64,000 nucleotides of DNA, from positions 1,178,001 to 1,242,000 of the forward strand of contig NZ_OESS01000001.1 in NCBI RefSeq assembly GCF_900240285.1, given 5' to 3'. This DNA is from Halobacillus sp. Marseille-P3879 (GTDB lineage: Bacteria; Bacillota; Bacilli; Bacillales; Halobacillaceae). Positions 1 through 64,000 of this stretch are shown here, in pieces. Position numbers and translations under genes: made by a program. The notes beneath the pieces were generated by a model, which saw only the letters and a program-made list of their open reading frames with translations, made no database searches and was not told the DNA's origin. How positions within the stretch are numbered: position 1 is the stretch's first letter; each line of letters starts with the position of its first letter.

Positions 1-47
1 TGACGGGTGATGTGATGGTAATTGATGGAGGATCCCATGCGATGTAA
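1..47 (+). CDS. C-terminal end of a short-chain dehydrogenase/reductase (partial)
   Basis: The reading frame beginning at base 3 encodes TGDVMVIDGGSHAM followed by a stop at 45-47. The pattern G-x-V-x-x-x-D-G-G-x is the usual C-terminus of classical SDR enzymes such as 3-oxoacyl reductases and 3-hydroxyacyl-CoA dehydrogenases. Only the last 14 residues are in the window, so the substrate cannot be told. It ends 12 bases before a thiolase start and is probably co-transcribed with it, which fits a role in the acyl-CoA catabolism cluster. Confidence 0.75.
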   Translation, partial: TGDVMVIDGGSHAM

Positions 48-59
48 AGGAGTGGACTA

Positions 60-1229
60 ATGAGTCGAGAAGCAGTTATTGTATCAGCGGTCAGAACAGC
101 AATAGGAAAGCAGGGAGGGACGCTTGCTTCTATCCCGGCCCATGTACTTGGAGCCGAAGTAATTAAGGAAAGTGTGGTTCGTGCAGAAGTCGAACCAGAA
201 CAAGTGGATGACGTCATTTTTGGTAATGTGTTAAGTGGAGGAGGAAATATAGCACGATTATCAGCTCTGGAATCTCGTCTTTCTTTAAGTCTGCCTGGAC
301 TAACAATTGACCGCCAGTGTGGTTCGGGATTAAACGCTGTCAATCTGGCAGCCCAGGCTGTTCGCGCTGGAGAGGGCGATGTTTATGTAGCCGGCGGTAC
401 AGAGAGTATGAGTCGTGCCCCTTATTTGATGGATCGGCCTGAGAAGGCATTCAGCCCTGTGCCACCTCGTTTCCGAAAGTCACAGCTTTCTCCGGAAGAT
501 ATAGGAGATCCTCCTATGGGAATCACCGCTGAGAATTTAGTCGTAAAATATAATATCTCAAGAGAAGAGCAAGACGAATTTGCGTATGAAAGTCAACGGA
601 AAATGGCCCGCGCCATGGAGGAAGACCGTTTTAAAGAACAGATTAAGGCTGTTACGGTATCCAGGCGTAAAGGAAATTCTGTTCTGTTTGATAAAGATGA
701 ACATCCTCGTCCACAGACAAACATAGAGGGGCTGGCCAGTCTTAACCCTGTATTTACAGAAGGGGGAACGGTTACTGCAGGAAATAGTTCGGGATTAAAT
801 GATGCTGCTTCAGCTCTTGTAATAATGTCACGGCAGAAAGCTGATGAACTAGGAATAAAGCCTTTAGCAGTGGTGAGAGAAAGTGCCGTAGCAGGGGTAG
901 ACCCGAATATTATGGGAATCGGTCCCGTTCCGGCTGCGAAAAAAGTGATGGAAAAAGCCGGGCTGATGTTGGATGATTTCGATTTGATTGAGATAAATGA
1001 AGCCTTTGCAGGACAGGTACTGGCTTGTAATCGGGAATTGGAAATGGATTTAAAGAAAGTGAATGTAAATGGAGGAGCAATTGCTCATGGCCATCCACTT
1101 GGGGCCACAGGAGCGATTCTTGCGACGAAGACCGTCTACGAGTTGATTCGGTCAGGAGGGAAATATGGTCTCATAACAGCTTGTATTGGCGGTGGTCAGG
1201 GAATCGCTACAATCATTGAGCGTTTTTAA
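60..1229 (+). CDS. Acetyl-CoA C-acetyltransferase (thiolase)
   Basis: Thiolase of 389 residues, the normal length for the bacterial biosynthetic/degradative thiolase fold. It should catalyse thiolytic cleavage of 3-ketoacyl-CoA or, in reverse, condensation of two acetyl-CoA in the cytoplasm. Visible signatures are the nucleophile Cys in IDRQCGSGLNAV (about residue 87), NEAFAGQ, the catalytic His in GGAIAHGHPLGATG and the second Cys in CIGGGQG near the C-terminus. The start has an AAGGAG site at the right distance. It follows an SDR end and precedes a TetR gene; a second thiolase at 12085 closes the same cluster, which fits beta-oxidation of an imported acid. Exact chain-length preference is not readable. 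Confidence 0.93.
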   Translation: MSREAVIVSAVRTAIGKQGGTLASIPAHVLGAEVIKESVVRAEVEPEQVDDVIFGNVLSGGGNIARLSALESRLSLSLPGLTIDRQCGSGLNAVNLAAQAVRAGEGDVYVAGGTESMSRAPYLMDRPEKAFSPVPPRFRKSQLSPEDIGDPPMGITAENLVVKYNISREEQDEFAYESQRKMARAMEEDRFKEQIKAVTVSRRKGNSVLFDKDEHPRPQTNIEGLASLNPVFTEGGTVTAGNSSGLNDAASALVIMSRQKADELGIKPLAVVRESAVAGVDPNIMGIGPVPAAKKVMEKAGLMLDDFDLIEINEAFAGQVLACNRELEMDLKKVNVNGGAIAHGHPLGATGAILATKTVYELIRSGGKYGLITACIGGGQGIATIIERF

Positions 1230-1251
1230 CATCTAGTAAGCAATTTAGGTA

Positions 1252-1260
1252 TGATATAAT
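1252..1260 (+). promoter_or_regulatory. Candidate extended -10 promoter for the tetR-led operon
   Basis: TGATATAAT is a perfect extended -10 element (TGN plus TATAAT) about 70 bases before the TetR start. No good -35 is visible, as is common for extended -10 promoters. It lies in the only sizeable gap between the first thiolase and the following genes, so it may start a separate transcript for the regulator, thioesterase, SDR and ligase. Confidence 0.4.
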
Positions 1261-1330
1261 TTTAGCGCCGGTTGAGGCGTGAAAATCAATAAAATGACTT
1301 ATAACATACTTAAATGAGAGGAATTTTTTT

Positions 1331-1897
1331 ATGAGACAAAGGCTGATTGAATCAGGCATTAACTTATTTGATGAAAAGGGGTTTACTGAAACATCAGTTG
1401 AAGATATTACAAAAGAGCTTCAAGTAACCAAAGGAACGTTTTACTACTATTTCAAAAGTAAGCAGCAGCTCCTAAGGGACATTCACTTAGGCTATATTGA
1501 GTACTTGCTGAACAATCAAGAAGAGATTCTTAAAGACCCCGGGAAAGATAGTAAAGATAAGCTCCGCGCTACAATTTATATGATTATCCACAGTATTCAA
1601 AGCCAGAAAAAGAGTGCAAGAATATTTTTTAGAGAAATGCGTAATCTTGCCCCTGAGTATTTAAAGCAGAATATGGAGAAACGTGATTTATTTAGAAAAA
1701 ATGTCCAGAGGATTGTAGAAGAGGGTGTGAGAGAAGGCTGCTTTGAGGAAAACTTAAATACCGATATGATTACACGGGGAATATTAGGAGTTACTAATTG
1801 GAGTTACTACTGGTTCAACCCTGAAGGAGAGGTCTCAGATGAGGAACTGACCGACATTTATCTGGAAATGATTTTAAATGGAATTACTAAGAAATAA
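1331..1897 (+). CDS. TetR-family transcriptional regulator
   Basis: A 188-residue TetR-type repressor. The N-terminal helix-turn-helix is clear, with SVEDITKELQVTKGTFYYYF at roughly residues 23-42 followed by KSKQQLL, the classic TetR recognition-helix pattern. The C-terminal two thirds is a helical ligand-binding and dimerisation domain of normal length. It sits inside an acyl-CoA catabolism cluster, so an acyl-CoA or the free acid is a plausible inducer (FadR-type regulation in Bacillus is precedent), but the ligand is inferred only from context. It probably controls its own operon and perhaps the transporter genes downstream. Confidence 0.9.
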   Translation: MRQRLIESGINLFDEKGFTETSVEDITKELQVTKGTFYYYFKSKQQLLRDIHLGYIEYLLNNQEEILKDPGKDSKDKLRATIYMIIHSIQSQKKSARIFFREMRNLAPEYLKQNMEKRDLFRKNVQRIVEEGVREGCFEENLNTDMITRGILGVTNWSYYWFNPEGEVSDEELTDIYLEMILNGITKK

Positions 1898-1923
1898 CCA
1901 GTTTTAATAGGAGGGGCCTGGGA

Positions 1924-2325
1924 ATGAAGCATGAAACTGTTACAAATGTCCGTTTTTGTGAAACGGATGCGGCTGGTCATGTGAATAATACGAGTTATTT
2001 CATTTATCTAGAAGAGGCCAGGGGGAAGTTTTTTCAATCGATTCTGAAGGACTATCAGACCTTCGGCCGTTTTATAATTGCTTCTACTCATTGTGACTTT
2101 GTCAGCCAGGCTTATTACAATCAGGAATTAGTTATCTCTACCTGGATATCTAAGATAGGAAATAAGAGTTTTCAATTTAAACACGAGATAAGAGTAAAGG
2201 ATTCAGACACGTTGATTGCTGCGGCAGGAGCCGCAATCGTTTATTTTAATTACAATGAGCAAACAAGCGAACCAATACCAGCTGAATTCAGGAAGCTATT
2301 AGAAGGCCAGCTTGTTGCCAGTTAG
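1924..2325 (+). CDS. Hotdog-fold acyl-CoA thioesterase (4HBT family)
   Basis: A 133-residue single hotdog domain of the 4-hydroxybenzoyl-CoA thioesterase/YbgC type. The N-terminal motif VRFCETDAAGHVNNTSYF contains the catalytic Asp and the HVNN element of this family, followed by the long central helix (YLEEARGKFF). These enzymes hydrolyse acyl-CoA to free acid and CoA, often to rescue CoA from dead-end intermediates. The RBS is AGGAGG, 27 bases after the TetR stop, and the SDR follows 15 bases later, so the three are one operon. Substrate unknown. Confidence 0.85.
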   Translation: MKHETVTNVRFCETDAAGHVNNTSYFIYLEEARGKFFQSILKDYQTFGRFIIASTHCDFVSQAYYNQELVISTWISKIGNKSFQFKHEIRVKDSDTLIAAAGAAIVYFNYNEQTSEPIPAEFRKLLEGQLVAS

Positions 2326-2340
2326 AATGGAGAGGATGGT

Positions 2341-3108
2341 TTGCAGCGATTTACGGATTGTGTAGCTGTAGTAACAGGTGCAGGAAGCGGAATAGGTGCA
2401 CAGACGGCTGTTCGATTAGCACAGGAAGGCGCAAAGGTTATACTTGCCGGAAGAACACTTTCTAAGCTCCAGTCTACAGCAGACTTGATTAATAGGTCTT
2501 CTGAGAACGCTGTGTCTGAAATTTTTCAGACGGATGTAACAAATGAAGAAGACGTACAGAAGCTTACTACTTTCGTTAATCAAAAATACGGTAAGCTTCA
2601 CGTTTTGATAAATAATGCAGGAGTCTCCGGCAAATCAAGAATTTTAGAGCTTAATGCAAGTGAATGGGATCGAATTCAGGAAACAAACTTAAAAAGTGTG
2701 TTTCTCGTTTCGAAACATTTAGGAAAACTGATGATGGAAACAGGAAGCGACCACTATCCTGCGATTGTCAATGTTGCTTCTCTTTCCGGTCATAAAGCGG
2801 GAGCTATGATTCCTCATTACAGTTCTTCTAAGGCAGCAGTTATTAACTTTACTAGAGCGTTGGCCGCCGAACTGGCGCCATACGGGATACGTGTGAACTC
2901 AGTTTCCCCGGGGTTTGCAGAGACCCCATTAACCGCTGATGGATTAAAAAACAAGCGGTTTGAAGAAGCAATTATTAAAAATACGGCCCTGAGAAGAGTG
3001 GGAAGTTCTGAGGAAATCGCTAATGTGATTGTGTTTGCCGCATCTAAAGAAGCTTCATATATGACAGGCTCTGACTTACTTGTCGATGGTGGATGGCTGA
3101 TCACCTAG
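2341..3108 (+). CDS. Short-chain dehydrogenase/reductase
   Basis: Classical SDR of 255 residues starting at TTG with a GGAGAGGA site just upstream. The N-terminal Rossmann motif VTGAGSGIGAQTA, the structural NNAG, the catalytic YSSSK (YxxxK) with an upstream Ser, and the C-terminal DGGW are all present, so the enzyme should be active with NAD(P). In this cluster a 3-hydroxyacyl-CoA dehydrogenase or 3-ketoacyl reductase role is likely but is inferred from neighbours, not from the sequence. It is 46 bases ahead of the acyl-CoA ligase. Confidence 0.88.
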   Translation: MQRFTDCVAVVTGAGSGIGAQTAVRLAQEGAKVILAGRTLSKLQSTADLINRSSENAVSEIFQTDVTNEEDVQKLTTFVNQKYGKLHVLINNAGVSGKSRILELNASEWDRIQETNLKSVFLVSKHLGKLMMETGSDHYPAIVNVASLSGHKAGAMIPHYSSSKAAVINFTRALAAELAPYGIRVNSVSPGFAETPLTADGLKNKRFEEAIIKNTALRRVGSSEEIANVIVFAASKEASYMTGSDLLVDGGWLIT

Positions 3109-3154
3109 AAATAAAAATGTGTTACTCATTTTTTAAAAGGAGAGGGATTCACTT

Positions 3155-4828
3155 ATGCTAACGAAACATTTTGAATTCTGGCCGAAGCTTACGAAGTCTT
3201 TAACTCTTCCCGAGACGACACTTTACGATAACCTGAAGGTCTCGGCTGAGCGTTACCCTCAGCAGCAGGCGGTGTATTATTATGGAAATACACTGACCTA
3301 CCGCCAGTTAATTGATGAAGTGGACAGCATGGCAGGCTATCTACAGGAGTACCTTGGGGTGACAAAAGGGGAAAAGGTGCTGCTTTTCATGCAAAATTCT
3401 CCACAGTTTATTATTAGTTATTACGCGATTCTAAGAGCCGGCGGGGTAGTTGTACCGATCAATCCTATGCTGAAGTCAAATGAGCTGGAATTTTATATTA
3501 AAGATTGTGAGATTCGAAATGGAGTGATTGGTCAGGAGCTGTTCGGTGAAGTAGAGCCGCTGACTCACACGACGACACTGCAGCACCTTGTCCTTGCAGC
3601 TTATTCTGACTATAAAGGAGATAGCTTTGAAGGCGTCCCTGCTGAGGTGGATGCTCCGAGGGAGAACTTTGACAACCCTCGATACCACTTGTGGGATCAC
3701 GTACTCAACACAAAGGTTCAACCTAAAGCACATAAGGGTGAAGCCGATGATCTTGCCGTTCTACCATATACGTCGGGCACGACCGGTTTACCTAAGGGAT
3801 GTATGCATACAAATCGAACAGTGCAGGCAAATACAATCGGCGCTTATTATTGGGCACGATCTACACCTCAATCCAAAAGTCTTATGACCTTGCCTTTGTT
3901 TCACGTAACCGGGATGGTTCACAGCATGCACATGCCTATCTTCAGTGGAAGCACAATGGTTATCATGACGAGATGGAACCGTGAAACAGCGCAAAAACTT
4001 ATCAAAGAACAACAATGTACACACTGGGTTACCATTAGTACAATGCTCGTTGATTTCTTGGCCAATCCTGCTTTAAAAGCCGAAGATCTTACTTCATTAA
4101 TTGGTATTTCTGGTGGAGGAGCTGCATTTCCTAAGGCACTAGGTGAGAAGCTTTATAAATTAACCGGATTAGAGTTTACGGAAGGATACGGACTCTCAGA
4201 AACGATTGCACAAACGCATTTTAACCCTCCTGAACGACCAAAAATGCAATGTCTGGGCATCCCATCATTTGATGTAGATTCGCGGATTATCGATCCAGTT
4301 GATCAAACTGAAAAAGAGGCCGGGGAAATCGGTGAGATTATAGTGAATGGTCCTCAAGTGATGATCGGCTATTACAATAGACCGGACGAAAATGAAAGCG
4401 CTTTTATAGAAATAGAAGGCAAATCATTTTTTAGAACAGGGGATATTGGCCGTTTTGATAAAGAAGGCTATTTTTATATTGTGGATCGTGTGAAGCGGAT
4501 GATTAATGCATCTGGGTACAACGTGTGGCCGACCGAAGTGGAGTCTCAATTATATCATCATGAAGCGGTTGAGCAAGCCTGTGTGGTTGGCATTCCTGAC
4601 CCGAGAAAAGGAGAAGAAATTAAGGCGTTTGTTATTTTGAATGAAAATTATGAGGGTGAAATTACCGAAGAAGAAATTATTGCCTGGGCTAAGCATCAAA
4701 TGGCTGCTTACAAATATCCAAGGATTATTGAATTTAGAAAGGAATTTCCTACAACAGCCAGCGGTAAAATATTGTGGCGGAAGCTTCAAGAGGAAGAAGT
4801 GGAGAAGTTTGAGGAAACTAAAAAATAG
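3155..4828 (+). CDS. Acyl-CoA synthetase (AMP-forming ligase)
   Basis: A 557-residue ANL-superfamily ligase that activates a carboxylic acid to its acyl-CoA through an acyl-adenylate. The ATP-binding motif YTSGTTGLPKGCMHTN lies near residue 207, GYGLSE is the A5 motif, FRTGDIGRFDKEGY the A7 motif, VKRMINASGYNVWPTEVE the hinge, and TASGKILWRKL holds the C-terminal catalytic Lys. Length fits medium/long-chain fatty acyl-CoA synthetases. Strong AAGGAGAGG RBS. Placed between beta-oxidation genes and an ABC importer, it probably activates the imported acid. Substrate range is open; an aromatic or branched acid is as possible as a fatty acid. Confidence 0.9.
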   Translation: MLTKHFEFWPKLTKSLTLPETTLYDNLKVSAERYPQQQAVYYYGNTLTYRQLIDEVDSMAGYLQEYLGVTKGEKVLLFMQNSPQFIISYYAILRAGGVVVPINPMLKSNELEFYIKDCEIRNGVIGQELFGEVEPLTHTTTLQHLVLAAYSDYKGDSFEGVPAEVDAPRENFDNPRYHLWDHVLNTKVQPKAHKGEADDLAVLPYTSGTTGLPKGCMHTNRTVQANTIGAYYWARSTPQSKSLMTLPLFHVTGMVHSMHMPIFSGSTMVIMTRWNRETAQKLIKEQQCTHWVTISTMLVDFLANPALKAEDLTSLIGISGGGAAFPKALGEKLYKLTGLEFTEGYGLSETIAQTHFNPPERPKMQCLGIPSFDVDSRIIDPVDQTEKEAGEIGEIIVNGPQVMIGYYNRPDENESAFIEIEGKSFFRTGDIGRFDKEGYFYIVDRVKRMINASGYNVWPTEVESQLYHHEAVEQACVVGIPDPRKGEEIKAFVILNENYEGEITEEEIIAWAKHQMAAYKYPRIIEFRKEFPTTASGKILWRKLQEEEVEKFEETKK

Positions 4829-4942
4829 AGCATCGCTGATTGGCAGAGGTGAACGCTCCATTCCATCCGCAACATGCTGACTGGTTAGTAAGCTGTGGGT
4901 GGACTCCTCAAGCTAACTCAGAAAGGCTAAAGGGGTAATTGA

Positions 4943-5806
4943 ATGGATATTTTAACACAACAGCTTTTTAATGGATTGACCATAGGAAGTGTTTACAGCC
5001 TCGTTGCATTAGGTTTAACCCTGGTTTATGGGATTCTGCATATTCCCAATTTCGCTCACGGTGCTCTGTATATGCTGGGGGCTTATGTCACTCTTACTTC
5101 GATGCTTCTATGGAATATGAATTATTGGCTGGCTATCGCACTATCAGTAATTGTCGTTGGTTTATTAGGGGTATTAATGGAACGTCTTGTTTTTAACCCG
5201 TTGAAAAACGCCCCCCCTATTCATGACAAAATAGCAGCGATTGGCATTTTGCTATTCCTCGAAGCTTTAGCTCAATTAATGTGGGGGGCAGATTATCGCT
5301 CGATGTCCACCCCGTATGGAGAAGTTGTTAATATCTTTGGTATGACTGTAACGATGCAGCGGATGCTCATTAATATTGGAGCAATAGTCGTGATGGTGCT
5401 GCTTTATCTATTTTTGAAAAAGACCTTTGTAGGTTCAACGATTATTGCAATGGCCCAAAACCGTAAGGGGGCTCATCTAGTAGGTATTAATACAAATAAA
5501 GTGGCGATGCTGACTTTTTTAATATCAGGCGCCTTAGCAGCCATAGCAGCTTCTTTATCATCTCCTATTAATCTAGTATTTCCGGGTATGGGACATCTGG
5601 TGATATTAAAGGCTTTCGTAATCATTATTTTAGGGGGTATGGGAAGCATCCCTGGAGCTATAGTAGGGGGTTACATTCTTGGCTTTAGCGAGAGTCTCGG
5701 AGCTACTTATATTTCCAACGATTATAAGGACATTATTGCCTTTGTATTGTTAATTGTTATTTTGTCGATCAAACCTCAAGGGTTATTCTCCAGGGAGGGA
5801 TTCTAA
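4943..5806 (+). CDS. Branched-chain amino-acid-type ABC transporter permease (LivH family)
   Basis: A 287-residue LivH-type permease with about eight hydrophobic segments and the early conserved GLTIGSVYSLVALGLTLVYG signature, plus the cytoplasmic loop with AxAQNRKGAHLVGIN that contacts the ATPase. It forms the inner-membrane channel with the LivM-like protein. It directly abuts the next permease. Liv-type importers carry branched amino acids but many paralogues carry aromatic acids, urea or other carboxylates; co-localisation with an acyl-CoA ligase and dehydrogenases argues for a carboxylic acid substrate here. Confidence 0.9.
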   Translation: MDILTQQLFNGLTIGSVYSLVALGLTLVYGILHIPNFAHGALYMLGAYVTLTSMLLWNMNYWLAIALSVIVVGLLGVLMERLVFNPLKNAPPIHDKIAAIGILLFLEALAQLMWGADYRSMSTPYGEVVNIFGMTVTMQRMLINIGAIVVMVLLYLFLKKTFVGSTIIAMAQNRKGAHLVGINTNKVAMLTFLISGALAAIAASLSSPINLVFPGMGHLVILKAFVIIILGGMGSIPGAIVGGYILGFSESLGATYISNDYKDIIAFVLLIVILSIKPQGLFSREGF

Positions 5807-6835
5807 ATGATACGGCTCCATAGAAAGCATTACATCATCTTCGGATTGGTAATCGCTGCTGGAATCTTTCCTTTTCTTAATCAGAATGAATACTGGCTTC
5901 ACATACTAACCTTATCATTTATTTGGATAATTGCTGTCTACGGCTTAAACCTTCTTGCAGGCTATACGGGGTATTTATCGCTAGCCCATGCTGGCTTTTT
6001 TGCGATCGGTGCTTATTCATTAGGGCTTTTGACAGTTAAAACAGGAGTCAATTACTGGGCCGCTTTGGCTTTATCATGCTTGATTACAAGTGTGATCGGG
6101 TTTCTGATCGGATTAATTGCACTTCGCACGAAAGAACACTTCTTTGCAATCTATACCCTGTGTGTCGGCTATGTGATTTATCTCGTCATCGATAAATGGG
6201 ACAGCCTGACAGGGGGAGTTCGCGGGTTAATTGGAATCCCTGCTCCATCGAACATCGGTCCCCTTTCCTTCCAGAGTTCGTTATCTCAATACTATCTTGT
6301 TTTATTTTTTCTATTAGCCACCATATTCATCATGTACCGAATTGTCCATTCACTTACTGGACGAACCTTTATCGCGATCCGTAACAGTGAAGAACTAGCT
6401 AAGACTATCGGGATTTCAACAATGAAAAATAAACTGGTTGTCTTTGTTCTCTCTACATTTTTTGCCGGACTGGCAGGCGCGTTATATGCCTCTTTCATAC
6501 GATTTATAGGACCTGATATCGGCTATACGACCGTGATTTTTGATTTGCTTACGTATCTGCTTGTAGGCGGTATCGGAACAATGGCTGGTCCGATTGTAGG
6601 TACAATTCTTATTGTTTCCGTGTCTCAATCACTTCAGTTTTTACAAGACTACCGTATGTTGATCTTTGGTCCGCTTCTCACTTTAATCATCATTTTTTAC
6701 CCAAGAGGAATTGTTGGATTATTTAATGAGATGTACATGAAAAGAAGGAGCAGGAAGAAGCCGCGGTTAAAGAAAACACAAACCCCTTATACAGATTCTG
6801 AAGGCCTACAGGAAGATAGAGTGAAGGAGGGATAA
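5807..6835 (+). CDS. Branched-chain amino-acid-type ABC transporter permease (LivM family)
   Basis: A 342-residue LivM-type permease. The segment GLNLLAGYTGYLSLAHAGFFA near residue 50 is the family hallmark, and GRTFIAIRNSEELAKTIGI is the ATPase-contacting loop. About ten hydrophobic stretches precede a basic, hydrophilic C-terminal tail of about 45 residues. It starts at the base after the LivH stop, so the two permeases are translationally coupled and form one heterodimeric channel. Confidence 0.9.
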   Translation: MIRLHRKHYIIFGLVIAAGIFPFLNQNEYWLHILTLSFIWIIAVYGLNLLAGYTGYLSLAHAGFFAIGAYSLGLLTVKTGVNYWAALALSCLITSVIGFLIGLIALRTKEHFFAIYTLCVGYVIYLVIDKWDSLTGGVRGLIGIPAPSNIGPLSFQSSLSQYYLVLFFLLATIFIMYRIVHSLTGRTFIAIRNSEELAKTIGISTMKNKLVVFVLSTFFAGLAGALYASFIRFIGPDIGYTTVIFDLLTYLLVGGIGTMAGPIVGTILIVSVSQSLQFLQDYRMLIFGPLLTLIIIFYPRGIVGLFNEMYMKRRSRKKPRLKKTQTPYTDSEGLQEDRVKEG

Positions 6836-6838
6836 AAA

Positions 6839-7603
6839 ATGTTTATAGAGACAAGGAACTTGACGAAGCAATTCGGTGGATTGGTAGCAGTGAAAAATGT
6901 AGATTTCGCAATTGAAAAAGGTAAGATCAACGCAATTATCGGACCTAACGGTGCAGGAAAATCTACATTTTTTAATCTGGTGAGCGGGTCTTATACACCT
7001 AGTGCCGGACGGGTGATGTTTAAAGGAAATGATATTACTCATCTGCCACCTAATAAGGTTGCTAAGCTTGGGGTGGCAAGAACCTTTCAGACGACCAATC
7101 TTTTTGAACAAGCGACGGTTCTGGACAACGTAATAGTCGGCCACAGGCTGCGGACTAAATCCAACCTGTTCGATGCCGTGCTCAGGACAAACCGCTATAA
7201 GAGAGAAGAGAAAAAGTGTCGGGAGAAAGCAATGGAGGTACTGGAATTTACAGGATTAACGCATATTACAGACCAGCTGGCTGGAAGCATTACACAGGAA
7301 GAAAAGAAACGTGTTGCTTTTGCTCTGGCGTTAGCCACTGATCCTGAAGTTGTATTTCTTGATGAACCAGCTGCCGGTATTAATCCGGGTGAAACAGAAG
7401 GGCTTGCCGAACTTATGCAAAAGATGGTGAAGAAAGGAATTACAGTTTGTCTTATTGAGCATAAGATGCAGATGATAATGAAACTGGCCGATAAAATCAT
7501 GGTATTAAACTACGGAGAAAAAATAGCGGAAGGCACTTCAGAAGAAATTATGAATAATGAAACTGTTATTGAAGCGTACTTAGGGGGGGACGCCAGTGCT
7601 TAG
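6839..7603 (+). CDS. ABC transporter ATP-binding protein (LivG family)
   Basis: A 254-residue ATPase subunit. Walker A is GPNGAGKST (about residue 38), the LivG-specific insertion between Walker A and the signature motif is present, the signature is degenerate (GSITQEEKKR in place of LSGGQ), Walker B is VVFLDEPAAGINP and the switch His is in CLIEHKM. The first nine bases after the permease stop hold the start, and the stop overlaps the LivF start by 8 bases, so expression is coupled. It energises uptake with LivF on the inner membrane face. The unusual signature loop may deserve comparison with LivG relatives, which normally read LSYGQQR-like. Confidence 0.88.
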   Translation: MFIETRNLTKQFGGLVAVKNVDFAIEKGKINAIIGPNGAGKSTFFNLVSGSYTPSAGRVMFKGNDITHLPPNKVAKLGVARTFQTTNLFEQATVLDNVIVGHRLRTKSNLFDAVLRTNRYKREEKKCREKAMEVLEFTGLTHITDQLAGSITQEEKKRVAFALALATDPEVVFLDEPAAGINPGETEGLAELMQKMVKKGITVCLIEHKMQMIMKLADKIMVLNYGEKIAEGTSEEIMNNETVIEAYLGGDASA

Positions 7604-8303
7604 ACTTGCGGGATTATCCGTTGCTTATGGTAGTTTCACTGCTATTCAAGCAGTAGATATCGAAGTTCAGGAAGGAGAGCTCGTTGTTTTACTCGGTTCA
7701 AATGGGGCTGGAAAAAGTACAACGTTTAAAGCCATCAGCGGGATTGAGAAACCCTGTGAGGGAGACATCTACTTTGAGGGGAAGTCGATCGTAAAGAAGT
7801 CACCGGACCGAATTGTGAAGGCTGGTATCGTCCAATGTGCAGAAGGAAGAGAACTATTCAGTAGAATGACGGTGTCTGAGAACCTGGTGATGGGTGCATA
7901 CGTACACAGGAAACAAAAAACTGAGGTTAAGAATTCTTTAAGCCGCGTTTATGAATTGTTCCCAATTTTACAAGAAAAGAAGAGTCACACAGCAGGTTCT
8001 TTAAGCGGGGGACAACAGCAAATGCTTGCAATCGGCAGAGCCCTGATGGCTAAGCCCAAATTGTTAATGCTTGATGAACCATCGATTGGTTTGGCTCCTT
8101 TAATTGTTGAACAGATGTTTGAAGTGATTCAGCGAATTAACAATGAAGGGACCACGGTGCTGCTTGCTGAACAAAATGCAAATGCCGCATTGAAAATTGC
8201 TGACCGGGGATACGTCTTTGAAAGCGGAGCAGTTGTTGTAAGAGGATCATCGCAGGAATTACTTACGAATGATGACGTACGAAAGGCATACATCGGTGCG
8301 TAA
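7596..8303 (+). CDS. ABC transporter ATP-binding protein (LivF family)
   Basis: A 235-residue LivF ATPase. Walker A GSNGAGKST, signature SLSGGQQQMLAIGRALM, Walker B LLMLDEPSIGLAP and switch region LLAEQNA are all canonical. The start is GTG (7596) preceded by TAGGGGGGA inside the LivG end, giving an 8-base overlap. It pairs with LivG to form the ATPase dimer of the importer. Confidence 0.9.
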   Translation: MLRLAGLSVAYGSFTAIQAVDIEVQEGELVVLLGSNGAGKSTTFKAISGIEKPCEGDIYFEGKSIVKKSPDRIVKAGIVQCAEGRELFSRMTVSENLVMGAYVHRKQKTEVKNSLSRVYELFPILQEKKSHTAGSLSGGQQQMLAIGRALMAKPKLLMLDEPSIGLAPLIVEQMFEVIQRINNEGTTVLLAEQNANAALKIADRGYVFESGAVVVRGSSQELLTNDDVRKAYIGA

Positions 8304-8360
8304 GGCTTTTGATAAACGATAGATTTATAATCTGCCATTTAAAGGGGATGAAGTATTTTG

Positions 8361-9593
8361 ATGAAAAATTTTCGTTTAGCAGCTTTCCTTATCATGTTGT
8401 CGTTTTTTTTCGTTTTAGCCGGGTGTATCGATGATGCCTCAGAAGACGCTTCGGGTGAAAATGAAGCAGAAGCGGACACTGATGTAGAAGCCCCCGATAC
8501 AGAAGATGGAGAAGAAGTAGTCAACATTGGTTTTAGCGGACCACTGAGTGGATCAGCTGCATTTTATGGGGAACGATCACTTAATGGGATGAAAATGGCT
8601 GTGGAAGAGATAAACGAAGAAGGGTTTGAAGTGGAAGGGCAGACCTACAAAATGAACTTAGTTCCATTAGATGATAAATATCTTCCGAACGAAACGGCTT
8701 CTAACGCGAAGCGTCTGCTTCAAGAAAACGATACACCGATTATCTATTCTCCTCACAGTGGTGGAATTAAAGCTATGCAAGTATTTAATGAGGAGGATGA
8801 CTTTATTATTGGCGGTTATTCAAGTGAGCCGGCAATAACAGAAGAAGGCAACTCCTTGACTGTAAGAATTCCCCCTCGTTATGACGGCTACATGGAACCT
8901 TTCACCGAGTATTCTATGGAACGGTTTGGTGAAAAAATTGCGGCTCTGCCAACTTCTTCTCAGTACGGAAAAGACTGGTCAGAAAACTTGCTGCCTTATT
9001 GGGAAGAACAGGGCGGAGAGGTAGTTTATGACTCTTCCATAGATTTCTCTAAGGAAACTGATTTCTTTACGATTGTCACGAATGCACTGGAAGAGGATCC
9101 AGATGTTCTTTTTATCGGTGGTCCATCTGAACCAACAGCCAAATTGGCAAGCCAGGCGAGAGAGCTGGGCTTTGAAGGCGGGTTTATTGTTATGGATCAG
9201 GCCAAGCTTGATGAAATGAGAAAAGTGGTCAAAGAAGATACGTATGACCTCTTTGAAGGGTCGGTAGGGGTGACACCGTTAGTCGACTCAGAATATCCAG
9301 GCACAGATGAATTTGTAGAGAAATATCGGGAAGAGCATGATGAAGACCCGGGCTCTGAAGCAGGATTTCATTACGTTTCCATTTATGTATTTATGGAGGC
9401 AATGAAGGCTGCAGGGACGGTGGACAACCCTGGTGAAATCCGTGCACACATGCAGGATGGATTAGAACAATTGCCGGAAGACAAACAAGTTTACACCATC
9501 CCTGAAATTGGTGATGACGGAGGGTTTAACTCCGGATTGAGTATGGCTGCTGTTGAAGATGGTGAAATTGTCCCGATCGAAGTAGAAGAGTAA
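8361..9593 (+). CDS. Liv-type ABC transporter substrate-binding lipoprotein
   Basis: An ABC importer binding protein of about 410 residues in the periplasmic-binding fold type I (LivJ/amide-binding) family. It has a lipoprotein signal peptide with lipobox VLAGC (about residues 20-24), an acidic linker rich in Asp/Glu for some 30 residues, and then the domain start VVNIGFSGPLSGSAAFYG. The very low predicted pI suits a halophile surface protein. ATG 8361 is chosen; TTG 8358 directly before it is also possible with the AAGGGGAT site. It is the last transporter gene and is followed by a strong terminator. Ligand unknown; context points to a carboxylic acid rather than an amino acid. Confidence 0.9.
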   Translation: MKNFRLAAFLIMLSFFFVLAGCIDDASEDASGENEAEADTDVEAPDTEDGEEVVNIGFSGPLSGSAAFYGERSLNGMKMAVEEINEEGFEVEGQTYKMNLVPLDDKYLPNETASNAKRLLQENDTPIIYSPHSGGIKAMQVFNEEDDFIIGGYSSEPAITEEGNSLTVRIPPRYDGYMEPFTEYSMERFGEKIAALPTSSQYGKDWSENLLPYWEEQGGEVVYDSSIDFSKETDFFTIVTNALEEDPDVLFIGGPSEPTAKLASQARELGFEGGFIVMDQAKLDEMRKVVKEDTYDLFEGSVGVTPLVDSEYPGTDEFVEKYREEHDEDPGSEAGFHYVSIYVFMEAMKAAGTVDNPGEIRAHMQDGLEQLPEDKQVYTIPEIGDDGGFNSGLSMAAVEDGEIVPIEVEE

Positions 9594-9606
9594 TCTTGTT
9601 CGCTTT

Positions 9607-9646
9607 GGAAAAAACCAATCGAGACGGTCGTCGATTGGTTTTTTCC
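9607..9646 (+). terminator. Strong intrinsic terminator between binding protein and acyl-CoA dehydrogenase
   Basis: A perfect 16-base inverted repeat (GGAAAAAACCAATCGA and its complement) around an 8-base loop, ending in a T run. It begins 14 bases after the binding-protein stop. The next gene starts only 28 bases beyond it, leaving no room for a promoter, so it probably attenuates rather than fully separates the dehydrogenase genes. Confidence 0.9.
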
Positions 9647-9673
9647 ATTACGCTTAAAGGAGGAATGATTGGA

Positions 9674-10882
9674 TTGAATTTTGATCTAACCGATGAGCAG
9701 GAAATGGTAAGAAAAGTTGTCCGTCAATTCGTAGATAAAGAAATTAATCCTTATATACAGGAGTGGGATGAACAGGGGCATTTCGAAGTTTCTATTATCA
9801 AAAGGCTGGCTCAACTCGACTTAATGGGTGTGTGCATTCCGCAAAAATATGGTGGGAGCGGTATGGACTACAATACACTTGCACTCGTTTGTGAAGAGTT
9901 GGAACGGGGAGATACAGCCTTTCGTACAGCTGTTTCTGTCCACACCGGCCTGAATAGTATGACTCTCTTTCAATGGGGCACAGAAGTTCAAAAAGAAAAG
10001 TATCTGGTCCCCCAGGCAAAAGGAGAAAAAGTGGGTGCATTTGGTCTGACAGAACCGAATGCAGGATCAGACGTTGCCTCACTGCAAACTACAGCTGTAC
10101 GGAAAGAAGATTCATATATTATCAATGGGCAGAAAACGTGGATCTCCCTTTGTGATCATGCAGATCATTTTCTTGTCTTTGCTTATACCGACAAAAGTAA
10201 AAAGCATAACGGAATATCAGCATTTATCGTTGAACGTTCGATGCCGGGTTTTTCTTCTCAAGCCATTAAAGGGAAACTAGGAATTCGTGCTGGAAATACG
10301 GGAGAACTTTATTTTGACGACCTGGAAGTTCCTCATGAAAACATGCTCGGAGATGAAGGAGACGGCTTTAAGATTGCTATGTCCGCACTAGATAATGGGA
10401 GATTCACCGTAGCAGCGGGAGCATGCGGTCAAATTCTGGCTTGTTTGGAGGAAAGTGTGAAATATTGTAAGGAGCGAAAAACGTTTGGCAAGGAAATCGG
10501 TAAGCACCAACTCGTTCAACAAATGCTTGCAAAAATGGAGGCAGGTTACCATATGTCCCGGCTGCTTGTCTTTCGGGCAGGAGAATTAAAAAACCAGGGG
10601 CGGAGGAATACGAGGGAGACCTCTTTAGCTAAATGGCAGGCATGTGACTATGCGAATGAAGCGGCCAATGATGCGGTGCAGATTCACGGAGCATATGGCT
10701 ACTCCAATGAATATCCGGTAGAAAGATTTTTAAGAAACTCTAAGGCACCTGTTATTTATGAAGGAACCCGCGAAATTCATACCGTAATGCAGGCCGAATA
10801 TGTGCTGGGTTATCGTTTGGATAAGTCTTTATCGAAGCCCCTCCCATCGTGGGATGAAGAAAAAGCTTCAACGATGTACTAA
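9674..10882 (+). CDS. Acyl-CoA dehydrogenase
   Basis: FAD-dependent acyl-CoA dehydrogenase, 402 residues from TTG 9674. An open frame extends upstream through the terminator, but AAAGGAGG at 9656-9663 sits 10 bases before this TTG and the family start pattern MNFDLTDEQ begins here; ATG 9665 is too close to the RBS. Signature 1 GAFGLTEPNAGSD, the C-terminal QIHGAYGYSNEYPVERFLRN and the catalytic Glu in PVIYEGTREIH are present. The enzyme introduces the 2,3 double bond of acyl-CoA, passing electrons to ETF. Some features recall the glutaryl-CoA dehydrogenase branch, but chain preference cannot be assigned. Confidence 0.9.
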   Translation: MNFDLTDEQEMVRKVVRQFVDKEINPYIQEWDEQGHFEVSIIKRLAQLDLMGVCIPQKYGGSGMDYNTLALVCEELERGDTAFRTAVSVHTGLNSMTLFQWGTEVQKEKYLVPQAKGEKVGAFGLTEPNAGSDVASLQTTAVRKEDSYIINGQKTWISLCDHADHFLVFAYTDKSKKHNGISAFIVERSMPGFSSQAIKGKLGIRAGNTGELYFDDLEVPHENMLGDEGDGFKIAMSALDNGRFTVAAGACGQILACLEESVKYCKERKTFGKEIGKHQLVQQMLAKMEAGYHMSRLLVFRAGELKNQGRRNTRETSLAKWQACDYANEAANDAVQIHGAYGYSNEYPVERFLRNSKAPVIYEGTREIHTVMQAEYVLGYRLDKSLSKPLPSWDEEKASTMY

Positions 10883-10912
10883 TGGAGAATTTGAAAAAAG
10901 GAGGGGATACGG

Positions 10913-12061
10913 ATGAATTTTCATTTAGACGAAGACATTGAATTTCTTAAGAAAAGTGTAAGGGACTTTATCCAAACTGAAGTGGAAGCTGTGGCTATGG
11001 ACATAGAAAAAGAAGACAAAATCCCTGAACGAATTATGAGAATGTCGAAAGAAATGGGGTTATTTGGGTTAAGTATTCCTGAAGAGTACGGTGGTCTTGG
11101 GATCGGGATGGTTGGGAAATGTGCGCTTTATGAGGAAATTGGCGCCACACATAATGGTTATACCACTCTTATAGGGGCACATACAGGAATAGGCACGGTC
11201 GGTTTAGTAGAACTTGGAAGTTCCAAACAAAAAGAGAAATACTTACCATCTCTGGCCCGGGGTGAATCCATTGGGGCTTTCGCCCTTACAGAACCAAGCG
11301 CGGGTTCGAACGCCACAAATTTAAAAACGACAGCAGTGAAAAAGGGAGACCAGTACATTCTTAATGGAAGAAAGCATTACATTACCAACGCTACGGAGGC
11401 AGACATTTTTACCGTTATGGCAGTTACCGACGCAAGTAAAGGGGCTAAAGGCATTACCTCCTTTATTGTTGAAAAAGATTTTCCGGGCTTTCACGTCGGG
11501 GCAGTTGAGCCTAAAATGGGGCTGCACGGCTCGCAGTCAGCAGAGATCATTTTAGAAGACTGCGAGGTTCCCGCTGTTAACATCTTAGGAGAAGAAGGAC
11601 AAGGCTACGTCAACGCTCTCAAAATTCTAGCGAATGGACGCGCAGGATTAGCTGCAAGGAATCTTGGATCATGCCAGAAATTATTAGACTTATCTATGAC
11701 ATATGTGCAAGAGAGGGAACAATTCGGGGTTCCGATTATTGAGCACCAGGCGGTCGCTCACATGGTGTCGGAAATGGCGGTAGAGATTGAAGCTTTACGA
11801 TCTTTTACCTACCGGGTGGCATGGATGGTAGATGAAGGAGTAAAAATCATTAAAGAAGCAGCCATGCTGAAGCTTTACGGTTCTGAAGTATACAATCGTG
11901 TGGCTGATAAAGCTGTTCAAGTGCACGGAGGAATAGGTTATATCTCTGATTATCCGATCGAGCGGTTCTTCCGCGATGCGAGAATTACCAGAATCTATGA
12001 AGGAACTTCAGAAATTCAAAAAAATATCATTGCGGGACAGCTGCGAAAAGAATACGGTTAG
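10913..12061 (+). CDS. Acyl-CoA dehydrogenase (second copy in cluster)
   Basis: A 382-residue acyl-CoA dehydrogenase with signature GAFALTEPSAGSN, the second signature QVHGGIGYISDYPIERFFRD and catalytic Glu in TRIYEGTSEIQ. It is clearly divergent from the preceding dehydrogenase, so the two probably act on different chain lengths or on successive intermediates of the same pathway. AAAAGGAGGGG RBS, 30 bases after the first dehydrogenase and 23 before the thiolase; one transcript is likely. Confidence 0.92.
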   Translation: MNFHLDEDIEFLKKSVRDFIQTEVEAVAMDIEKEDKIPERIMRMSKEMGLFGLSIPEEYGGLGIGMVGKCALYEEIGATHNGYTTLIGAHTGIGTVGLVELGSSKQKEKYLPSLARGESIGAFALTEPSAGSNATNLKTTAVKKGDQYILNGRKHYITNATEADIFTVMAVTDASKGAKGITSFIVEKDFPGFHVGAVEPKMGLHGSQSAEIILEDCEVPAVNILGEEGQGYVNALKILANGRAGLAARNLGSCQKLLDLSMTYVQEREQFGVPIIEHQAVAHMVSEMAVEIEALRSFTYRVAWMVDEGVKIIKEAAMLKLYGSEVYNRVADKAVQVHGGIGYISDYPIERFFRDARITRIYEGTSEIQKNIIAGQLRKEYG

Positions 12062-12084
12062 GAAGCGAAAAAGGAGGGATTTGG

Positions 12085-13269
12085 ATGAAAGACTCTCATG
12101 TTATTGTTAGTGCAGTAAGAACCCCGATCGGCTGTTATGGAGGATCTTTTAAAAACCTTTCCTCCGGTCACTTAGCTTCAATTGGGATAAAAGAGTCTAT
12201 TGAACGAGCAGGTATTAGCTTTGAACAAGTGGATGAAGTTATTTTGGGGGAAGTCAGACAGTCAACAGAATCATCCAATGTTGCTAGAGTTGCTGCATTG
12301 CGAGCGGGCATTCCCGAATCCTCCACAGCTTATACGATTAATCGATTATGTGCTTCTGGAATGCAGGCCGCAGCATCGGCAGTTCAGCAGATTACTTTTG
12401 GGCAAGCCGGGATCGTAGTAGCGGGAGGGACAGAAAGCATGAGCCGCTCGCCAATTTATTTAAGGAATTCCAGGTTTGGAGGGGATCGTACTGAATTGAT
12501 AGATTCGAACTTCGAGGCTGGTCAGCAGCCTCAAGAAATATATGGAAGTAATCTTGGAATGGGAATGACAGCAGAAAACGTAGCCGAGCGCTATGGAATC
12601 TCAAGAGAAGCTCAGGATTTATTTGCTTTGGAAAGTCAAAAGCGTACAGCCCAGGCTGTTGATGAAGGCAAATTTAAGGAAGAGGTTGTACCGGTAGAGG
12701 TTAGGGAAAAGAAGAAATCCTATATAGTTGGTGCCGATGAATACCCTCGTCCAGAGACTACAATGGAAAAGCTGACCTCTTTGAAGCCTGTCTTCAAAGA
12801 AAGTGGAACCGTAACGGCGGGAAATGCATGTGGACGGAATGATGGATCTGCAGCTATGGTTATAATGAAAGAGTCCCATGCAAAAAAATTAGGACTGACT
12901 CCTATAGTGAAAATTGTAGATTGGTCTGTCGCAGGCGTATCGCCAGCAATCATGGGAGTGGGTCCTGTGCCTGCTGTAAAAAAATTATTAGAGAAAACCC
13001 ACAAACGTTTAGAGGATATCGGGCTGATTGAGTTGAACGAAGCATTTGCCTCTCAAGCATTAGCCGTTATTCAAGAACTTAACTTAGACGTAAACAAAGT
13101 TAATGTCAATGGAGGCGCCATTGCTCTCGGCCATCCTGTCGGGGCGAGCGGATCAAGAATTATTATCACGCTTCTTCATGAAATGAAGAGAAGGGGAGAA
13201 TCTTTAGGGATTGCTGCTTTATGCGCTGGCGGTGGTCAGGGAATGGCCATCATGCTCGAACAAATCTAG
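12085..13269 (+). CDS. Acetyl-CoA C-acyltransferase (second thiolase)
   Basis: A 394-residue thiolase with active-site Cys in INRLCASGMQAA, NEAFASQ, catalytic His in GGAIALGHPVGASG and CAGGGQG near the end. It differs substantially from the thiolase at 60 (the insert around residues 125-145 is longer), so it is not a recent duplicate. AAAAGGAGGG RBS. It ends the cluster; the only downstream element is a dispersed repeat whose hairpin may terminate transcription. Confidence 0.92.
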   Translation: MKDSHVIVSAVRTPIGCYGGSFKNLSSGHLASIGIKESIERAGISFEQVDEVILGEVRQSTESSNVARVAALRAGIPESSTAYTINRLCASGMQAAASAVQQITFGQAGIVVAGGTESMSRSPIYLRNSRFGGDRTELIDSNFEAGQQPQEIYGSNLGMGMTAENVAERYGISREAQDLFALESQKRTAQAVDEGKFKEEVVPVEVREKKKSYIVGADEYPRPETTMEKLTSLKPVFKESGTVTAGNACGRNDGSAAMVIMKESHAKKLGLTPIVKIVDWSVAGVSPAIMGVGPVPAVKKLLEKTHKRLEDIGLIELNEAFASQALAVIQELNLDVNKVNVNGGAIALGHPVGASGSRIIITLLHEMKRRGESLGIAALCAGGGQGMAIMLEQI

Positions 13270-13274
13270 TGATC

Positions 13275-13450
13275 GGGACTGGGGCATAAGTAAAGCAGTG
13301 ATTTCAAAAAACGAACATTCGTATAAACGCAGATCATTAGTGAAGTATTTTGACCGAGCGATGGGAAATTCTCTTTAACATAAATAATCCGAACTGATTT
13401 CTACAGAATCAGTCGGATTATTTTATGATTTATTTAGTTTTGTCCCAGAC
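13275..13450 (+). repeat. MITE-like dispersed repeat, copy 1 (short form)
   Basis: Copy 1 of a repeat seen four times in the window. The left end CTGGGGCATAAG and the right end, read as complement CTGGGACAAAACT, form an imperfect terminal inverted repeat. The internal block GCAGTGATxxxAAAAAACGAAC is shared with copy 3. The right part carries a long hairpin, AATAATCCGAACTGATT at 13383 with its complement ending near 13423. Compared with copies 2 and 3 the middle (CACGCAGGAAAG...GGACGGAGCGAT) is mostly deleted. It lies between convergent genes and its hairpin followed by T-rich sequence may serve as their terminator. Confidence 0.75.
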
Positions 13451-13459
13451 TGTTTTTGA

Positions 13460-14398
13460 TCAATGAACACCAATAAACAATCCAAGCCATACGGCATTTA
13501 CTATCGCAAGCATTAAAATAATTTTTTCGTAAGCAGAAACTTGATAATGATTCTCTACATCCATTTTATAGACAAGTGTGGCGGAGGCTCCAGCAAAAAC
13601 AAGTACACCGAAAGCAGCTGCAATTCGATCTCCTCCCAGCCAGAAGGCACATCCCGCCGTCATTCCGAAATATATAAGAGCAGGCAGCCGGCTGAAAGGA
13701 AGTCCGTAACGTTTGACCGCCCACACAACACTAGTTCGTTTAATAGGATCAGCCTGCCGGTCCGCTTCCCGGTCGGGGATATGATGTACCATTACCCAGG
13801 CTATACAAAACAATGCGTTAATAACTGCATTCTGCCACACCCATAAAGGCATATCGTCCAACGTCAGCCAGGCCCCGGCTAATCCGAGAAACAACACGGA
13901 TGGAAAGGTGGACAGCCATTCTCCAAGGAACGGTCGATAGCTGAATTGTAGAGGGGGAAGAGAATAAGAAGCAGCGCCCCATACTCCAATTCCAAGAAGA
14001 ACAGCCAGCTTGTAATAACCAAGAAAGAGGAAAGCTAAAATGATTACAATAAGAAATGTAAGCAGGCTTTTACCCAGATTCCAAAGAAGGCCGGGAGTCA
14101 TGTAACCTGTCTGTATAACCCTGCTCCCTCCTGATAGAATTCCAGGACTATGGAGATCAGTACCTGATAAATGGTCAACGTAGTCGTTTAGCAGATGAGT
14201 CAGAACTCCATGAATAATGAAAGCTCCGAGTAATAGTGAAATAAACAACACCGTTAAAGATTGAGAGGGTAAAGATGAGTAAAGATACAAGGGAAGAATT
14301 GTAGACACAATCGTTGCAACGCTGGAAGAAATGACAGCGATTGAACGAAGTAACAGCCAGCCTCCTTTAATAGTAGTTAAGACCTGCTTTGTTGACAT
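13460..14398 (-). CDS. UbiA-family prenyltransferase (MenA-like)
   Basis: An integral membrane prenyltransferase of about 312 residues. The first Asp-rich motif NDYVDHLSGTD and the second DREADRQAD, both Mg-diphosphate binding, are visible, together with about eight to nine hydrophobic segments. ATG 14398 is preferred over ATG 14416 because a GGAGAGG site lies between them. MenA-type enzymes attach a prenyl chain to 1,4-dihydroxy-2-naphthoate in menaquinone synthesis; no other men genes are nearby, so a paralogue with another acceptor is possible. Monocistronic, convergent to the acyl-CoA cluster. Confidence 0.82.
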   Translation of the reverse strand: MSTKQVLTTIKGGWLLLRSIAVISSSVATIVSTILPLYLYSSLPSQSLTVLFISLLLGAFIIHGVLTHLLNDYVDHLSGTDLHSPGILSGGSRVIQTGYMTPGLLWNLGKSLLTFLIVIILAFLFLGYYKLAVLLGIGVWGAASYSLPPLQFSYRPFLGEWLSTFPSVLFLGLAGAWLTLDDMPLWVWQNAVINALFCIAWVMVHHIPDREADRQADPIKRTSVVWAVKRYGLPFSRLPALIYFGMTAGCAFWLGGDRIAAAFGVLVFAGASATLVYKMDVENHYQVSAYEKIILMLAIVNAVWLGLFIGVH

Positions 14399-14555
14399 GG
14401 ATAACCTCTCCTTCATTTAACCGGACTAAACCCTAATTCAATACCCTTATTCAGGGCAAGTAAATCATTAAATTCATGACAGCACCTTTTGTCATACTAG
14501 GACGCGGAAGGAAAGCCAGGCTGCTGAATTAACATCACATAATAGAGAAGGTGCC

Positions 14556-14687
14556 ATGGAGATTCAACCTTGGGAAATTGAAAAGGAGCAAATCATAAAT
14601 CCGGGCGAAGGGTATGAAAAAGAAATGTGGACTTATTTAGAAGAGATTTTTTATGGGATCTCCATTATCATCATTTCAGTGGAATAA
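14556..14687 (+). CDS. Small ORF, 43 residues, with own RBS and terminator
   Basis: ATG 14556 follows GAGAAGGTG at a suitable distance and opens 43 codons: an acidic N-terminal part (MEIQPWEIEKEQ...), then a short hydrophobic tail (FYGISIIIISVE). A strong terminator begins 7 bases after the stop. I do not recognise the protein. RBS plus immediate terminator argue that it is expressed, but the length is small and there is no homology evidence. The terminator also serves the convergent peptidase gene, which weakens that argument. Confidence 0.4.
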   Translation: MEIQPWEIEKEQIINPGEGYEKEMWTYLEEIFYGISIIIISVE

Positions 14688-14693
14688 TCATAT

Positions 14694-14738
14694 AAGAAGG
14701 CTGTCCTCGTGTAAACGATAAGGACAGCCTTCTTTTTA
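14694..14738. terminator. Bidirectional intrinsic terminator
   Basis: A perfect 14-base stem (AAGAAGGCTGTCCT and its complement) with a 13-base loop, flanked by a T run on the plus side and A-rich sequence on the other. It lies between the small ORF at 14556 and the convergent peptidase gene ending at 14787. Confidence 0.88.
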
Positions 14739-14786
14739 CTATTCTCTATCGAATTGTCAAGGCTTTTTGACGGGGATCAGCAGGCT

Positions 14787-15827
14787 TTACTCTCCATAGC
14801 CGCTTTCCGGCAGTTCATCCCAGAAGGAGGTGTCTGCTTCATTAATCGATCCATCAGCGATAGATTCAAGTGCTGCTTCCATTGCGGTTACTGCTTGCTG
14901 AATCAGCTTCCCGTTACTTTTTTGTCCGAGTACATAATCATCGTATTCATGATCAGCCATTCCACGCATTTCAAAGAGAAGAGTAGCTACGTCATATTCA
15001 ACGGCCAGTCCATTTCGGCTGATCGTTTCGGCGCTGCCTCCTGGATATTTAGACAACAGTCCATACCCCTTGTCACTAACAGCTTCGTAAACAACAGATC
15101 CTAACTGTTTTGAACGTTCCAGCACTTCATCGTCTACGTTTTCCGTAGTTGGATAAAGAATCGAACCTGAAACCAGTTCATCAGAATCCCCTAGAGTGGT
15201 TTGGGTTCCTTGATGGTGAAGGTCAATCATGTAATCAGGGTTATATTTAGCCAGCACATTGTCGTGAAAGGCTTTGGTTTCCGGCTGCTCTCGATCCACA
15301 TGATCCCGGTTTAAATCAACCTCGTTTGCATTATAGCGAGTATGGGTGCCGGCAACGTAGTCATCTAAAGAGAAATTGACGTCCCCCTCAGCTCCATCTA
15401 CATTTAAGCGGGGAGCAATCAGAACGTTTACATTATCTAATATTTCCTGATTGTTTTTTCCATTGGAGGTTAATGATTTAATCAGCTGAAGTGCCCCTTC
15501 GGTTGTCAGCGTTTCGTTCCCATGCTGCTGGGTTAAGAATAAGACCGTTGGATTGTCTTCATTTGTTCCGAATTTTGCTAAGTACAAGTCTCTTCCTTTT
15601 ACTGATTCTCCATATGTTTCGAGTTCCATAGCTTCTGATTGGCTGTCAGCCTTCTCTAACACCTTTACCATTTCGTCGTAATCATGAAGACGTTCATTTT
15701 TAATGGTCTCATTACCTCCATAATTAGGACCATTGGCTCCATTGTCACCCGCTAAGACCGTTCCTGTTACTGTCCCGGCAGCCAGTAATGTTACTGTTAA
15801 AGCTGCGCTCAAGACTTTTTTCCTCAT
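14787..15827 (-). CDS. Secreted M14-family zinc carboxypeptidase
   Basis: A 346-residue exported metallopeptidase. A Sec signal peptide occupies the first 26 residues (MRKKVLSAALTVTLLAAGTV, cleavage near VLA-GD). Zinc ligands are seen as H and E in QQHGNETLTTEGA and H in MIDLHHQGTQ; the catalytic Glu is probably in LLFEMRG. RxxN substrate contacts fit APRLNVDG and DLNRDH. The mature protein is short and acidic, with only the catalytic domain. It should trim C-terminal residues from peptides outside the cell. Another M14-type gene follows on the same strand but 230 bases apart. Confidence 0.88.
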   Translation of the reverse strand: MRKKVLSAALTVTLLAAGTVTGTVLAGDNGANGPNYGGNETIKNERLHDYDEMVKVLEKADSQSEAMELETYGESVKGRDLYLAKFGTNEDNPTVLFLTQQHGNETLTTEGALQLIKSLTSNGKNNQEILDNVNVLIAPRLNVDGAEGDVNFSLDDYVAGTHTRYNANEVDLNRDHVDREQPETKAFHDNVLAKYNPDYMIDLHHQGTQTTLGDSDELVSGSILYPTTENVDDEVLERSKQLGSVVYEAVSDKGYGLLSKYPGGSAETISRNGLAVEYDVATLLFEMRGMADHEYDDYVLGQKSNGKLIQQAVTAMEAALESIADGSINEADTSFWDELPESGYGE

Positions 15828-16012
15828 GATTCATCATCCTCCTTCATAATTTGCTGTATAGACCACTTCAATAAAAATCATGGAATCCCTTCAAATTTCA
15901 GGAAAATAATAACATGGTACCAGTTCAGGGTAGTTGATTAGTAGGGGAGTTTGAAGGCGGTAAGACGATGGTCCCGATCAGAGGGATAAAAATGGTGGGT
16001 GAAAAGTAGTGT

Positions 16013-16041
16013 AACATGCTCCAGCGTTGCTGAAGCATGTT
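16013..16041 (-). terminator. Terminator of the DUF2817 peptidase gene
   Basis: Inverted repeat AACATGCTCCAGC / GCTGAAGCATGTT with a 3-base loop, about 20 bases past the stop at 16061. The T-tract on the minus strand is weak (ACACTACTTTT), so efficiency is uncertain. Confidence 0.6.
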
Positions 16042-16060
16042 CGTTTCATGACAAGAACGG

Positions 16061-17182
16061 TTATTTAAGAACTCCTTCTTTAGTTAAAACCTTCTCAATG
16101 GCCAGCTGTGCTTCCTTTATTACTGCAGATTTCCACTCTTTTTCCTGAGGATAGAACATATTGTATAACTCACTTAGCACCCACTTTCTGTCTTCCTCAT
16201 CCTCTGCCCCTTCCCAGTACAATTGATTCTCCAGAATAATAGTAGTAAATTCACGGAGTTCGGCTTCTCGATCTGTTCCAAATGTACCAAACTCAAACAG
16301 TGCAGAAAATAAGTCAGTGTTTGGGAATTCTTCTTTTTGTAACTTATAGAAATGGTTGGTAGAATCTCCTTTAACTTTTTGAGGAGTAAACTTTTGAATG
16401 TTAGTTAAGCTGTATTCTTCCTTCAGTTCTTGTTCATTTAAAGGCTCATGCTCAGAAACCACGAGTGTAATCTCATTGGTTGGTCCCAAAGCCGAATGCC
16501 AGTCCATATGGATCACTCGGAAAAATGTTGACAGCAGCCGGCGTTGTACTTCTTTTAAATAAACGGTGGATTCTTCTTCTTGAGAACCTCCATAATAAAC
16601 ACCCCGCTTAAATTCGTATTGACCCATTCCCTTCGCTTTTTTAATCGCCTGGTAACTTTGATCAGCCATACCCCTGCTTAATTGGTGATAGAGCTCTGCT
16701 TTTTCCTTTTTTATATCTTTTAGTACTCCATTTGGCAGAAACAATTTACTGTTTTCTGCAAAGTTTTCGTTAATGTCAGAAGGGACAGAAGAAGGGTTGT
16801 AAAAATAATTGCGGTTTAAATCAATGTTATTTTCAGTGACTCTTCGCATGTGCTTCATTCCCCATGGGTTAAGTGCATGAATTAAACATATTCCAGTTGT
16901 AGAAGGGTCGAGATGATCAAGATAGTACTCAGCAAACATTTGAGTAACCGCGGCGCCCGCATATCCCTCAATACCATGTTCGCCCGTGGTGAAAAAAACA
17001 ACTTGCTCATTTGAATGGAGGGCTTCAGAATAAATGGTATCAATCGTTAAATCTTCCTCCTGACCAATCTTTTTCGTTGTCAGTTCAGCTGCCGGCCATT
17101 TTTTTCTGACAGCATCCAATAGCTTCCGAAATGCATTACGTGATTCCTCATATGTGCTTGAAAAATATAATTCTGCCTGCAT
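16061..17182 (-). CDS. DUF2817 (M14-like) metallopeptidase
   Basis: A 373-residue cytoplasmic protein without signal peptide. The zinc motif TTGEHGIEGYAGA (His and Glu ligands), DLNRNY (Arg/Asn substrate pocket), HMDWHSALGP (third ligand) and LFEFGTFG (catalytic Glu) follow the layout of the DUF2817 branch of M14 carboxypeptidases. The substrate of this family is poorly known; an aminoacyl or peptide amidase role is likely. RBS AAGGATGGG. It stands alone, head-to-head with the small gene at 17362. Confidence 0.8.
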   Translation of the reverse strand: MQAELYFSSTYEESRNAFRKLLDAVRKKWPAAELTTKKIGQEEDLTIDTIYSEALHSNEQVVFFTTGEHGIEGYAGAAVTQMFAEYYLDHLDPSTTGICLIHALNPWGMKHMRRVTENNIDLNRNYFYNPSSVPSDINENFAENSKLFLPNGVLKDIKKEKAELYHQLSRGMADQSYQAIKKAKGMGQYEFKRGVYYGGSQEEESTVYLKEVQRRLLSTFFRVIHMDWHSALGPTNEITLVVSEHEPLNEQELKEEYSLTNIQKFTPQKVKGDSTNHFYKLQKEEFPNTDLFSALFEFGTFGTDREAELREFTTIILENQLYWEGAEDEEDRKWVLSELYNMFYPQEKEWKSAVIKEAQLAIEKVLTKEGVLK

Positions 17183-17361
17183 TGTTATCCCATCCTTAAT
17201 TTTTAAAGATATTACTTGATTACCAGGAAGTTTAATGATTAAACATGGTCTAAGTAATAATCAGAGGGAATAGTTGGGAAAGTAAATTTATCACTAAAAA
17301 TAAAGCTATATTTTTGATACACTTTTATATAATAGTGTTGGAAGAAGGTGGGTTGGTTTTT

Positions 17362-17529
17362 GTGGGGAAAGAGAAAATGTACACTGATTTGAAAAATGAT
17401 TTTATTCAAAAGATGGGAAGAGAGCTAAAGACTGAGGAGAAAGAATTTATAAAGTGGATGGTGGAGCAGCACCATGCTGAAGAAGTAAAAGAAAAAAAAC
17501 GAAATCATACATATTACTTTGATCGTTAA
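17362..17529 (+). CDS. Small hypothetical protein (about 55 residues)
   Basis: A short charged protein, predicted soluble and helical (TDLKNDFIQKMGRELKTEEK), ending in HTYYFDR. The reading frame is open further upstream, but AAGGTGGG at about 17345-17352 fits GTG 17362 best; ATG 17377 would give 50 residues. A TATAAT lies at about 17327-17332 and a terminator follows the stop at once. I do not recognise the family; small proteins with this look are common in Bacillaceae. Confidence 0.6.
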   Translation: MGKEKMYTDLKNDFIQKMGRELKTEEKEFIKWMVEQHHAEEVKEKKRNHTYYFDR

Positions 17530-17559
17530 AGCCTCCATGTAACTTTGGGGGCTTATTTT
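17529..17559 (+). terminator. Intrinsic terminator
   Basis: AAGCCTCC pairs with GGGGGCTT across a 10-base loop, followed by ATTTT. It overlaps the stop codon of the small gene before it. Confidence 0.7.
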
Positions 17560-17629
17560 AGTGATGGTTACCTATCTTGAGTTAAACACGCATAGAATGT
17601 CCTAAACTCTATTTCTAGGAGGCGTTGTT

Positions 17630-18088
17630 ATGAAACGCCAATTTAAAACCTTACCTTTTCTATTCATTAGTTTAATTGCGATAGGAATAACAACACTGCT
17701 GTTCTTCTTGTTTAATTCCCCTCAACATCAGGCAAGAGAAATTGTAGAAGAGTTCTATACTTACGAGCAGGAAGGGGATTTCTCCTCTTCCTGGCAGCTT
17801 CTTCATCCTCAAATGAAAGACAGATTTTCCAAAGGCCACTACATCCAGGATCGTGCGCATGTCTTTATGAACCACTTTGGAGTTACCACTTTTTCATACA
17901 ATGTGAAAGATGTTGAAAAGCTAAAAGACTGGAAAATGGAAGAGGACTCTGAGGCAATAGAGGAAGTTTTCTCCATGACTGTGGTTCAGACATTCAAAGG
18001 AAAATATGGACGTTTTGATATTTACCAAAGTGTATTTGTTACTGAAGAAGAAGGAGATTGGCTGATTATGTGGGACTATAATAAGTAA
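17630..18088 (+). CDS. Membrane-anchored hypothetical protein, NTF2-like domain likely
   Basis: A 152-residue protein with one N-terminal membrane segment (about residues 8-28, FLFISLIAIGITTLLFFLF) and an outer soluble domain. The pattern AREIVEEFYTYEQEGDFSSSWQLLHPQMK resembles the first helix and turn of NTF2-like/SnoaL folds, and the C-terminal strand pair VTEEEGDWLIMWDY supports it. No catalytic residues stand out. RBS TAGGAGG. Its stop lies 2 bases from the convergent PLD-like gene end, with no terminator between them. Confidence 0.7.
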   Translation: MKRQFKTLPFLFISLIAIGITTLLFFLFNSPQHQAREIVEEFYTYEQEGDFSSSWQLLHPQMKDRFSKGHYIQDRAHVFMNHFGVTTFSYNVKDVEKLKDWKMEEDSEAIEEVFSMTVVQTFKGKYGRFDIYQSVFVTEEEGDWLIMWDYNK

Positions 18089-18090
18089 CA

Positions 18091-18660
18091 TCACGCTTGC
18101 TTTGAATAGGCAGATGGAGTCCAGGCCTGGAACTGTGTTTCATCGTGCCACATCTCCTCAAACTGGCTGGTCCATTCTTTGGCCATTTTTCGACTCCTTA
18201 TTGTGACAAGGACCTCATCATTTTTGGTTTCAGCTGAAGTCGTGAAATTATAAGAACCTGTCGTCATCACTTTTGTATCTGCAATCAGGATTTTTAAATG
18301 CATACTGCCGGAATGTCGATTTACTTTAACAGGAATACCTGAGTTATAAAGCGACTCTATATTAGCTTTTTGCTTTGGTAAATAATTCACCTGATTTTGG
18401 TCTGTGACCAGTCTTATGCGGACACCTCGTTCAGCAGCATCGCTGATAGAAGCGGCTAAGTCATTTTCGGTGAACAAAAAAACAGCGACGTCAAGACTTT
18501 TTTTCGCCTCATTTATTACTTGAATAAGTTGATTTTTTGGAGATTGGTCCGATTTAGAAAAAATAGAAGTAATCGCATTAGCGTTTTTCATATGAAGATA
18601 ACCTGCATAAGCTGCTGTCCCGAACACCATAGTTGTTCCAACAGTAGTTACCCAGTCCAT
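18091..18660 (-). CDS. Phospholipase D-like protein, single HKD motif
   Basis: A 189-residue protein with an N-terminal membrane helix (about residues 4-22) and one PLD domain. The HKD motif reads HLKILIADTKVMTTGSYNFT (H-x-K-x4-D plus downstream GSxNF), as in Nuc-type endonucleases that act as homodimers sharing two HKD motifs. The fold pattern IQVINEAKKSLDVAVFLFT is the usual first beta-strand. It probably hydrolyses phosphodiesters at the outer membrane face, substrate unknown. Strong AAAGGAGGA RBS. Confidence 0.85.
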   Translation of the reverse strand: MDWVTTVGTTMVFGTAAYAGYLHMKNANAITSIFSKSDQSPKNQLIQVINEAKKSLDVAVFLFTENDLAASISDAAERGVRIRLVTDQNQVNYLPKQKANIESLYNSGIPVKVNRHSGSMHLKILIADTKVMTTGSYNFTTSAETKNDEVLVTIRSRKMAKEWTSQFEEMWHDETQFQAWTPSAYSKQA

Positions 18661-18775
18661 AATTATTCCTCCTTTAACAGATAATTATGAGGCTGGTTCA
18701 TTGTCCTATAACGATTTTCACTGAATTGTAAAAAACGGTGAGCATCAAGCTGTCTAAAAATGGTATACTATTATT

Positions 18776-18804
18776 TTGGACATAAATGAATGTTCATTCA
18801 TAAT
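18776..18804 (+). promoter_or_regulatory. Promoter with embedded TetR-type palindromic operator upstream of the YhgE gene
   Basis: TTGGAC at 18776-18781 and CATAAT at 18799-18804 are separated by 17 bases. The spacer and -10 are covered by the perfect palindrome ATGAATG-TT-CATTCAT (18786-18801). Such TGAATG/CATTCA half-sites are typical of TetR-family repressors in Bacillus; yhgE homologues often sit beside a TetR gene (yhgD), which is absent here. A bound repressor would block RNA polymerase directly. Confidence 0.7.
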
Positions 18805-18826
18805 ATATCAGACAGGAAGATGAGTA

Positions 18827-21010
18827 ATGAAAAACATATGGAATATTTTCGCAAATGATATAAAAAATATAAGCACGAATTGGGTTGCTGCAATATTGAT
18901 AGGAGGCCTTACTATTCTACCATCGCTTTATGCCTGGTTTAATATTGAGGCTTCCTGGGATCCGTACAGCCAGACAGATCAGCTGCCAGTTGCAGTTGTC
19001 AACGAAGATGCTGGGGCCTCCGTTCGAGGTGAGGAACTGGACGTAGGAAATGAACTTGTAAAGCAGCTGCGCGATAATGAAGATATGGATTGGAAGTTTG
19101 TGGGTCGGGAAGAAGCTATGGATAAGGTAGAGTATGGAGATTATTTTGCAGCTGTTATTATTCCTGAAGATTTCTCTAGTAAGCTTGCAACCGTAGTTAA
19201 TGACGAGCCTGAAAAAGCAGGCGTGGAATATTATGTGAATGAAAAAACGAATGCTATTGCCCCTAAAATCACTGAAACGGGAGCCAGTACCATAGTTGAT
19301 CAAATTACGAGTAAATTTATTTCCACAGTAAACGGTGTTATTTTTGACATGTTTAACGATATTGGACTTGAATTGGAAAATGATTTACCCGATATTAAAC
19401 GTTTTGAGAATTACATCTTTGAAATGGAAGAGAGCCTCCCTGAAGCTTATGAATTAATGGAAGAATCACTTGAGGATGCCAATGAAGCTCAATCTATTAT
19501 AAACAATGCCCAATCATTGCTTCCTGAAGCGGAAAAGGTAACGGGAGAAGGTCTTCAGACAATTGATGATACGACTGCTTACTTAAATGAAGCTGAGAAT
19601 CGTCTCGATGAAATTGCTCCTCAGGTTCAGGAGGATTTAGAGAAGGTACAACGTACAGCAGAAGAAATTAATAATTTTATTAGTGATGTGGACTCTTCTG
19701 AAATTGATTTGGATGAAGGGGAGCAGCTGAGTGGGTTAATCGATGATCGTATCAATGAATCAACAAAGAAAATTGAAACGGCTGAAGCTGCTTTAGAACA
19801 GCTTCAGGAACAGAATTCAAAAGAGGAAGGAGATGAAGAACAACAGCGCAGGAACCAACAGCAAATTGACGAAGCCCTTGATCAGTTGACAGGGGTGAGG
19901 GAAAACATGGAAGACGTTCAGGAAGATAGTGAGAATCTCCAAAGCTACCTATCAGAACAACAAGGAGAAGCAGACTCGCTTATCAACGGATTAAAAGAGA
20001 GAGCAGAGGCTGCCACGAACGAAATTGATGCCTTTGTTCTGGAATACAATAATAATATTGAACCGACTGTGAGGGAAGAAGCAGCGTCCGCCAAAGCTAC
20101 TCTCGCAGATGCAAGAGCCATTTTAGTCGATATTCAATCGACCATTCCCGAAGTAGAACAGCTTCTGATGGACACGGACGATCACTTAGGGGAAGGTAAA
20201 AACACACTCGAGTACTTGTTAGGTGAATATCCTTATGTTAATGAAAAAGTAAACGAGCTGGCTGACCGCATTCGTGAAATCCAGGGGGAAACAGATATTG
20301 ATGACATTATCGAACTCCTGCAAAACAATCCTGAAGCGGAACAAAGTTTTTTTGCGGAGCCAGTAGAGTTAAATAAAAACAGGCTGTTTCCGATCGACAA
20401 TTATGGTACGGCGATGACTTCTTTTTATACCGTACTTGCTATATGGGTAGGGGGATTGTTACTAATTTCTTTGCTGGCCACTACTGTGTTAAATAATGAA
20501 ATCTTTACTGAGAAGCAGATCTATTACGGAAAACTATTAACGTTTATAAGTATTGGAATCCTTCAGACCCTTATAGTCACTCTAGGAGACCTCTTTATCG
20601 TTGGGGTCGATATCGCAGAGCCTGTTTGGTTTGTTTTATTTGGGATCTTAATTAGTATGGTGTTCCTGTCCATCGTCTACACTCTAGTGTCAGTCTTCGG
20701 GGATACTGGAAAAGCTATGGCAATTGTATTACTTGTACTGCAAATTGCTGGTTCAGGGGGAACTTATCCTGTAGCCCTTCTACCAGACTTTTTCCAGACA
20801 ATCCATCCATTTCTGCCGTTTTCATATGCCGTTGACTTAATGAGGGAAGCAGTTGGTGGAATAGTGTGGGAGCGAGTGTATCGAGATATTATTTTTCTCT
20901 CAATATTTGGTTTATCTGGGTTAATGGCAGGGACTTTCCTTAAGCAGCCGCTGCACAATAAAACACAAGCTTTGATGAAAAAGTCTAAACAATCCGGCTT
21001 ATTTCATTAA
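18827..21010 (+). CDS. YhgE/Pip-domain membrane protein
   Basis: A 727-residue protein with one N-terminal membrane helix (about residues 18-38), a large extracytoplasmic region (about 40-520) rich in Glu, Gln and coiled-coil heptads, and six C-terminal membrane segments of the ABC-2 permease type (about 535-715). The N-terminal motif LPSLYAWFNIEASWDPY and the C-terminal GGTYPVALLPDFF are characteristic of YhgE/Pip (phage infection protein) family members. Roles reported for the family include export and phage receptor function; the function here is open. It is preceded by a repressible promoter. Confidence 0.88.
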   Translation: MKNIWNIFANDIKNISTNWVAAILIGGLTILPSLYAWFNIEASWDPYSQTDQLPVAVVNEDAGASVRGEELDVGNELVKQLRDNEDMDWKFVGREEAMDKVEYGDYFAAVIIPEDFSSKLATVVNDEPEKAGVEYYVNEKTNAIAPKITETGASTIVDQITSKFISTVNGVIFDMFNDIGLELENDLPDIKRFENYIFEMEESLPEAYELMEESLEDANEAQSIINNAQSLLPEAEKVTGEGLQTIDDTTAYLNEAENRLDEIAPQVQEDLEKVQRTAEEINNFISDVDSSEIDLDEGEQLSGLIDDRINESTKKIETAEAALEQLQEQNSKEEGDEEQQRRNQQQIDEALDQLTGVRENMEDVQEDSENLQSYLSEQQGEADSLINGLKERAEAATNEIDAFVLEYNNNIEPTVREEAASAKATLADARAILVDIQSTIPEVEQLLMDTDDHLGEGKNTLEYLLGEYPYVNEKVNELADRIREIQGETDIDDIIELLQNNPEAEQSFFAEPVELNKNRLFPIDNYGTAMTSFYTVLAIWVGGLLLISLLATTVLNNEIFTEKQIYYGKLLTFISIGILQTLIVTLGDLFIVGVDIAEPVWFVLFGILISMVFLSIVYTLVSVFGDTGKAMAIVLLVLQIAGSGGTYPVALLPDFFQTIHPFLPFSYAVDLMREAVGGIVWERVYRDIIFLSIFGLSGLMAGTFLKQPLHNKTQALMKKSKQSGLFH

Positions 21011-21013
21011 AGA

Positions 21014-21050
21014 TGATAAGTCTGTCGAAAAACTCGACAGGCTTTTATCA
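21014..21050 (+). terminator. Intrinsic terminator after the YhgE gene
   Basis: TGATAAGTCTGTCGA pairs, with small bulges, with TCGACAGGCTTTTATCA around a 5-base loop, directly after the stop at 21010. Confidence 0.7.
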
Positions 21051-21204
21051 TTGTTTCGGAAACAGATTTGCTACCATCAACATATGGCTCAAGGATCGGT
21101 ACTGGTGAAGAAGCCTTTACATTCATTAGAATTTTAAACCCTTTCAATTCATGCTAATTTTCAGTAAAATGATCACTACATTCAAACAAAGGGTGGGATC
21201 TAAT

Positions 21205-21861
21205 ATGAGTAACCACAACCTCTACCAAAAATCTTATTTTAACCGGCTTCCGGAACTAGGAGATTTAGCGCCGGAAGCATTCAAAGCATTCGTAGAGTTC
21301 GATCAGAAGGCAGTCGCACCGGGAAAGCTTCCAGCTAAACTGAAAGAGATTATTGCAATCGCAGTAGCTCACACCACCGGATGCCCTTATTGTATTGAAG
21401 TTCATGTTAATAATGCCAGGAAACAAGAAGTTACAAGAGAAGAGTTGAGCGAGAGTATATTTGTAGCAGCTGCATTAAAAGCCGGTTCTGCAGCAGCACA
21501 TGGAGTAAATGCACTAAATGCTTATGAGAGCACAACCGAAGACTTATACAAGAAATCATACTTTAACAAGATCAAAGAATTTGCCGATCTGTCCGGGGAA
21601 GCCTTTCAAAGTTTTATGGATTTTGATAAAAAAGCGATGAAAGCGGGGGTCCTGTCCGCAAAAGAGAAGGAATTGATTGCTGTCGCTGTAGCACATACTA
21701 CAGGCTGTCCTTATTGTATCGATATCCATACGAATGGAGCAAAAGAGCAGGGTGCTTCTAAGGAAGAAGTCGCCGAAAGTATATTTGTAGCAACTGCGTT
21801 GAAAGCTGGCTCAGCTCTTGCCCATTCTGTGAACGCTTTAAATGCGTATGACACTGAATAA
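21205..21861 (+). CDS. Tandem AhpD-like/carboxymuconolactone decarboxylase-fold protein
   Basis: A 218-residue protein made of two repeats of one AhpD-like domain. Each repeat has the redox CxxC with the proton-relay His: HTTGCPYCIEVHVNNA in the first and HTTGCPYCIDIHTNGA in the second, spaced about 108 residues apart. Each also begins with YxKSYFNxxxE/L. Family members are usually single-domain and oligomerise, so this is an internal fusion or duplication. ATG 21205 is chosen for its AAAGGGTGGGA RBS. AhpD-type proteins act as thiol-disulfide peroxidase partners; an alkylhydroperoxidase role is inferred only. Confidence 0.85.
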   Translation: MSNHNLYQKSYFNRLPELGDLAPEAFKAFVEFDQKAVAPGKLPAKLKEIIAIAVAHTTGCPYCIEVHVNNARKQEVTREELSESIFVAAALKAGSAAAHGVNALNAYESTTEDLYKKSYFNKIKEFADLSGEAFQSFMDFDKKAMKAGVLSAKEKELIAVAVAHTTGCPYCIDIHTNGAKEQGASKEEVAESIFVATALKAGSALAHSVNALNAYDTE

Positions 21862-21882
21862 GATATGGAGATCTTCACAAAG

Positions 21883-21917
21883 CCTCTATTTTGGTCAAAC
21901 AAAATAGGGGTTTTTTT
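21883..21917 (+). terminator. Intrinsic terminator
   Basis: CCTCTATTTTG pairs with CAAAATAGGGG (6-base loop) and a run of seven T follows, 20 bases after the AhpD-like gene stop. Confidence 0.85.
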
Positions 21918-22079
21918 AGATTCTTTATTTGTCGAAAAATGCTGATAAATTAATGTGTAAGCTGGGATTTTTAATGTAAATCACTATGTTGTACATTAAA
22001 TGTCCGCTCATTTGGGATGAAAGCGCATTCAATAATGGAGGTTGCAGTGCTAAGATTTTTATCAGAAGGAGGGATTAAA

Positions 22080-24140
22080 TTGTCGCTTGGTCATCGAAGC
22101 AAAAAAATACTGGATGAACTGATCAGTAATCCCAGGGTGACTAGTATGGTTCTGGAGAAGAAATACGATATATCGCGTCGTCAGCTTGGTTACAGCTTTA
22201 ACAAAATTAATGAATGGTTAATGGCCAGAAACCTCCCGGTAATTGAAAGAACGCGGCAAGGTCATTTCATCATTGATCAGTCTGTTTTTACGATGCTGCT
22301 TAGTGCAGAAGAGGAAGTAAATACGATAGATGATCCGCTTTTTACAGAGGAACAGCGTGTTTATTTTATTTTGATGATGCTGCTAAGCAGTGATGAGGAG
22401 CTTTCCCTCAGTCATTTTACAAGTGAGCTTCTGGTCAGCAAGAATACCGTTCTCAGTGATTTAAAGAAGGTGCAGCGTTTTCTTGGTGATTATGAGTTAA
22501 TGATGCGTTATACAAGAAAATCAGGTTACCTGCTTGAAGGAAAAGAATTTCAAATCAGAAAGCTGCTGATCAATGTAACTTATCAAATATTGCAGCTAAA
22601 CGGCGGAACAGAACAGGTTAAAAAAATCGCTGGTATTCAAGAAGCAGAACTTGAGAACATCAACGAGCGGATTGAAAAGGTCGAATCCAAGCTTAACCTT
22701 AAATTTACAGATGAAAAGTTAGCAACAATGCCTTATATACTTTGTTTAATTTTAAAGAGAATTGACCAGGGAAAACAGGTGACCTCATTTTCCATAACGT
22801 ATGAAGAGTTATCGGATACGAAGGAATATTTAGCAACTGAAGAAATATTTCATGAACGACAAGAGATCCCGGTGCAGGAACGGTTGTTTATGACGCTGCA
22901 CCTGCTGACCGCAAATGTTTACTGGTCAGAGTATTTATCCGAAAACGATGCCGTTCCGAATTTAATGACTGCGATTGATCAGATGGTCCGTCAGTTTGAG
23001 AAGAGTGCATGTATCTACCTGCAGGAACGTGAACAGCTGGTGACTAAACTGCTTCAACATATTAAGCCAGCCTATTACAGAATTAAATATAAGCTGACTG
23101 AAACAATGGAAGTGCAGGAGACCTTAAGTAAGGAATTTAAAGAACTGCATCATCTAGTGAAAAGGTCAACCGCTCCATTGAAGAAGTTGATCGGAGAGGA
23201 AATTCCTGACAATGAACTTGCCTTTATTACGATGTTGATCGGGGGCTGGATGACGCGACAGGGTGACAGCATTCAGGAAAAAGTCAAGGCTATCGTTGTA
23301 TGTCCGAAAGGGGTCTCTGTTTCACGGCTGATGTTCAACGAGCTTAAAGAATTATTTCCTGAATTCATCTTTCTCGATTCACTATCAGTTAGAGAGTTTC
23401 TCAACTATGGGTTGGCTTACGATATCGTATTCTCCGCTACTCCCTTGGAAACAGATCAACGATTGTTTGTGACAAAAGCATTTCTTGATCAAGAAGAGAA
23501 ATATCGATTGAGGAAGCAGGTGATGCTCGATCTCCATGGCTATATTGCCGACGATATTCAAGTGAATCATCTGATGGATATCATAAAAAATCATGCGGTC
23601 ATTCACAACGAGAAAGATTTATCAAGAGAATTAGAGGCTTATATCAATCGCGATGAAACTTCTTCTTTAACACAGAGATCCAGACACAGAGATTTAAATT
23701 TAAATGAACTTATTACACCTAAGCATATTACGCTCAGACATTCTGCTGTCACTTGGGAGAAAGCCATTGAAGAAGGTGCCCGTCCTTTGCTTCATCAAGG
23801 CCAAATAGATTCAAGTTATGTAGAAGCTATGATCAATAACACGGAACGCGATCCTTATATCATTATCGGACCTAATATTGCTATTCCTCATGCTGCACCT
23901 GAAGAGGGTGTCAATGAGGTAGGGATGAGTCTATTGAGGTTAAGTAAGGGTGTGAAATTCAATGAAGAGTATACGGTAAACCTAATTATAGTTATTGCAG
24001 CAGTCGATAAGCAGCAGCACATTCATGCTCTCATGCAGCTGATGAAGCTGGCAGGTTCTCAAGCTGACCTGGACCGAATTATTCATGCAGGTTCCGTGCA
24101 AGAAATTTACGACATTCTAACGAGTTATTCAAAAGATTAG
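22080..24140 (+). CDS. PRD-domain transcriptional regulator with PTS EIIB- and EIIA-like domains
   Basis: A MtlR/BglG-type activator of about 686 residues. TTG 22080 is chosen because AAGGAGGG lies 6-7 bases upstream. Layout: DNA-binding HTH at about 1-60 (SKKILDELISNPRVTSMVLE), second Mga-like HTH at about 75-130, two PTS regulation domains (about 175-395), a GatB-like EIIB domain (KAIVVCPKGVSVSRLMF, Cys retained) and a C-terminal EIIA domain with active His in NIAIPHAAPEEGV. Phosphorylation by HPr and the cognate EIIB would tune activity to sugar availability. It heads the PTS operon and very likely activates it. Confidence 0.88.
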   Translation: MSLGHRSKKILDELISNPRVTSMVLEKKYDISRRQLGYSFNKINEWLMARNLPVIERTRQGHFIIDQSVFTMLLSAEEEVNTIDDPLFTEEQRVYFILMMLLSSDEELSLSHFTSELLVSKNTVLSDLKKVQRFLGDYELMMRYTRKSGYLLEGKEFQIRKLLINVTYQILQLNGGTEQVKKIAGIQEAELENINERIEKVESKLNLKFTDEKLATMPYILCLILKRIDQGKQVTSFSITYEELSDTKEYLATEEIFHERQEIPVQERLFMTLHLLTANVYWSEYLSENDAVPNLMTAIDQMVRQFEKSACIYLQEREQLVTKLLQHIKPAYYRIKYKLTETMEVQETLSKEFKELHHLVKRSTAPLKKLIGEEIPDNELAFITMLIGGWMTRQGDSIQEKVKAIVVCPKGVSVSRLMFNELKELFPEFIFLDSLSVREFLNYGLAYDIVFSATPLETDQRLFVTKAFLDQEEKYRLRKQVMLDLHGYIADDIQVNHLMDIIKNHAVIHNEKDLSRELEAYINRDETSSLTQRSRHRDLNLNELITPKHITLRHSAVTWEKAIEEGARPLLHQGQIDSSYVEAMINNTERDPYIIIGPNIAIPHAAPEEGVNEVGMSLLRLSKGVKFNEEYTVNLIIVIAAVDKQQHIHALMQLMKLAGSQADLDRIIHAGSVQEIYDILTSYSKD

Positions 24141-24162
24141 ACCACATATAGAGGTGAAGAAA

Positions 24163-24636
24163 TTGAAAGAACTGTTCTTTGATGAATCCATCATCCTGCT
24201 GGATTTAGACTACTCAACAAAACAAGAGGTTTTAAAAAAAATGAGTACCAATCTTGTAGAAAAAGGATTAGTTAAATACAGCTTTATTGAAGCCATTTTA
24301 GAAAGAGAGGAAGAATTTGCAACCGGCCTTCCCACAGAAGGTTACTCTGTCGCCATTCCTCATACAGATATTGAACACGTAATTCATAAGACGATCAGCA
24401 TAGGGATTCTTAAAGAACCAGTGGATTTTGGGGTGATGGGAGATGACAGCGAGACGACTCCAGTAAGAATTATATTTCTGCTCGCTATGAATGAATCCCA
24501 TTCCCAACTGACCTTATTACAAACCCTGATGCAGCTGTTTCAGAACGAAGAAACACTCAAATATCTAGTTGAAGAAAACAGTAAAGAGAACATAAAGAAT
24601 TTCATCGAAGAGAAATTGAAATTGACCCAATTATAA
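24163..24636 (+). CDS. PTS EIIA component (galactitol/fructose type)
   Basis: A cytoplasmic EIIA of about 157 residues. The phospho-accepting His is in EGYSVAIPHTDIEHV (about residue 62). TTG 24163 is preferred because GAGGTG lies 6 bases before it; GTG 24154 lies inside that RBS. It follows the regulator by 22 bases and precedes two EIIB genes. It passes phosphate from HPr to EIIB for uptake of a hexitol-type substrate. Confidence 0.88.
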   Translation: MKELFFDESIILLDLDYSTKQEVLKKMSTNLVEKGLVKYSFIEAILEREEEFATGLPTEGYSVAIPHTDIEHVIHKTISIGILKEPVDFGVMGDDSETTPVRIIFLLAMNESHSQLTLLQTLMQLFQNEETLKYLVEENSKENIKNFIEEKLKLTQL

Positions 24637-24650
24637 GGAGGTTTTCATAA

Positions 24651-24935
24651 ATGAAGAAGAAACAAGTACTAGTCGCATGTGGTGCAGGAATTGCAACGTC
24701 TACAGTTGTGAATGGAGCGATTGAAGAGATTGCCAGAGAAAATGACCTGAAGGTAGAGCCTGTTCAAATTAAAATCTCGGAAGTGGGGAGTTACGAAGAC
24801 TCGGCAGATCTTCTCGTGACGACAGCCATGACGAAGAAAGAATACCCATTCCCAGTAATAAATGCTCGTTCTTTCCTAACAGGCATTGGAACAGAAGAAA
24901 CTAAGAAACAAATTCTTAATGAACTAAAAAAATAA
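24651..24935 (+). CDS. PTS EIIB component, galactitol type, copy 1
   Basis: A 94-residue GatB-like EIIB with the phospho-Cys in the P-loop VACGAGIATSTVV near residue 10. Strong AAGGAGG RBS. It is followed 18 bases later by a second EIIB that is identical at 84 of 94 residues. Having two EIIB genes next to each other is unusual; one might serve the transporter and the other the regulator or a different specificity. Confidence 0.9.
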   Translation: MKKKQVLVACGAGIATSTVVNGAIEEIARENDLKVEPVQIKISEVGSYEDSADLLVTTAMTKKEYPFPVINARSFLTGIGTEETKKQILNELKK

Positions 24936-24953
24936 AAAGGGAGTTGAAAGGTT

Positions 24954-25238
24954 ATGAAAAAAAAGCAGGTACTCGTGGCATGTGGAGCAGGAATTGCAAC
25001 ATCAACAGTTGTGAATGGAGCGATTGAAGATATGGCCAAAGAAAATGATCTGAAGGTGGATTTAGTACAAATAAAAATTTCAGAGGTAGGGGGATATGAG
25101 GAAACTGCAGATCTTCTTGTTACGACAGCTATGACAAAAAAAGAGTATAACTTCCCGGTAATTAATGCTCGTTCCTTCTTAACTGGAATTGGAACCGAAG
25201 AAACAAAAAAACAAATCCTTGAAGAGTTAAAGAAATAA
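24954..25238 (+). CDS. PTS EIIB component, galactitol type, copy 2
   Basis: A tandem duplicate of the preceding EIIB. Only ten substitutions occur (for example E/D at 26, P/L near 37, P/N near 66), all outside the Cys loop CGAGIATST, so both are expected to be functional. The start is ATG with AAAGGGAG. The duplicate keeps its own RBS and is 48 bases ahead of EIIC. Confidence 0.9.
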   Translation: MKKKQVLVACGAGIATSTVVNGAIEDMAKENDLKVDLVQIKISEVGGYEETADLLVTTAMTKKEYNFPVINARSFLTGIGTEETKKQILEELKK

Positions 25239-25286
25239 AAAGCAAGGGAAGCTGAAGTGAATTTTTGAGTAGAGGGAGGATGAATT

Positions 25287-26546
25287 ATGCAAGGTTTTGT
25301 AGATGGTGTTCAAGCATTTTTGGACTTGGGTGCTACTGTAATTTTGCCCGTTGCTATTTTTCTATTAGGATTACTATTTGGACAGAAGCCCGGGAAAGCT
25401 TTCAGGTCGGGATTAACGATTGGAGTAGCCTTTGTCGGTATTTTCTTAGTCGTAGATTTACTAGTAAACAACCTGGGGCCGGCTGCACAAGGAATGGTAG
25501 ATCGCTTAGGTGTCGAGTTAAATGTTATTGATGTGGGATGGCCTGCAACGTCTTCGATTGCTTGGGCTTCAGTAGTTGCCGCTTTTATTATCCCTTTAGG
25601 ATTAGTTGTGAACGTGGTCATGCTGCTAACGAAAACGACAAAAACAATGAACGTAGACATTTGGAATTTCTGGCACTATACCTTTATGGCTGCAATGGTT
25701 TATGCGATTTCTGGAAGTATCGTACAAGGTTTAATAGCTGCTGTCTTATTCCAGATCGTGTGTCTGAAAGTGGCGGACTGGACAGCGCCGATGGTAAGCG
25801 AATTCTACGAATTGCCAGGTGTATCAATCGCGACAGGAAGTACGATCTCTTATGCTCCAGGGATCTTTTTGGTTCAGTTATTGCAGAAGGTGCCTGGTGT
25901 TAAGAACTGGAATACCGATCCAGACACGATTCAAAAACGCTTTGGTGTTTTCGGAGAGTCGATCTTTATCGGGTTGTTCTTAGGATCTGCTATAGGAATT
26001 CTTGCTGGTTACGGTGCAGGTGAAGTGATTGAAATCGGAATGGCAATGGCTGCCGTAATGGTTTTGATGCCGCGGATGGTGAAAATTTTAATGGAAGGCT
26101 TAATGCCGGTCTCCGAATCTGCCCGTGAATGGCTGTCTAAGCGGTTCGGTGAAAGAGAAATATATATCGGTTTGGATGCTGCAGTCGCTCTTGGACATCC
26201 GGCCGTTATATCCACAGCACTTATTCTTGTACCAGTAACCGTTGTGTTAGCTGTCATTTTACCCGGAAATGCCCTGCTTCCTTTTGGGGACTTAGCAACG
26301 ATCCCGTTCATTGTAGCTTTTATTGTTGGCGCGGCAAAAGGAAATATAGTTCATTCTGTGATCGTAGGCACCGTCATGATTGCACTATCTTTATATTTAG
26401 CAACAGATGTTGCACCGATTTTTACAGATATGGCACAAAATGCTGATTTTGATATGCCTGAAGGATCTGCACGCATTTCTAGCATTGACCAGGGCGGAAA
26501 TCTAGTAAACTGGATCATTTATAAAGTATTTGCTCTATTTAATTAA
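25287..26546 (+). CDS. PTS EIIC component, galactitol type
   Basis: A 419-residue GatC-family permease with about 10-12 hydrophobic segments. The segments LPVAIFLLGLLFGQKPGKAF and KTMNVDIWNFWHYTFMAA are typical of the galactitol/PTS-Gat EIIC family. AGGGAGGA RBS. With EIIA and EIIB it forms a complete phosphotransferase system that imports a polyol as its phosphate; the two dehydrogenases that follow suggest the product is oxidised to a ketose phosphate. Real substrate (galactitol, sorbitol, arabitol, other) cannot be read from sequence. Confidence 0.9.
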   Translation: MQGFVDGVQAFLDLGATVILPVAIFLLGLLFGQKPGKAFRSGLTIGVAFVGIFLVVDLLVNNLGPAAQGMVDRLGVELNVIDVGWPATSSIAWASVVAAFIIPLGLVVNVVMLLTKTTKTMNVDIWNFWHYTFMAAMVYAISGSIVQGLIAAVLFQIVCLKVADWTAPMVSEFYELPGVSIATGSTISYAPGIFLVQLLQKVPGVKNWNTDPDTIQKRFGVFGESIFIGLFLGSAIGILAGYGAGEVIEIGMAMAAVMVLMPRMVKILMEGLMPVSESAREWLSKRFGEREIYIGLDAAVALGHPAVISTALILVPVTVVLAVILPGNALLPFGDLATIPFIVAFIVGAAKGNIVHSVIVGTVMIALSLYLATDVAPIFTDMAQNADFDMPEGSARISSIDQGGNLVNWIIYKVFALFN

Positions 26547-26562
26547 TTCAGGGGGGATGTTC

Positions 26563-27594
26563 ATGAAAGCTTTAGTTAAGACCGAATTAGGGTTTGGACA
26601 TTTAGAACTACAAGATAAAGAAGTTCCAGTTGTTGGTCCAGATCAGGTGAAAATTGAAGTGAAGTATGCTGGAATATGCGGTTCAGACATTCATACGTAC
26701 GAGGGGCATTATAAAGTAGCTGCCCCCGTCACCTTAGGACACGAATTTTCAGGCACAGTAGTTGAAGTCGGAGAAGGTGTTACGGAATTTAAACCAGGTG
26801 ACCGTGTAACTTCTGAAACGACGTTCTACATTTGCGGAGAGTGTGAGTATTGTCAATCAGGGGACTACAATCTATGTAACTCTCGGAAAGGATTGGGTAC
26901 TCAACAGGATGGTGGATTTGCTAAATATCTGGTTGCTCGTAAGGACAGCGTCCATCACCTTCCTGAACATGTAGACTTTCAGGCGGCAGCAATGACTGAA
27001 CCACTGGCCTGCACTTATCACGCAGTGGCGAAAACCGACATTAGAGAAGAGGATATTGTGGTGGTGATTGGTCCGGGCCCTATTGGACTGTTTACTGCCC
27101 AAGTCGCAAAAAGCTTTGGAGCTACAGTGCTGATTACCGGACTTACTAATGATAAGGTTCGTTTAGAAAAAGCGAAAGAAATCGGAATAGATTATGCAGT
27201 AAACACACAAGTAGAAGATATTAAAGAGTTGGTTAGTAATTTAACCGACAGCTATGGAGCAGATGTAGTTTTTGAATGCTCAGGTGCAGCACCAGCAGCC
27301 AAACAGGGACTTGATCTCCTGCGCAAAAAAGGTCAGTACGCCCAGGTCGGAATTTTTGCTCAACCTGAAGTGCCCTTTGACCTGGAGAAAATTATTCAAA
27401 AAGAGATCCGTTTGGTTGGAAGCCGCAGCCAAAAGTCAGCTGACTGGGAGCCCTCCCTGGAATTAATGAACAACGGCAGTGTCAACGCAAAAGCGATGGT
27501 TACACACGAGTATGATATTACTCAATGGCAGCAGGCTTACGATGCCATAAAAAGCGGCGAAGCGATTAAGGTGTTATTAAAGCCGGTGGAATAA
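26563..27594 (+). CDS. Zinc-dependent polyol (phosphate) dehydrogenase
   Basis: A 343-residue MDR-family alcohol dehydrogenase. Catalytic zinc ligands are in CGSDIHTYEG and GHEFSGTVVEVG; structural zinc Cys are in CGECEYCQSGDYNLC; the cofactor loop is VVIGPGPIGLF. ATG 26563 has GGGGGGA before it; the open frame extends slightly into the EIIC end. It resembles sorbitol/threonine dehydrogenases. With the PTS upstream it should oxidise a hexitol phosphate to a keto-sugar phosphate. A paralogue lies 200 bases further. Confidence 0.88.
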   Translation: MKALVKTELGFGHLELQDKEVPVVGPDQVKIEVKYAGICGSDIHTYEGHYKVAAPVTLGHEFSGTVVEVGEGVTEFKPGDRVTSETTFYICGECEYCQSGDYNLCNSRKGLGTQQDGGFAKYLVARKDSVHHLPEHVDFQAAAMTEPLACTYHAVAKTDIREEDIVVVIGPGPIGLFTAQVAKSFGATVLITGLTNDKVRLEKAKEIGIDYAVNTQVEDIKELVSNLTDSYGADVVFECSGAAPAAKQGLDLLRKKGQYAQVGIFAQPEVPFDLEKIIQKEIRLVGSRSQKSADWEPSLELMNNGSVNAKAMVTHEYDITQWQQAYDAIKSGEAIKVLLKPVE

Positions 27595-27621
27595 TCTAAT
27601 GAACAGAAATGAGGTTCTAAA

Positions 27622-27777
27622 ATGGTTGAGGCACTACTGGATTTTATGCTGGGACCAATGCGAGGTATCGGTGATTTTTACTTTGAATACCAGGCGATAT
27701 TTAACACGCTCATTGTAGGGGCGGCTATCTATAAAATTTATCTAAGGAATAAGAAGGCTCAAGAAACAACGAGTTAG
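27622..27777 (+). CDS. Small membrane protein, 51 residues, in the PTS operon
   Basis: Open frame between the two dehydrogenases with a TGAGG site 8-9 bases before ATG 27622. The protein has an acidic start (MVEALLDFMLGPMRGIGDFY), a central hydrophobic stretch (about residues 24-42, AIFNTLIVGAAIYKIYL) and a basic tail, hence one membrane segment with the C-terminus inside. The gene fits tightly into the operon (27 bases after one stop, 17 before the next start). I do not recognise it; it may help assemble or stabilise the PTS permease. Confidence 0.7.
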   Translation: MVEALLDFMLGPMRGIGDFYFEYQAIFNTLIVGAAIYKIYLRNKKAQETTS

Positions 27778-27794
27778 CGGAAGGGGGAGAGAAG

Positions 27795-28838
27795 GTGAAA
27801 GCCCTCAATTTATATGGCATACAAGACATTAGATTTGAAGAAACAAAAGAACCAATTATCGAGAGTGGAACAGATGTCATTATTAAAGTGAAAGCGGTAG
27901 GGATATGTGGCTCTGATATCTCCCGGTATAAAAAGCTCGGCCCTTATATAGAAGGAATGACGTTTGGCCATGAATTTTCTGGTGAAGTAGTTGAAGTTGG
28001 TCCGGAGGTTTTTCATATTCATGCCGGTGACCGTGTAGCTGGATGTCCTACCTATTATTGCGGAGAATGTGAAAGCTGCCAAAAGGGGGAATTATCGCGC
28101 TGTGAACACCTTACGGTAATAGGAGCACGTCATCCAGGATCCTATGCAGAATATGTAAAACTCCCGGTAGAAAACATAATTTCTTTGCCTGATCATGTAG
28201 ATTTTGAAACAGCTTCCTTAATCGAACCTTCCTCCGTCGTAGCTCACGGCTTCTATCGAACCACTATGGAGCCGGGAGAGGAAGTAGCCGTTATGGGGTG
28301 CGGCAGTATTGGTTTACTTGCCATTCAATGGGCAAAAATCTTCGGAGCAAAGAAAGTTTATGCTATCGATATTGATGACACAAAACTTGCAGCAGCGAAA
28401 GAAGTAGGAGCAGAGGTGTTAATTAATTCACTGAATAAACCGGCTCATGAACAAGTTAGTGATCATACAAATGGTCGTGGTGTAGATCTCGCTGTTGAAT
28501 CAGCCGGGTCGCCGATAACATCCTCACAAATATTTGCTCTACCCAAAAAAGGTGGAGAGGTGGTGTTTATGGGGATTCCTTATGCTGACATTCAGATAGA
28601 ACGGTATTATTTTGAAAGAATCGTACGTAATGAATTGAGAGTTCTAGGTTCATGGAATGCGATTTCCTCACCTTTTCCCGGGAAAGAATGGGAAGCGAGT
28701 GTTCATTATATGAATACGGGTCAGATAAATGTAAAACCGATGATTTCCCATAGACTTAAATTGGAAGAAGGACCAGAAACCTTTGATCGATTGGTTAATA
28801 AAAAAGGACCGTATGTAAAAGTTCTTTTTATTCCTTAG
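27795..28838 (+). CDS. Galactitol-1-phosphate 5-dehydrogenase-like zinc dehydrogenase
   Basis: A 347-residue zinc MDR dehydrogenase starting at GTG 27795 with AAGGGGGAGAG upstream. Ligands appear in CGSDISRYK, GHEFSGEVVEVG and CGECESCQKGELSRC; the Rossmann motif is VMGCGSIGLLAIQWAK. It resembles GatD, the galactitol-1-phosphate dehydrogenase, more than the first dehydrogenase does (shorter, EPSSVVAHGFY). It ends the operon. Two dehydrogenases could handle two stereoisomers or two steps. Confidence 0.87.
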   Translation: MKALNLYGIQDIRFEETKEPIIESGTDVIIKVKAVGICGSDISRYKKLGPYIEGMTFGHEFSGEVVEVGPEVFHIHAGDRVAGCPTYYCGECESCQKGELSRCEHLTVIGARHPGSYAEYVKLPVENIISLPDHVDFETASLIEPSSVVAHGFYRTTMEPGEEVAVMGCGSIGLLAIQWAKIFGAKKVYAIDIDDTKLAAAKEVGAEVLINSLNKPAHEQVSDHTNGRGVDLAVESAGSPITSSQIFALPKKGGEVVFMGIPYADIQIERYYFERIVRNELRVLGSWNAISSPFPGKEWEASVHYMNTGQINVKPMISHRLKLEEGPETFDRLVNKKGPYVKVLFIP

Positions 28839-28867
28839 CGAACCGAGGCCTCCCAATATAACAAAAG

Positions 28868-28914
28868 CCCCTTCCCTTTTGCACGGAAGCTCGGGCACGG
28901 AAAGGGAAGAGGGG
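28868..28914 (-). terminator. Terminator of the stress-protein gene (minus strand)
   Basis: CCCCTTCCCTTT at 28868 pairs with AAAGGGAAGAGGGG ending at 28914 around a GC-rich loop that can form its own small hairpin. Read on the minus strand it is followed by CTTTTGTT, so it best serves the gene at 28997. It could also slow transcription from the PTS operon. Confidence 0.65.
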
Positions 28915-28996
28915 TTCGCTCCTGGCGGCAAGAAAGAAGCTTGCGGAGGAACAGGGGTTTCTCCACAAGCTGAATCTGCCATTTAAGGCAGAACTG

Positions 28997-29344
28997 TTAT
29001 ACTAAAAGACTTTCTACGTTTTTATCACTTGTTACAATTAAAAGAACTTTTCCTTCGTCCATATCTTCTTCATATTCACTGGCATCTTCATCAGAAAACC
29101 CAATCTCCTGAAGCTTGGCTCTCAACTCATCTCCTTTTTTGTTGAATATATTACTCACTACCGTTTTTACATCCTGCTCTGATAAACCAATGGTATTAGC
29201 GCTGACGTTACTTGCGATACGGTCTGTACGATCATCATCGTGGGAAAGGATGTAAATGTCCTTACTATTTACTCCATTATGCTGAAGTTTTTTCACATCC
29301 TCCATTAAATTTTCATCATTTGTATACTCTTGAATAAATGGCAT
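28997..29344 (-). CDS. YflT-type general stress protein
   Basis: A 115-residue soluble acidic protein. The N-terminal half (FIQEYTNDENLMEDVKKLQ and the strand SKDIYILSHDDDRT) matches the YflT/GsiB-like 'general stress protein 17M' domain of Bacillus, a family with a flavodoxin-like start and unknown biochemical role. RBS AAGGAGTAG. A sigma-B-like promoter lies 45 bases upstream, which agrees with the known general stress regulation of this family. Confidence 0.8.
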   Translation of the reverse strand: MPFIQEYTNDENLMEDVKKLQHNGVNSKDIYILSHDDDRTDRIASNVSANTIGLSEQDVKTVVSNIFNKKGDELRAKLQEIGFSDEDASEYEEDMDEGKVLLIVTSDKNVESLLV

Positions 29345-29388
29345 AGTGATCTACTCCTTAATTTATAGTTTGAAATCTACTATTCACT

Positions 29389-29414
29389 TTTCCCTCCTTG
29401 TATTAGCTTAAAAC
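29389..29414 (-). promoter_or_regulatory. Candidate sigma-B promoter for the YflT-type gene
   Basis: On the minus strand GTTTTA is followed after 14 bases by GGGAAA, close to the sigma-B consensus GTTTAA-N12-15-GGGWAW. Spacing to the start codon at 29344 is about 45 bases. Confidence 0.6.
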
Positions 29415-29433
29415 GTAGAAAGGACATGAGATA

Positions 29434-29666
29434 GAGAGCTGGCACATACGGAAAGCAATGATAGCAAAAAGTGAACAAAGATTATTAGCGTAGGGAAAAT
29501 GTTTAAGACCACTTCTGGAATAGCGCGAGTCAAAGGTCACGCAGGAAAGCGAAGTGTTTGGACGGAGCGATGATAAAACATTTTTCATGGCACATTAATA
29601 ATCCGAACTGATTTTAATAAAACCGTCCGGATTATTTTATACTTTATTCAGTTTTGTTCCAGCCTC
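29434..29666 (+). repeat. MITE-like dispersed repeat, copy 2 (long form)
   Basis: The left end GAGAGCTGGCACATAC and the right end, read as complement GAGGCTGGAACAAAACT, form an imperfect terminal inverted repeat. The middle holds the conserved block with AGCGCGAGTC, CACGCAGGAAAG and GTTTGGACGGAGCGAT. The terminal hairpin is AATAATCCGAACTG / CGTCCGGATTATT at about 29597-29637. Nearly the same sequence occurs inverted in copy 3. It lies between two minus-strand genes, 10 bases beyond the amylase stop, where the hairpin may end transcription. Confidence 0.8.
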
Positions 29667-29675
29667 AAGGGCCCA

Positions 29676-32135
29676 TTAATTACTTTTAAGCTTTCCTTTC
29701 ACTTCGTACATTTCCACGGATTGAGTCTCAATAGTAAGGGGAAGCTCACCTTTTTGGCTTCTCTGTTCTTTCTCATTAAGCAGGGGAAGAAGTTTGACAT
29801 TGTTTGGTGTTTGTTGGTTGTAGAGGTCGAATAAATCAATCGTTTGGTCTTTTTCTCCCTGGTTAACGACTACCACTATTTTATTTTGAGGCAAGGTTCG
29901 CTCATAGACGAGTATATCTTCTTCTGTATGGATGACGTCAAATTCACCTCTGGTTAATGCTGGATGGTCTTTTCTAATTTGGATTAGCTTCTGATAATGT
30001 GATCTCAAATCTAAGTTTTGGTCTTCTTCATCCCACGGCATCATTTCACGGTAGTAACGATCTTTCCATTCATCAACAAGGTTATGGTCCCCGCTTTGAG
30101 ATAGACCTACCTCGTCGCCGTAGTATATAATAGGTGCTCCCGGGAGCGTAAACTGCAGGGCAGCTGCATTTTTTACAGTATCAATATCACCTTCCGCTTC
30201 ATAGATAAAGCGTGGCATATCATGGTTATCTAAGAATGTGGCTGGCACAAACTCGTCGTGGTAAGAATCAAAGATCGTCTCAAGGGAAGTTCCGAAATCG
30301 TTCATACTATTGCCGTCAATCATAGCATCGTATATAGCTGATTGGGTCTCAAAGTCAATGGCTCCATCGAGTTTTCCGGTATAAGAGTTAATCTTATCAA
30401 GTTCATCCCATACTTCTCCAAATATGAAGGCTTCAGGATTTTCTTGTTTTACTTCGTGACGGAAATCGACCCAGAAACTGTGGCTAGGTCCCTTTGCATA
30501 GTCAAGACGGAATCCATCCACCCCAATTTCGTCCATCCAAAAGGGTACAACCGTATCAAGCATATATTCTCTTGTGTCTGCATTATCGTTATTTAGTTCG
30601 GGAAGTTCCTGAACCCCTTCAAATGTATCATACTCGTTTGGCCAATTTGTAAACGTAAACCAGTCGTAGTAGTCACTATCTTCGCCTTTATCCACAGCAT
30701 CCTGAAAGAAGTTATGCTGTTCTGAGACATGGTTAGGGACTAAATCATAAACGACCTTCATATCTTTTTTATGTGCCAACTTCACTAGTTCCTTCATCAG
30801 TTCGTTGCTTCCGAAATGGTCATCAATATTTAAAAAGTCAGTCGGATGGTAACCGTGGGAATAGGGACCTTCATAAATAGGAGAAACCCATAACGTATTA
30901 ACTCCGAGACTATCAATGTAATCTAGCTTTTCAATTACTCCCTGGAGGTCTCCTCCCATCCATCCTTTTAACTGCTCCTCTTTAGGCAGGGATGGATCCA
31001 CTGAAGTGTTATTGCTTTCTTCACCATCATGAAAACGATCAACGAAAACCTGGTAAATAATTGATTCTTGTGCCCACTCTGGAGATTCATACTCATCAAC
31101 ATAAAAAGCAAATTCCGTAGCTTCCTCGGAACTTAATTCATTGTTATCTGCAAATTGAGAACCTGAACTTTCTGAGTTCCAGACATCTGTCTTATATTTT
31201 ATTCTTGTTTTATTCTTTTGCTTTGGTATGGTCCCTTCGAATACAGAGGTTTGTAATCCTTCTTCGTTTGTGTCAGTTTCTTTTATTATTAAAGGAGCCA
31301 TCTTTCCATTGTCTGCTTCTCCTCGTTTACCGTCCGGAGAAGAGCCATCCGTCGTGTAATACACAGCACCTTCATCTATAGGGCCATAATGCTTCACAGT
31401 TACTTTAAGTGTAACATTATCGTGCTGATCGGGCGTATATGGTTCATGATTGAAGTCATGGTAGACATCCTCAGCTACAGGAATGGTCTCCCAGCCTGCC
31501 GCTACGTCTTTATACTCTTTATTGTCTTTGGTGAAAACAGCTTCACGATTGGAATTGATCTCTTCTTTGTAAGATTTGCCTCCAAGACTGTAAACATATT
31601 CCAGTGTGTCTCCTGCTTCTCCCCTTACTTCTAATTGAAAAGTGTCACCATCTACTTTTTTCATTGGACTGACGGAATAATTAAAATCATTTTTATTAGA
31701 GGCGACAGTAGGAGTAACCCAATCCGGGGTCTCCTCAGGCACTTTTAAGTTTAATGTAAGACTGCCGGACGAAGTATCTGCAAGCTTTACATCTATGCTT
31801 CGCTCATTATCAGGGTCAAAGGTGAAGACATAGTCGCCATCCTGGGGCGGAGTGAATTCGAGGTTACTGCCTTCCATCCACGTCCCGTCGTAAACATATT
31901 TAAACTCAATCATTTTTCCCCCTTTAAGTTCAATGGGATCAGTCCGCCACTTCCCTTCATCTTCGTTGTATGTAAGCGGGTTGTTGTTGGATGACCAATC
32001 GAGGGACTCTGCATTCCCTCTTATAACCATAGAATCGTAAGAGCTCTCGTCAGCACTTACCGCAACTTGCGCAACCGATTGCGCAAAAATTAATAAAAAA
32101 AGCAGCAACCCAAGTCTCAAAAGATTATGTTTCAA
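29676..32135 (-). CDS. Secreted GH13 alpha-amylase/pullulanase-like enzyme
   Basis: An exported starch-degrading enzyme of about 819 residues. TTG 32135 is chosen: GGATGGG is 8 bases upstream, the signal peptide (KHNLLRLGLLLFLLIFAQSV, cleavage near VSA-DE) starts here, and the longer frame would cover a cre site and -10 element. Two or three N-terminal beta-domains (about 30-330, carbohydrate-binding type) precede the TIM barrel (from about 350: IIYQVFVDRFHDG). Catalytic motifs are DLVPNH, GFRLDYAK (nucleophile Asp), GEVWDE (acid Glu) and LDNHDMPRF. The acidic sequence suits a saline medium. Product pattern (amylase or neopullulanase) is uncertain. Confidence 0.88.
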   Translation of the reverse strand: MKHNLLRLGLLLFLLIFAQSVAQVAVSADESSYDSMVIRGNAESLDWSSNNNPLTYNEDEGKWRTDPIELKGGKMIEFKYVYDGTWMEGSNLEFTPPQDGDYVFTFDPDNERSIDVKLADTSSGSLTLNLKVPEETPDWVTPTVASNKNDFNYSVSPMKKVDGDTFQLEVRGEAGDTLEYVYSLGGKSYKEEINSNREAVFTKDNKEYKDVAAGWETIPVAEDVYHDFNHEPYTPDQHDNVTLKVTVKHYGPIDEGAVYYTTDGSSPDGKRGEADNGKMAPLIIKETDTNEEGLQTSVFEGTIPKQKNKTRIKYKTDVWNSESSGSQFADNNELSSEEATEFAFYVDEYESPEWAQESIIYQVFVDRFHDGEESNNTSVDPSLPKEEQLKGWMGGDLQGVIEKLDYIDSLGVNTLWVSPIYEGPYSHGYHPTDFLNIDDHFGSNELMKELVKLAHKKDMKVVYDLVPNHVSEQHNFFQDAVDKGEDSDYYDWFTFTNWPNEYDTFEGVQELPELNNDNADTREYMLDTVVPFWMDEIGVDGFRLDYAKGPSHSFWVDFRHEVKQENPEAFIFGEVWDELDKINSYTGKLDGAIDFETQSAIYDAMIDGNSMNDFGTSLETIFDSYHDEFVPATFLDNHDMPRFIYEAEGDIDTVKNAAALQFTLPGAPIIYYGDEVGLSQSGDHNLVDEWKDRYYREMMPWDEEDQNLDLRSHYQKLIQIRKDHPALTRGEFDVIHTEEDILVYERTLPQNKIVVVVNQGEKDQTIDLFDLYNQQTPNNVKLLPLLNEKEQRSQKGELPLTIETQSVEMYEVKGKLKSN

Positions 32136-32159
32136 AATATCATCCCATCCTCTCCATAG

Positions 32160-32173
32160 TGTAATCGCTTTCA
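32160..32173 (-). promoter_or_regulatory. Catabolite-responsive element (cre) of the amylase gene
   Basis: TGTAATCGCTTTCA (and its complement TGAAAGCGATTACA) matches the Bacillus cre consensus TGWAANCGNTNWCA at every position. It lies right at the -10/start region, so CcpA binding should repress transcription when preferred sugars are present, as for amyE. Confidence 0.88.
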
Positions 32174-32201
32174 TAATATAGAACTTACTATAAAAAGTCT
32201 A
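32173..32201 (-). promoter_or_regulatory. Candidate sigma-A promoter of the amylase gene
   Basis: On the minus strand TAGACT (plus coordinates 32196-32201) and TATTAT (32173-32178) are 17 bases apart. The -10 touches the cre site. The distance to the TTG start is about 38 bases. Confidence 0.6.
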
Positions 32202-32237
32202 TAGTTAATTATACATAAGACTTTAGGTTGATTTTAG

Positions 32238-33356
32238 TTAATGGCCAAGTATATCTGTTAAATCCTCGGCCAGGTCTCTTACATCTTCACACGTATTTTC
32301 AACACCAAAAGAAATACGAATAAAAGTATGAGCTTTCTGTTCATTAAAGCCCATAGCTAATAAAGTCGGGGAAGGACCATTAGACCTTACCTGACAGGCA
32401 CTTCCTGTGGAAAAGCAATACCCTCTGCGATTTGCTTCAAGCATGACATGCTGTCCATCCGTTTCTTTTAGACAAAGTCCGATAATTGGTACAGGTGTAA
32501 TTTCTTCTGGACCTATTACTTCTACTTTATGTTTTATTTTCTCGATACTCTGGAAAAATTCACTCTTTAAATTTTGAATATGGGATTGGAAAGAGGAAAG
32601 GTTTGACAGTCTTACCTCAGACGCAGTAGTAAAAGCTGTGATTCCTGGAGTATTTAAAGTTCCTGGTCGTCTACCATTCTCATGAGTAACATTTGGCAAA
32701 TATGGAGGAGCAGAAATCGATGGTCGGATGTATAAAGCACCAACTCCTTTTGGACCATAAATTTTATGACTGGAAATGGAAAAGCTGTCCGTTAGTGAAG
32801 AGACAGCCTTTATATCAATTTTACCAAACGACTGGACACAGTCACTGTGCAGTAAAATATTATTATCCTGACACATCTCGTAAATTTTATCGAGAGGCTG
32901 AATGCTTCCTGTATCTGAATTTACATGTTGGATGGATAAGAGACAGGTATCTTCCTGGATAAGGCTGTTTAATTCTTCAAGGTTTACCGTTCCGTCTGTT
33001 GTTAAAGAAACTTCGCTCACTTTAAAGTCCTGCCTGCTAAGCTTTGCCGTAAAATTCTTAATCGATGAATGTTCGCCGGCAGAAATAATAACGTGTTTCC
33101 CGCCTTTTGCGCCAATGAGAGCATCCATTGCTAATAGATTACTTTCAGTTCCACCGCTGGTAAAGGTGAGCCCATCTTGTGAAATCCCCATCAATCCAGC
33201 TAGTGTCGTACGGCAATGTTCGATCAAAGAATCTGCCTTTGTACCGGCATCATGAAGACTCCTTGTATTTCCATAGAAATCTTTTGAAGCTTTTATATAA
33301 GTTTGTAAAACTTCGTTACTCATCGGACAGGTTGAAGCAAAATCAAAATATCTCAT
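32238..33356 (-). CDS. nifS: Cysteine desulfurase (NifS-like), NAD-synthesis associated
   Basis: A PLP-dependent enzyme of 372 residues that takes sulfur from cysteine for Fe-S clusters. The PLP Lys is in SISSHKIYGPKG and the catalytic Cys in FSTGSACQVRS. ATG 33356 has GGGGA upstream; the longer open frame covers the operator and is rejected. It is divergent from nadB, exactly the arrangement of nifS/nadBCA in Bacillus, where NifS serves the Fe-S cluster of quinolinate synthase NadA. Confidence 0.9.
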   Translation of the reverse strand: MRYFDFASTCPMSNEVLQTYIKASKDFYGNTRSLHDAGTKADSLIEHCRTTLAGLMGISQDGLTFTSGGTESNLLAMDALIGAKGGKHVIISAGEHSSIKNFTAKLSRQDFKVSEVSLTTDGTVNLEELNSLIQEDTCLLSIQHVNSDTGSIQPLDKIYEMCQDNNILLHSDCVQSFGKIDIKAVSSLTDSFSISSHKIYGPKGVGALYIRPSISAPPYLPNVTHENGRRPGTLNTPGITAFTTASEVRLSNLSSFQSHIQNLKSEFFQSIEKIKHKVEVIGPEEITPVPIIGLCLKETDGQHVMLEANRRGYCFSTGSACQVRSNGPSPTLLAMGFNEQKAHTFIRISFGVENTCEDVRDLAEDLTDILGH

Positions 33357-33411
33357 TTTAAATCCCCTTTTAAAAAACTCTTGTAATCTATTTAAATATA
33401 TGTAAATATAA

Positions 33412-33423
33412 GTGTCAATACAC
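33412..33423. promoter_or_regulatory. Candidate NiaR/NadR (YrxA-type) operator between nifS and nadB
   Basis: A palindrome GTGT-CAAT-ACAC within AAGTGTCAATACACATGT lies in the divergent nifS-nadB gap, 23 bases before nadB. In Bacillus the nicotinate-responsive repressor NiaR (YrxA) binds similar ACA/TGT-rich sites in this same gap, so NAD-dependent repression of both transcripts is likely. The exact consensus was not checked. Confidence 0.55.
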
Positions 33424-33445
33424 ATGTAAGAAAAGGTGGAAAATA

Positions 33446-34999
33446 ATGAAGGAATTTGATGTCATTATTGTTGGCAGCGGGATTGCTGCATTGCAGCTTG
33501 CAGTTCATCTTCCCACACATTTAAATGTGATTATTCTCACAAAGTCTGATATGAAAGATAGTAATTCTTCTTTAGCTCAAGGAGGTATAGCAGCCGCAGT
33601 AGATTCCAATGATCACCCTGGTTTTCATTATGCGGATACAATTGAAGCAGGAAGGAAAATCAACTACAAACCAGTTGTTCGAAGTATTACGAAAGAAGCT
33701 GGAAATATGGTGCAGGAGCTTACGAAGTTCAACTGCAAATTTGATGTTGATATAAACAACAAACTGCAGCTTGGAAAGGAAGGAGCTCACAGTCATGCCA
33801 GAATTGTTCATGGGGGAGGCGATCGGACAGGTGAAGTCATTGTTGATTGTTTAATTAAGAGGCTGAAATCTAATGTTTCCATAGTAGAAAATGAACAAGT
33901 TCGTGAACTGCTTGTCAACAAGGAAGGTCGTTGTTTTGGTGTGAAATCTTTCGGAGGTAAAGAAAAAATACATACTTTCGTTGCTTCTCATGTCGTATTG
34001 GCTTCAGGAGGGGCTGGTCAGTTATACCGTTTTACTTCCAACTCGCAGCAGGCTACAGGAGAAGGGATCGCATTGGCATATTGGGCAGGAGCAAAGATAA
34101 AGGATATGGAGTTTGTTCAATTTCATCCTACCCTTCTTTACTGCAATGGACAGACTAAAGGACTTGTTTCGGAAGCTGTCCGGGGTGAAGGCGGAAAGCT
34201 TGTAGATGATGATAATAATAACACTATGGAAGGGATTCACCCATTAGGGGACTTGGCTCCCCGTCATATAACAGCACAATCTATTTATCACTCATTAAAA
34301 AAAGGGAAACGTGTCTTTCTGGATGTTCGCTCCATTGCTCGCTTCGAACAGCGTTTTCCGACAGTCGCTCAATTGTGTCGCCGTAATGGAGTCCATCAAA
34401 AAATTCCCGTTGCTCCAGGATGCCATTTTATTATGGGAGGGATAGAGACAGATCATTTCGGCAGAACAAATGTACCTGGGCTGTATGCTATTGGTGAAAC
34501 AGCTTGTACAGGGCTCCATGGGGCTAATCGTCTGGCTAGTAACTCTTTACTTGAAGCTTTAGTTTGTGGAAAACAACTTGCCGAATATATAGAGGCCCAA
34601 CCATCTTCCCCTAAGGCAAATAAAGTTTCAGCAGGTAAAGCTGAACAAGATAAATCAAACCTTTTTTTACCGGGTATTACAGACATTCAATATCAAATGA
34701 TGGAGAATGCAGGTATTGTTCGGTCTGAAGAATCGTTGCGTCACCTATTAAGCTGGATAGAATCTTTTAGGCTTGAGAAATGGGTGGAAGTGGACTTCGC
34801 CCGGCTTACGAAAAGTCAATGGACAATTATCGCGATGCTTCAAACCAGCTATTTAATTGCCGAGGCTGCTTTAACGCGTACCGAAAGCAGAGGGGGGCAT
34901 TATAGAAGTGATTTTCCGTTTGAATCAGAGGAATGGCTAGACCACCATATTATTCAAACAAAAGAAACGAGGGAGAATTATGAATCAGTTAAAGCTTAA
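33446..34999 (+). CDS. nadB: L-aspartate oxidase
   Basis: A 517-residue flavoenzyme that converts L-aspartate to iminoaspartate, the first step of NAD synthesis from aspartate. It has the N-terminal FAD motif IIVGSGIAALQLAVHL, the SSLAQGGIAAA segment, the substrate motif ARIVHGGGDRTGE and the GANRLASNSLLEALV region near the FAD pocket. Length is normal. RBS AAAAGGTGGA. It overlaps nadC by 20 bases. Confidence 0.93.
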   Translation: MKEFDVIIVGSGIAALQLAVHLPTHLNVIILTKSDMKDSNSSLAQGGIAAAVDSNDHPGFHYADTIEAGRKINYKPVVRSITKEAGNMVQELTKFNCKFDVDINNKLQLGKEGAHSHARIVHGGGDRTGEVIVDCLIKRLKSNVSIVENEQVRELLVNKEGRCFGVKSFGGKEKIHTFVASHVVLASGGAGQLYRFTSNSQQATGEGIALAYWAGAKIKDMEFVQFHPTLLYCNGQTKGLVSEAVRGEGGKLVDDDNNNTMEGIHPLGDLAPRHITAQSIYHSLKKGKRVFLDVRSIARFEQRFPTVAQLCRRNGVHQKIPVAPGCHFIMGGIETDHFGRTNVPGLYAIGETACTGLHGANRLASNSLLEALVCGKQLAEYIEAQPSSPKANKVSAGKAEQDKSNLFLPGITDIQYQMMENAGIVRSEESLRHLLSWIESFRLEKWVEVDFARLTKSQWTIIAMLQTSYLIAEAALTRTESRGGHYRSDFPFESEEWLDHHIIQTKETRENYESVKA

Positions 35000-35873
35000 G
35001 CAATCCCTTGAACTGTTTTTTATAGAGGATATAGGGGACGGGGATATAACAAGTGACTTCTTATTTAAAAACGTTGAGTCCGAAGGAGAGTTTCTAGTTA
35101 AGCAGCCCGGAGTATTTTGTGGCGGGGACGTTATTACAGCAGGATACCAACTCCTGGATCAGTCAGTAGAAGTTAAACTCTTGAAAAAAGATGGTGAACC
35201 AGTCGTTCCCGGGGAAATTATCGCCCATGTAAAAGGAAAGCAGTCCAGCTTGCTAAAAGGCGAAAGGGTGATATTAAATCTGATTCAGCGTATGAGTGGA
35301 ATTGCCACTTTAACTGCCCGTGCTGTAAATAATCTGCAAAGCCCCCATACAAGAATATGTGATACACGTAAAACCACCCCCGGACTTAGAATGTTCGAGA
35401 AATATGCGGTCAGAATGGGCGGGGGGTTTAATCACAGGAACGGACTGTATGATGCGGTGATGATTAAAGATAATCATATTGCGTGTACTGGATCCATTAC
35501 TGAGGCTGTGGAGCAGCTGCGAAATGGGTTGGGACATATGGTGAAGATTGAGGTGGAAACTGAGAATGAAGCTCAGGTAAGAGAGGCGGTGTCAGCAGGT
35601 GTGGATTGCATTATGTTTGATAACCGAAACGTAGATGAGATAAAGAGATTTATTGAATTAATACCTTCTCCTATTACAACTGAAGCATCAGGGGGAATTA
35701 GTATAGACGACCTTTCGGCTTACAGGTCTTGCGGAATTGACTACATTTCTTTAGGCTGTTTAACTCATTCAGTTGAATCTTTGGATATTAGTTTAAACAC
35801 CATCAATAAAAAAGGAGGAATGGAAAGTGAACATTTTTCAAACTATGGAGGCTTCAACACCAACATTACCTAA
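34980..35873 (+). CDS. nadC: Nicotinate-nucleotide pyrophosphorylase (carboxylating)
   Basis: A quinolinate phosphoribosyltransferase of 297 residues that makes nicotinate mononucleotide from quinolinate and PRPP. Motifs include [12 protein letters not shown] at the N-terminus, [23 protein letters not shown] and [14 protein letters not shown] 34980 lies inside the nadB end with GAGGGAG upstream. Its 3-prime end overlaps the nadA start by 47 bases; the last 15 or so residues ([17 protein letters not shown]) are a non-conserved tail created by that overlap. Confidence 0.92.
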
Positions 35874-36933
35874 AAAATACAAGCAGATGAATGCAGATGA
35901 ACTTACATACCGCATACGTAATATTAAAGAAGCGATGGGAGGTAAGTTATTTCTGCCGGGGCACCATTATCAAAAAGATGAAGTCATTTCATTTGCGGAT
36001 GTACGTGGAGATTCTTTGAAGCTTGCTCAAATGTCTGCCAGCCAACAAGAAGCTGAGGCTATAGTTTTTTGCGGGGTTCATTTTATGGCTGAGACAGCAG
36101 ATATCTTAACGAGAGAAGACCAAGAAGTATACCTCCCGGACATGCGTGCAGGCTGTTCGATGGCTGATATGGCAGACTTTGCTCAGACTGAAAAGGCTTG
36201 GGAAAAGTTAATGAGTAAATTTAACGATACAATCGTTCCATTAACGTATGTTAACTCTACAGCGGCTATAAAGGCATTTGTAGGGAAACATGGTGGAGCC
36301 ACTGTTACTTCTTCCAATGCTGAGAAAATGATGAAGTGGGCATTTAACCATAAAGAAAGAATTTTATTTTTACCGGATCAGCATCTCGGACGAAATACAG
36401 CCTATAAGCTAGGCATTCCATTAAAAGAAATGGCCGTATGGGATCCAATAAAGGAAGAACTAGTGTATGAAGGAGATGTGAATGATATAAAGGTGATCTT
36501 ATGGAAAGGTCATTGTTCTGTGCACGAGAATTTCACTGTAGCAAACATTCATCAAGTTCGAAAAAAGCATCCTTCTATGAAAGTAATTGTGCATCCTGAG
36601 TGTCGAAGAGAGGTCGTTAAACTTTCTGATGAAGCCGGATCCACGAACTACATCATTGATACTATTGCTCAATCTTCTCCAGGAAGCTCCTGGGCAATTG
36701 GGACAGAAATGAATTTGGTGAACAGGATAATCCGCCAGCACCCGGACCAGCACATCATATCCTTAAATCCTAATATGTGTCCATGTCTGACGATGAATCG
36801 GATTGACCTCCCCCACTTAACATGGTCTCTTGAATCTATAGCAGAAGGAAAGCCGGTTAATCGAATTCAAGTGGATAAAGGTACAGCCCACGATGCCAAT
36901 AAGGCACTTAAACGGATGCTGTATAATGCTTAA
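35827..36933 (+). CDS. nadA: Quinolinate synthase
   Basis: A 4Fe-4S enzyme of 368 residues that condenses iminoaspartate and dihydroxyacetone phosphate to quinolinate. The three cluster Cys appear as [18 protein letters not shown] and CPCLTMNRI. The start is GTG 35827 with AAAGGAGG 8 bases upstream, inside nadC. It is the Bacillus long form, with [13 protein letters not shown]. No strong terminator follows. Confidence 0.93.
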
Positions 36934-37090
36934 CAGTATGAAATCACACCATTCTACTTTGAACCAATGTAAAGTAACAATATACCGCTGCTCTCACAAA
37001 TAAGGCATTTAGAGGAGATCAGGAAATAAGGGAAGAACACGGATATACTTTTTTCTGATCCCCTTCCTTCCGGATGCTAAGTTAGTAGAG

Positions 37091-37276
37091 TTATTCAACA
37101 GCTGTTTGTCTGCCAATGCCGCCATCTCCAGGATCGTTTGCCTGCAGTTCGACTATATCTCCTAAGCTGCCATCATCCAATGCGTGTTTTGAGGAGAGGA
37201 ATTCCCCCTGTGAAAGAGAAATGGTTAAACAGGCAATAAGTAAAAAATCTCTGCCCCATCTTTTCATATATTTCAC
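37091..37276 (-). CDS. Pre-pro-peptide of the AimR-like receptor (AimP/Phr-like)
   Basis: A 61-residue protein with a basic start (MKYMKRWGRD), a hydrophobic export segment (about 11-24, FLLIACLTISLS) and a short polar, glycine-rich C-terminus (LQANDPGDGGIGRQTAVE). ATG 37276 has a perfect AGGAGGTG 6 bases upstream, and that RBS overlaps the stop codon of the receptor gene before it, so the two are translationally coupled as are receptor-peptide pairs of the RRNPP class. The mature signal is probably cut from the last 15-18 residues; DPGDGG at 48-53 looks a likely core because short peptides with D-P and G-G occur in arbitrium-type systems (from memory). No phosphatase or protease site was tested. 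Confidence 0.7.
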   Translation of the reverse strand: MKYMKRWGRDFLLIACLTISLSQGEFLSSKHALDDGSLGDIVELQANDPGDGGIGRQTAVE

Positions 37277-37279
37277 CTC

Positions 37280-38308
37280 CTACATAAATGATTTCAGTCT
37301 ATTTAAGTAGAATTTGGGAAGCATAGCAAAAAATAAATCGCCATATTCACTTCGAAATCGTTCGTGCGCGTGATCGAGCATTGGAGAATTACCAGTAGCA
37401 AGACCTAAGTAGCTTTCTTGAAAAGGAGTTAATGATTGTAAGGAAGATAAAATTTCAACTGCTCTGTCCTTTTTGTTCTCGGCAAGGGCTATATGGGCTG
37501 TTTCCACAACATCGGGGGTGGAAACGTTAAGCGTTCGTCTATGATAAGCCGCGATAAAAGGGATCGTATTATGCTTTATGCTATTTATTTCGGAGGGGAA
37601 GTCATGTTGTAAAGCAATTTGAAGTGCTTGTTTCGCATGATGCATAGAAAATGGAAAACTTTCAAATACATAAGACTGTGATAAATTATGGTGCATAGAA
37701 CATAATTTTCTCGGAACAAGTACTTTACTGATGTATTTAAAAGCGTATTTTCTAGCTAAAATAAGATTATTCGTCTTCCAGTAATGTTGGAAAGATAATT
37801 CATCAAACCTTAAACTCATGTAATAATAAAATAAAGGTTCTCTCACTTTATGGAGTGTTATGTAACAGGCTTCGGTATACTTATCTAAAACCGTATACCT
37901 CTTTAAATCATAATACATATAAATAAGTAGAAAAAGATGAAAACATTTGAGGGAAGGATGTTCAAACGAGAGAGATTCAAAGGCTTTGAGATCGTCCATA
38001 CTCATTGGCTCTCTTCCTATTTTTAACAAGGTCTCGTACAAGTAAACAGCTTCTAAATGTTGACAGGATGATTGTAGAAGTGTAGTCAGCTCATCTAAAT
38101 AATCGTTCATGTACAAAAATTCGTAACAAGCTAATTGATCATCGATAGAAGTAAATGAGGAGTTAAGGCAGAAGTCTTTAGTAAGCTCAGCAGCAGGCTT
38201 ATTTGAGGTAGTTCGCAGGAAAGAATGGTAATGCTTGTACACTTTAGAGGAATGATGCATTTGCATTTTAATGAGTTGATCAGGTTCAATCAACATATGG
38301 CTGTTCAT
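37280..38308 (-). CDS. AimR-like peptide pheromone receptor 1 (no visible HTH)
   Basis: A 342-residue all-helical TPR-type protein. The block ELTKDFCLNSSFTSIDDQLA (from residue 41) aligns with the YELMKDYCLN region of phage phi3T AimR as I remember it, and the C-terminal segment (ETAHIALAENKKDRAVEILS then YLGLATG and FFAMLPKFYLNRL) matches the AimR end. AimR has about 68 residues, including a DNA-binding helix-turn-helix, before that first motif; here only 43 occur and no helix-turn-helix is visible. It might therefore bind RNA or a protein instead of DNA. It has its own promoter and is followed with overlap by the peptide gene. A 346-residue paralogue lies upstream. Confidence 0.7.
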   Translation of the reverse strand: MNSHMLIEPDQLIKMQMHHSSKVYKHYHSFLRTTSNKPAAELTKDFCLNSSFTSIDDQLACYEFLYMNDYLDELTTLLQSSCQHLEAVYLYETLLKIGREPMSMDDLKAFESLSFEHPSLKCFHLFLLIYMYYDLKRYTVLDKYTEACYITLHKVREPLFYYYMSLRFDELSFQHYWKTNNLILARKYAFKYISKVLVPRKLCSMHHNLSQSYVFESFPFSMHHAKQALQIALQHDFPSEINSIKHNTIPFIAAYHRRTLNVSTPDVVETAHIALAENKKDRAVEILSSLQSLTPFQESYLGLATGNSPMLDHAHERFRSEYGDLFFAMLPKFYLNRLKSFM

Positions 38309-38340
38309 AGTAACACCTCGACTTTCCTATATTTAACATA

Positions 38341-38368
38341 ATTATATACGTTATGCTAAAAAAGTAAA
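38341..38368 (-). promoter_or_regulatory. Candidate promoter of AimR-like receptor 1
   Basis: On the minus strand TTTACT (38363-38368) and TATAAT (38341-38346) are 16 bases apart and about 35 bases before the ATG with GAGGTG RBS. It lies after the repeat, so receptor 1 and its peptide can be expressed without read-through from receptor 2. Confidence 0.6.
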
Positions 38369-38429
38369 TATTTTTTTCAGAACTAACTTAATTATTGTAA
38401 ATTTACAGCTAGTTACTATATACAAGGGG

Positions 38430-38643
38430 TTTAGGACAAAATTGAATAAGCATAAAATAATCCGGACGATATTGTTGAAATCAGTTCGGATTATTTATAG
38501 ATTCTATTATCGCTCCGTCCAAACACTTCACTTTCCTGCGTGATCTTCGACTCGCGCTGTTTCCAGAGAGGTCTTAAGCATTAATCTGCGTTTGATTTTT
38601 ATTGTTCGTTTTTTACTATCACTGCATTGCTTATGTCTCATCC
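38430..38643 (-). repeat. MITE-like dispersed repeat, copy 3 (long form, inverted)
   Basis: Inverted relative to copies 1, 2 and 4. Read on the minus strand it starts GAGACATAAGCAATGCAGTG and ends at CAATTTTGTCC. It shares with copy 2 the blocks AGCGCGAGTC, CACGCAGGAAAG and GTTTGGACGGAGCGAT, and the hairpin AATAATCCGAACTGATT / AATATCGTCCGGATTATT. Its left end supplies the last codons and the TAA stop of AimR-like receptor 2, so it inserted into or at the 3-prime end of that gene. Confidence 0.8.
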
Positions 38644-39671
38644 TCCATATTTATAGTGATTCGATTCAAGTACTCTAAAGGAAGGCGTGCAAAGAAGAAA
38701 TCATTCAGTTCCCATTTAAAGCGGTAATGAGCACGTAGAAGCATGTCTTTATCCAGTCTTGCTGCACCTAAATATGTTTCCTGAAAAGGTGTTAGGTGGT
38801 CAAGGGTACAAAGGATTTCCATTGCGGCTGAATAGTTATTTTCCGCTATAGCTATGTGGGCAGACTCAGTGGGATCCGGGCTGGTAATGTTATCAGTGCG
38901 TCTGTGAAAAGCACATATAAAAGGGATAGTATGATTACGAATAGAAGTCATGGCCGCAGCCAGGTTATTGTTTTCAGCAATGGATAATGCTTTCTTCGCA
39001 TAATCATAAGAAGCTTCAAAGTCATCATATAAATGGCTTAAGGCTAAATGATGGTACATTTTACAAAGTTGAATGGGGGATATGACTTTATTTATAAACT
39101 TGTAAGCATATTTTCTCGCTAATATAGTACGGTTTGTCTTCCAATAATGGTGAAAAGAAACTTCATCAAATCGAAGCTTCATATAATAATGAAATAACGG
39201 TTCATTTACCTTATAAAGAGCTTGCTGACAAAGCTCTATATACTTCTCAAAACCTTCGTACTGTTTAAGGTCATAATAAGCATACACGATAATAAAATAG
39301 TGCAGGCATTGGATAGAGGGATGACGATAGGTAAGAGCTTCCAGCCAACGTAATTCCTCAAAGGTTAGAAGTCTGACCTTACGAGCTATAAGTACATGAT
39401 AAAGAGAGACAGCTTCATATGAATAGTGTGGAGAATGAACTAATGCTTTAAGTTCTTTATGATAATCGTTCATGTATAGAAATTCTAATCTTGCCAGTTG
39501 CTCTTCGATCGACAAAGGAGAGGAGCTTAGGCAATATTCTTGGGTCAATTGGGTTGCTTGTACCTTTGTATATAACTTAAGCAGCTTATGATACTTTTGA
39601 TAGACGCTGGATATTTCCTTCATCTGGATTTCCATGATTGGACTAGGCTCTATTAAGTTTTGACACCCCAT
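38631..39671 (-). CDS. AimR-like peptide pheromone receptor 2 (paralogue)
   Basis: A 346-residue paralogue of receptor 1, alike over its whole length, with QLTQEYCLSSSPLSIEEQLA at residue 41 and DFFFARLPLEYLNRI near the end. ATG 39671 has GGAGG 8 bases upstream (ATG 39692 lacks an RBS). TATAAT at 39704-39709 on the minus strand is a probable -10. Like receptor 1 it has no visible helix-turn-helix. Its last codons and stop come from the repeat, and I see no signal-peptide ORF after it, so it may have lost its cognate peptide or may share that of receptor 1. It lies just downstream of an M4 protease gene. Confidence 0.7.
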   Translation of the reverse strand: MGCQNLIEPSPIMEIQMKEISSVYQKYHKLLKLYTKVQATQLTQEYCLSSSPLSIEEQLARLEFLYMNDYHKELKALVHSPHYSYEAVSLYHVLIARKVRLLTFEELRWLEALTYRHPSIQCLHYFIIVYAYYDLKQYEGFEKYIELCQQALYKVNEPLFHYYMKLRFDEVSFHHYWKTNRTILARKYAYKFINKVISPIQLCKMYHHLALSHLYDDFEASYDYAKKALSIAENNNLAAAMTSIRNHTIPFICAFHRRTDNITSPDPTESAHIAIAENNYSAAMEILCTLDHLTPFQETYLGAARLDKDMLLRAHYRFKWELNDFFFARLPLEYLNRITINMEDET

Positions 39672-39775
39672 TTTATGGTCCTCCAACTTCATAGTTTTAT
39701 AATATTATATACTATTTATTTGGAAAATAAAGTGAAATGCTTAGATTTTGAAGCCTTTCTAAGTATAAAAGAGAA

Positions 39776-39800
39776 GGACGCCAGCAGTAAACTGACGTCC
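39776..39800 (-). terminator. Terminator of the M4 protease gene
   Basis: GGACGCCAG pairs with CTGACGTCC around a 7-base loop; on the minus strand it is followed by TTCTCTTTT. It lies 6 bases past the stop at 39807 and separates the protease from receptor 2. Confidence 0.8.
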
Positions 39801-39806
39801 ATAACC

Positions 39807-41495
39807 TTATTCGGTAATTCCTACTTTGTTTAAACCGTCTTCCGTAGCTGCTGCTTCTTCACTTTCTTCACCGTAAATGTCTTCAGCTGACTGGATTAGT
39901 ACTTCCCTAGCGTGGCTGAAATCAGAATCAGGCGTTAAATAGACACTTAAAGCACGGTAATAGATTTGTCCGAGCTTCTCTTTACCAATTTGTTCACCGG
40001 TTAAATATGCGGCATGATTAATAATAGAAGAATTTATATGAACCCCGCCGTTATCTAAGTCAATGGGCAGGTCATAATATTCATCCATATGAGATGGATA
40101 CATGCCGCTCCCATCCCCGTATGGAACATAGTCTTCACTTACAGGATATTTACCAGGATCACTAAGGCTGCGCAGGGAAGTTCTCCCCGTTTCTATAGCT
40201 TCCTCAGCCATGATGTCTTCTCCAATCTCCCAATCTTCTTCATCTACTAAAGCACCAAAAATATCAGAAAAAGCCTCGTTTAAAGCGCCGGATTGATTAC
40301 GATACTTTAACCCTGCAGTATGAGTTGTAACCCCGTGTGTCATTTCATGGGCTGCAACATCGAGTCCAGCGGATAATGGGATAAAGAACTTGCCGTCTCC
40401 ATCACCGTACGTCATTTGGCTTCCATCCCAAAATGCATTGTTGTAATCTTCCCCATAATGGACATTCGATTCGATTTCCATACCTTCGCCATCGATGGAA
40501 TTGCGGCCGTGTTCTTCTAGAAAGTATTTATACACTTTTTCTGAATTGTAGTGGGCATCTACTGCAGGACGGTCATAGTTATCTTTGAAAGCAGCACGAT
40601 GAGAGTTAAAGATCTCTGCAGACTGCGTTCCCCACTCATTTTTTAAGTCGTAGGTATAAATTCCATCCAGATTTTCATGGGAGTTATCATACAGATAGAA
40701 ATGAGTGCCTTTACTCTTTTCTTTATCATTTTTGTGGGTAATATGTAAGTGACGCTGGCCACCAAGAACCCCTAATCCAACACCTGTAGAGGACTTATAA
40801 TCTTCTGCATGCATAATCGAGTTGTATTGGTCAACGACTTCTCCCGAATGAGCATCTACATATACGAACCAATTCCCCGGTTCTTCTCCTAGAAAATGAA
40901 CGTTTACCTTATATGTCAGATGATTTTTGTTATTAAACGGATAGATAACGAGTTCAGAAGTAGGGGAAGCCTTTAACTGAGCCGGTGCGTTAACCGAATC
41001 TTGTGCGGTCTGCAGACTTTTTTCTTTAGAAATAGTGGGCTCTGTGGAAATGTCTTCATCTTCGACAGATTGATTGAAAAGGCCATTAACAGCTTGAACC
41101 TGGTTATTTTCATCATAATGTACCGTAATTTTATGACCCTCGACAGGAATTTCGTTTTTTTGCTGCTTCATTTCTACGTGAGTCATGCCAAGCTTATCTC
41201 TAGAAATATCGGCTTCGCTCAGGCTTTGTTCGGGAAGGTCTATTTTGTATGTATCTTTATTGTTTTTCAAATGTGCTTTAGCTGAATTTGAATTGGCTGC
41301 TGAAGCTTGAGCTTTTTTACCTTGATTTTCTTTAATGAAAAATGGTTGGTTTTCCTTTGATTGCTCTTGAACTCCTTGAGGTGATTCTGTTTGTGGCTTT
41401 GTACTGACCGCTTCAGTCGGGACGGGGGATATCATTCCAATAAATAATGCAGATGAAAGCACTGCCGCAGGTAAAACGTGTTTTCTCTTCAACAT
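39807..41495 (-). CDS. Secreted M4 neutral metalloprotease (thermolysin/bacillolysin type)
   Basis: A secreted zinc endopeptidase of 562 residues. Signal peptide about 1-28, an FTP-type propeptide (about 60-140), a PepSY domain (about 140-230), then the catalytic domain from about residue 245. The zinc motif HEMTHGVTTH with second part NEAFSDIFG is canonical, and the C-terminal His in VHINSSIINHAAYL is the transition-state residue. Calcium sites and the acidic sequence suit saline growth. In Bacillus the NprR-NprX peptide system controls nprA; the two AimR-like receptors just downstream invite comparison. Confidence 0.9.
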   Translation of the reverse strand: MLKRKHVLPAAVLSSALFIGMISPVPTEAVSTKPQTESPQGVQEQSKENQPFFIKENQGKKAQASAANSNSAKAHLKNNKDTYKIDLPEQSLSEADISRDKLGMTHVEMKQQKNEIPVEGHKITVHYDENNQVQAVNGLFNQSVEDEDISTEPTISKEKSLQTAQDSVNAPAQLKASPTSELVIYPFNNKNHLTYKVNVHFLGEEPGNWFVYVDAHSGEVVDQYNSIMHAEDYKSSTGVGLGVLGGQRHLHITHKNDKEKSKGTHFYLYDNSHENLDGIYTYDLKNEWGTQSAEIFNSHRAAFKDNYDRPAVDAHYNSEKVYKYFLEEHGRNSIDGEGMEIESNVHYGEDYNNAFWDGSQMTYGDGDGKFFIPLSAGLDVAAHEMTHGVTTHTAGLKYRNQSGALNEAFSDIFGALVDEEDWEIGEDIMAEEAIETGRTSLRSLSDPGKYPVSEDYVPYGDGSGMYPSHMDEYYDLPIDLDNGGVHINSSIINHAAYLTGEQIGKEKLGQIYYRALSVYLTPDSDFSHAREVLIQSAEDIYGEESEEAAATEDGLNKVGITE

Positions 41496-41717
41496 TCGAT
41501 TCCTCCTTTATATAATTAGATCCAATTATAGAAAAAAATAGAAAATCACCAAAGAGTCAATAGAAGTATTTTCAATTTTAAGAAATTTGTCATATCTACA
41601 AACTTATGTAACTTTTTCACTAGTTAAAAGCGTTGAAGTTACTAATTTTTTGAAAAGGTTATTGTCAGAATTTAGCCTTAAAGTACTACGCCAATTGATT
41701 AATTTTTACATTGCATG

Positions 41718-41743
41718 GTTTAGTCGAATTTTGCGGGTGGTAT
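41718..41743 (+). promoter_or_regulatory. Candidate sigma-B promoter of the catalase gene
   Basis: GTTTAG and TGGTAT are separated by 14 bases, close to the sigma-B consensus (GTTTAA-N12-15-GGGWAW, 10 of 12). It lies 48 bases before the ATG. KatE-type catalases of Bacillus are sigma-B dependent, which supports the call. Confidence 0.55.
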
Positions 41744-41790
41744 ACAACTATAGTAATAACAGTTTACATACTACACTTAGGAGGGGAAAG

Positions 41791-43824
41791 ATGAGCAACC
41801 AAAACAAAAAAAATGAACAACTCGATAAGTTTCGTACCGATGACCGCGGGAAGAAGATGACGACAAATCATGGAACAAAAGTGTCGGAAGATGAATTCTC
41901 ATTAAAAGTAGGTGAACGAGGACCCACCTTAATGGAAGACTTTCACTTCCGGGAAAAGATGACCCACTTTGATCACGAGCGTATACCTGAAAGAATTGTT
42001 CATGCCCGAGGATTTGCTGCTCATGGCGAGTTTGAACTCTATGAGTCTATGAAAGAATATACGAAGGCAGGATTTCTTCAGGATCCTTCTGTAAAAACCC
42101 CGGTGTTCGTTCGATTTTCTACTGTTGCCGGCAGCAAAGGATCGGCTGAAGCCGTAAGGGATGCCCGTGGTTTCGCTACGAAATTCTATACGGAAGAAGG
42201 AAATTATGATTTGGTAGGAAATAACATTCCGGTCTTTTTTATTCAAGATGCTCTTAAATTCCCTGATCTTGTGCACGCTGTGAAACCTGAGCCTCATAAT
42301 GAAATGCCTCAGGCAGCCTCAGCTCATGATACGTTCTGGGATTTTGTCGCCAATAACCAGGAATCTGCACATATGGTAATGTGGACGATGTCTGACCGTG
42401 CTATTCCCCGCAGTTTCAGAATGATGGAAGGTTTCGGAGTGCATACATTCCGGTTTGTAAATGATCAAGGCGAAGCCCACTTTGTGAAGTTTCATTGGAA
42501 GCCTGTACTTGGTACTCATTCTCTAGTTTGGGATGAAGCTCAGAAAATTAATGGGAAGGATCCGGATTTTCATCGCGGAGATCTTTATGACTCGATTGAA
42601 GCAGGAGATTATCCTGAGTATGAGTTAGGTGTGCAAATTATAAAAGAAGATGAAGAATTTACATTTGATTTTGATATCCTTGACCCAACTAAGATTTGGC
42701 CTGAAGAAGACGTACCTGTCAAAATCATTGGAAAAATGACACTGAATCGAAATGTTGATAATGTATTTGCAGAAACGGAACAGGTCGCATTCCATCCGGG
42801 AAATGTCGTACCAGGGATTGATTTCTCCAACGATCCGCTTCTTCAAGGACGTCTGTTCTCTTATACAGATACACAGTTAATTCGTCTGGGAGGCCCAAAT
42901 TTCCACGAACTGCCGATTAACCGCCCTGTTTGTCCTTTCCATAACAATCAACGCGATGGCTATAGCCGCATGACGATAAATAAAGGACCGGTAAGCTACC
43001 ATAAAAATTCATTAGCTGACAATACTCCTGAACCTGCAAGTGAGGAAGAGGGTGGATTTACTCATTATCAGGAGAAAGTAGAAGGGAGAAAAGTAAGAGC
43101 GAGAAGTGAAAGCTTTAAAGATCATTTCTCCCAGGCAACTTTATTCTGGAATAGTATGAGCGACGCTGAAAAACAGCATATTATACAAGCCTTCAGCTTT
43201 GAATTAGGAAAAGTAGAAGATCCTTCTGTTAAGCAGCAGGTAGTTGATATGTATGCTAATGTCAGCTTAGAACTGGCTCAGGCATTTGCGAAGAATATCG
43301 GGTGTAATGTCCCTGAAAGCGGAGGCTCTGACGTAACAAAATCTTCTCCGGCTCTCAGTCAGGAAAACTCACCTAAGAAGCCGGATACGAGAACAGTAGC
43401 TGTATTAGTTGCTGATGGATTTAACGGTTCAGAAGTAAGCTCAATTCTTACTGCGTTAAAGGATCAGGGGGCAGAACCGGAAATTATTAGTGAGAAATTA
43501 GGCACGGTGAAAGCTGCTGATGGAACTGAACTAAAAGCTGACCACACCTTCTTAACCGGAGAATCTGTGTTATTCGATTCCATTTACGCTGTTGGGGGTA
43601 ATGAAGTCAGCGAACAGTTCCATAAAGATGCAATGTATTTTATTAAAGAAGCTTATTCTCATTGTAAGCCGATTGGTGCAACGCATGAAGGGAAAAAATG
43701 GCTTGAAGAAGCAGAGATTACATCACGCCCTGGAGTCGTTCATGGCGACAATACAACAAAATTTGTGAATGAATTTGTTAATGCGCTTGCTGAGCACCGA
43801 CACTGGGAACGTGAGCTTGTATAG
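41791..43824 (+). CDS. katE: Large-subunit catalase with C-terminal DJ-1/PfpI-like domain
   Basis: A clade 2 heme catalase of 677 residues. ATG 41791 follows AGGAGGGG; the open frame reaches much further upstream but covers the promoter. The distal His is in ERIVHARGFAAHG, Asn in YDLVGNNIPVFF and the proximal Tyr in GRLFSYTDTQLIRLG. The C-terminal 150 residues (from TVAVLVADGFNGSEV) form the flavodoxin-like domain typical of large catalases. It removes hydrogen peroxide in the cytoplasm. The gene ends before repeat copy 4, with no other terminator. Confidence 0.92.
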   Translation: MSNQNKKNEQLDKFRTDDRGKKMTTNHGTKVSEDEFSLKVGERGPTLMEDFHFREKMTHFDHERIPERIVHARGFAAHGEFELYESMKEYTKAGFLQDPSVKTPVFVRFSTVAGSKGSAEAVRDARGFATKFYTEEGNYDLVGNNIPVFFIQDALKFPDLVHAVKPEPHNEMPQAASAHDTFWDFVANNQESAHMVMWTMSDRAIPRSFRMMEGFGVHTFRFVNDQGEAHFVKFHWKPVLGTHSLVWDEAQKINGKDPDFHRGDLYDSIEAGDYPEYELGVQIIKEDEEFTFDFDILDPTKIWPEEDVPVKIIGKMTLNRNVDNVFAETEQVAFHPGNVVPGIDFSNDPLLQGRLFSYTDTQLIRLGGPNFHELPINRPVCPFHNNQRDGYSRMTINKGPVSYHKNSLADNTPEPASEEEGGFTHYQEKVEGRKVRARSESFKDHFSQATLFWNSMSDAEKQHIIQAFSFELGKVEDPSVKQQVVDMYANVSLELAQAFAKNIGCNVPESGGSDVTKSSPALSQENSPKKPDTRTVAVLVADGFNGSEVSSILTALKDQGAEPEIISEKLGTVKAADGTELKADHTFLTGESVLFDSIYAVGGNEVSEQFHKDAMYFIKEAYSHCKPIGATHEGKKWLEEAEITSRPGVVHGDNTTKFVNEFVNALAEHRHWERELV

Positions 43825-43843
43825 TAAAAAGGAACTTTGCTTT

Positions 43844-43976
43844 TCTGGGAAGCGGAGGCCGAGACTGCTAAAAAGCGAAGGATTGCGATGGTAACATTTT
43901 TCCTGATATAAATAATCCGAACTGATATCAACAATATCGTTCGGATTATTTTCTTCTTTATACCGTTTTGTCAATC
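43844..43976 (+). repeat. MITE-like dispersed repeat, copy 4 (left end missing)
   Basis: It holds the right half of the repeat: AAAGCGAAG, GCGATGGTAACATTTTTC and the hairpin AATAATCCGAACTGATAT / ATATCGTTCGGATTATT. The right end GTTTTGTCAATCC reaches over the stop codon (TGA at 43971-43973 on the minus strand) of the FUSC gene. The left part found in copies 2 and 3 is not recognisable. It lies between convergent catalase and FUSC genes and may terminate both. Confidence 0.75.
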
Positions 43977-46154
43977 CTTTTCTTTTTTATCTTTAGCACC
44001 GAGTTTATTACCCAAAAGAAGCAAGGATTGATTGATGCGCCAAATGTAATAGACATGGTGTACTAAATCAATGTAATGTTGATGTTCAAGCGGAGCTCCG
44101 CGTTCAATTTGCTCTCTTTCTTTTTTTAAGGAAAATAACTCATTTGAAGCCGTTTCGCCTTTAAGCCGTTGGGTTACGGTGGCAAGGTTATGTGTTAATT
44201 TTTTTTCCAAGACTGGAAACACGGCTTGAACTTGCTTAGGAAAGCCTATATTTTTTTGATATGAAGAGGCCACGAGATGATCAGCATAGTAATTCATTGC
44301 TGTAAAAATCGTTACCCATTTCGGAAGCTCAGAATGACGGCGCGTCCCCGGGTGCTGCATAATGGGTTCAGCTTCGTCTAAGATGCCCTGCAGCTTCTCG
44401 TCGAGAACAAAAGCTTGCTCGGCCAATGCTTTAATATCAGTGGTTTCGGTAAAACTTCGAATGTAAGGAATCAGATAATTCTCTAACTCCTCCAGGTAAG
44501 CTGTGAAGGTTTCGTATACTTTATCTCTTGTTTTAGTAGGGAAAAGAAATGAAGAAACAAGCAAAGCTATCCCTGCTCCTGCAATTGTATCAACGACACG
44601 CGCGCTTAAAAGTGAAAAACTGATTCCGCCGAGTAATAAGTCATACATAAAAGCAATCAACATTGTGATAAACAGACTCATCATCATATAGGATACTGTT
44701 AATAAATAAAAAGCAAAAAAAACAACGGCAAATAACAAGATCACTTCTATTTCTGAGTGTCCTGAGACCAAATTGGCAAAGAAGAATCCGATCACAGCCC
44801 CAATCACAGTTCCGATTGATCGCTGTAATCCTTTTAAATAAATGCGTCCAACAGACTGAGTACCGAGTAAAACAATAAAAGAGGTAAGGACTACCCAGTA
44901 TGGCTGAATAGGTGAGATGCCATACCCAACGACTATGGAGATGGAACCTGCTACTAAAGCTTGGAAAGCTTTTTTGGTAGTCGGCTCGAGCTCTTTTATT
45001 TTCTCTTCATCGTTCTTTTCGACAAGTTCCTCTTCAACCGGGTTTTCAAAGAGATCAGGAGATTCTTCGTTTTTAACTCGCTGGATCGATAATGCGGCAT
45101 GAGTGACATGATGAGCAATAGATTCAATGCGGCGAAGCAAATATAACCGACCTTCTGGTTCCCCCTGTTCTTTAAACAGCTCATTAATTTTACTTCTTAA
45201 TTCGTCGGTGGCAAGCTGTGCTTCAGTCAAATTCCTTTCATCATAATTGACGGCCAAAACATCTGCTTTTTGCAGTGAGGCAATTACTCGAATGAGTAAC
45301 GTTCGCAGACCCCTGACTTCTAGGGCTTCATCTCTTTTTAACTGGGCGAGTGAATCAGTGAGTGTGGCCACCAGCATTGCCGTATCAAAGACGTATAATT
45401 TTACTTGAGCATTAGACAGCCCCGGCCATAATTCTTTAATATCGTGAGTGTTTAAATCAGAAGATACATGACCTGCATAATCGCGAAGAATCTTAACATT
45501 TATGCTGAGCCTTCTGCTTCGATGTTCGTTGATAGATTCATCTTCAAGCAGCTCAATTAGAAGTTGAAATGTTAAGTTGGCCTGTCGGTGAAAAGAGTAA
45601 ATGCTTCTCTTTAACAGCTGAGCAGTACCTTTGAAAATAATAAAATTATATAAATAAGCAAAGCTTATACCAATAGCAATAGCCATATAAAACCACAAGA
45701 ACTGTTTCACAGGCAGCTGCAAGAAGGAAGCGAAATATATCGTAATAAACCCAATCATTCCTAAAGAGAAATAACGGCTTCCATACTTTGAAAAGTAAAA
45801 AGCGCTAAAAATGACAGCGATCATTAAAGAGGAAACCAGGAAGGCATTCCATGCTAAAAGAGAACCTGTAGTGAGACCTCCAACAGCGGATAAACTAAGC
45901 AGCAGGGTTGTCCCTTTTTTTAACGCTGTCGTTTCATCGTTAACGACTAATATCCCCATCATCCCCGCGATTCCACCCATAATGGCCGGGGTCAGTTCAG
46001 GACCGTTTGTAATTGCAAGAATTATGAGTACTGAAAAAACGGAAGACATCAAACTGAGCGTTGCTTTTCCAGCCTGGTGAAGTCTTTTCCTTCCTGGGTC
46101 AGAAGCAAGAAAACGGCTAAGCCAATAATTAAGGGAGGGGTGTAAATAATTCAA
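43971..46154 (-). CDS. FUSC-family integral membrane protein
   Basis: A 727-residue YccS/FUSC-type protein with two sets of about six membrane segments (about 30-165 and 390-550) separated by soluble helical regions of about 220 residues. The signature KAFQALVAGSISIVVGYG begins the second set, with PYWVVLTSFIVLLGT following. These proteins are linked to efflux of aromatic acids or fusaric acid, but activity of Firmicute members is not known. The start is TTG 46154 with an AAAAAGG site about 11 bases upstream, so the start is somewhat uncertain. Confidence 0.8.
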   Translation of the reverse strand: MNYLHPSLNYWLSRFLASDPGRKRLHQAGKATLSLMSSVFSVLIILAITNGPELTPAIMGGIAGMMGILVVNDETTALKKGTTLLLSLSAVGGLTTGSLLAWNAFLVSSLMIAVIFSAFYFSKYGSRYFSLGMIGFITIYFASFLQLPVKQFLWFYMAIAIGISFAYLYNFIIFKGTAQLLKRSIYSFHRQANLTFQLLIELLEDESINEHRSRRLSINVKILRDYAGHVSSDLNTHDIKELWPGLSNAQVKLYVFDTAMLVATLTDSLAQLKRDEALEVRGLRTLLIRVIASLQKADVLAVNYDERNLTEAQLATDELRSKINELFKEQGEPEGRLYLLRRIESIAHHVTHAALSIQRVKNEESPDLFENPVEEELVEKNDEEKIKELEPTTKKAFQALVAGSISIVVGYGISPIQPYWVVLTSFIVLLGTQSVGRIYLKGLQRSIGTVIGAVIGFFFANLVSGHSEIEVILLFAVVFFAFYLLTVSYMMMSLFITMLIAFMYDLLLGGISFSLLSARVVDTIAGAGIALLVSSFLFPTKTRDKVYETFTAYLEELENYLIPYIRSFTETTDIKALAEQAFVLDEKLQGILDEAEPIMQHPGTRRHSELPKWVTIFTAMNYYADHLVASSYQKNIGFPKQVQAVFPVLEKKLTHNLATVTQRLKGETASNELFSLKKEREQIERGAPLEHQHYIDLVHHVYYIWRINQSLLLLGNKLGAKDKKEKD

Positions 46155-46508
46155 TGATAAATCAACCTTTTTTTTTGGATTCCTGAATTTAATCTCCTGA
46201 AACTTTAAAAGGTACCGGCTATACTAATACTCAAAGCAGTCTACAGGTGTGTATTAGCGAGTGTGAAGCTGGTTAAATAGGATATGGTAAGTAACATATT
46301 ATTTTATCATAGATTGTCTTACTGCAGGGATAACTATTTCGTTATAGATTTGCAAATGTAATATCCCTCGTTTGTAGTACAGCAGGCATAAGAATAATAG
46401 AAGGAAATTGGGATTGTAAGATGCGGATGTACATATTGCAACTGGCGAAAGGCAAAGAATTAGTGATTAACGTTTAAAGCGGAGAAGTTACAAACAGAGT
46501 AAAAATGA
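46155..46508. other. Intergenic stretch without identifiable gene
   Basis: This AT-rich gap between the divergently placed FUSC start and the dha terminator contains only very short ORFs without RBS. The promoter of the FUSC gene must be at its left end. I see no further repeat, riboswitch or operator. Confidence 0.5.
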
Positions 46509-46535
46509 CCGGCCAGGGCAGAGGTGCCCGGCCGG
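46509..46535 (-). terminator. Terminator of the dha operon
   Basis: CCGGCC-A-GGGCA pairs with TGCCC-GGCCGG around a 4-base loop; on the minus strand TCATTTTT follows. It is 12 bases beyond the dhaM stop. Confidence 0.85.
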
Positions 46536-46547
46536 ATGGGGGGAGCG

Positions 46548-46925
46548 TTATTCTTCCAGAGCACGCTCAGCTGATTGTTTAACTTCTGTAAGACTTTTTC
46601 CCATACTCGATTCAACGGCAGCCACATACCCTCCCTCGAGCAGAGGAGCATTTGAAATTTCGATGTTATCGAATCCACTCATTTCAACAGCTACTTCAGC
46701 GTTCATCATAGCACTGCCGAGATCATAAATCACAAGAACGCCGCTGTCTGTATAAGCCTGTTTGATAGCTTGTTGTATTTTTTCGATGCTAGTTCCTATT
46801 TCATCTTCATCTGTTCCACCAGCCAATTCAATTGGGACGTCATTTACCACCTGGTTGAGGATATCCTGAATCCCTTCGACAACTTTCTGGCTATGTGAAA
46901 CAAATACGATACCTACTGTATCCAA
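46548..46925 (-). CDS. dhaM: PTS-dependent dihydroxyacetone kinase, phosphotransfer subunit DhaM
   Basis: A 125-residue EIIA-mannose-type domain with the phospho-His in GIVFVSHSQKVVEG (residue 10-11) and the family motif GVLVIYDLGSAMMN. It takes phosphate from HPr and passes it to the ADP bound on DhaL. Only the EIIA domain is present, as in Firmicute short DhaM. It ends the operon. Confidence 0.9.
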   Translation of the reverse strand: MDTVGIVFVSHSQKVVEGIQDILNQVVNDVPIELAGGTDEDEIGTSIEKIQQAIKQAYTDSGVLVIYDLGSAMMNAEVAVEMSGFDNIEISNAPLLEGGYVAAVESSMGKSLTEVKQSAERALEE

Positions 46926-46928
46926 AAC

Positions 46929-47543
46929 CTAATCGCCTCCTTTAAGTGTTTCAGCTAAAGCTACGAATAAGAAATAAGAGGATACCGAACCAGGGTCTAC
47001 GTGACCGACCGATCGCTCTCCAAGATAAGAGGCACGGCCTTTAGTCGCTTTGATGCCTTTCGTTTGATTCATGGCGCGCTCAGCCGTTTCGGCTAAATTC
47101 TCTGGTGAATAATTGTCGGTAAATACTTCAATAACAGCCGACCATACGTCGATTAATGTTTTTTCTCCTACATCTGCTTTTCCTCTTTGTTTTAAACCTT
47201 CCAGTGCTTCTTCTAATCCGTTTTTAAAGCTCGTCTGGTCAACAGGATCTTTTTCTTTTAAGGAAGTGGAAAGTTTTAAAAATGCGGTGCCATACAGAGG
47301 GCCGGCAGCACCTCCTACCTTGCTCATAAGGGTCATAGCTGTATCTTTTAAGGTTTCCGCTGACGTTGAATATTCTGAACCTTCCAGCTTGCTTACAACT
47401 TCTTTGAATCCTCGTGCCATATTAATTCCATGATCCCCATCTCCTATTGCCTGGTCTAAAGTAGTTAAATAATCTTTATTTTTTTGTATGCGTTCGTTTG
47501 TTTTATTCATCCACACAATTACATCATTTGCACGAAGTTCCAT
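46929..47543 (-). CDS. dhaL: Dihydroxyacetone kinase ADP-binding subunit DhaL
   Basis: A 204-residue helical subunit. The metal-nucleotide motif DQAIGDGDHGINMARGF holds the Asp triad, and GRASYLGERSVGHVDPGS is the C-terminal ATP contact. It carries permanently bound ADP that is phosphorylated by DhaM and then phosphorylates dihydroxyacetone bound to DhaK. It sits 4 bases from dhaM and 19 from dhaK. Confidence 0.92.
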   Translation of the reverse strand: MELRANDVIVWMNKTNERIQKNKDYLTTLDQAIGDGDHGINMARGFKEVVSKLEGSEYSTSAETLKDTAMTLMSKVGGAAGPLYGTAFLKLSTSLKEKDPVDQTSFKNGLEEALEGLKQRGKADVGEKTLIDVWSAVIEVFTDNYSPENLAETAERAMNQTKGIKATKGRASYLGERSVGHVDPGSVSSYFLFVALAETLKGGD

Positions 47544-47562
47544 AAGGCATCTCCTTTCTTAT

Positions 47563-48558
47563 TTAAACACGGAATGCGGGCGCACCAGAGTCCGCAGCCA
47601 GCAGACTTTTCAGCTCTTCATCAAGTTTAAGCAGCGTGACAGAACAGCCTGCCATCTCAAGCGAGGTCATATAATTTCCTACAAAAGTCCTGTGGATAGT
47701 GATTTCCTGCTCTGTCAGCAGCTGGTTTACTTTTTTGTTTAGAATATAAAGCTCCATTTCCGGCGTCGCTCCCATTCCGTTAATCATAACGGCCACCTCA
47801 TCACCACGGTTGAGACTCATGTCGTCTAGAATTTTTCCGGTAAGCTCTTCAGCGATCTCATCAGCAGAGACCACCGATTTTCGCTCTATTCCTGGTTCAC
47901 CATGAATGCCTGTTCCTATTTCCATTTCATCTTCATCAAGAGTGAAGCTTGGCTTTCCAGCAGCGGGGACCGTACACGGAGTAAGTGCCATCCCCATAGA
48001 GCGGATATTTGAAGCGGCTCTTTCAGCAATTCTTTTAACTTCTTGAAGGGATCCGCCGGCAGATGCTTTAGCTCCCGCCAGTTTGTGAACGAAGATTGTT
48101 CCTGCAATTCCCCGGCGGCCTGTTGTAAAAGAGCTGTCCTCAACAGCCACATCATCGTTCACTACTACCTTTTCTACTTCAATATCTTCGGCTTCTGCCA
48201 ATTCAGCTGCCATATCAAAATTCATTACATCCCCGGTATAATTTTTAATAACCAGGAAGACACCTGTACCACCATCCACAGCTTTAATCGCTTCAAATAC
48301 TTGATCAGGAGTAGGTGAAGTGAACATCTCTCCGCATACAGCCGCGTCAAGCATTCCTTCCCCAATATAGCCTGCATGGGCAGGTTCATGACCGCTTCCG
48401 CCTCCGCTTACTAAACCGACTTTATTCGTAACGGGTGCGTCCTTTTTAACAATCGCGGTAGAGCCGGGCAGTTGTTTAAGAGAATCTGGATGAGCAGAAA
48501 TCAAACCATCCAACATATCCTGTACGACAGCTTCGGGATCATTTACAATTTTTTTCAT
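47563..48558 (-). CDS. dhaK: Dihydroxyacetone kinase substrate-binding subunit DhaK
   Basis: A 331-residue Dha[17 protein letters not shown] contains the first substrate-contact His and [13 protein letters not shown] the His that forms the hemiaminal with dihydroxyacetone. ATG 48558 has AGGAGCGG upstream; an extra 12 residues in the open frame are rejected. The product, dihydroxyacetone phosphate, feeds glycolysis. The order K-L-M is the classic Firmicute operon. Confidence 0.92.
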
Positions 48559-48602
48559 GTGGTAACCGCTCCTTTTTAAAAATCGAGTGGGCACGTCCTT
48601 TA

Positions 48603-48616
48603 AGTATACGTTTTCA
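48603..48616 (-). promoter_or_regulatory. Possible cre site upstream of dhaK
   Basis: On the minus strand TGAAAACGTATACT matches the cre consensus at 12 of 14 positions and lies 45 bases before dhaK. It overlaps a TATACT that could be a -10. The two mismatches keep confidence low. Confidence 0.35.
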
Positions 48617-48737
48617 TTTTAGTATATTGGGCGCGAAATTACTAATCTCGTACTAGTTTTCAGTAAGTTTTTTAAAATAAACTACGAATTGTGGGGTAAT
48701 GTGTCGATATAATAGAAAAATACGTTAAGGAGAGTTT

Positions 48738-50318
48738 ATGGATATGAATTGTCCTTCTCAGGCTGTTACGGTAAGTGCTTTAAAAAAGGCGTTAATCAAT
48801 GAGGAGTTTCTTCTCTATTATCAGCCGAAAGTAGACCTCACCTCTGGAAAATTGATTGGTGCGGAGGCTTTAATCCGCTGGGACCACCCGGAGTACGGCA
48901 TCATTAATCCAGGAGAATTTATTCCTATGGCAGAGGAATCCGGATTAATTGTTTCTATAGGAAAGTGGGTGCTCTCCAATGCATGTAGACAATTAGTCGA
49001 ATGGGAAAACGGTATGCTTGAGTCCATTAGTATTTCAGTAAATTTATCGGTTCGGCAGCTTTATCAGCCGGATTTCTTAAAGATGATTCGTTTGATTATA
49101 GATGAGACTGGTGTTAACCCGGAAAAACTAGAATTAGAAATTACGGAGAGTATGATGATAGATAGTGAAGCCGCCTGTATCATCTTAAACGAATTGAAAA
49201 ATATAGGCGTTTATATCAGCCTTGACGATTTTGGGAAAGGTTACAGTTCTCTGCACTACTTGAAAGAACTTCCTTTCGACAAAATTAAAATTGATCAGTC
49301 TTTTATACAGCAATGCACCCGTGATTTAAATGATGCCACACTCGTAAAAACAATGATTGTTATGGCGCATCAGCTTAATTTTCAAGTAGTGGCTGAAGGA
49401 GTGGAAAAGGAAGACCATGTTGTCTTTCTTCAAAAGAATTTGTGTGACGAAGCTCAAGGATACTTGTTCAGTCCTCCCGTAGCTGCTGACGATTTCTTAA
49501 ACAATCTTAGTAAGGTGAACCAAATATTAGAGATCTATGGACTGCCCGGTAGTAAATCTAAAAACCAATGGATGGAAGAAGAAGTGAGGACAGCACGTCA
49601 GGAAGTTTTAGAAATGGTAAGAGAACAACAGGGAATGACCTTTAAGTATATAAAGCGATACGGTCGTTTTATTCACACGCTTTGTGATGGAGAATTACTT
49701 TACAGAATGGGATTGACTCCGGAACGGGTGGTCGGACGGGAGCTTGATGAATTTCTCCCCAAAAAGATAGCTGAGGATAAAGTTATCCATTACGAAAAAG
49801 CATGGCAGGGTACCGAACAAGTGAATTATGAAGCTGAAGTTAATGGCATTCACTATATTGCGTCCTTAAGACCACTAACAAGAAGAGGGCAGGTAGTAGA
49901 AGTTATTGGTTCATGTGTTGATATTACAGAACGAAAAGAAATAGAAGAAGCTCTAAGAAGAAACGAGGAAAAATATCGGTTTATAACAGAAAACATCTCC
50001 GACTTAATAAAAGTTGTAAATGTAGAAGGCGTCATAGAATACGCTTCTCCTTCCCATCAGGAAGTACTCGGATATGGTGCAGATATGTATAAGGGAGAAC
50101 AAATCTTTGATTATATACATCCGGATGATGCTGAACTTGTGCGGAACGAGTTTAAACATTTAGTTGCTTCAAAGGAAATCAGGAGAGCGGTCTACAGGCA
50201 CAAGCATTCAGATGGTTATTGGGTACAAATGGAAGCAAAAGGAACACCTGTGTTAGATGATGCTGAAAAGATTACTCATGCGGTGGTGGTAGCCCGTGAT
50301 GTAGCAGGAGTGAGCTAG
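48738..50318 (+). CDS. Cyclic-di-GMP phosphodiesterase: EAL domain followed by two PAS domains
   Basis: A 526-residue signalling protein with an N-terminal EAL domain (about 10-250). All catalytic motifs appear: GAEALIRW, NLSVRQL, ELEITESM, DDFGKGYSSL, KIDQSFI, AEGVE and AQGYLF, so it should hydrolyse cyclic-di-GMP. Two PAS modules follow (about 295-400 and 408-525, second with YASPSHQEVLGY and HPDD), which is the reverse of the usual order with sensors first. No membrane segment and no GGDEF domain. The C-terminus ends just after the second PAS domain. RBS AAGGAG close to ATG 48738; ATG 48744 is an alternative. Confidence 0.88.
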   Translation: MDMNCPSQAVTVSALKKALINEEFLLYYQPKVDLTSGKLIGAEALIRWDHPEYGIINPGEFIPMAEESGLIVSIGKWVLSNACRQLVEWENGMLESISISVNLSVRQLYQPDFLKMIRLIIDETGVNPEKLELEITESMMIDSEAACIILNELKNIGVYISLDDFGKGYSSLHYLKELPFDKIKIDQSFIQQCTRDLNDATLVKTMIVMAHQLNFQVVAEGVEKEDHVVFLQKNLCDEAQGYLFSPPVAADDFLNNLSKVNQILEIYGLPGSKSKNQWMEEEVRTARQEVLEMVREQQGMTFKYIKRYGRFIHTLCDGELLYRMGLTPERVVGRELDEFLPKKIAEDKVIHYEKAWQGTEQVNYEAEVNGIHYIASLRPLTRRGQVVEVIGSCVDITERKEIEEALRRNEEKYRFITENISDLIKVVNVEGVIEYASPSHQEVLGYGADMYKGEQIFDYIHPDDAELVRNEFKHLVASKEIRRAVYRHKHSDGYWVQMEAKGTPVLDDAEKITHAVVVARDVAGVS

Positions 50319-50328
50319 AATAAAAAAA

Positions 50329-50353
50329 CTGTCTCACACGCGGTGCGAGACAG
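50329..50353. terminator. Bidirectional intrinsic terminator
   Basis: CTGTCTC pairs with GAGACAG around a GC-rich loop; a seven-A run lies at its left, which is a T-tract on the minus strand. It separates the EAL gene from the convergent transporter gene. Confidence 0.8.
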
Positions 50354-50370
50354 CTCTTTAGTATTTCTAT

Positions 50371-51792
50371 TTAAAAAATGAACATTGCCAGCATAGTCGA
50401 TATTAACAATCCCAGCATAACGGGAATAAAGTTTTTCCTAACAAGATCCATAACTGATACTCCACAGAAGCCCGCAATAGCGATAAGGGAGGACCAGGCA
50501 ATAATGGTTCCGCCTCCCGTCCAAATCGATCCCATTTGCCCGATTGCGGCCAGGGTAGTCGGTTCAATATTACTGTTTGCTAGTGATGCCGCAAGTGCAC
50601 CGGTCAGAGGAAGACCTGAGAAACCGGAGCCATCCAGTCCTGTAATTATACCGATGATGAGGATACTAAATGCAGCTAAAAAAGCACTCTGAGGTAAAAA
50701 GTCCTGACTGGACTGGACCAGATCAAACAATAATGCCGGAGAGGTCTCTTCTGCTACGGACAAAATGCTCCCTGAAAAATCTGGACTCCCGAGAAAGAAG
50801 AAACCTGCAATAGGGATAACGGGTCCCATCGCTTTGAATGCAAATACAAATCCTTCTGTGATGTGGTCACTAATATAATCAAGCGCCCGGTATTTTCCAA
50901 AAGCTACAGTAGAAAGAAGCAGCAATACCACAGCTACTCCCCCTATAAAAGCGGCACCGTCCCCGCCTTCAAAGCCGCCCATTCTTCCAGAGTTTAGTTT
51001 TGTAGATACCATATAAATCATGACAGCAAGCATAGATATGGGAACGAGAACGGCGAAGACTTTGCTCCATTGATTAATACTTTTGTTTTGAGGGGGATGA
51101 GTATTTGTCAAGCCTTGCATCGCCTGAATTTCCTGTTCATTTCGTGGGTCTGATTTACTTCTGAAAGACTTACGGTAAAAGAAATAGGCACAGCCGATTG
51201 CTACCGTACCGGTAATAAAAGATAATGCCAAAGCTTGATCCATAACAGCTGTAGTGGAGACGCCCGCAGACTTTGCAGAAAGCTCCGGGGCCACCTGAAC
51301 GATATAATCAGAAGATAACGCCATTCCCTGACCTGCTAATGCAACGGCCACGGCTGCTATCATAGCTGGAAGTCCTGCGCGAACAGCTGCTGGTACCAGT
51401 AAGGCACAAATTAGTGGTACAGCTGGCGTCGGCCAGAAAAATAGGGAAATAATATAAGTAACTCCCACAAGCACGAAAAAAGAAACATGACTGTTAATCA
51501 TCACCCTTTGGATCGGCTCGATCATTCGCCGGTCAGCACCTAAGTCCTTTAACGAATGAAGCAGGGCAACCATAAATGTGATAATTAAGAAGATATTAAA
51601 AAGTTCTTTAGCTGCCACAAGGTTTGCATTGAAAACTGCAGTAAAACCTCCAATTAAACTACCGTTAAAAACCCATGCCACAATAAATGTTCCTAATAAA
51701 GTGGGCAGCACAACTCCCTTTCTAAAAACCATCGTAATAACGATAATCAGTGTGAAAATTCCATATAGCCCATGTGATAGCGTAAGCTCCAC
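50371..51792 (-). CDS. Unrecognised 12-segment membrane transporter in the adenine deaminase operon
   Basis: A 473-residue polytopic protein with about 12 hydrophobic stretches and a hydrophilic loop around residues 215-245. Helix-breaking motifs such as FWPTPAVPLICALLVPAA and GLDGSGFSGLPL recall ion-transporter-superfamily permeases (CitMHS/NhaC/gluconate types), but I cannot name the family. The start is GTG 51792 with AGGAGG 8 bases upstream. It lies 79 bases below adenine deaminase and shares its riboswitch-controlled leader, so purine-related uptake or export is an inference. Confidence 0.7.
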   Translation of the reverse strand: MELTLSHGLYGIFTLIIVITMVFRKGVVLPTLLGTFIVAWVFNGSLIGGFTAVFNANLVAAKELFNIFLIITFMVALLHSLKDLGADRRMIEPIQRVMINSHVSFFVLVGVTYIISLFFWPTPAVPLICALLVPAAVRAGLPAMIAAVAVALAGQGMALSSDYIVQVAPELSAKSAGVSTTAVMDQALALSFITGTVAIGCAYFFYRKSFRSKSDPRNEQEIQAMQGLTNTHPPQNKSINQWSKVFAVLVPISMLAVMIYMVSTKLNSGRMGGFEGGDGAAFIGGVAVVLLLLSTVAFGKYRALDYISDHITEGFVFAFKAMGPVIPIAGFFFLGSPDFSGSILSVAEETSPALLFDLVQSSQDFLPQSAFLAAFSILIIGIITGLDGSGFSGLPLTGALAASLANSNIEPTTLAAIGQMGSIWTGGGTIIAWSSLIAIAGFCGVSVMDLVRKNFIPVMLGLLISTMLAMFIF

Positions 51793-51806
51793 TGCGTATG
51801 CCTCCT

Positions 51807-51832
51807 CTAACCCCGTAATCTCATGGGGTTAG
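51807..51832 (-). promoter_or_regulatory. Intercistronic hairpin before the transporter RBS
   Basis: CTAACCCC and its perfect complement GGGGTTAG with a 10-base loop end right at the AGGAGG Shine-Dalgarno (plus 51801-51806) of the transporter. No T-tract follows, so it is not a terminator. It could modulate translation or stabilise the processed 5-prime end of the transporter mRNA. Confidence 0.5.
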
Positions 51833-51870
51833 AAATAGACTATGCATAAGAGCAGATATAGGTGTTTGAC

Positions 51871-53652
51871 TCATGACTCTGTTATTTCTAAAGGCATAAG
51901 TTCAAATGCATCTACATCAGCGATTCCTCTGTTCGTAATACGTATACTCGGGATAACGGGGAGGGCAATTAACGAAAAGGTCATAAATGGAGCGTTCATT
52001 TTGCACCCTAGCTTCTTCCATGCTTGTTCGAGTGATTCAACCTGCTCACCAACTTGTTCAAGCGGCTTGTCAGACATAAGCCCCGCAATTGGAAGAGGTA
52101 CTTCTGCTAATATTTTTCCATGATTAACAACTATCATTCCACCTCCGAGTTCAGCAATTTTGTTAGCTGCAATTGCCATATCCTCTTTGTTTACCCCCAT
52201 AACAAGAAGGTTATGGCTGTCGTGAGCTACAGTGGAAGCTACGGCACCGCTTTGAAGTTGAAACCCTTTTACAAAAGCATTAGATATTTGTCCGGAACGA
52301 TGGTGTCGATCGATACAGGCTAAGTGAATGATGTCTTCTTTAATATTCGATTGAATAATACTATTTCTAACGGTCAGTTCGGCTTTTGCTTTGGCTGTAC
52401 GAGCATTATTCTCTAACACCTCTATCACATTCACAGTAACTTTAGGCTGAGTAAGAGTCTTAGTGTGAAAATCTTCAGCTTTCAACTCTTTTTTTAAATG
52501 AACGGAATTTTTTGCTTCCGTTGGATACGTATAAACAGGAAAATTAACTTTATACATTCCCTGATCATAAATCATTTTTCCACCTACTAATACCGAAGAA
52601 GGCTTCATTTCTGCTAAGCTGTCGATAAACAATAAGTCAGCCCACTTACCGGGAGCTATACTTCCTAACGTGTCTTCACATTTAAAGTATTTTGCAGCAT
52701 TAATAGTGGCTAGCTGAAGGGCTGTTATAGGATCGACGCCTTCTTTAACGGCCTTTCTTATGACATAGTTAAGATGCCCCAGCTCAGTTAATGTTTGGGG
52801 ATACACATCATCAGTAACGAGAGAGAGGTTATCTGTCGGCACGTGATCTTTGGTTATAATAGGAGCCAGCTGCTCTACATCCTGCCAGGCTGACCCTTCC
52901 CTGATCATCACGTGCATGCCAAGCCTTAGTTTTTCCAATGCCTGCTCACGGGTTACGGTTTCATGGCAGGAAGTGACTCCGGAAGCGACGTAAGCCTGAA
53001 GCATTTTCGGATCATCGGCAGGAATGTGGCCGGTTACTGTTTTTCCTGCTTGAATCGTCGCTTCAATTTCCTGAGCCATTTTTTCATCTCCATGGACCAC
53101 TCCAGGAAAGTTCATTACTTCACCTAAACCTGTGACATTCTCCCACTCCAGTGCTTGCTCAACGTCTTTTGGCAAAAGTTCGGCTCCAGCATCTTCTAAC
53201 GTGTCCGTTGCTGGCACACATGAGGGGACGGTTGTAAATACACGTAATGGGAGTTTTTGACCTTCCTCATGCATCCAGCGTACTCCCTTAAGCCCGAATA
53301 CATTTGCAATTTCATGCGGATCCATAAAAATGGAAGTTGTTCCTTGCTTAAGGGCGGCTTTTGCGAATTCCGTTACACTTAGCATTGTACTTTCCACGTG
53401 CATATGGCCATCAATTAAACCGGGGGTGATAAACTTACCGCTGGCATCAATTACTTCTGTCTCTTTTCCGATAAGCTGCTGACAATCTCCAATATAAGCA
53501 ATTGCCCCTGAAGTGATTGCTATATCTTTATCCCTTATATGTTCTTTGGAATGTACATTTACTATTATACCGTTGGTAATAACAGTATCTGCTTTTCTTT
53601 TGCCTAAAGCAGTTGCAGCTAACTGAAGCCGTTGAGCACGAGTCATTTTCAT
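51871..53652 (-). CDS. ade: Adenine deaminase
   Basis: A 593-residue metal-dependent deaminase that turns adenine into hypoxanthine and ammonia. The amidohydrolase core has PGLIDGHMHVESTML (metal His), VTGHIPADD, and the C-terminal half has the YlaM/Ade-type domain with ASTVAHDSHNLLVMG. AAGGAG RBS. Expression is set by a leader with a purine riboswitch and terminator. The transporter gene follows in the same transcript. Length is normal for Bacillus Ade. Confidence 0.92.
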   Translation of the reverse strand: MKMTRAQRLQLAATALGKRKADTVITNGIIVNVHSKEHIRDKDIAITSGAIAYIGDCQQLIGKETEVIDASGKFITPGLIDGHMHVESTMLSVTEFAKAALKQGTTSIFMDPHEIANVFGLKGVRWMHEEGQKLPLRVFTTVPSCVPATDTLEDAGAELLPKDVEQALEWENVTGLGEVMNFPGVVHGDEKMAQEIEATIQAGKTVTGHIPADDPKMLQAYVASGVTSCHETVTREQALEKLRLGMHVMIREGSAWQDVEQLAPIITKDHVPTDNLSLVTDDVYPQTLTELGHLNYVIRKAVKEGVDPITALQLATINAAKYFKCEDTLGSIAPGKWADLLFIDSLAEMKPSSVLVGGKMIYDQGMYKVNFPVYTYPTEAKNSVHLKKELKAEDFHTKTLTQPKVTVNVIEVLENNARTAKAKAELTVRNSIIQSNIKEDIIHLACIDRHHRSGQISNAFVKGFQLQSGAVASTVAHDSHNLLVMGVNKEDMAIAANKIAELGGGMIVVNHGKILAEVPLPIAGLMSDKPLEQVGEQVESLEQAWKKLGCKMNAPFMTFSLIALPVIPSIRITNRGIADVDAFELMPLEITES

Positions 53653-53677
53653 AGGAAGTCTCCTTTATAAAAAATAA

Positions 53678-53704
53678 AACACCTGAACGAAGCGTCCAAG
53701 TGTT
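53678..53704 (-). terminator. Riboswitch expression platform: intrinsic terminator
   Basis: AACACTTGGACG and CGTTCAGGTGTT form a 12-base-pair stem (with a few G-T pairs) around CTT; the minus strand then reads TTATTTTTT. It lies between the aptamer and the ade start, so purine binding would favour termination. Confidence 0.85.
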
Positions 53705-53744
53705 ACATAATCTCCCAGGGGTAAACTTCCCCTTATTATGAGAA

Positions 53745-53814
53745 TTATGTAGTCCAGCAATTTACGGTTGCTTGGGTAGAAACACCTGAGCCCTATTCTC
53801 AAGCCTATACATAA
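53745..53814 (-). promoter_or_regulatory. Purine riboswitch aptamer, guanine class
   Basis: On the minus strand the 70-base element has P1 (TTATGTA/TACATAA), P2 CTTGAG-AATAGGG-CTCAGG, the J2/3 core TGTTTCTACC, P3 with loop ACCGTAAAT, and J3/1 GGACTA. This is the standard purine aptamer. The specificity base in J3/1 is C (GACTA rather than GATTA), so it should bind guanine or hypoxanthine rather than adenine. Together with the downstream terminator it makes an OFF switch for ade and the transporter. Confidence 0.88.
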
Positions 53815-53912
53815 GCAGCTCTTAATGTGATTATTATTCGATAGTATAGAAGAAACAAAATGAATCGTCAATTCTTATTGACAATGAATAAAACAATAGG
53901 CAGCATATTAAT

Positions 53913-53933
53913 TGAAAATGATATTCTTTATCA
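53913..53933 (+). promoter_or_regulatory. Candidate Fur box
   Basis: TGAAAATGATATTCTTTATCA matches the 21-base Fur consensus (GATAATGATTATCATTATC plus flanks) at 17 positions by eye. A second, weaker Fur-like stretch (TTGACAATGAATAA) lies 35 bases upstream. The site is 50 bases before the small lipoprotein gene at 53984 and on no other obvious target. Confidence 0.5.
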
Positions 53934-53983
53934 ATTAAGGTCGAATTATTAAGTATCGTAGTAAAAAGAAGGAGAAATGTAGA

Positions 53984-54146
53984 ATGAAGAAATTTTTGTT
54001 CGTTATAATTGTCCAATTACTTATTTTACTCGCAGCGTGCAGTGAAATGGACGAACCTGGATTTTGTTGAAGAAAATCGAACGTATAAGCTCCCAGGGGA
54101 TATGGGTACATTTGCAGGTCCTATGTCGGCTGAGCGCCTTGAGTAA
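53984..54146 (+). pseudogene. Frameshifted small lipoprotein
   Basis: ATG 53984 has AAGGAG upstream and encodes MKKFLFVIIVQLLILLAACS, a lipoprotein signal with lipobox LAAC, but a stop comes after 28 codons. Shifting the frame by one base near 54059 gives a further 28 codons (DFVEENRTYKLPGDMGTFAG...) to a stop at 54146, followed by a terminator. The intact product would be about 54 residues. A one-base indel, real or a sequencing error, is the simplest explanation. Function unknown; the putative Fur box suggests iron control. Confidence 0.6.
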
Positions 54147-54182
54147 CAGATGCCTTAATTGAAAAGAAATAGCTGACACCAT

Positions 54183-54214
54183 CCTCAAGTTTTATTCAAG
54201 ACTTGAGGTTTTTT
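54183..54214 (+). terminator. Intrinsic terminator
   Basis: CCTCAAGT pairs perfectly with ACTTGAGG (10-base loop) and six T follow. It closes the small lipoprotein transcript. Confidence 0.88.
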
Positions 54215-54272
54215 GTTAACCTTGGAATTTATAGGGAAAGCTTCTTATAAATTAAGAAGGGAGTGAAGGACG

Positions 54273-54866
54273 ATGGATCATAGATTTCCGATAATATACG
54301 ATCGATTTATGAGCCTTTTGGAAAAAGGAAGAATTGAAAATATAAGAAAAGATTTAATCAAATACGCTGATGGGCATGTGTTAGAGATTGGGGCAGGAAC
54401 CGGGCTGAATTTTCCTTATTATCGCCAGGTATCTGCTGTAGAGGCTGTTGACCCTGATCTGGCAATGATAAACTATGCATTTAAGAGGGGAAAGAAAGCT
54501 GTCCCTGCCATCAAGTTTCATGAAGGACGAGCGGAAGACCTCCCTTTTAAAAACAAACAATTTGACAGTATTGTTGCTACGTTAGTATTTTGTACCATAG
54601 CTGACCCCAAGCTTGCTATTAAAGAAATAGAAAGAGTAGGTAAGCCTGGGAGCAAAGTGCTTTTATTTGAACATGTGAAATCAGAGCAAAGGTGGAAAGC
54701 TGCATTTCAGGAAAAAATCACGCCAATATGGAAACGAGTGTGCGGCGGATGTCATTTAAATCGTGATACCGTTCACTTAATTCAAGAATCAAGTATAGTA
54801 ATAGACAGCCTCGAATCATTTTGTGACGGGCTGTTTATAAAGATTGTAGGTCATATTCCTACTTAG
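54273..54866 (+). CDS. Class I SAM-dependent methyltransferase
   Basis: A 197-residue methyltransferase with SAM motif I VLEIGAGTGLNFPYY (about residue 35), an acidic residue after strand 2 (AVDPDLAMI), motif II-like AEDLPFKNKQFDSIVATLVFC and post-motif VGKPGSKVLLFEHV. Such UbiE/PmtA-like small methyltransferases act on small molecules or phospholipids; the Cys-rich CGGCHLNRDT near residue 155 is frequent in this subgroup. Substrate unknown. RBS AGAAGGGAG. Confidence 0.85.
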   Translation: MDHRFPIIYDRFMSLLEKGRIENIRKDLIKYADGHVLEIGAGTGLNFPYYRQVSAVEAVDPDLAMINYAFKRGKKAVPAIKFHEGRAEDLPFKNKQFDSIVATLVFCTIADPKLAIKEIERVGKPGSKVLLFEHVKSEQRWKAAFQEKITPIWKRVCGGCHLNRDTVHLIQESSIVIDSLESFCDGLFIKIVGHIPT

Positions 54867-55043
54867 GGAAAAGCATAAAATATTAATTAGCATCCGTTTA
54901 ATTCCATTTAAATAATATAAATAAATGGGAATAATTAATAATTTTACGCAGCTATTTTATTAGAAATTTTTAATTTTACTCATTAGATTCATTTCTTCGA
55001 TAAAAGTATAGTAGGGACAATACGAATCAGGAGGATGAGTTTT

Positions 55044-55247
55044 ATGAGTTATTTCGATCACGTGGAAAAAAGAGAGCTGGAAGCAGCTGTCGAAATTAAA
55101 GAAACTTGCTGGAAATGTAAGGAGCTTGTAGACGAAAAAGATTTAATAACTGTAACAGATGGAAAGACAGCTTGGGTTGAATTGTGCAGAGATTGTTTTG
55201 ATTTTTATAAGGATTTAAAGAAATTCACGAAGCTTGGAAAGGTGTAA
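55044..55247 (+). CDS. Small zinc-ribbon-like protein
   Basis: A 67-residue protein with two CxxC pairs, CWKC (about residue 25) and CRDC (about 50), that could bind one zinc ion, and a basic C-terminus (FYKDLKKFTKLGKV). ATG 55044 is chosen because AGGAGG lies 9 bases upstream; ATG 55035 directly abuts the RBS. I do not recognise the family; it may be a DNA- or protein-binding helper. Confidence 0.65.
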   Translation: MSYFDHVEKRELEAAVEIKETCWKCKELVDEKDLITVTDGKTAWVELCRDCFDFYKDLKKFTKLGKV

Positions 55248-55321
55248 TAAATCTCTGCAACATAGACATTTTGCTCCTTTTCACCTAGAATAATTGTAGA
55301 TGATGTAATGGAGGCGCGGAT

Positions 55322-56311
55322 ATGACAACGATTAATGATATCGCCAAGATGGCAAATGTTTCTCGCACTACTGTATCAAGGGTGCTCAACAATAACGGCT
55401 ATGTAAGTGAAGAAGTGCGTAAGCGCATTATACAAATAGTAGAAGAAACAGGATACATTCCGAGTCTATCCGCCAAATCCCTCCGTACAAAAAAGTCAGG
55501 AGTCATAGGTGTTATCATACCTAGAATTGATACCGAAACAGCCAGCAGGGTTGTAAGCGGTATTAACGAAGTGGTTTCAAAAGAAAATTTTCAAATTCTA
55601 TTAACAGATACTGAGCTGGATAAAGAGAAAGAAGTAGAATATATCAGGCTGCTTCAAAGCCGCCATGTAGACGGAATTATCTTATTAGCTACAAATGTAA
55701 ACGATTCGCTTGTAGCTACCATTAAAGATGTTGAATTACCGTTCATATCGTTAGGACAAGACCTTCCGGGGATCACATCTATCTTATATGATGATTACCA
55801 CGCTGCAGTAGATGTTACCAATATGCTTATTAGTAATGGGCATGAAAGAATTGCTTTTATAGGTGTGAGTGAAGACGATCCCTCAGTCGGCTTCCAACGC
55901 AAGAAGGGATACATGGACACCCTGAAAAAACGTGGATACAATTTGAACAATTCCTGGATGGAAACAGGAGACTTTAGTATTGAATCCGGTTATGAATCCA
56001 TGAAAAAAATTATTAAATACAGCAAAGATCAACTGCCAACGGCCATATTTGCGGTTACGGATCGAATGGCGATCGGGGCAATGGAGTATTTAAGAGAACA
56101 AGGTCATCGTATTCCTGATGACATAGCTGTAGCAGCTATAGGAGCTTCTACTATGTCCCAGTATGTCACGCCTTCCTTAACAACTGTAGATTATTTTAAT
56201 AAGGAAGCAGGACAGAAAGCAGCCGAGCTGTTGCTGCAACAGTTAAAGCAAAATAAGGAAATAGAAAAATTTGTACAAACCTATAGACTTATAAAAAGAG
56301 ATAGTGTATAG
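55322..56311 (+). CDS. scrR: LacI-family repressor of the sucrose operon
   Basis: A 329-residue LacI-type regulator. The N-terminal HTH and hinge TTINDIAKMANVSRTTVSRV then LNNNGYVSEEV are canonical, followed by a periplasmic-binding-like core (60-325) with typical segments GVIIPRID, RHVDGIILLA and DDIAVAAIG. It lies directly upstream of the sucrose PTS and hydrolase genes, whose leader has three matching palindromes, so it should repress them until sucrose-6-phosphate or fructose appears. The gene symbol is by context. Confidence 0.85.
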   Translation: MTTINDIAKMANVSRTTVSRVLNNNGYVSEEVRKRIIQIVEETGYIPSLSAKSLRTKKSGVIGVIIPRIDTETASRVVSGINEVVSKENFQILLTDTELDKEKEVEYIRLLQSRHVDGIILLATNVNDSLVATIKDVELPFISLGQDLPGITSILYDDYHAAVDVTNMLISNGHERIAFIGVSEDDPSVGFQRKKGYMDTLKKRGYNLNNSWMETGDFSIESGYESMKKIIKYSKDQLPTAIFAVTDRMAIGAMEYLREQGHRIPDDIAVAAIGASTMSQYVTPSLTTVDYFNKEAGQKAAELLLQQLKQNKEIEKFVQTYRLIKRDSV

Positions 56312-56330
56312 TACAAATCAGTAAATGATA

Positions 56331-56344
56331 TGTAATCGATTACA
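56331..56344 (+). promoter_or_regulatory. LacI-type operator 1 of the sucrose operon
   Basis: TGTAATCGATTACA is a perfect 14-base palindrome with central CG, the normal LacI-family form. It also satisfies the cre consensus TGWAANCGNTNWCA fully, so CcpA could bind too. It lies just after the regulator gene. Confidence 0.75.
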
Positions 56345-56371
56345 CAAAAATTCTCTTTTTTTGAATTGATT

Positions 56372-56385
56372 TACAACCGCTTACA
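56372..56385 (+). promoter_or_regulatory. Candidate cre site of the sucrose operon
   Basis: TACAACCGCTTACA matches the cre consensus at 12 of 14 positions and lies between operators 1 and 2. CcpA control is expected for a sucrose operon. Confidence 0.45.
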
Positions 56386-56401
56386 TTTTTTATGTGCAAT
56401 G

Positions 56402-56415
56402 TGTAATCGATTCCC
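56402..56415 (+). promoter_or_regulatory. LacI-type operator 2 (degenerate right half)
   Basis: TGTAATCGATTCCC shares eleven of fourteen bases with operator 1. Its right half-site is weak, so it may need cooperative binding. Confidence 0.55.
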
Positions 56416-56469
56416 TAAATTTGAATTTAAAATCGGAGTTATAAGTGGCAATGTTTATTTTTGTGAATG

Positions 56470-56483
56470 TGTGATCGATAACA
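56470..56483 (+). promoter_or_regulatory. LacI-type operator 3
   Basis: TGTGATCGATAACA matches the operator 1 pattern at twelve of fourteen bases and ends 24 bases before the PTS start. Operators 1 and 3 are about 139 bases apart, a spacing that would allow a DNA loop. Confidence 0.6.
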
Positions 56484-56506
56484 TATGAAGAATAGGAGGA
56501 ACATTC

Positions 56507-57904
56507 ATGGCTGGTAATAAAGAAATTGCTAAGCAGGTTATTGAAGCGGTGGGCGGTGAGGAAAACATTCAATCCATTGCTCATTGTGCCACCAGACTAC
56601 GCGTGATGGTTCATGAACGTGACAAGGTTGATGTTGAGAGATTAGAGGGAATTGAAAAAGTAAAAGGCGCTTTTTACAATTCTGGTCAGTATCAAATTAT
56701 TTTTGGTACAGGAACAGTAAACCAAATCTACCAGGCAGTAACAGAACAAGGGGTAGAGGGTTCTTCTAAATCAGAAATGAAAGCAGAAGCAGCAAAACAG
56801 GGAACAGCTCTGCAAAGGGCGATTCGAACTTTTGGGGACGTATTTGTACCTATTATCCCGGTATTAGTTGCGACTGGGTTGTTTATGGGGCTGCGCGGTC
56901 TCCTGCTTCAAGAAGCTTTTCTGGATCTCTTTGGATTAACGCCTGATACAGTTCCAGAAAACATCGTTCTCTTTACGCAAGTACTTACGGATACGGCATT
57001 CATATTTTTACCTGCATTGGTAGCGTGGTCTACGTTTAGAGTTTTCGGAGGGACTCCTGTAATTGGTTTAGTACTAGGGTTGATGCTTGTATCTCCATCT
57101 CTCCCGGATGCCTGGGCCGTTGCGGAAGGAAACGAAGATCCAATTTACTTTTTGGACTTCATCCCAATTGTGGGCTATCAAGGATCTGTACTTCCTGCAT
57201 TCTTTGCTGGTTTAGTTGGAGCTAATCTTGAAAAATGGTGCAGAAAACGTATTCCTGAAGCATTGGATTTAATTCTTACCCCGTTCATTGTGTTACTCGT
57301 TATGATTGCTTTGTCCTTATTCATAATTGGACCGATTTTACACATTGCTGAAGATGGAATCTTCCAATCCATGTTCTTCCTGCTCGATCTTCCTTTCGGT
57401 TTAAGCGGGTTAATCATAGGGTTGTTTCATCAGGTTATTGTTATTACGGGTGTTCACCATATTTTTAACTTCTTGGAAATACAGTTGTTTGAAAATTTGG
57501 GCTACAACCCGTTTAACCCTGTGATAACCGGAGCTATTGCAGCCCAGGGAGGAGCAGCTCTTGCTGTGGGAGTGAAAACCAGTTCGGCAAAGCTTAAAGC
57601 GATCGCCTATCCTTCTTCCATTTCAGCGTTCTTAGGGATTACTGAACCGGCTATTTTCGGGGTTACCTTACGCTATATGAAGCCATTTGTAATGGGGTTA
57701 ATCGGAGGCGGTGTCTCTGGCTTTCTGGCATCGATTTTTAACCTGCAGGCGACAGGGCTGGCCATTACCGTAATTCCTGGGTCTCTTCTCTATTTAAATG
57801 AACAGATTATAGGGTACCTTATTGTTAACATTGTGGCCGTTGCGACAGCGTTTGTGCTAACGTATATGTTTGGTTTTAATGATAAAATGCTCGATAAAAA
57901 ATAG
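56507..57904 (+). CDS. scrA: Sucrose-type PTS EIIBC component
   Basis: A 465-residue permease: an EIIB domain (1-85) with the phospho-Cys in SIAHCATRLRVMV, a linker, and an EIIC domain (about 105-460) with ten or so membrane segments, including the ITEPAIFGVTLRYMKPF motif of the sucrose/trehalose family. There is no EIIA domain, so an external EIIA-Glc-type partner is needed. The following hydrolase shows the substrate is sucrose. RBS TAGGAGGA. Confidence 0.9.
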   Translation: MAGNKEIAKQVIEAVGGEENIQSIAHCATRLRVMVHERDKVDVERLEGIEKVKGAFYNSGQYQIIFGTGTVNQIYQAVTEQGVEGSSKSEMKAEAAKQGTALQRAIRTFGDVFVPIIPVLVATGLFMGLRGLLLQEAFLDLFGLTPDTVPENIVLFTQVLTDTAFIFLPALVAWSTFRVFGGTPVIGLVLGLMLVSPSLPDAWAVAEGNEDPIYFLDFIPIVGYQGSVLPAFFAGLVGANLEKWCRKRIPEALDLILTPFIVLLVMIALSLFIIGPILHIAEDGIFQSMFFLLDLPFGLSGLIIGLFHQVIVITGVHHIFNFLEIQLFENLGYNPFNPVITGAIAAQGGAALAVGVKTSSAKLKAIAYPSSISAFLGITEPAIFGVTLRYMKPFVMGLIGGGVSGFLASIFNLQATGLAITVIPGSLLYLNEQIIGYLIVNIVAVATAFVLTYMFGFNDKMLDKK

Positions 57905-57972
57905 AAACTTTTACACATTAGGGACCTGGAAGCACTGGGTCTCCTTTTGTCCATTTAAGGGGAAATTGTTTT

Positions 57973-59403
57973 ATGAATGAGGATGTTAAATTACGAAAGC
58001 AAGCTGACGATGCTGTAAATCAGCACTTTCAGCACGTTAAAGAGGACGCTTACTTTCCCGGATACCATACAGCTCCTCCTGTCGGTTTGTTAAATGATCC
58101 GAATGGCTGGATTCAGTGGAAGGGAAGGTACCACCTTTTTTTCCAGTGGATGCCGTTTCATACCGGGCACGGTGCTAAGCTCTGGGGCCACTTTACATCA
58201 GAAAATCTAGTTGATTGGCAGTTTGAGCCTGCCGCCCTGACACCAAGTGATTGGTTTGACAAAAATGGGTGTTATTCGGGGAGCGCTGTAGCAGATGAAG
58301 AAAAACTGAAGGTCTTTTACACGGGTAATGTAAAAGATACACAAGGAAATCGTAAGACTTACCAGTGTTCAGCTGAATCTAGGGATGGCGTTAATTTTGA
58401 TAAAAAAGGTGTAAGAATCGAACTCCCTGAAGGGTATACCCCTCATTTTCGTGATCCTAAAGTATGGAAACATGATAATTTGTGGTATATGGTAATTGGA
58501 GCTCAAACAATAGATAAAATAGGAAGTGCTGTTTTATTTGCCTCTCCGGATCTCGAAGAATGGACTCACAGGGGGATCTTGACGCATGCAGAGGAAGAGC
58601 CTTTTGAAAAGTTAGGTTATATGTGGGAATGTCCGGATATTTTTAAATTGGAGGACAAGGATATTTTCTTATTCTCTCCCCAAGGTTTAGTATCGCAGGG
58701 CATTCACTACAATAATCAATATCAATGCGGTTATACCGTCGGCCATCTTAATTATGAAAAGAGCAATTTTTCTCATGGTGAATTTATTGAACTTGATCGA
58801 GGTTTTGAATTTTATGCTCCGCAAACCACGCTGGACGACAAAGGGAGACGAATCTTAATTGGCTGGATGGGAGTACCAGAGCAAAATGAAGCTGCTCAGC
58901 CCACTGTAGAAAATGGCTGGGTCCATCAAATGACGCTGCCGAGACAGCTTGCACTCCAAAAAGGAAAGCTGTATCAACGGCCTTTAGAGGAGTTTAAGCA
59001 ACTCCGTACAGGTGAAGCTAAAAGACTTATAATCGATGGCGAGTACTTCACTTCAATTTCCAGAACTTCCGAAGTTGAATTGATAGGCGAAGCAGAGAAG
59101 GTTTCCATCTTTGACTATGCACTATTGAGCTATAATAGTGAAACAGGATTAGCTACACTGGAGCGTCCAAGCTATGTTGATGGAACGAAAGAAACACGAA
59201 GCTGCTACCTTCCAAATGGTTTGGAGCGTCTCCATATATTTGTGGATCATTCCTCATTAGAAGTATTTATAAATGATGGGGAGGAAGTATTCACAGCAAG
59301 AATATTTGCTCAGCCTGGGAACGATTCCTTAACTATAAATACAAGAAACTCGTCCCAAGTTCAAATTTGGAGCTTAAGAAATGATACAATACACATTAGA
59401 TAA
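57973..59403 (+). CDS. scrB: Sucrose-6-phosphate hydrolase (GH32)
   Basis: A 476-residue GH32 hydrolase with nucleophile Asp in LLNDPNGWIQW (residue about 41), transition-state Asp in FRDPKVW and acid Glu in MWECPDIF. A C-terminal beta-sandwich begins near residue 340. It splits sucrose-6-phosphate into glucose-6-phosphate and fructose in the cytoplasm. RBS AAGGGGAAA. Confidence 0.93.
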   Translation: MNEDVKLRKQADDAVNQHFQHVKEDAYFPGYHTAPPVGLLNDPNGWIQWKGRYHLFFQWMPFHTGHGAKLWGHFTSENLVDWQFEPAALTPSDWFDKNGCYSGSAVADEEKLKVFYTGNVKDTQGNRKTYQCSAESRDGVNFDKKGVRIELPEGYTPHFRDPKVWKHDNLWYMVIGAQTIDKIGSAVLFASPDLEEWTHRGILTHAEEEPFEKLGYMWECPDIFKLEDKDIFLFSPQGLVSQGIHYNNQYQCGYTVGHLNYEKSNFSHGEFIELDRGFEFYAPQTTLDDKGRRILIGWMGVPEQNEAAQPTVENGWVHQMTLPRQLALQKGKLYQRPLEEFKQLRTGEAKRLIIDGEYFTSISRTSEVELIGEAEKVSIFDYALLSYNSETGLATLERPSYVDGTKETRSCYLPNGLERLHIFVDHSSLEVFINDGEEVFTARIFAQPGNDSLTINTRNSSQVQIWSLRNDTIHIR

Positions 59404-59427
59404 ATTCATGGGATGGTGAGTGAGAGG

Positions 59428-60315
59428 ATGAAAATTGGAGCAATTGAAGCCGGAGGAACAAAATTTGTGTGTGCTGTAGGAGATGAACATGGCCATATTT
59501 TTGAAAAAGTGGTGATTCCAACCGAAGCTCCTGCGGTAACTATGCCCAAGGTTTACGAATTTTTTCGTAATAAGGATATAGAGAGAATGGGAGTTGGAAG
59601 CTTCGGCCCAATTGATATTAATGAAAAGGGCGGAACGTATGGGCAGATTCAAAAGACCCCTAAGATGGATTGGATCGACTTTCCATTGGCAGGAGAGCTT
59701 GAATTCAACCTTGAAATCCCCGTCGTAGTGGACACAGATGTTAACGTAGCTGCACTGTCTGAAGCGCGCTGGGGGAACGCAGTTGATGTAGATACCTGCT
59801 TATATATCACAGTAGGGACGGGTATAGGCGCAGGTGCTATCGTAAATGGCGGAACGCTTACAGGTCTTTCTCATCCCGAAATGGGTCATATTGCAGTGCG
59901 TCGTCATAAGGAAGATGCCTTTGCGGGGACATGTCCTTATCATAATGACTGCTTAGAAGGAATGGCAGCCGGACCTGCAATTGAAGAGCGTTGGGGAAAA
60001 GCCGGGGCAGAGCTTGCTGAGGACCCTTTAGTATGGGAGATGGAAGCCTATTACTTAGCTCAGGCACTTGTGAATTACATTTATATCCTTTCCCCGGAGC
60101 GTATTATTATGGGGGGAGGCGTCATGCAGCAAGAGCAGCTGTTTAAGATGATTCGAAAAAACGTGGTAGATATGTTGAATGGATACGTAAGTTCACCAAG
60201 ACTAACAGCAGACAATATTGACCAATATATCGTAGCTCCGGGATTGACGGACGAAGCTGGTGTAAAGGGCGCATTAGGGCTGGCGCTTCGAAATAGCAGT
60301 GCGATTGAAAAATAG
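59428..60315 (+). CDS. scrK: Fructokinase (ROK family)
   Basis: A ROK kinase of about 295 residues. ATG 59428 gives the usual family start MKIGAIEAGGTKF; ATG 59413 is also possible. The phosphate motif AGGTK, DTDVN, the catalytic ITVGTGIGAGAIVNG and the zinc motif CPYHNDCLEGMAAGPAI are present. It phosphorylates the fructose released by ScrB. It ends the sucrose operon and is followed by a strong terminator. Confidence 0.92.
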   Translation: MKIGAIEAGGTKFVCAVGDEHGHIFEKVVIPTEAPAVTMPKVYEFFRNKDIERMGVGSFGPIDINEKGGTYGQIQKTPKMDWIDFPLAGELEFNLEIPVVVDTDVNVAALSEARWGNAVDVDTCLYITVGTGIGAGAIVNGGTLTGLSHPEMGHIAVRRHKEDAFAGTCPYHNDCLEGMAAGPAIEERWGKAGAELAEDPLVWEMEAYYLAQALVNYIYILSPERIIMGGGVMQQEQLFKMIRKNVVDMLNGYVSSPRLTADNIDQYIVAPGLTDEAGVKGALGLALRNSSAIEK

Positions 60316-60329
60316 AGTAAACTTATGTA

Positions 60330-60371
60330 ATCGAGTGTGAAACCTTGTAGGTATCACACTCGATTTTTTAT
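60330..60371 (+). terminator. Terminator of the sucrose operon
   Basis: ATCGAGTGTGA pairs with TCACACTCGAT around a 13-base loop and TTTTTTATTT follows, 15 bases after the fructokinase stop. Confidence 0.9.
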
Positions 60372-60504
60372 TTGAGACTTTTAACATCTTAAAATGAAAG
60401 GCCTCTATGATCAGCTGACAACTAATCTGGCAGGACGATGATTTGCTTGAATTTGAATAAAAGAGGTCTTTGACTATTTCTGCTCTTTTCCGTTTATTAT
60501 GTAA

Positions 60505-60697
60505 GGGGAGGAAGATTGGGGAGTTCCTGTCGAGCAAGCAAGAGAGTTGACCGGTAAGCTATCCAAACTAAATTCTGAGTTTAGAATATATTGAATATGA
60601 GGAGGGCGGCCACGCCTTGTTAAACTATGGGAAGGAATACAATGAAAAAATTAATCAATGGTTCAACAACACATCGATTAGTTCAGCCAGGAGGTAA
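60505..60697 (+). pseudogene. Remnant of an alpha/beta-hydrolase C-terminus
   Basis: The frame from 60505 reads GEEDWGVPVEQARELTGKLS and onward to FRIY and a stop; skipping one base near 60592 it continues EYEEGGHALLNYG and then KEYNEKINQWFNN. This is the typical acid-Asp (D-x-x-V-P) to catalytic His (GGH) end of prolyl-oligopeptidase-type hydrolases. The N-terminal part, start and RBS are missing. It is a decayed fragment with a frameshift and a foreign tail. Confidence 0.7.
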
Positions 60698-60698
60698 G

Positions 60699-60803
60699 TT
60701 ACTGCTATGTCTTGTTTTTAAGGTTATTGGAAAAGCAGACGTTAAAAGATTAAGAGAAATTTACTATCCTATTTATATATTACTTGCAATTGCCTTTATG
60801 TGA
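60699..60803 (+). pseudogene. Possible remnant of a membrane protein C-terminus
   Basis: An uninterrupted 34-codon frame reads LLLCLVFKVIGKADVKRLRE and then YYPIYILLAIAFM plus stop. Two hydrophobic stretches around a basic loop resemble the end of a polytopic protein (flippase-like). It has no start or RBS. It overlaps the end of the hydrolase remnant region and looks like a junction of decayed genes. Confidence 0.35.
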
Positions 60804-60853
60804 ACCACGTGAACATGAAGGTCATTTTTTAAGTGGGTGAAATGATATAAAAA

Positions 60854-60880
60854 CACGCACAGCATGTTCTGCTGTGCGTG
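60854..60880 (-). terminator. Terminator of manA
   Basis: CACGCACAGCA pairs perfectly with TGCTGTGCGTG (5-base loop); the minus strand continues TTTTTATA. It is 7 bases beyond the manA stop. Confidence 0.9.
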
Positions 60881-60886
60881 ACATGG

Positions 60887-61843
60887 TTACTTATTTGAAT
60901 GGGAAGTAATCATTTGAGCACGTCCGCTGACTGTGAAATTTTCGATTGTCGCCGGAATGATAAAATGATCACCTTTTTTGAATTTATATTCCCTTGTATC
61001 AACGTGCACGAGCCCTTCGCCGTTAAGGACACTCACCAGCGTATACTTTTTTGGATAGAGTTCGTTGCTTTTCCCATCTAAATCCCAATGGTGAACGGTA
61101 AAGTATTCTTCCTCGACCAGTTTCTCAAACCGTAATCCCGCTTCAAGGTATGAATCTCGACTAAGTTTTGGGTCTTTATGAGGGACCGATGTAACATCCA
61201 GCGAGCGATCCAAATGAAGTTCCCGTTTATTTCCGTCAGCACCTACCCGATCGTAGTCGTATACACGGTACGTAATATCCGAGCTTTGCTGGGTTTCCAG
61301 AATTTGAATGCCTTCCCCAATCGCATGGATCGTTCCGCTTGGTACATAAAAGAAGTCGCCGGGATTAACAGATACTCGGCGCAGTAATTGATCCCACTCA
61401 CCATTTTCCACCATGGCAGCAAGCTCATCCTTACTTTTGGCATGGTGTCCAAAAATGATTTCAGACCCTTCTTCACAGTCTATAACATACCAGCACTCCG
61501 TTTTGCCATAGTTTTCATTTTCGACTTCACGAGCGTAGGAATCATCGGGATGTACCTGTACTGAGAGGTCTTTTTTTGAATCCAGGATCTTAACAAGCAG
61601 TGGAAACTCATCTCCCTGTTCATTGGCGAACAATTCACGATGTTCTTTCCAGGCATCGTCCAACCTTCTCCCCGCCAATGGTCCGTTTATAATGATATTT
61701 GGTCCATTTGTGTGGCCGGAGATGCCCCAGCACTCTCCTGTTTGCTCAGAAGGAATCTCATAGTTGAAGATCTCTTTAAGTTTTGTTCCGCCCCAAATTC
61801 TTTCTTTAAATTCAGGCTTAAGAAAAATTGGTTCCTTATACAT
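60887..61843 (-). CDS. manA: Mannose-6-phosphate isomerase, class I
   Basis: A 318-residue zinc isomerase that interconverts mannose-6-phosphate and fructose-6-phosphate. Zinc-binding residues are in QVHPDDSYA, TECWYVIDC and the later VPSGTIHAIGEG (His), with family start PIFLKPEFKERIWGGTKL. Length is that of the Bacillus short form. It stands as a single gene between remnants and an MBL-fold gene, not in a mannose operon. Confidence 0.92.
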   Translation of the reverse strand: MYKEPIFLKPEFKERIWGGTKLKEIFNYEIPSEQTGECWGISGHTNGPNIIINGPLAGRRLDDAWKEHRELFANEQGDEFPLLVKILDSKKDLSVQVHPDDSYAREVENENYGKTECWYVIDCEEGSEIIFGHHAKSKDELAAMVENGEWDQLLRRVSVNPGDFFYVPSGTIHAIGEGIQILETQQSSDITYRVYDYDRVGADGNKRELHLDRSLDVTSVPHKDPKLSRDSYLEAGLRFEKLVEEEYFTVHHWDLDGKSNELYPKKYTLVSVLNGEGLVHVDTREYKFKKGDHFIIPATIENFTVSGRAQMITSHSNK

Positions 61844-62159
61844 AGTTGCTTCACACCTTTTTCGTCTGAAAGTTAACTCTATCGGTCATTGTATCACAAG
61901 TTACAGAGAGGCGTGTTCGTTATTTATTCATGCAGGGTCGAACTTCTTAATCACTCTGTAAAAGTGACGATGTGAGAGAGGTTACTGGGTTGCTGTGTAA
62001 CATTTTTAGTGAGGATAGTAAAAAAAGAAATGAAGAGACTACTTTACAGGAGTGCTTTTGGTAAATGGGGGAGCTGGTATTTATAAAAAGTATGTAATAG
62101 GAAAAGGTGTAGTCTAAAGAGGATCGTGGAAATTAAAGAAGAAAGGAGGTAATTATGAG
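61844..62159. other. Divergent intergenic region
   Basis: The 316 bases between the divergent manA and MBL-fold genes contain no ORF with RBS. Promoters for both genes must lie here but none stands out. The AAAGGAGG at about 62140-62148 is the RBS of the MBL-fold gene. Confidence 0.5.
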
Positions 62160-62993
62160 ATGGAAGATAAACTAGTACCAGTAACATCCGTAGCTAGCGG
62201 GATGGAGCAGATGTTTGCTTCAGACATCCATTGTCTTACGATACAGGTTGTTAATGTCTGTTTTGTTGGAAGTAAAGAAAATAACCATGATTGGGTATTA
62301 GTAGATGCCGGGATGCCAAAATCGGCAGAGCGTATAAAAGAGGCAGCCGCTGAAATTTACGGAGAGAACAGCATACCTAAAGCAATTATATTGACTCATG
62401 GACATTTTGATCACGTGGGTGCAGTAGAAGAGCTTGTGCAGGAGTGGGACGTACCCGTGTATGCTCATGAGTTGGAAATGCCATATTTAAGCGGAGAAAA
62501 AGACTATCCTGAACCTGATACTAGTGTAGAAGGCGGTTTGGTGGCTAAAATGTCCCGTATGTTTCCGAATGAAGGAATTGATTTAGGAGAACACGTTCAG
62601 TCTTTACCAGAAGACAATACAGTTCCTTACATGGAAGGGTGGCAGTGGGTGCATACACCTGGACATACTGAGGGGCACGTATCGCTATTTAGAGAAGAGG
62701 ATGGAGCGCTGTTAGCTGGTGATGCTTTTATTACTGTTAAGCAAGAAGACTTAGTTAAAGTCCTTACTCAAAAGCAAGAAATCAGTGGTCCTCCACGGTA
62801 TTTAACTACAGATTGGGATCAAGCGTGGAAGTCTGTGCACAGACTGAGATCCCTTAATCCTAAGCTTGCAGTAACTGGCCATGGTTTCCCAATGACCGGT
62901 GAGAATTTAAAAAGTAATTTAGAGAAACTGGATAATGAATTCGAACAAATAGCAATTCCCGATCATGGCAGGTTTGTAAACAGAAAGGAATAA
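62160..62993 (+). CDS. MBL-fold metallohydrolase
   Basis: A 277-residue metallo-beta-lactamase-fold protein. The metal motif is THGHFDHVGAV (HxHxDH), with further ligands in HTPGHTEGH, GDAF and TGHG. It is of the glyoxalase II-like cytoplasmic group. ATG 62160 has AAAGGAGG about 10 bases upstream; the earlier ATG 62155 is in another frame and short. Substrate unknown. Confidence 0.88.
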   Translation: MEDKLVPVTSVASGMEQMFASDIHCLTIQVVNVCFVGSKENNHDWVLVDAGMPKSAERIKEAAAEIYGENSIPKAIILTHGHFDHVGAVEELVQEWDVPVYAHELEMPYLSGEKDYPEPDTSVEGGLVAKMSRMFPNEGIDLGEHVQSLPEDNTVPYMEGWQWVHTPGHTEGHVSLFREEDGALLAGDAFITVKQEDLVKVLTQKQEISGPPRYLTTDWDQAWKSVHRLRSLNPKLAVTGHGFPMTGENLKSNLEKLDNEFEQIAIPDHGRFVNRKE

Positions 62994-62996
62994 TAC

Positions 62997-63031
62997 AAAA
63001 GATCCCTCACTTATAAAATGAGGGATCTTTT
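62997..63031. terminator. Bidirectional intrinsic terminator
   Basis: AAAAGATCCCTCA pairs perfectly with TGAGGGATCTTTT around a 9-base loop. It serves the convergent MBL-fold and gluconokinase genes. Confidence 0.9.
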
Positions 63032-63035
63032 GCAT

Positions 63036-64000
63036 TTATTTTATATGCTTTCTCTGAAACTCTGCAATAGAACCGTATTCTTCTTCCAGTAAACGAGACA
63101 ATCTAATATAAATAGGAAGGAGTTCACGGTAAACACCTGATGTCTCGGGTACGGGCTCATGGGTATGCGTATGACCGATCATTTCTGAAACAATACTGAA
63201 ATCTTCAATTTCACCAGTTGCATACATTCCGAGCACGATGGCACCCAGGCAGGAGCTTTCGTAGCTCTCAGGAACAACTACAGGCTTATCAAAAATATCA
63301 GTCATCATCTGACGCCACACTTCTGAACGGGCAAATCCACCTGTGGCCTGAATTCGTTGAGGCTCGCCAGTCAGCTCCTCAAGGGCAAGAAGGACAGTGT
63401 ATAGATTATAAATTATTCCTTCAAGCACGGCTCTCACCATATGCTGCTTTTCATGATGAATGCTAAGTCCGAAGAAGGAGCCGCGTGCACTGGAGTTCCA
63501 TAATGGTGCTCTTTCTCCTGTAAGAAATGGATGGAATACTAAACCGTCAGAACCGGCCGGAACGTTAGTGGCTATTTTGGTTAACACATCATACGGATCG
63601 ATTCCAAGACGTTTTGCAGTTTCCACTTCGGCTGCAGCGAATTCATCACGCAGCCAGCGTAATACCATCCCGCCATTGTTGACAGGTCCGCCAATAACCC
63701 AGTGATCCTCAGTTAAGGCATAACAGAAAATCCGTCCTTTAGGGTCAGTTTTTGGTTCATTGGTTACACTACGTATCGCTCCGCTTGTCCCGATCGTGAC
63801 CGCAATCACCCCTGGATCAATTGCATTCACACCAAGGTTAGAAAGAACGCCGTCACTGGCGCCCACAATAAAAGGTGTCTGTTTATTAATCCCTAAGTAG
63901 GGTTGATATTCTTCTTTTATTCCTTTAATGGAGTAAGTAGTTGGAACAATGTCGGATAGTTGGTCTGAACTGATTCCAGCTACTTCGAGCGCTCCTGCAT
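63036..64000 (-). CDS. gntK: Gluconokinase (FGGY family), 5-prime end outside the window
   Basis: The last 320 or so residues of a FGGY kinase that phosphorylates gluconate. The segment GASDGVLSNLGVNAI then VIAVTIGTSGAIR is the Bacillus GntK hallmark, and YALTEDHWVIGGPVNNGGM, LTGERAPLWN and ATGGFARSE follow in family order. The reading frame stays open to base 64000, so the start lies beyond. The gnt operon presumably continues to the right (upstream for this strand). Confidence 0.9.
   Translation of the reverse strand, partial: AGALEVAGISSDQLSDIVPTTYSIKGIKEEYQPYLGINKQTPFIVGASDGVLSNLGVNAIDPGVIAVTIGTSGAIRSVTNEPKTDPKGRIFCYALTEDHWVIGGPVNNGGMVLRWLRDEFAAAEVETAKRLGIDPYDVLTKIATNVPAGSDGLVFHPFLTGERAPLWNSSARGSFFGLSIHHEKQHMVRAVLEGIIYNLYTVLLALEELTGEPQRIQATGGFARSEVWRQMMTDIFDKPVVVPESYESSCLGAIVLGMYATGEIEDFSIVSEMIGHTHTHEPVPETSGVYRELLPIYIRLSRLLEEEYGSIAEFQRKHIK

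Follow-up and report, generated by a model that had tools for sequence, protein, structure and literature searches.

HTH-less AimR-like receptors and a linked peptide gene in a Halobacillus chromosome: a candidate host signaling module

Introduction

Among the RRNPPA receptors, the Rap proteins are, according to the available part of PMC9765709, the only group without an HTH, and they occur as several paralogs, some of which have no peptide gene. A later study (PMC12700828) gives the HTH-less groups, in its accessible text, as Rap and one small subfamily. The same portion of that source describes a DPG motif that is common to AimR and subfamily 08 peptides, and in its sequence tree the chromosomal systems of the Alkalihalobacilli (subfamily 21) fall within AimR.

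Here we describe a locus of Halobacillus sp. Marseille-P3879 in which two AimR-like receptor genes, R1 and R2, lie beside a small peptide gene. The window, which is the whole stretch of DNA analyzed, comprises 64,000 nucleotides (positions 1,178,001 to 1,242,000 of contig NZ_OESS01000001.1). We propose, with somewhat better than even confidence, that the locus serves peptide quorum sensing in the host, its receptors deriving from the AimR branch of the RRNPPA group, its signal being an octapeptide and its output a protein partner. If this is true, an HTH-less AimR branch would mean that hosts possess relatives of the phage arbitrium receptor whose mode of signaling is a different one.

Results

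The receptor genes are as follows (window coordinates).

37280 to 38308, minus strand: R1, AimR-like receptor without HTH, 342 amino acids, ATG start, coupled to the peptide gene
38631 to 39671, minus strand: R2, AimR-like receptor without HTH, 346 amino acids, no peptide gene of its own adjoining

The mechanical open reading frame of R2 begins seven codons earlier (39692), and the ATG at 39671, which is preceded by GGAGG, was chosen as its start. An earlier, sequence-only reading of this DNA had described two paralogous receptors of 342 and 346 residues with similar motifs at a shared residue 44, and both points hold, as identity between R1 and R2 is 49% over 338 gapless residues (E 6e-119) and residue 44 is K44 of KDFCLN in R1 and Q44 of QEYCLS in R2. 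The AimR kinship suggested at that time was likewise borne out, including by profile-profile search. R1 and R2 match Pfam PF22871 (AimR) with 138 and 144 bits (cut-off 26.7) and NCBIfam NF038310 (lysogeny_AimR) with 110 and 119 bits (cut-off 70), hhalign aligns residues 31-340 of R2 with residues 55-374 of AimR, the TPR part, at a probability of 97.8 (E 1.2e-12), and a family profile retrieves five distinct sequences from the PDB at E 0.01, all of which are arbitrium/AimR receptors. With R2 alone as the query (phmmer), the PDB yields no AimR and only weak CRASP-2 matches (E 0.16-0.21). The RapH_N domain (PF18801) is absent from R1 and R2 in a Pfam scan to E 1, which returned AimR and weak sub-cut-off matches. 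Across the window's family, Rap/NprR-type genes are indicated by PF18801 matches in 30 of 44 genomes, and the match in the window's own genome is below the cut-off.

The absence of an N-terminal HTH, also part of the earlier reading, is supported by residue counts, profile matches, and upstream sequence. The NF038310 match begins at profile position 56 for R1 and 40 for R2, the longest PDB match of the family profile starts at chain residue 48, and alignment of the receptors to AimR in general starts only at about residue 38-55. The conserved glutamate is preceded by 62 residues in most rows of the window's family, versus 78-102 in HTH-labeled relatives. An AimR-HTH profile that recovered 42 of 48 held-out HTH rows matched none of the 63 rows of the receptor clade, and there is no separate HTH ORF within 600 nt upstream of the clade receptors. 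This clade (SH-aLRT 100) extends over Halobacillus, Thalassobacillus, Aquibacillus, Sediminibacillus, and others, and it contains no HTH-labeled row and two rows of unresolved HTH label. Outside the clade, the HTH profile did match L095, L168, and L174, which had been labeled HTH-less through start choice alone, as well as L172, whose HTH label was unresolved.

These observations bear directly on the possibility that the output is at the DNA level despite the missing HTH, either by way of an HTH protein as partner or by TPR-DNA contacts. The TPR domain of SPbeta AimR does touch the backbone of the spacer DNA, but the available part of PMC6458997 calls this contact non-specific, and nothing in the receptors described here aligns with N30, N32, and Y35, the recognition residues of AimR. 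Together with the lack of an HTH ORF just upstream, this makes a DNA-level output improbable.

A full-length HTH-less receptor is near-core, being found in 39 of the 44 genomes of the window's family, the copies have a similar N-terminus, and for 10 close pairs of relatives dN/dS lies at 0.06-0.12, showing that the receptors are under purifying selection there. Hence the view that they are remnants, namely truncated prophage AimR genes in the course of being lost, is already largely refuted. One copy in another genome (G003) is broken by stops and the first peptide copy in the window has decayed, as remnants might be expected to show, yet against the retention of full-length copies this view is hardly credible.

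The peptide gene next to R1 has the following features.

37091 to 37267, minus strand: pheromone precursor gene, 58 amino acids, with similar precursors 3' of the receptor in relatives
37274 to 37281, minus strand: ribosome-binding site AGGAGGTG of the peptide gene, a 9-base match to the consensus used
37157 to 37177, minus strand: decayed first octapeptide copy DDGSLGD, from comparison by eye with L056 (RDPGDGGIGSIVELLSNDPGDGGIG) and L072
37112 to 37135, minus strand: likely mature octapeptide DPGDGGIG, precursor residues 45-52, conserved in relatives
37094 to 37111, minus strand: C-terminal tail RQTAVE after the octapeptide

Of what the sequence-only reading had said about a small precursor coupled to R1, the gene itself, the signal-like N-terminus (judged on hydrophobicity only), and the ribosome-binding site that overlaps the R1 stop TAG (37282..37280) all stand, while the likely mature peptide, sought in the last 18 residues, has been corrected to an internal octapeptide followed by a six-residue tail. 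The spacer IVEL after the decayed copy is common to the window precursor and L056. A tail after the octapeptide is absent in 22 of 34 precursors and present in 12, the window's included. Because one octapeptide copy has decayed and the other carries the tail, the peptide of the window strain could be weakening. A longer candidate form of the peptide, beside DPGDGGIG, is DPGDGGIGRQTAVE.

The likely pheromone in relatives is mostly DPGDxG[IMV]G, often repeated within the precursor, and linkage of such a gene to the receptor, as claimed earlier for R1, proved to be conserved. A loose form of the motif, which was defined only after the peptides had been seen, lies 3' of 31 of 52 receptors versus 0 of 613 control gene ends, and the plain string DPG lies 3' of 29 of these receptors versus none of the controls. 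For the remaining 21 receptors, R2 among them, no peptide with the motif lies within 400 nt. The stricter DNA pattern for DPGDxG[I/M/V]G has a single match in the 4.17-Mb genome of the window strain, inside the peptide gene, and the reversed pattern has none in the 44 family genomes, so the octapeptide in the peptide gene is beyond chance. In those 44 genomes the forward pattern gives 53 matches in 31 genomes, all of which carry an HTH-less receptor, and the five genomes without such a receptor have no match. For three of the 39 receptor genomes (G008, G015, and G022) the searches run found no motif peptide. Where precursors hold several copies that fit the motif, the copies are identical in 12 of 14 cases (shuffled mean 3.3, maximum 9 in 5000). 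Receptors without a neighboring peptide probably listen in trans, since in three genomes (G003, G023, and G034) the peptide persists at a site whose own receptor is broken or missing, and the only intact receptor is located elsewhere. Some unlinked pattern matches, namely those in G027, G029, and G030, fall in ORFs whose signal sequence is unconvincing or are not in any ORF of at least 38 amino acids.

The peptide pocket of AimR is partly retained. Its acidic residues E300 and D360 have E269 and D324 as their counterparts, each invariant in all 52 receptors, and F362 is also kept. Conservation in the 27 mapped contact columns is 0.76 versus 0.60 for all columns, a value that 14 of 20000 random column sets reach. 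AimR N206 is represented by K178 in 52 of 52 receptors, and across the order 40 of the 49 receptors whose peptides are DP-type have K/R at this position, while all five with RGA-type peptides have N/S. Contact N202 is not kept (mostly Q/H/Y/N), T236 and N239 differ, R1 has Q at a contact column where 51 of the 52 receptors have L, and in R2 isoleucine replaces R228, the AimR residue that holds the peptide C-terminus.

The eight flanking genes scanned are all host genes, in line with the earlier statement that phage genes are not near, and models of anti-phage defense gave no match. Two further features were noted.

38341 to 38368, minus strand: weak promoter-like TTTACT-16-TATAAT (10/12) before R1, in a region with 15 such sites versus 10.9 expected
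39776 to 39800, minus strand: terminator-like hairpin between R2 and the M4 protease gene, 3' of the latter, the only one in the region versus 1.0 expected by chance

No candidate partner gene recurs in all receptor settings, as judged by eye from four recurrent and some single settings. NprR is linked to a protease, and the gene immediately upstream of R2, in the same orientation, encodes an M4 neutral protease, which invites the idea of NprR-like control of this neighbor. We consider it very unlikely, as the hairpin separates the protease gene from R2 and, of the receptor loci of the family, just those of the window and L072 have the M4 protease directly beside the receptors. A link to sporulation was also tried and rejected. 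PF22871 is matched in 40 of 41 family genomes above the Spo0A cut-off and the three genomes below it all lack the receptor, but the test is powerless because the receptor-lacking genomes all belong to one genus and Spo0A is near-universal across the order (391 of 397 genomes).

A host receptor without an HTH might instead be a decoy or an eavesdropper that soaks up phage arbitrium peptide or blocks phage AimR as a mixed dimer. Eavesdropping on phages by chromosomal AimRs has been proposed (PMC9765709, in its available part), and G001, from a different genus of the family, has a prophage-like region (genes for DNA polymerase, primase, and helicase) in which an HTH-bearing AimR is found together with a precursor ending in EDPGRGGGGG, a similar signal. 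On the other hand, the host module has its own peptide genes, which accompany the receptor across much of the family, precursors with several octapeptide copies point to sending as well as listening, the window's genome has no third AimR-type match besides R1 and R2, and no relatives were found in viral contigs (query A1) or in phage records (R2 as the sole query). We therefore think a decoy or eavesdropper role unlikely.

Discussion

In the host signaling module that we favor, the precursor would be exported by Sec and cut outside the cell to give DPGDGGIG. This peptide would return to the cell, by analogy via an oligopeptide permease, and R1, and probably R2 as well, would bind it in the TPR groove. 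R2 and the other receptors that adjoin no peptide gene would sense the same signal in trans. Because both receptors lack an HTH, no DNA recognition helix of their own would read the closing movement that the peptide is known to drive in AimR, and our best guess, by analogy with Rap, is that a partner protein is bound or released. The sequence-only reading had also considered RNA as the output, and nothing found speaks for it. That all this goes back to one loss of the HTH in the AimR branch, giving a host protein-contact family parallel to Rap with a highly conserved DPGDxGxG peptide, often in several copies, to which receptors at different loci respond in trans, is a more tentative proposal to which we give slightly less than an even chance. 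Signals could also pass between the module and those AimR prophages of its hosts that bear an HTH.

What emerges is an HTH-less AimR branch in a salt-loving family, with a readable peptide code, and R1 and DPGDGGIG make up a receptor-peptide pair that is immediately testable. Databases name these genes "lysis-lysogeny pheromone receptor", which is misleading.

The closest known system is AimR of the SPbeta and phi3T phages, which is homologous over the TPR part, shares the pocket residues E300, D360, and F362, and has the same order of receptor gene and small precursor gene, although a precursor of the aimP type is directly downstream of R1 and not of R2. The AimR fold consists of nine TPR-like repeats, and profile comparison with solved AimR structures gives homology over the TPR part of the present receptors. 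In its phages AimR governs aimX and the choice between lysis and lysogeny, and PMC6458997 reports that its peptide brings about a thermal shift of roughly 10 degrees in SPbeta AimR. AimR differs in having an N-terminal HTH (PMC6458997, in the part available), for which the present receptors have too few residues and no profile match, and in its location in a phage or mobile element rather than in the host genome. Its peptide is a hexapeptide, with an RGA end in SPbeta-type records, as opposed to the octapeptide DPGDxGxG with its often multiple copies in one precursor, and position 206 is asparagine in AimR and lysine here. RRNPPA receptors as a class are TPR proteins that bind a linked peptide after its secretion and re-import, and of this the present receptors show the linkage and part of the pocket. 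Rap-Phr offers the parallel of an RRNPPA receptor without an HTH and with a linked secreted peptide, export being predicted in the present case, while the N-terminal domain of Rap has no match in R1 or R2. AloR-AloP of Paenibacillus and RRNPP subfamilies 08 and 21 are, like the window module, host systems according to the accessible parts of PMC7425212, PMC12700828, and PMC10075063, where HTH loss is mentioned for Rap and for subfamily 17 but for no relative of AimR. The Alo receptors described in PMC7425212 all carry an HTH, in contrast to those of the present clade, with which subfamily 21 may overlap.

Receptor Genes and Their Surroundings

The two AimR-like receptor genes, R1 and R2, lie on the minus strand together with a small open reading frame (ORF) coupled to R1:

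39671..38631, minus strand, R2, receptor of 346 aa
38308..37280, minus strand, R1, receptor of 342 aa
37267..37091, minus strand, small ORF (putative pheromone precursor) of 58 aa, with a ribosome-binding site that overlaps the R1 stop

The sequence-only reading had described two paralogous receptors of these lengths, and this holds, as R1 and R2 are 49% identical in a gapless alignment, both exceed the curated cut-offs of the Pfam and NCBIfam AimR profiles, and they are exactly the two PF22871 matches in their own genome. The proposed overlap between the peptide gene's ribosome-binding site and the receptor stop is confirmed in the sequence. Phage genes had been reported as absent nearby, and the eight neighbours scanned bear this out: they encode an amylase, a class-V aminotransferase, NadB/C/A-type enzymes, an M4 protease, a catalase and a FUSC-type membrane protein, and PHROGs (E 1e-10) matched only two of the products, the aminotransferase and the FAD enzyme, in both cases with an entry whose function is unknown.

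An inverted repeat (AATAATCCGGAC ... GTTCGGATTATT; 38456-38495), seen by eye between R2 and R1 and not listed by the terminator scan, could be the R2 terminator. Elsewhere in the window, a match to rli30, an sRNA family of Listeria (28044-28159, minus strand; 46.9 bits against a gathering score of 41) is antisense to a plus-strand ORF (27795..28838) that looks dehydrogenase-like by eye, and a purine riboswitch (53730-53832, minus strand; 70 bits) lies just upstream of a 593-aa ORF (53652..51871), which we take to resemble adenine deaminase.

Absence of the DNA-Binding Domain

In SPbeta AimR the N-terminal helix-turn-helix (HTH) domain comprises residues 1-59, with N30, N32 and Y35 reading the DNA (PMC6458997). 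The hhalign alignment pairs R2 31-340 with AimR 55-374 and phmmer aligns R1 residue 17 to AimR chain residue 38, which leaves R1 and R2 with roughly 16-30 residues, including an EP(S/D) motif, in place of the 37-54 of AimR. A phmmer search of the PDB with R2 alone gave weak CRASP-2 matches only and did not find AimR; the family profile matches AimR only. Among 162 AimR-like ORFs of the order, 111 were labelled as lacking the HTH, 48 as having it and 3 as unresolved. In the rows listed, most members of the window's family have 62 residues ahead of the conserved E of EFLYMND, other HTH-less rows have fewer or as many as 73, and HTH-labelled rows have 78-102; the count varies with the start codon, which was picked by ribosome-binding site.

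In a tree of the TPR part, made by a quick method from the 109 rows left after thinning, a branch with SH-aLRT 100 sets apart 63 rows (61 HTH-less, two unresolved, none HTH-labelled). Nested inside is a 31-row subclade, equally at SH-aLRT 100, made up of the window's family; SPbeta and phi3T AimR fall outside the 63 rows. A profile of HTH N-termini, with the tested rows left out of the build, recovered 42/48 held-out HTH rows; the four other rows that it hit, which have no HTH label, all lie outside the window's clade. Built from all rows, it gave no match at E 0.01 in the clade N-termini or, in six frames, in the 600 nt upstream of the clade receptors. The earlier claim of no visible HTH is thus upheld by alignments that begin only at AimR residue 38 or 55 as well as by a profile search that finds none in the clade. 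Because AimR and NprR (PMC9765709) and Alo receptors (PMC7425212) have the HTH, the simplest reading of the tree would be a single loss, subject to the position of the root.

Distribution and Selection

PF22871 matches occur in 40 of the 44 genomes of the window's family, and the HTH-less kind in 39, with 52 full-length copies in total. The closest named relatives come from Halobacillus, in or near which the host organism is therefore probably to be placed. The receptor loci fall into four settings that recur and others that occur once, which speaks for vertical inheritance. Ten close pairs of relatives gave dN/dS of 0.06-0.12, and the window's genes compared with their counterparts at two loci in relatives (L056, L072) gave pN/pS of 0.20-0.27, with dS saturated. 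Searches of viral contigs with query A1 and of phage records with R2 turned up no relative, and plasmids searched with R2 gave one weak match.

In genome G001 the sole PF22871 copy bears an HTH and lies in a prophage-like region (L038, 8979-10112), amid phage replication genes and with a precursor ending in EDPGRGGGGG; this region belongs to the same bacterial family as the host module, and its signal resembles the host's. Two further loci, L164 and L166, have seven and five HTH-bearing AimR-like genes in tandem, most with GTG starts; the peptide scan gave a single candidate precursor at L164 and found nothing at L166. L154 and L155 each have four tandem receptors labelled HTH-less, and the scan found no peptide gene there.

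The Probable Pheromone Precursor

In relatives, the precursors encoded downstream of the receptors begin with a hydrophobic stretch and contain DPGDxGxG between one and four times (DPGDPGMG four times at L075). A loose motif, DP[GI][DETNR]xG[IMVGYL], drawn up only after the peptides had been seen, occurs in a small ORF with a signal-like start within 400 nt of 31/52 receptors as compared to 0/613 other gene ends; for plain DPG the counts are 29/52 and 0/613, and when every small ORF with a signal-like start is counted, whatever its motif, 34/52 and 94/613. The coupling of a peptide gene to a receptor, as originally suggested for the first of the two, recurs across relatives. A stricter degenerate DNA pattern matched genome-wide at 53 places in 31/44 genomes (reversed pattern, none), 47 of them no more than about 2 kb from a receptor, in one case a broken one. 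An HTH-less receptor is present in every one of these 31 genomes, and the five genomes that lack it have no match. Looser variants (DPGDGGYW, DPIDGGYW or DPGEPGIG) adjoin the receptor in five further genomes, and in G008, G015 and G022 neither a pattern match nor a looser adjacent variant was found.

Motif-fitting copies are identical within 12/14 multi-copy precursors, far above shuffling, a count that leaves out one further, variant copy in L050. The octapeptide is the extreme C-terminus in 22/34 precursors; the window's precursor is less typical, with a decayed first repeat and a second followed by RQTAVE. Other multi-copy precursors beside AimR-like receptors carry DPVEPPIK four times (L147), a related set (L151) or YDVDFRVR three times (L086).

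R2 has no peptide gene of its own. In G003 stops break the receptor adjoining the peptide, in G023 the peptide is in its usual setting with the receptor missing, and in G034 the peptide stands alone at a separate place; each genome has one intact receptor elsewhere, and thus the peptide is kept for a distant receptor. That R2 and similar receptors would sense the same signal in trans is best supported by these three genomes. Further unlinked pattern matches (G027, G029, G030) are doubtful as precursors.

The Predicted Peptide Pocket

The 28 peptide-touching residues of SPbeta AimR compiled from PMC6458997 could be mapped onto the receptor alignment in all cases but one (27). Their conservation across the 52 receptors is 0.76 versus 0.60 overall, a value reached by 14/20000 random sets, though conservation of the groove may have other causes as well. 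AimR E300, which binds the peptide amine (PMC6458997), and D360 correspond to the invariant E269 and D324 (52/52). The position of R228, which holds the carboxylate (PMC6458997), is R in 32/52; R1 has R there and R2 has I. N202, T236 and N239 are mostly not conserved. AimR N206 is K178 in 52/52, a putative contact that would suit an acidic peptide. Order-wide, and uncorrected for kinship, this position is K/R in 40/49 receptors with DP-type peptides and N or S in 5/5 with RGA-type peptides.

Output and Relation to Known Systems

Lacking the recognition helix, R1 and R2 cannot use AimR's known output. The most likely route, on the model of Rap, would be through a partner protein; no candidate was found among the neighbouring genes of the family's receptor loci, and a search for a link to sporulation gave no demonstrated one. 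Nothing points to RNA as the output.

Searches of the open-access literature turned up no account of AimR relatives without an HTH, nor of the DPGDxGxG peptide. Chromosomal AimR genes have been reported, mostly without a propeptide and regarded as eavesdroppers, and repeated pheromones are known from AimR precursors (PMC9765709). The DPG motif is common to AimR and some Paenibacillaceae peptides, and loss of the HTH is on record for Rap and subfamily 17 (PMC12700828).
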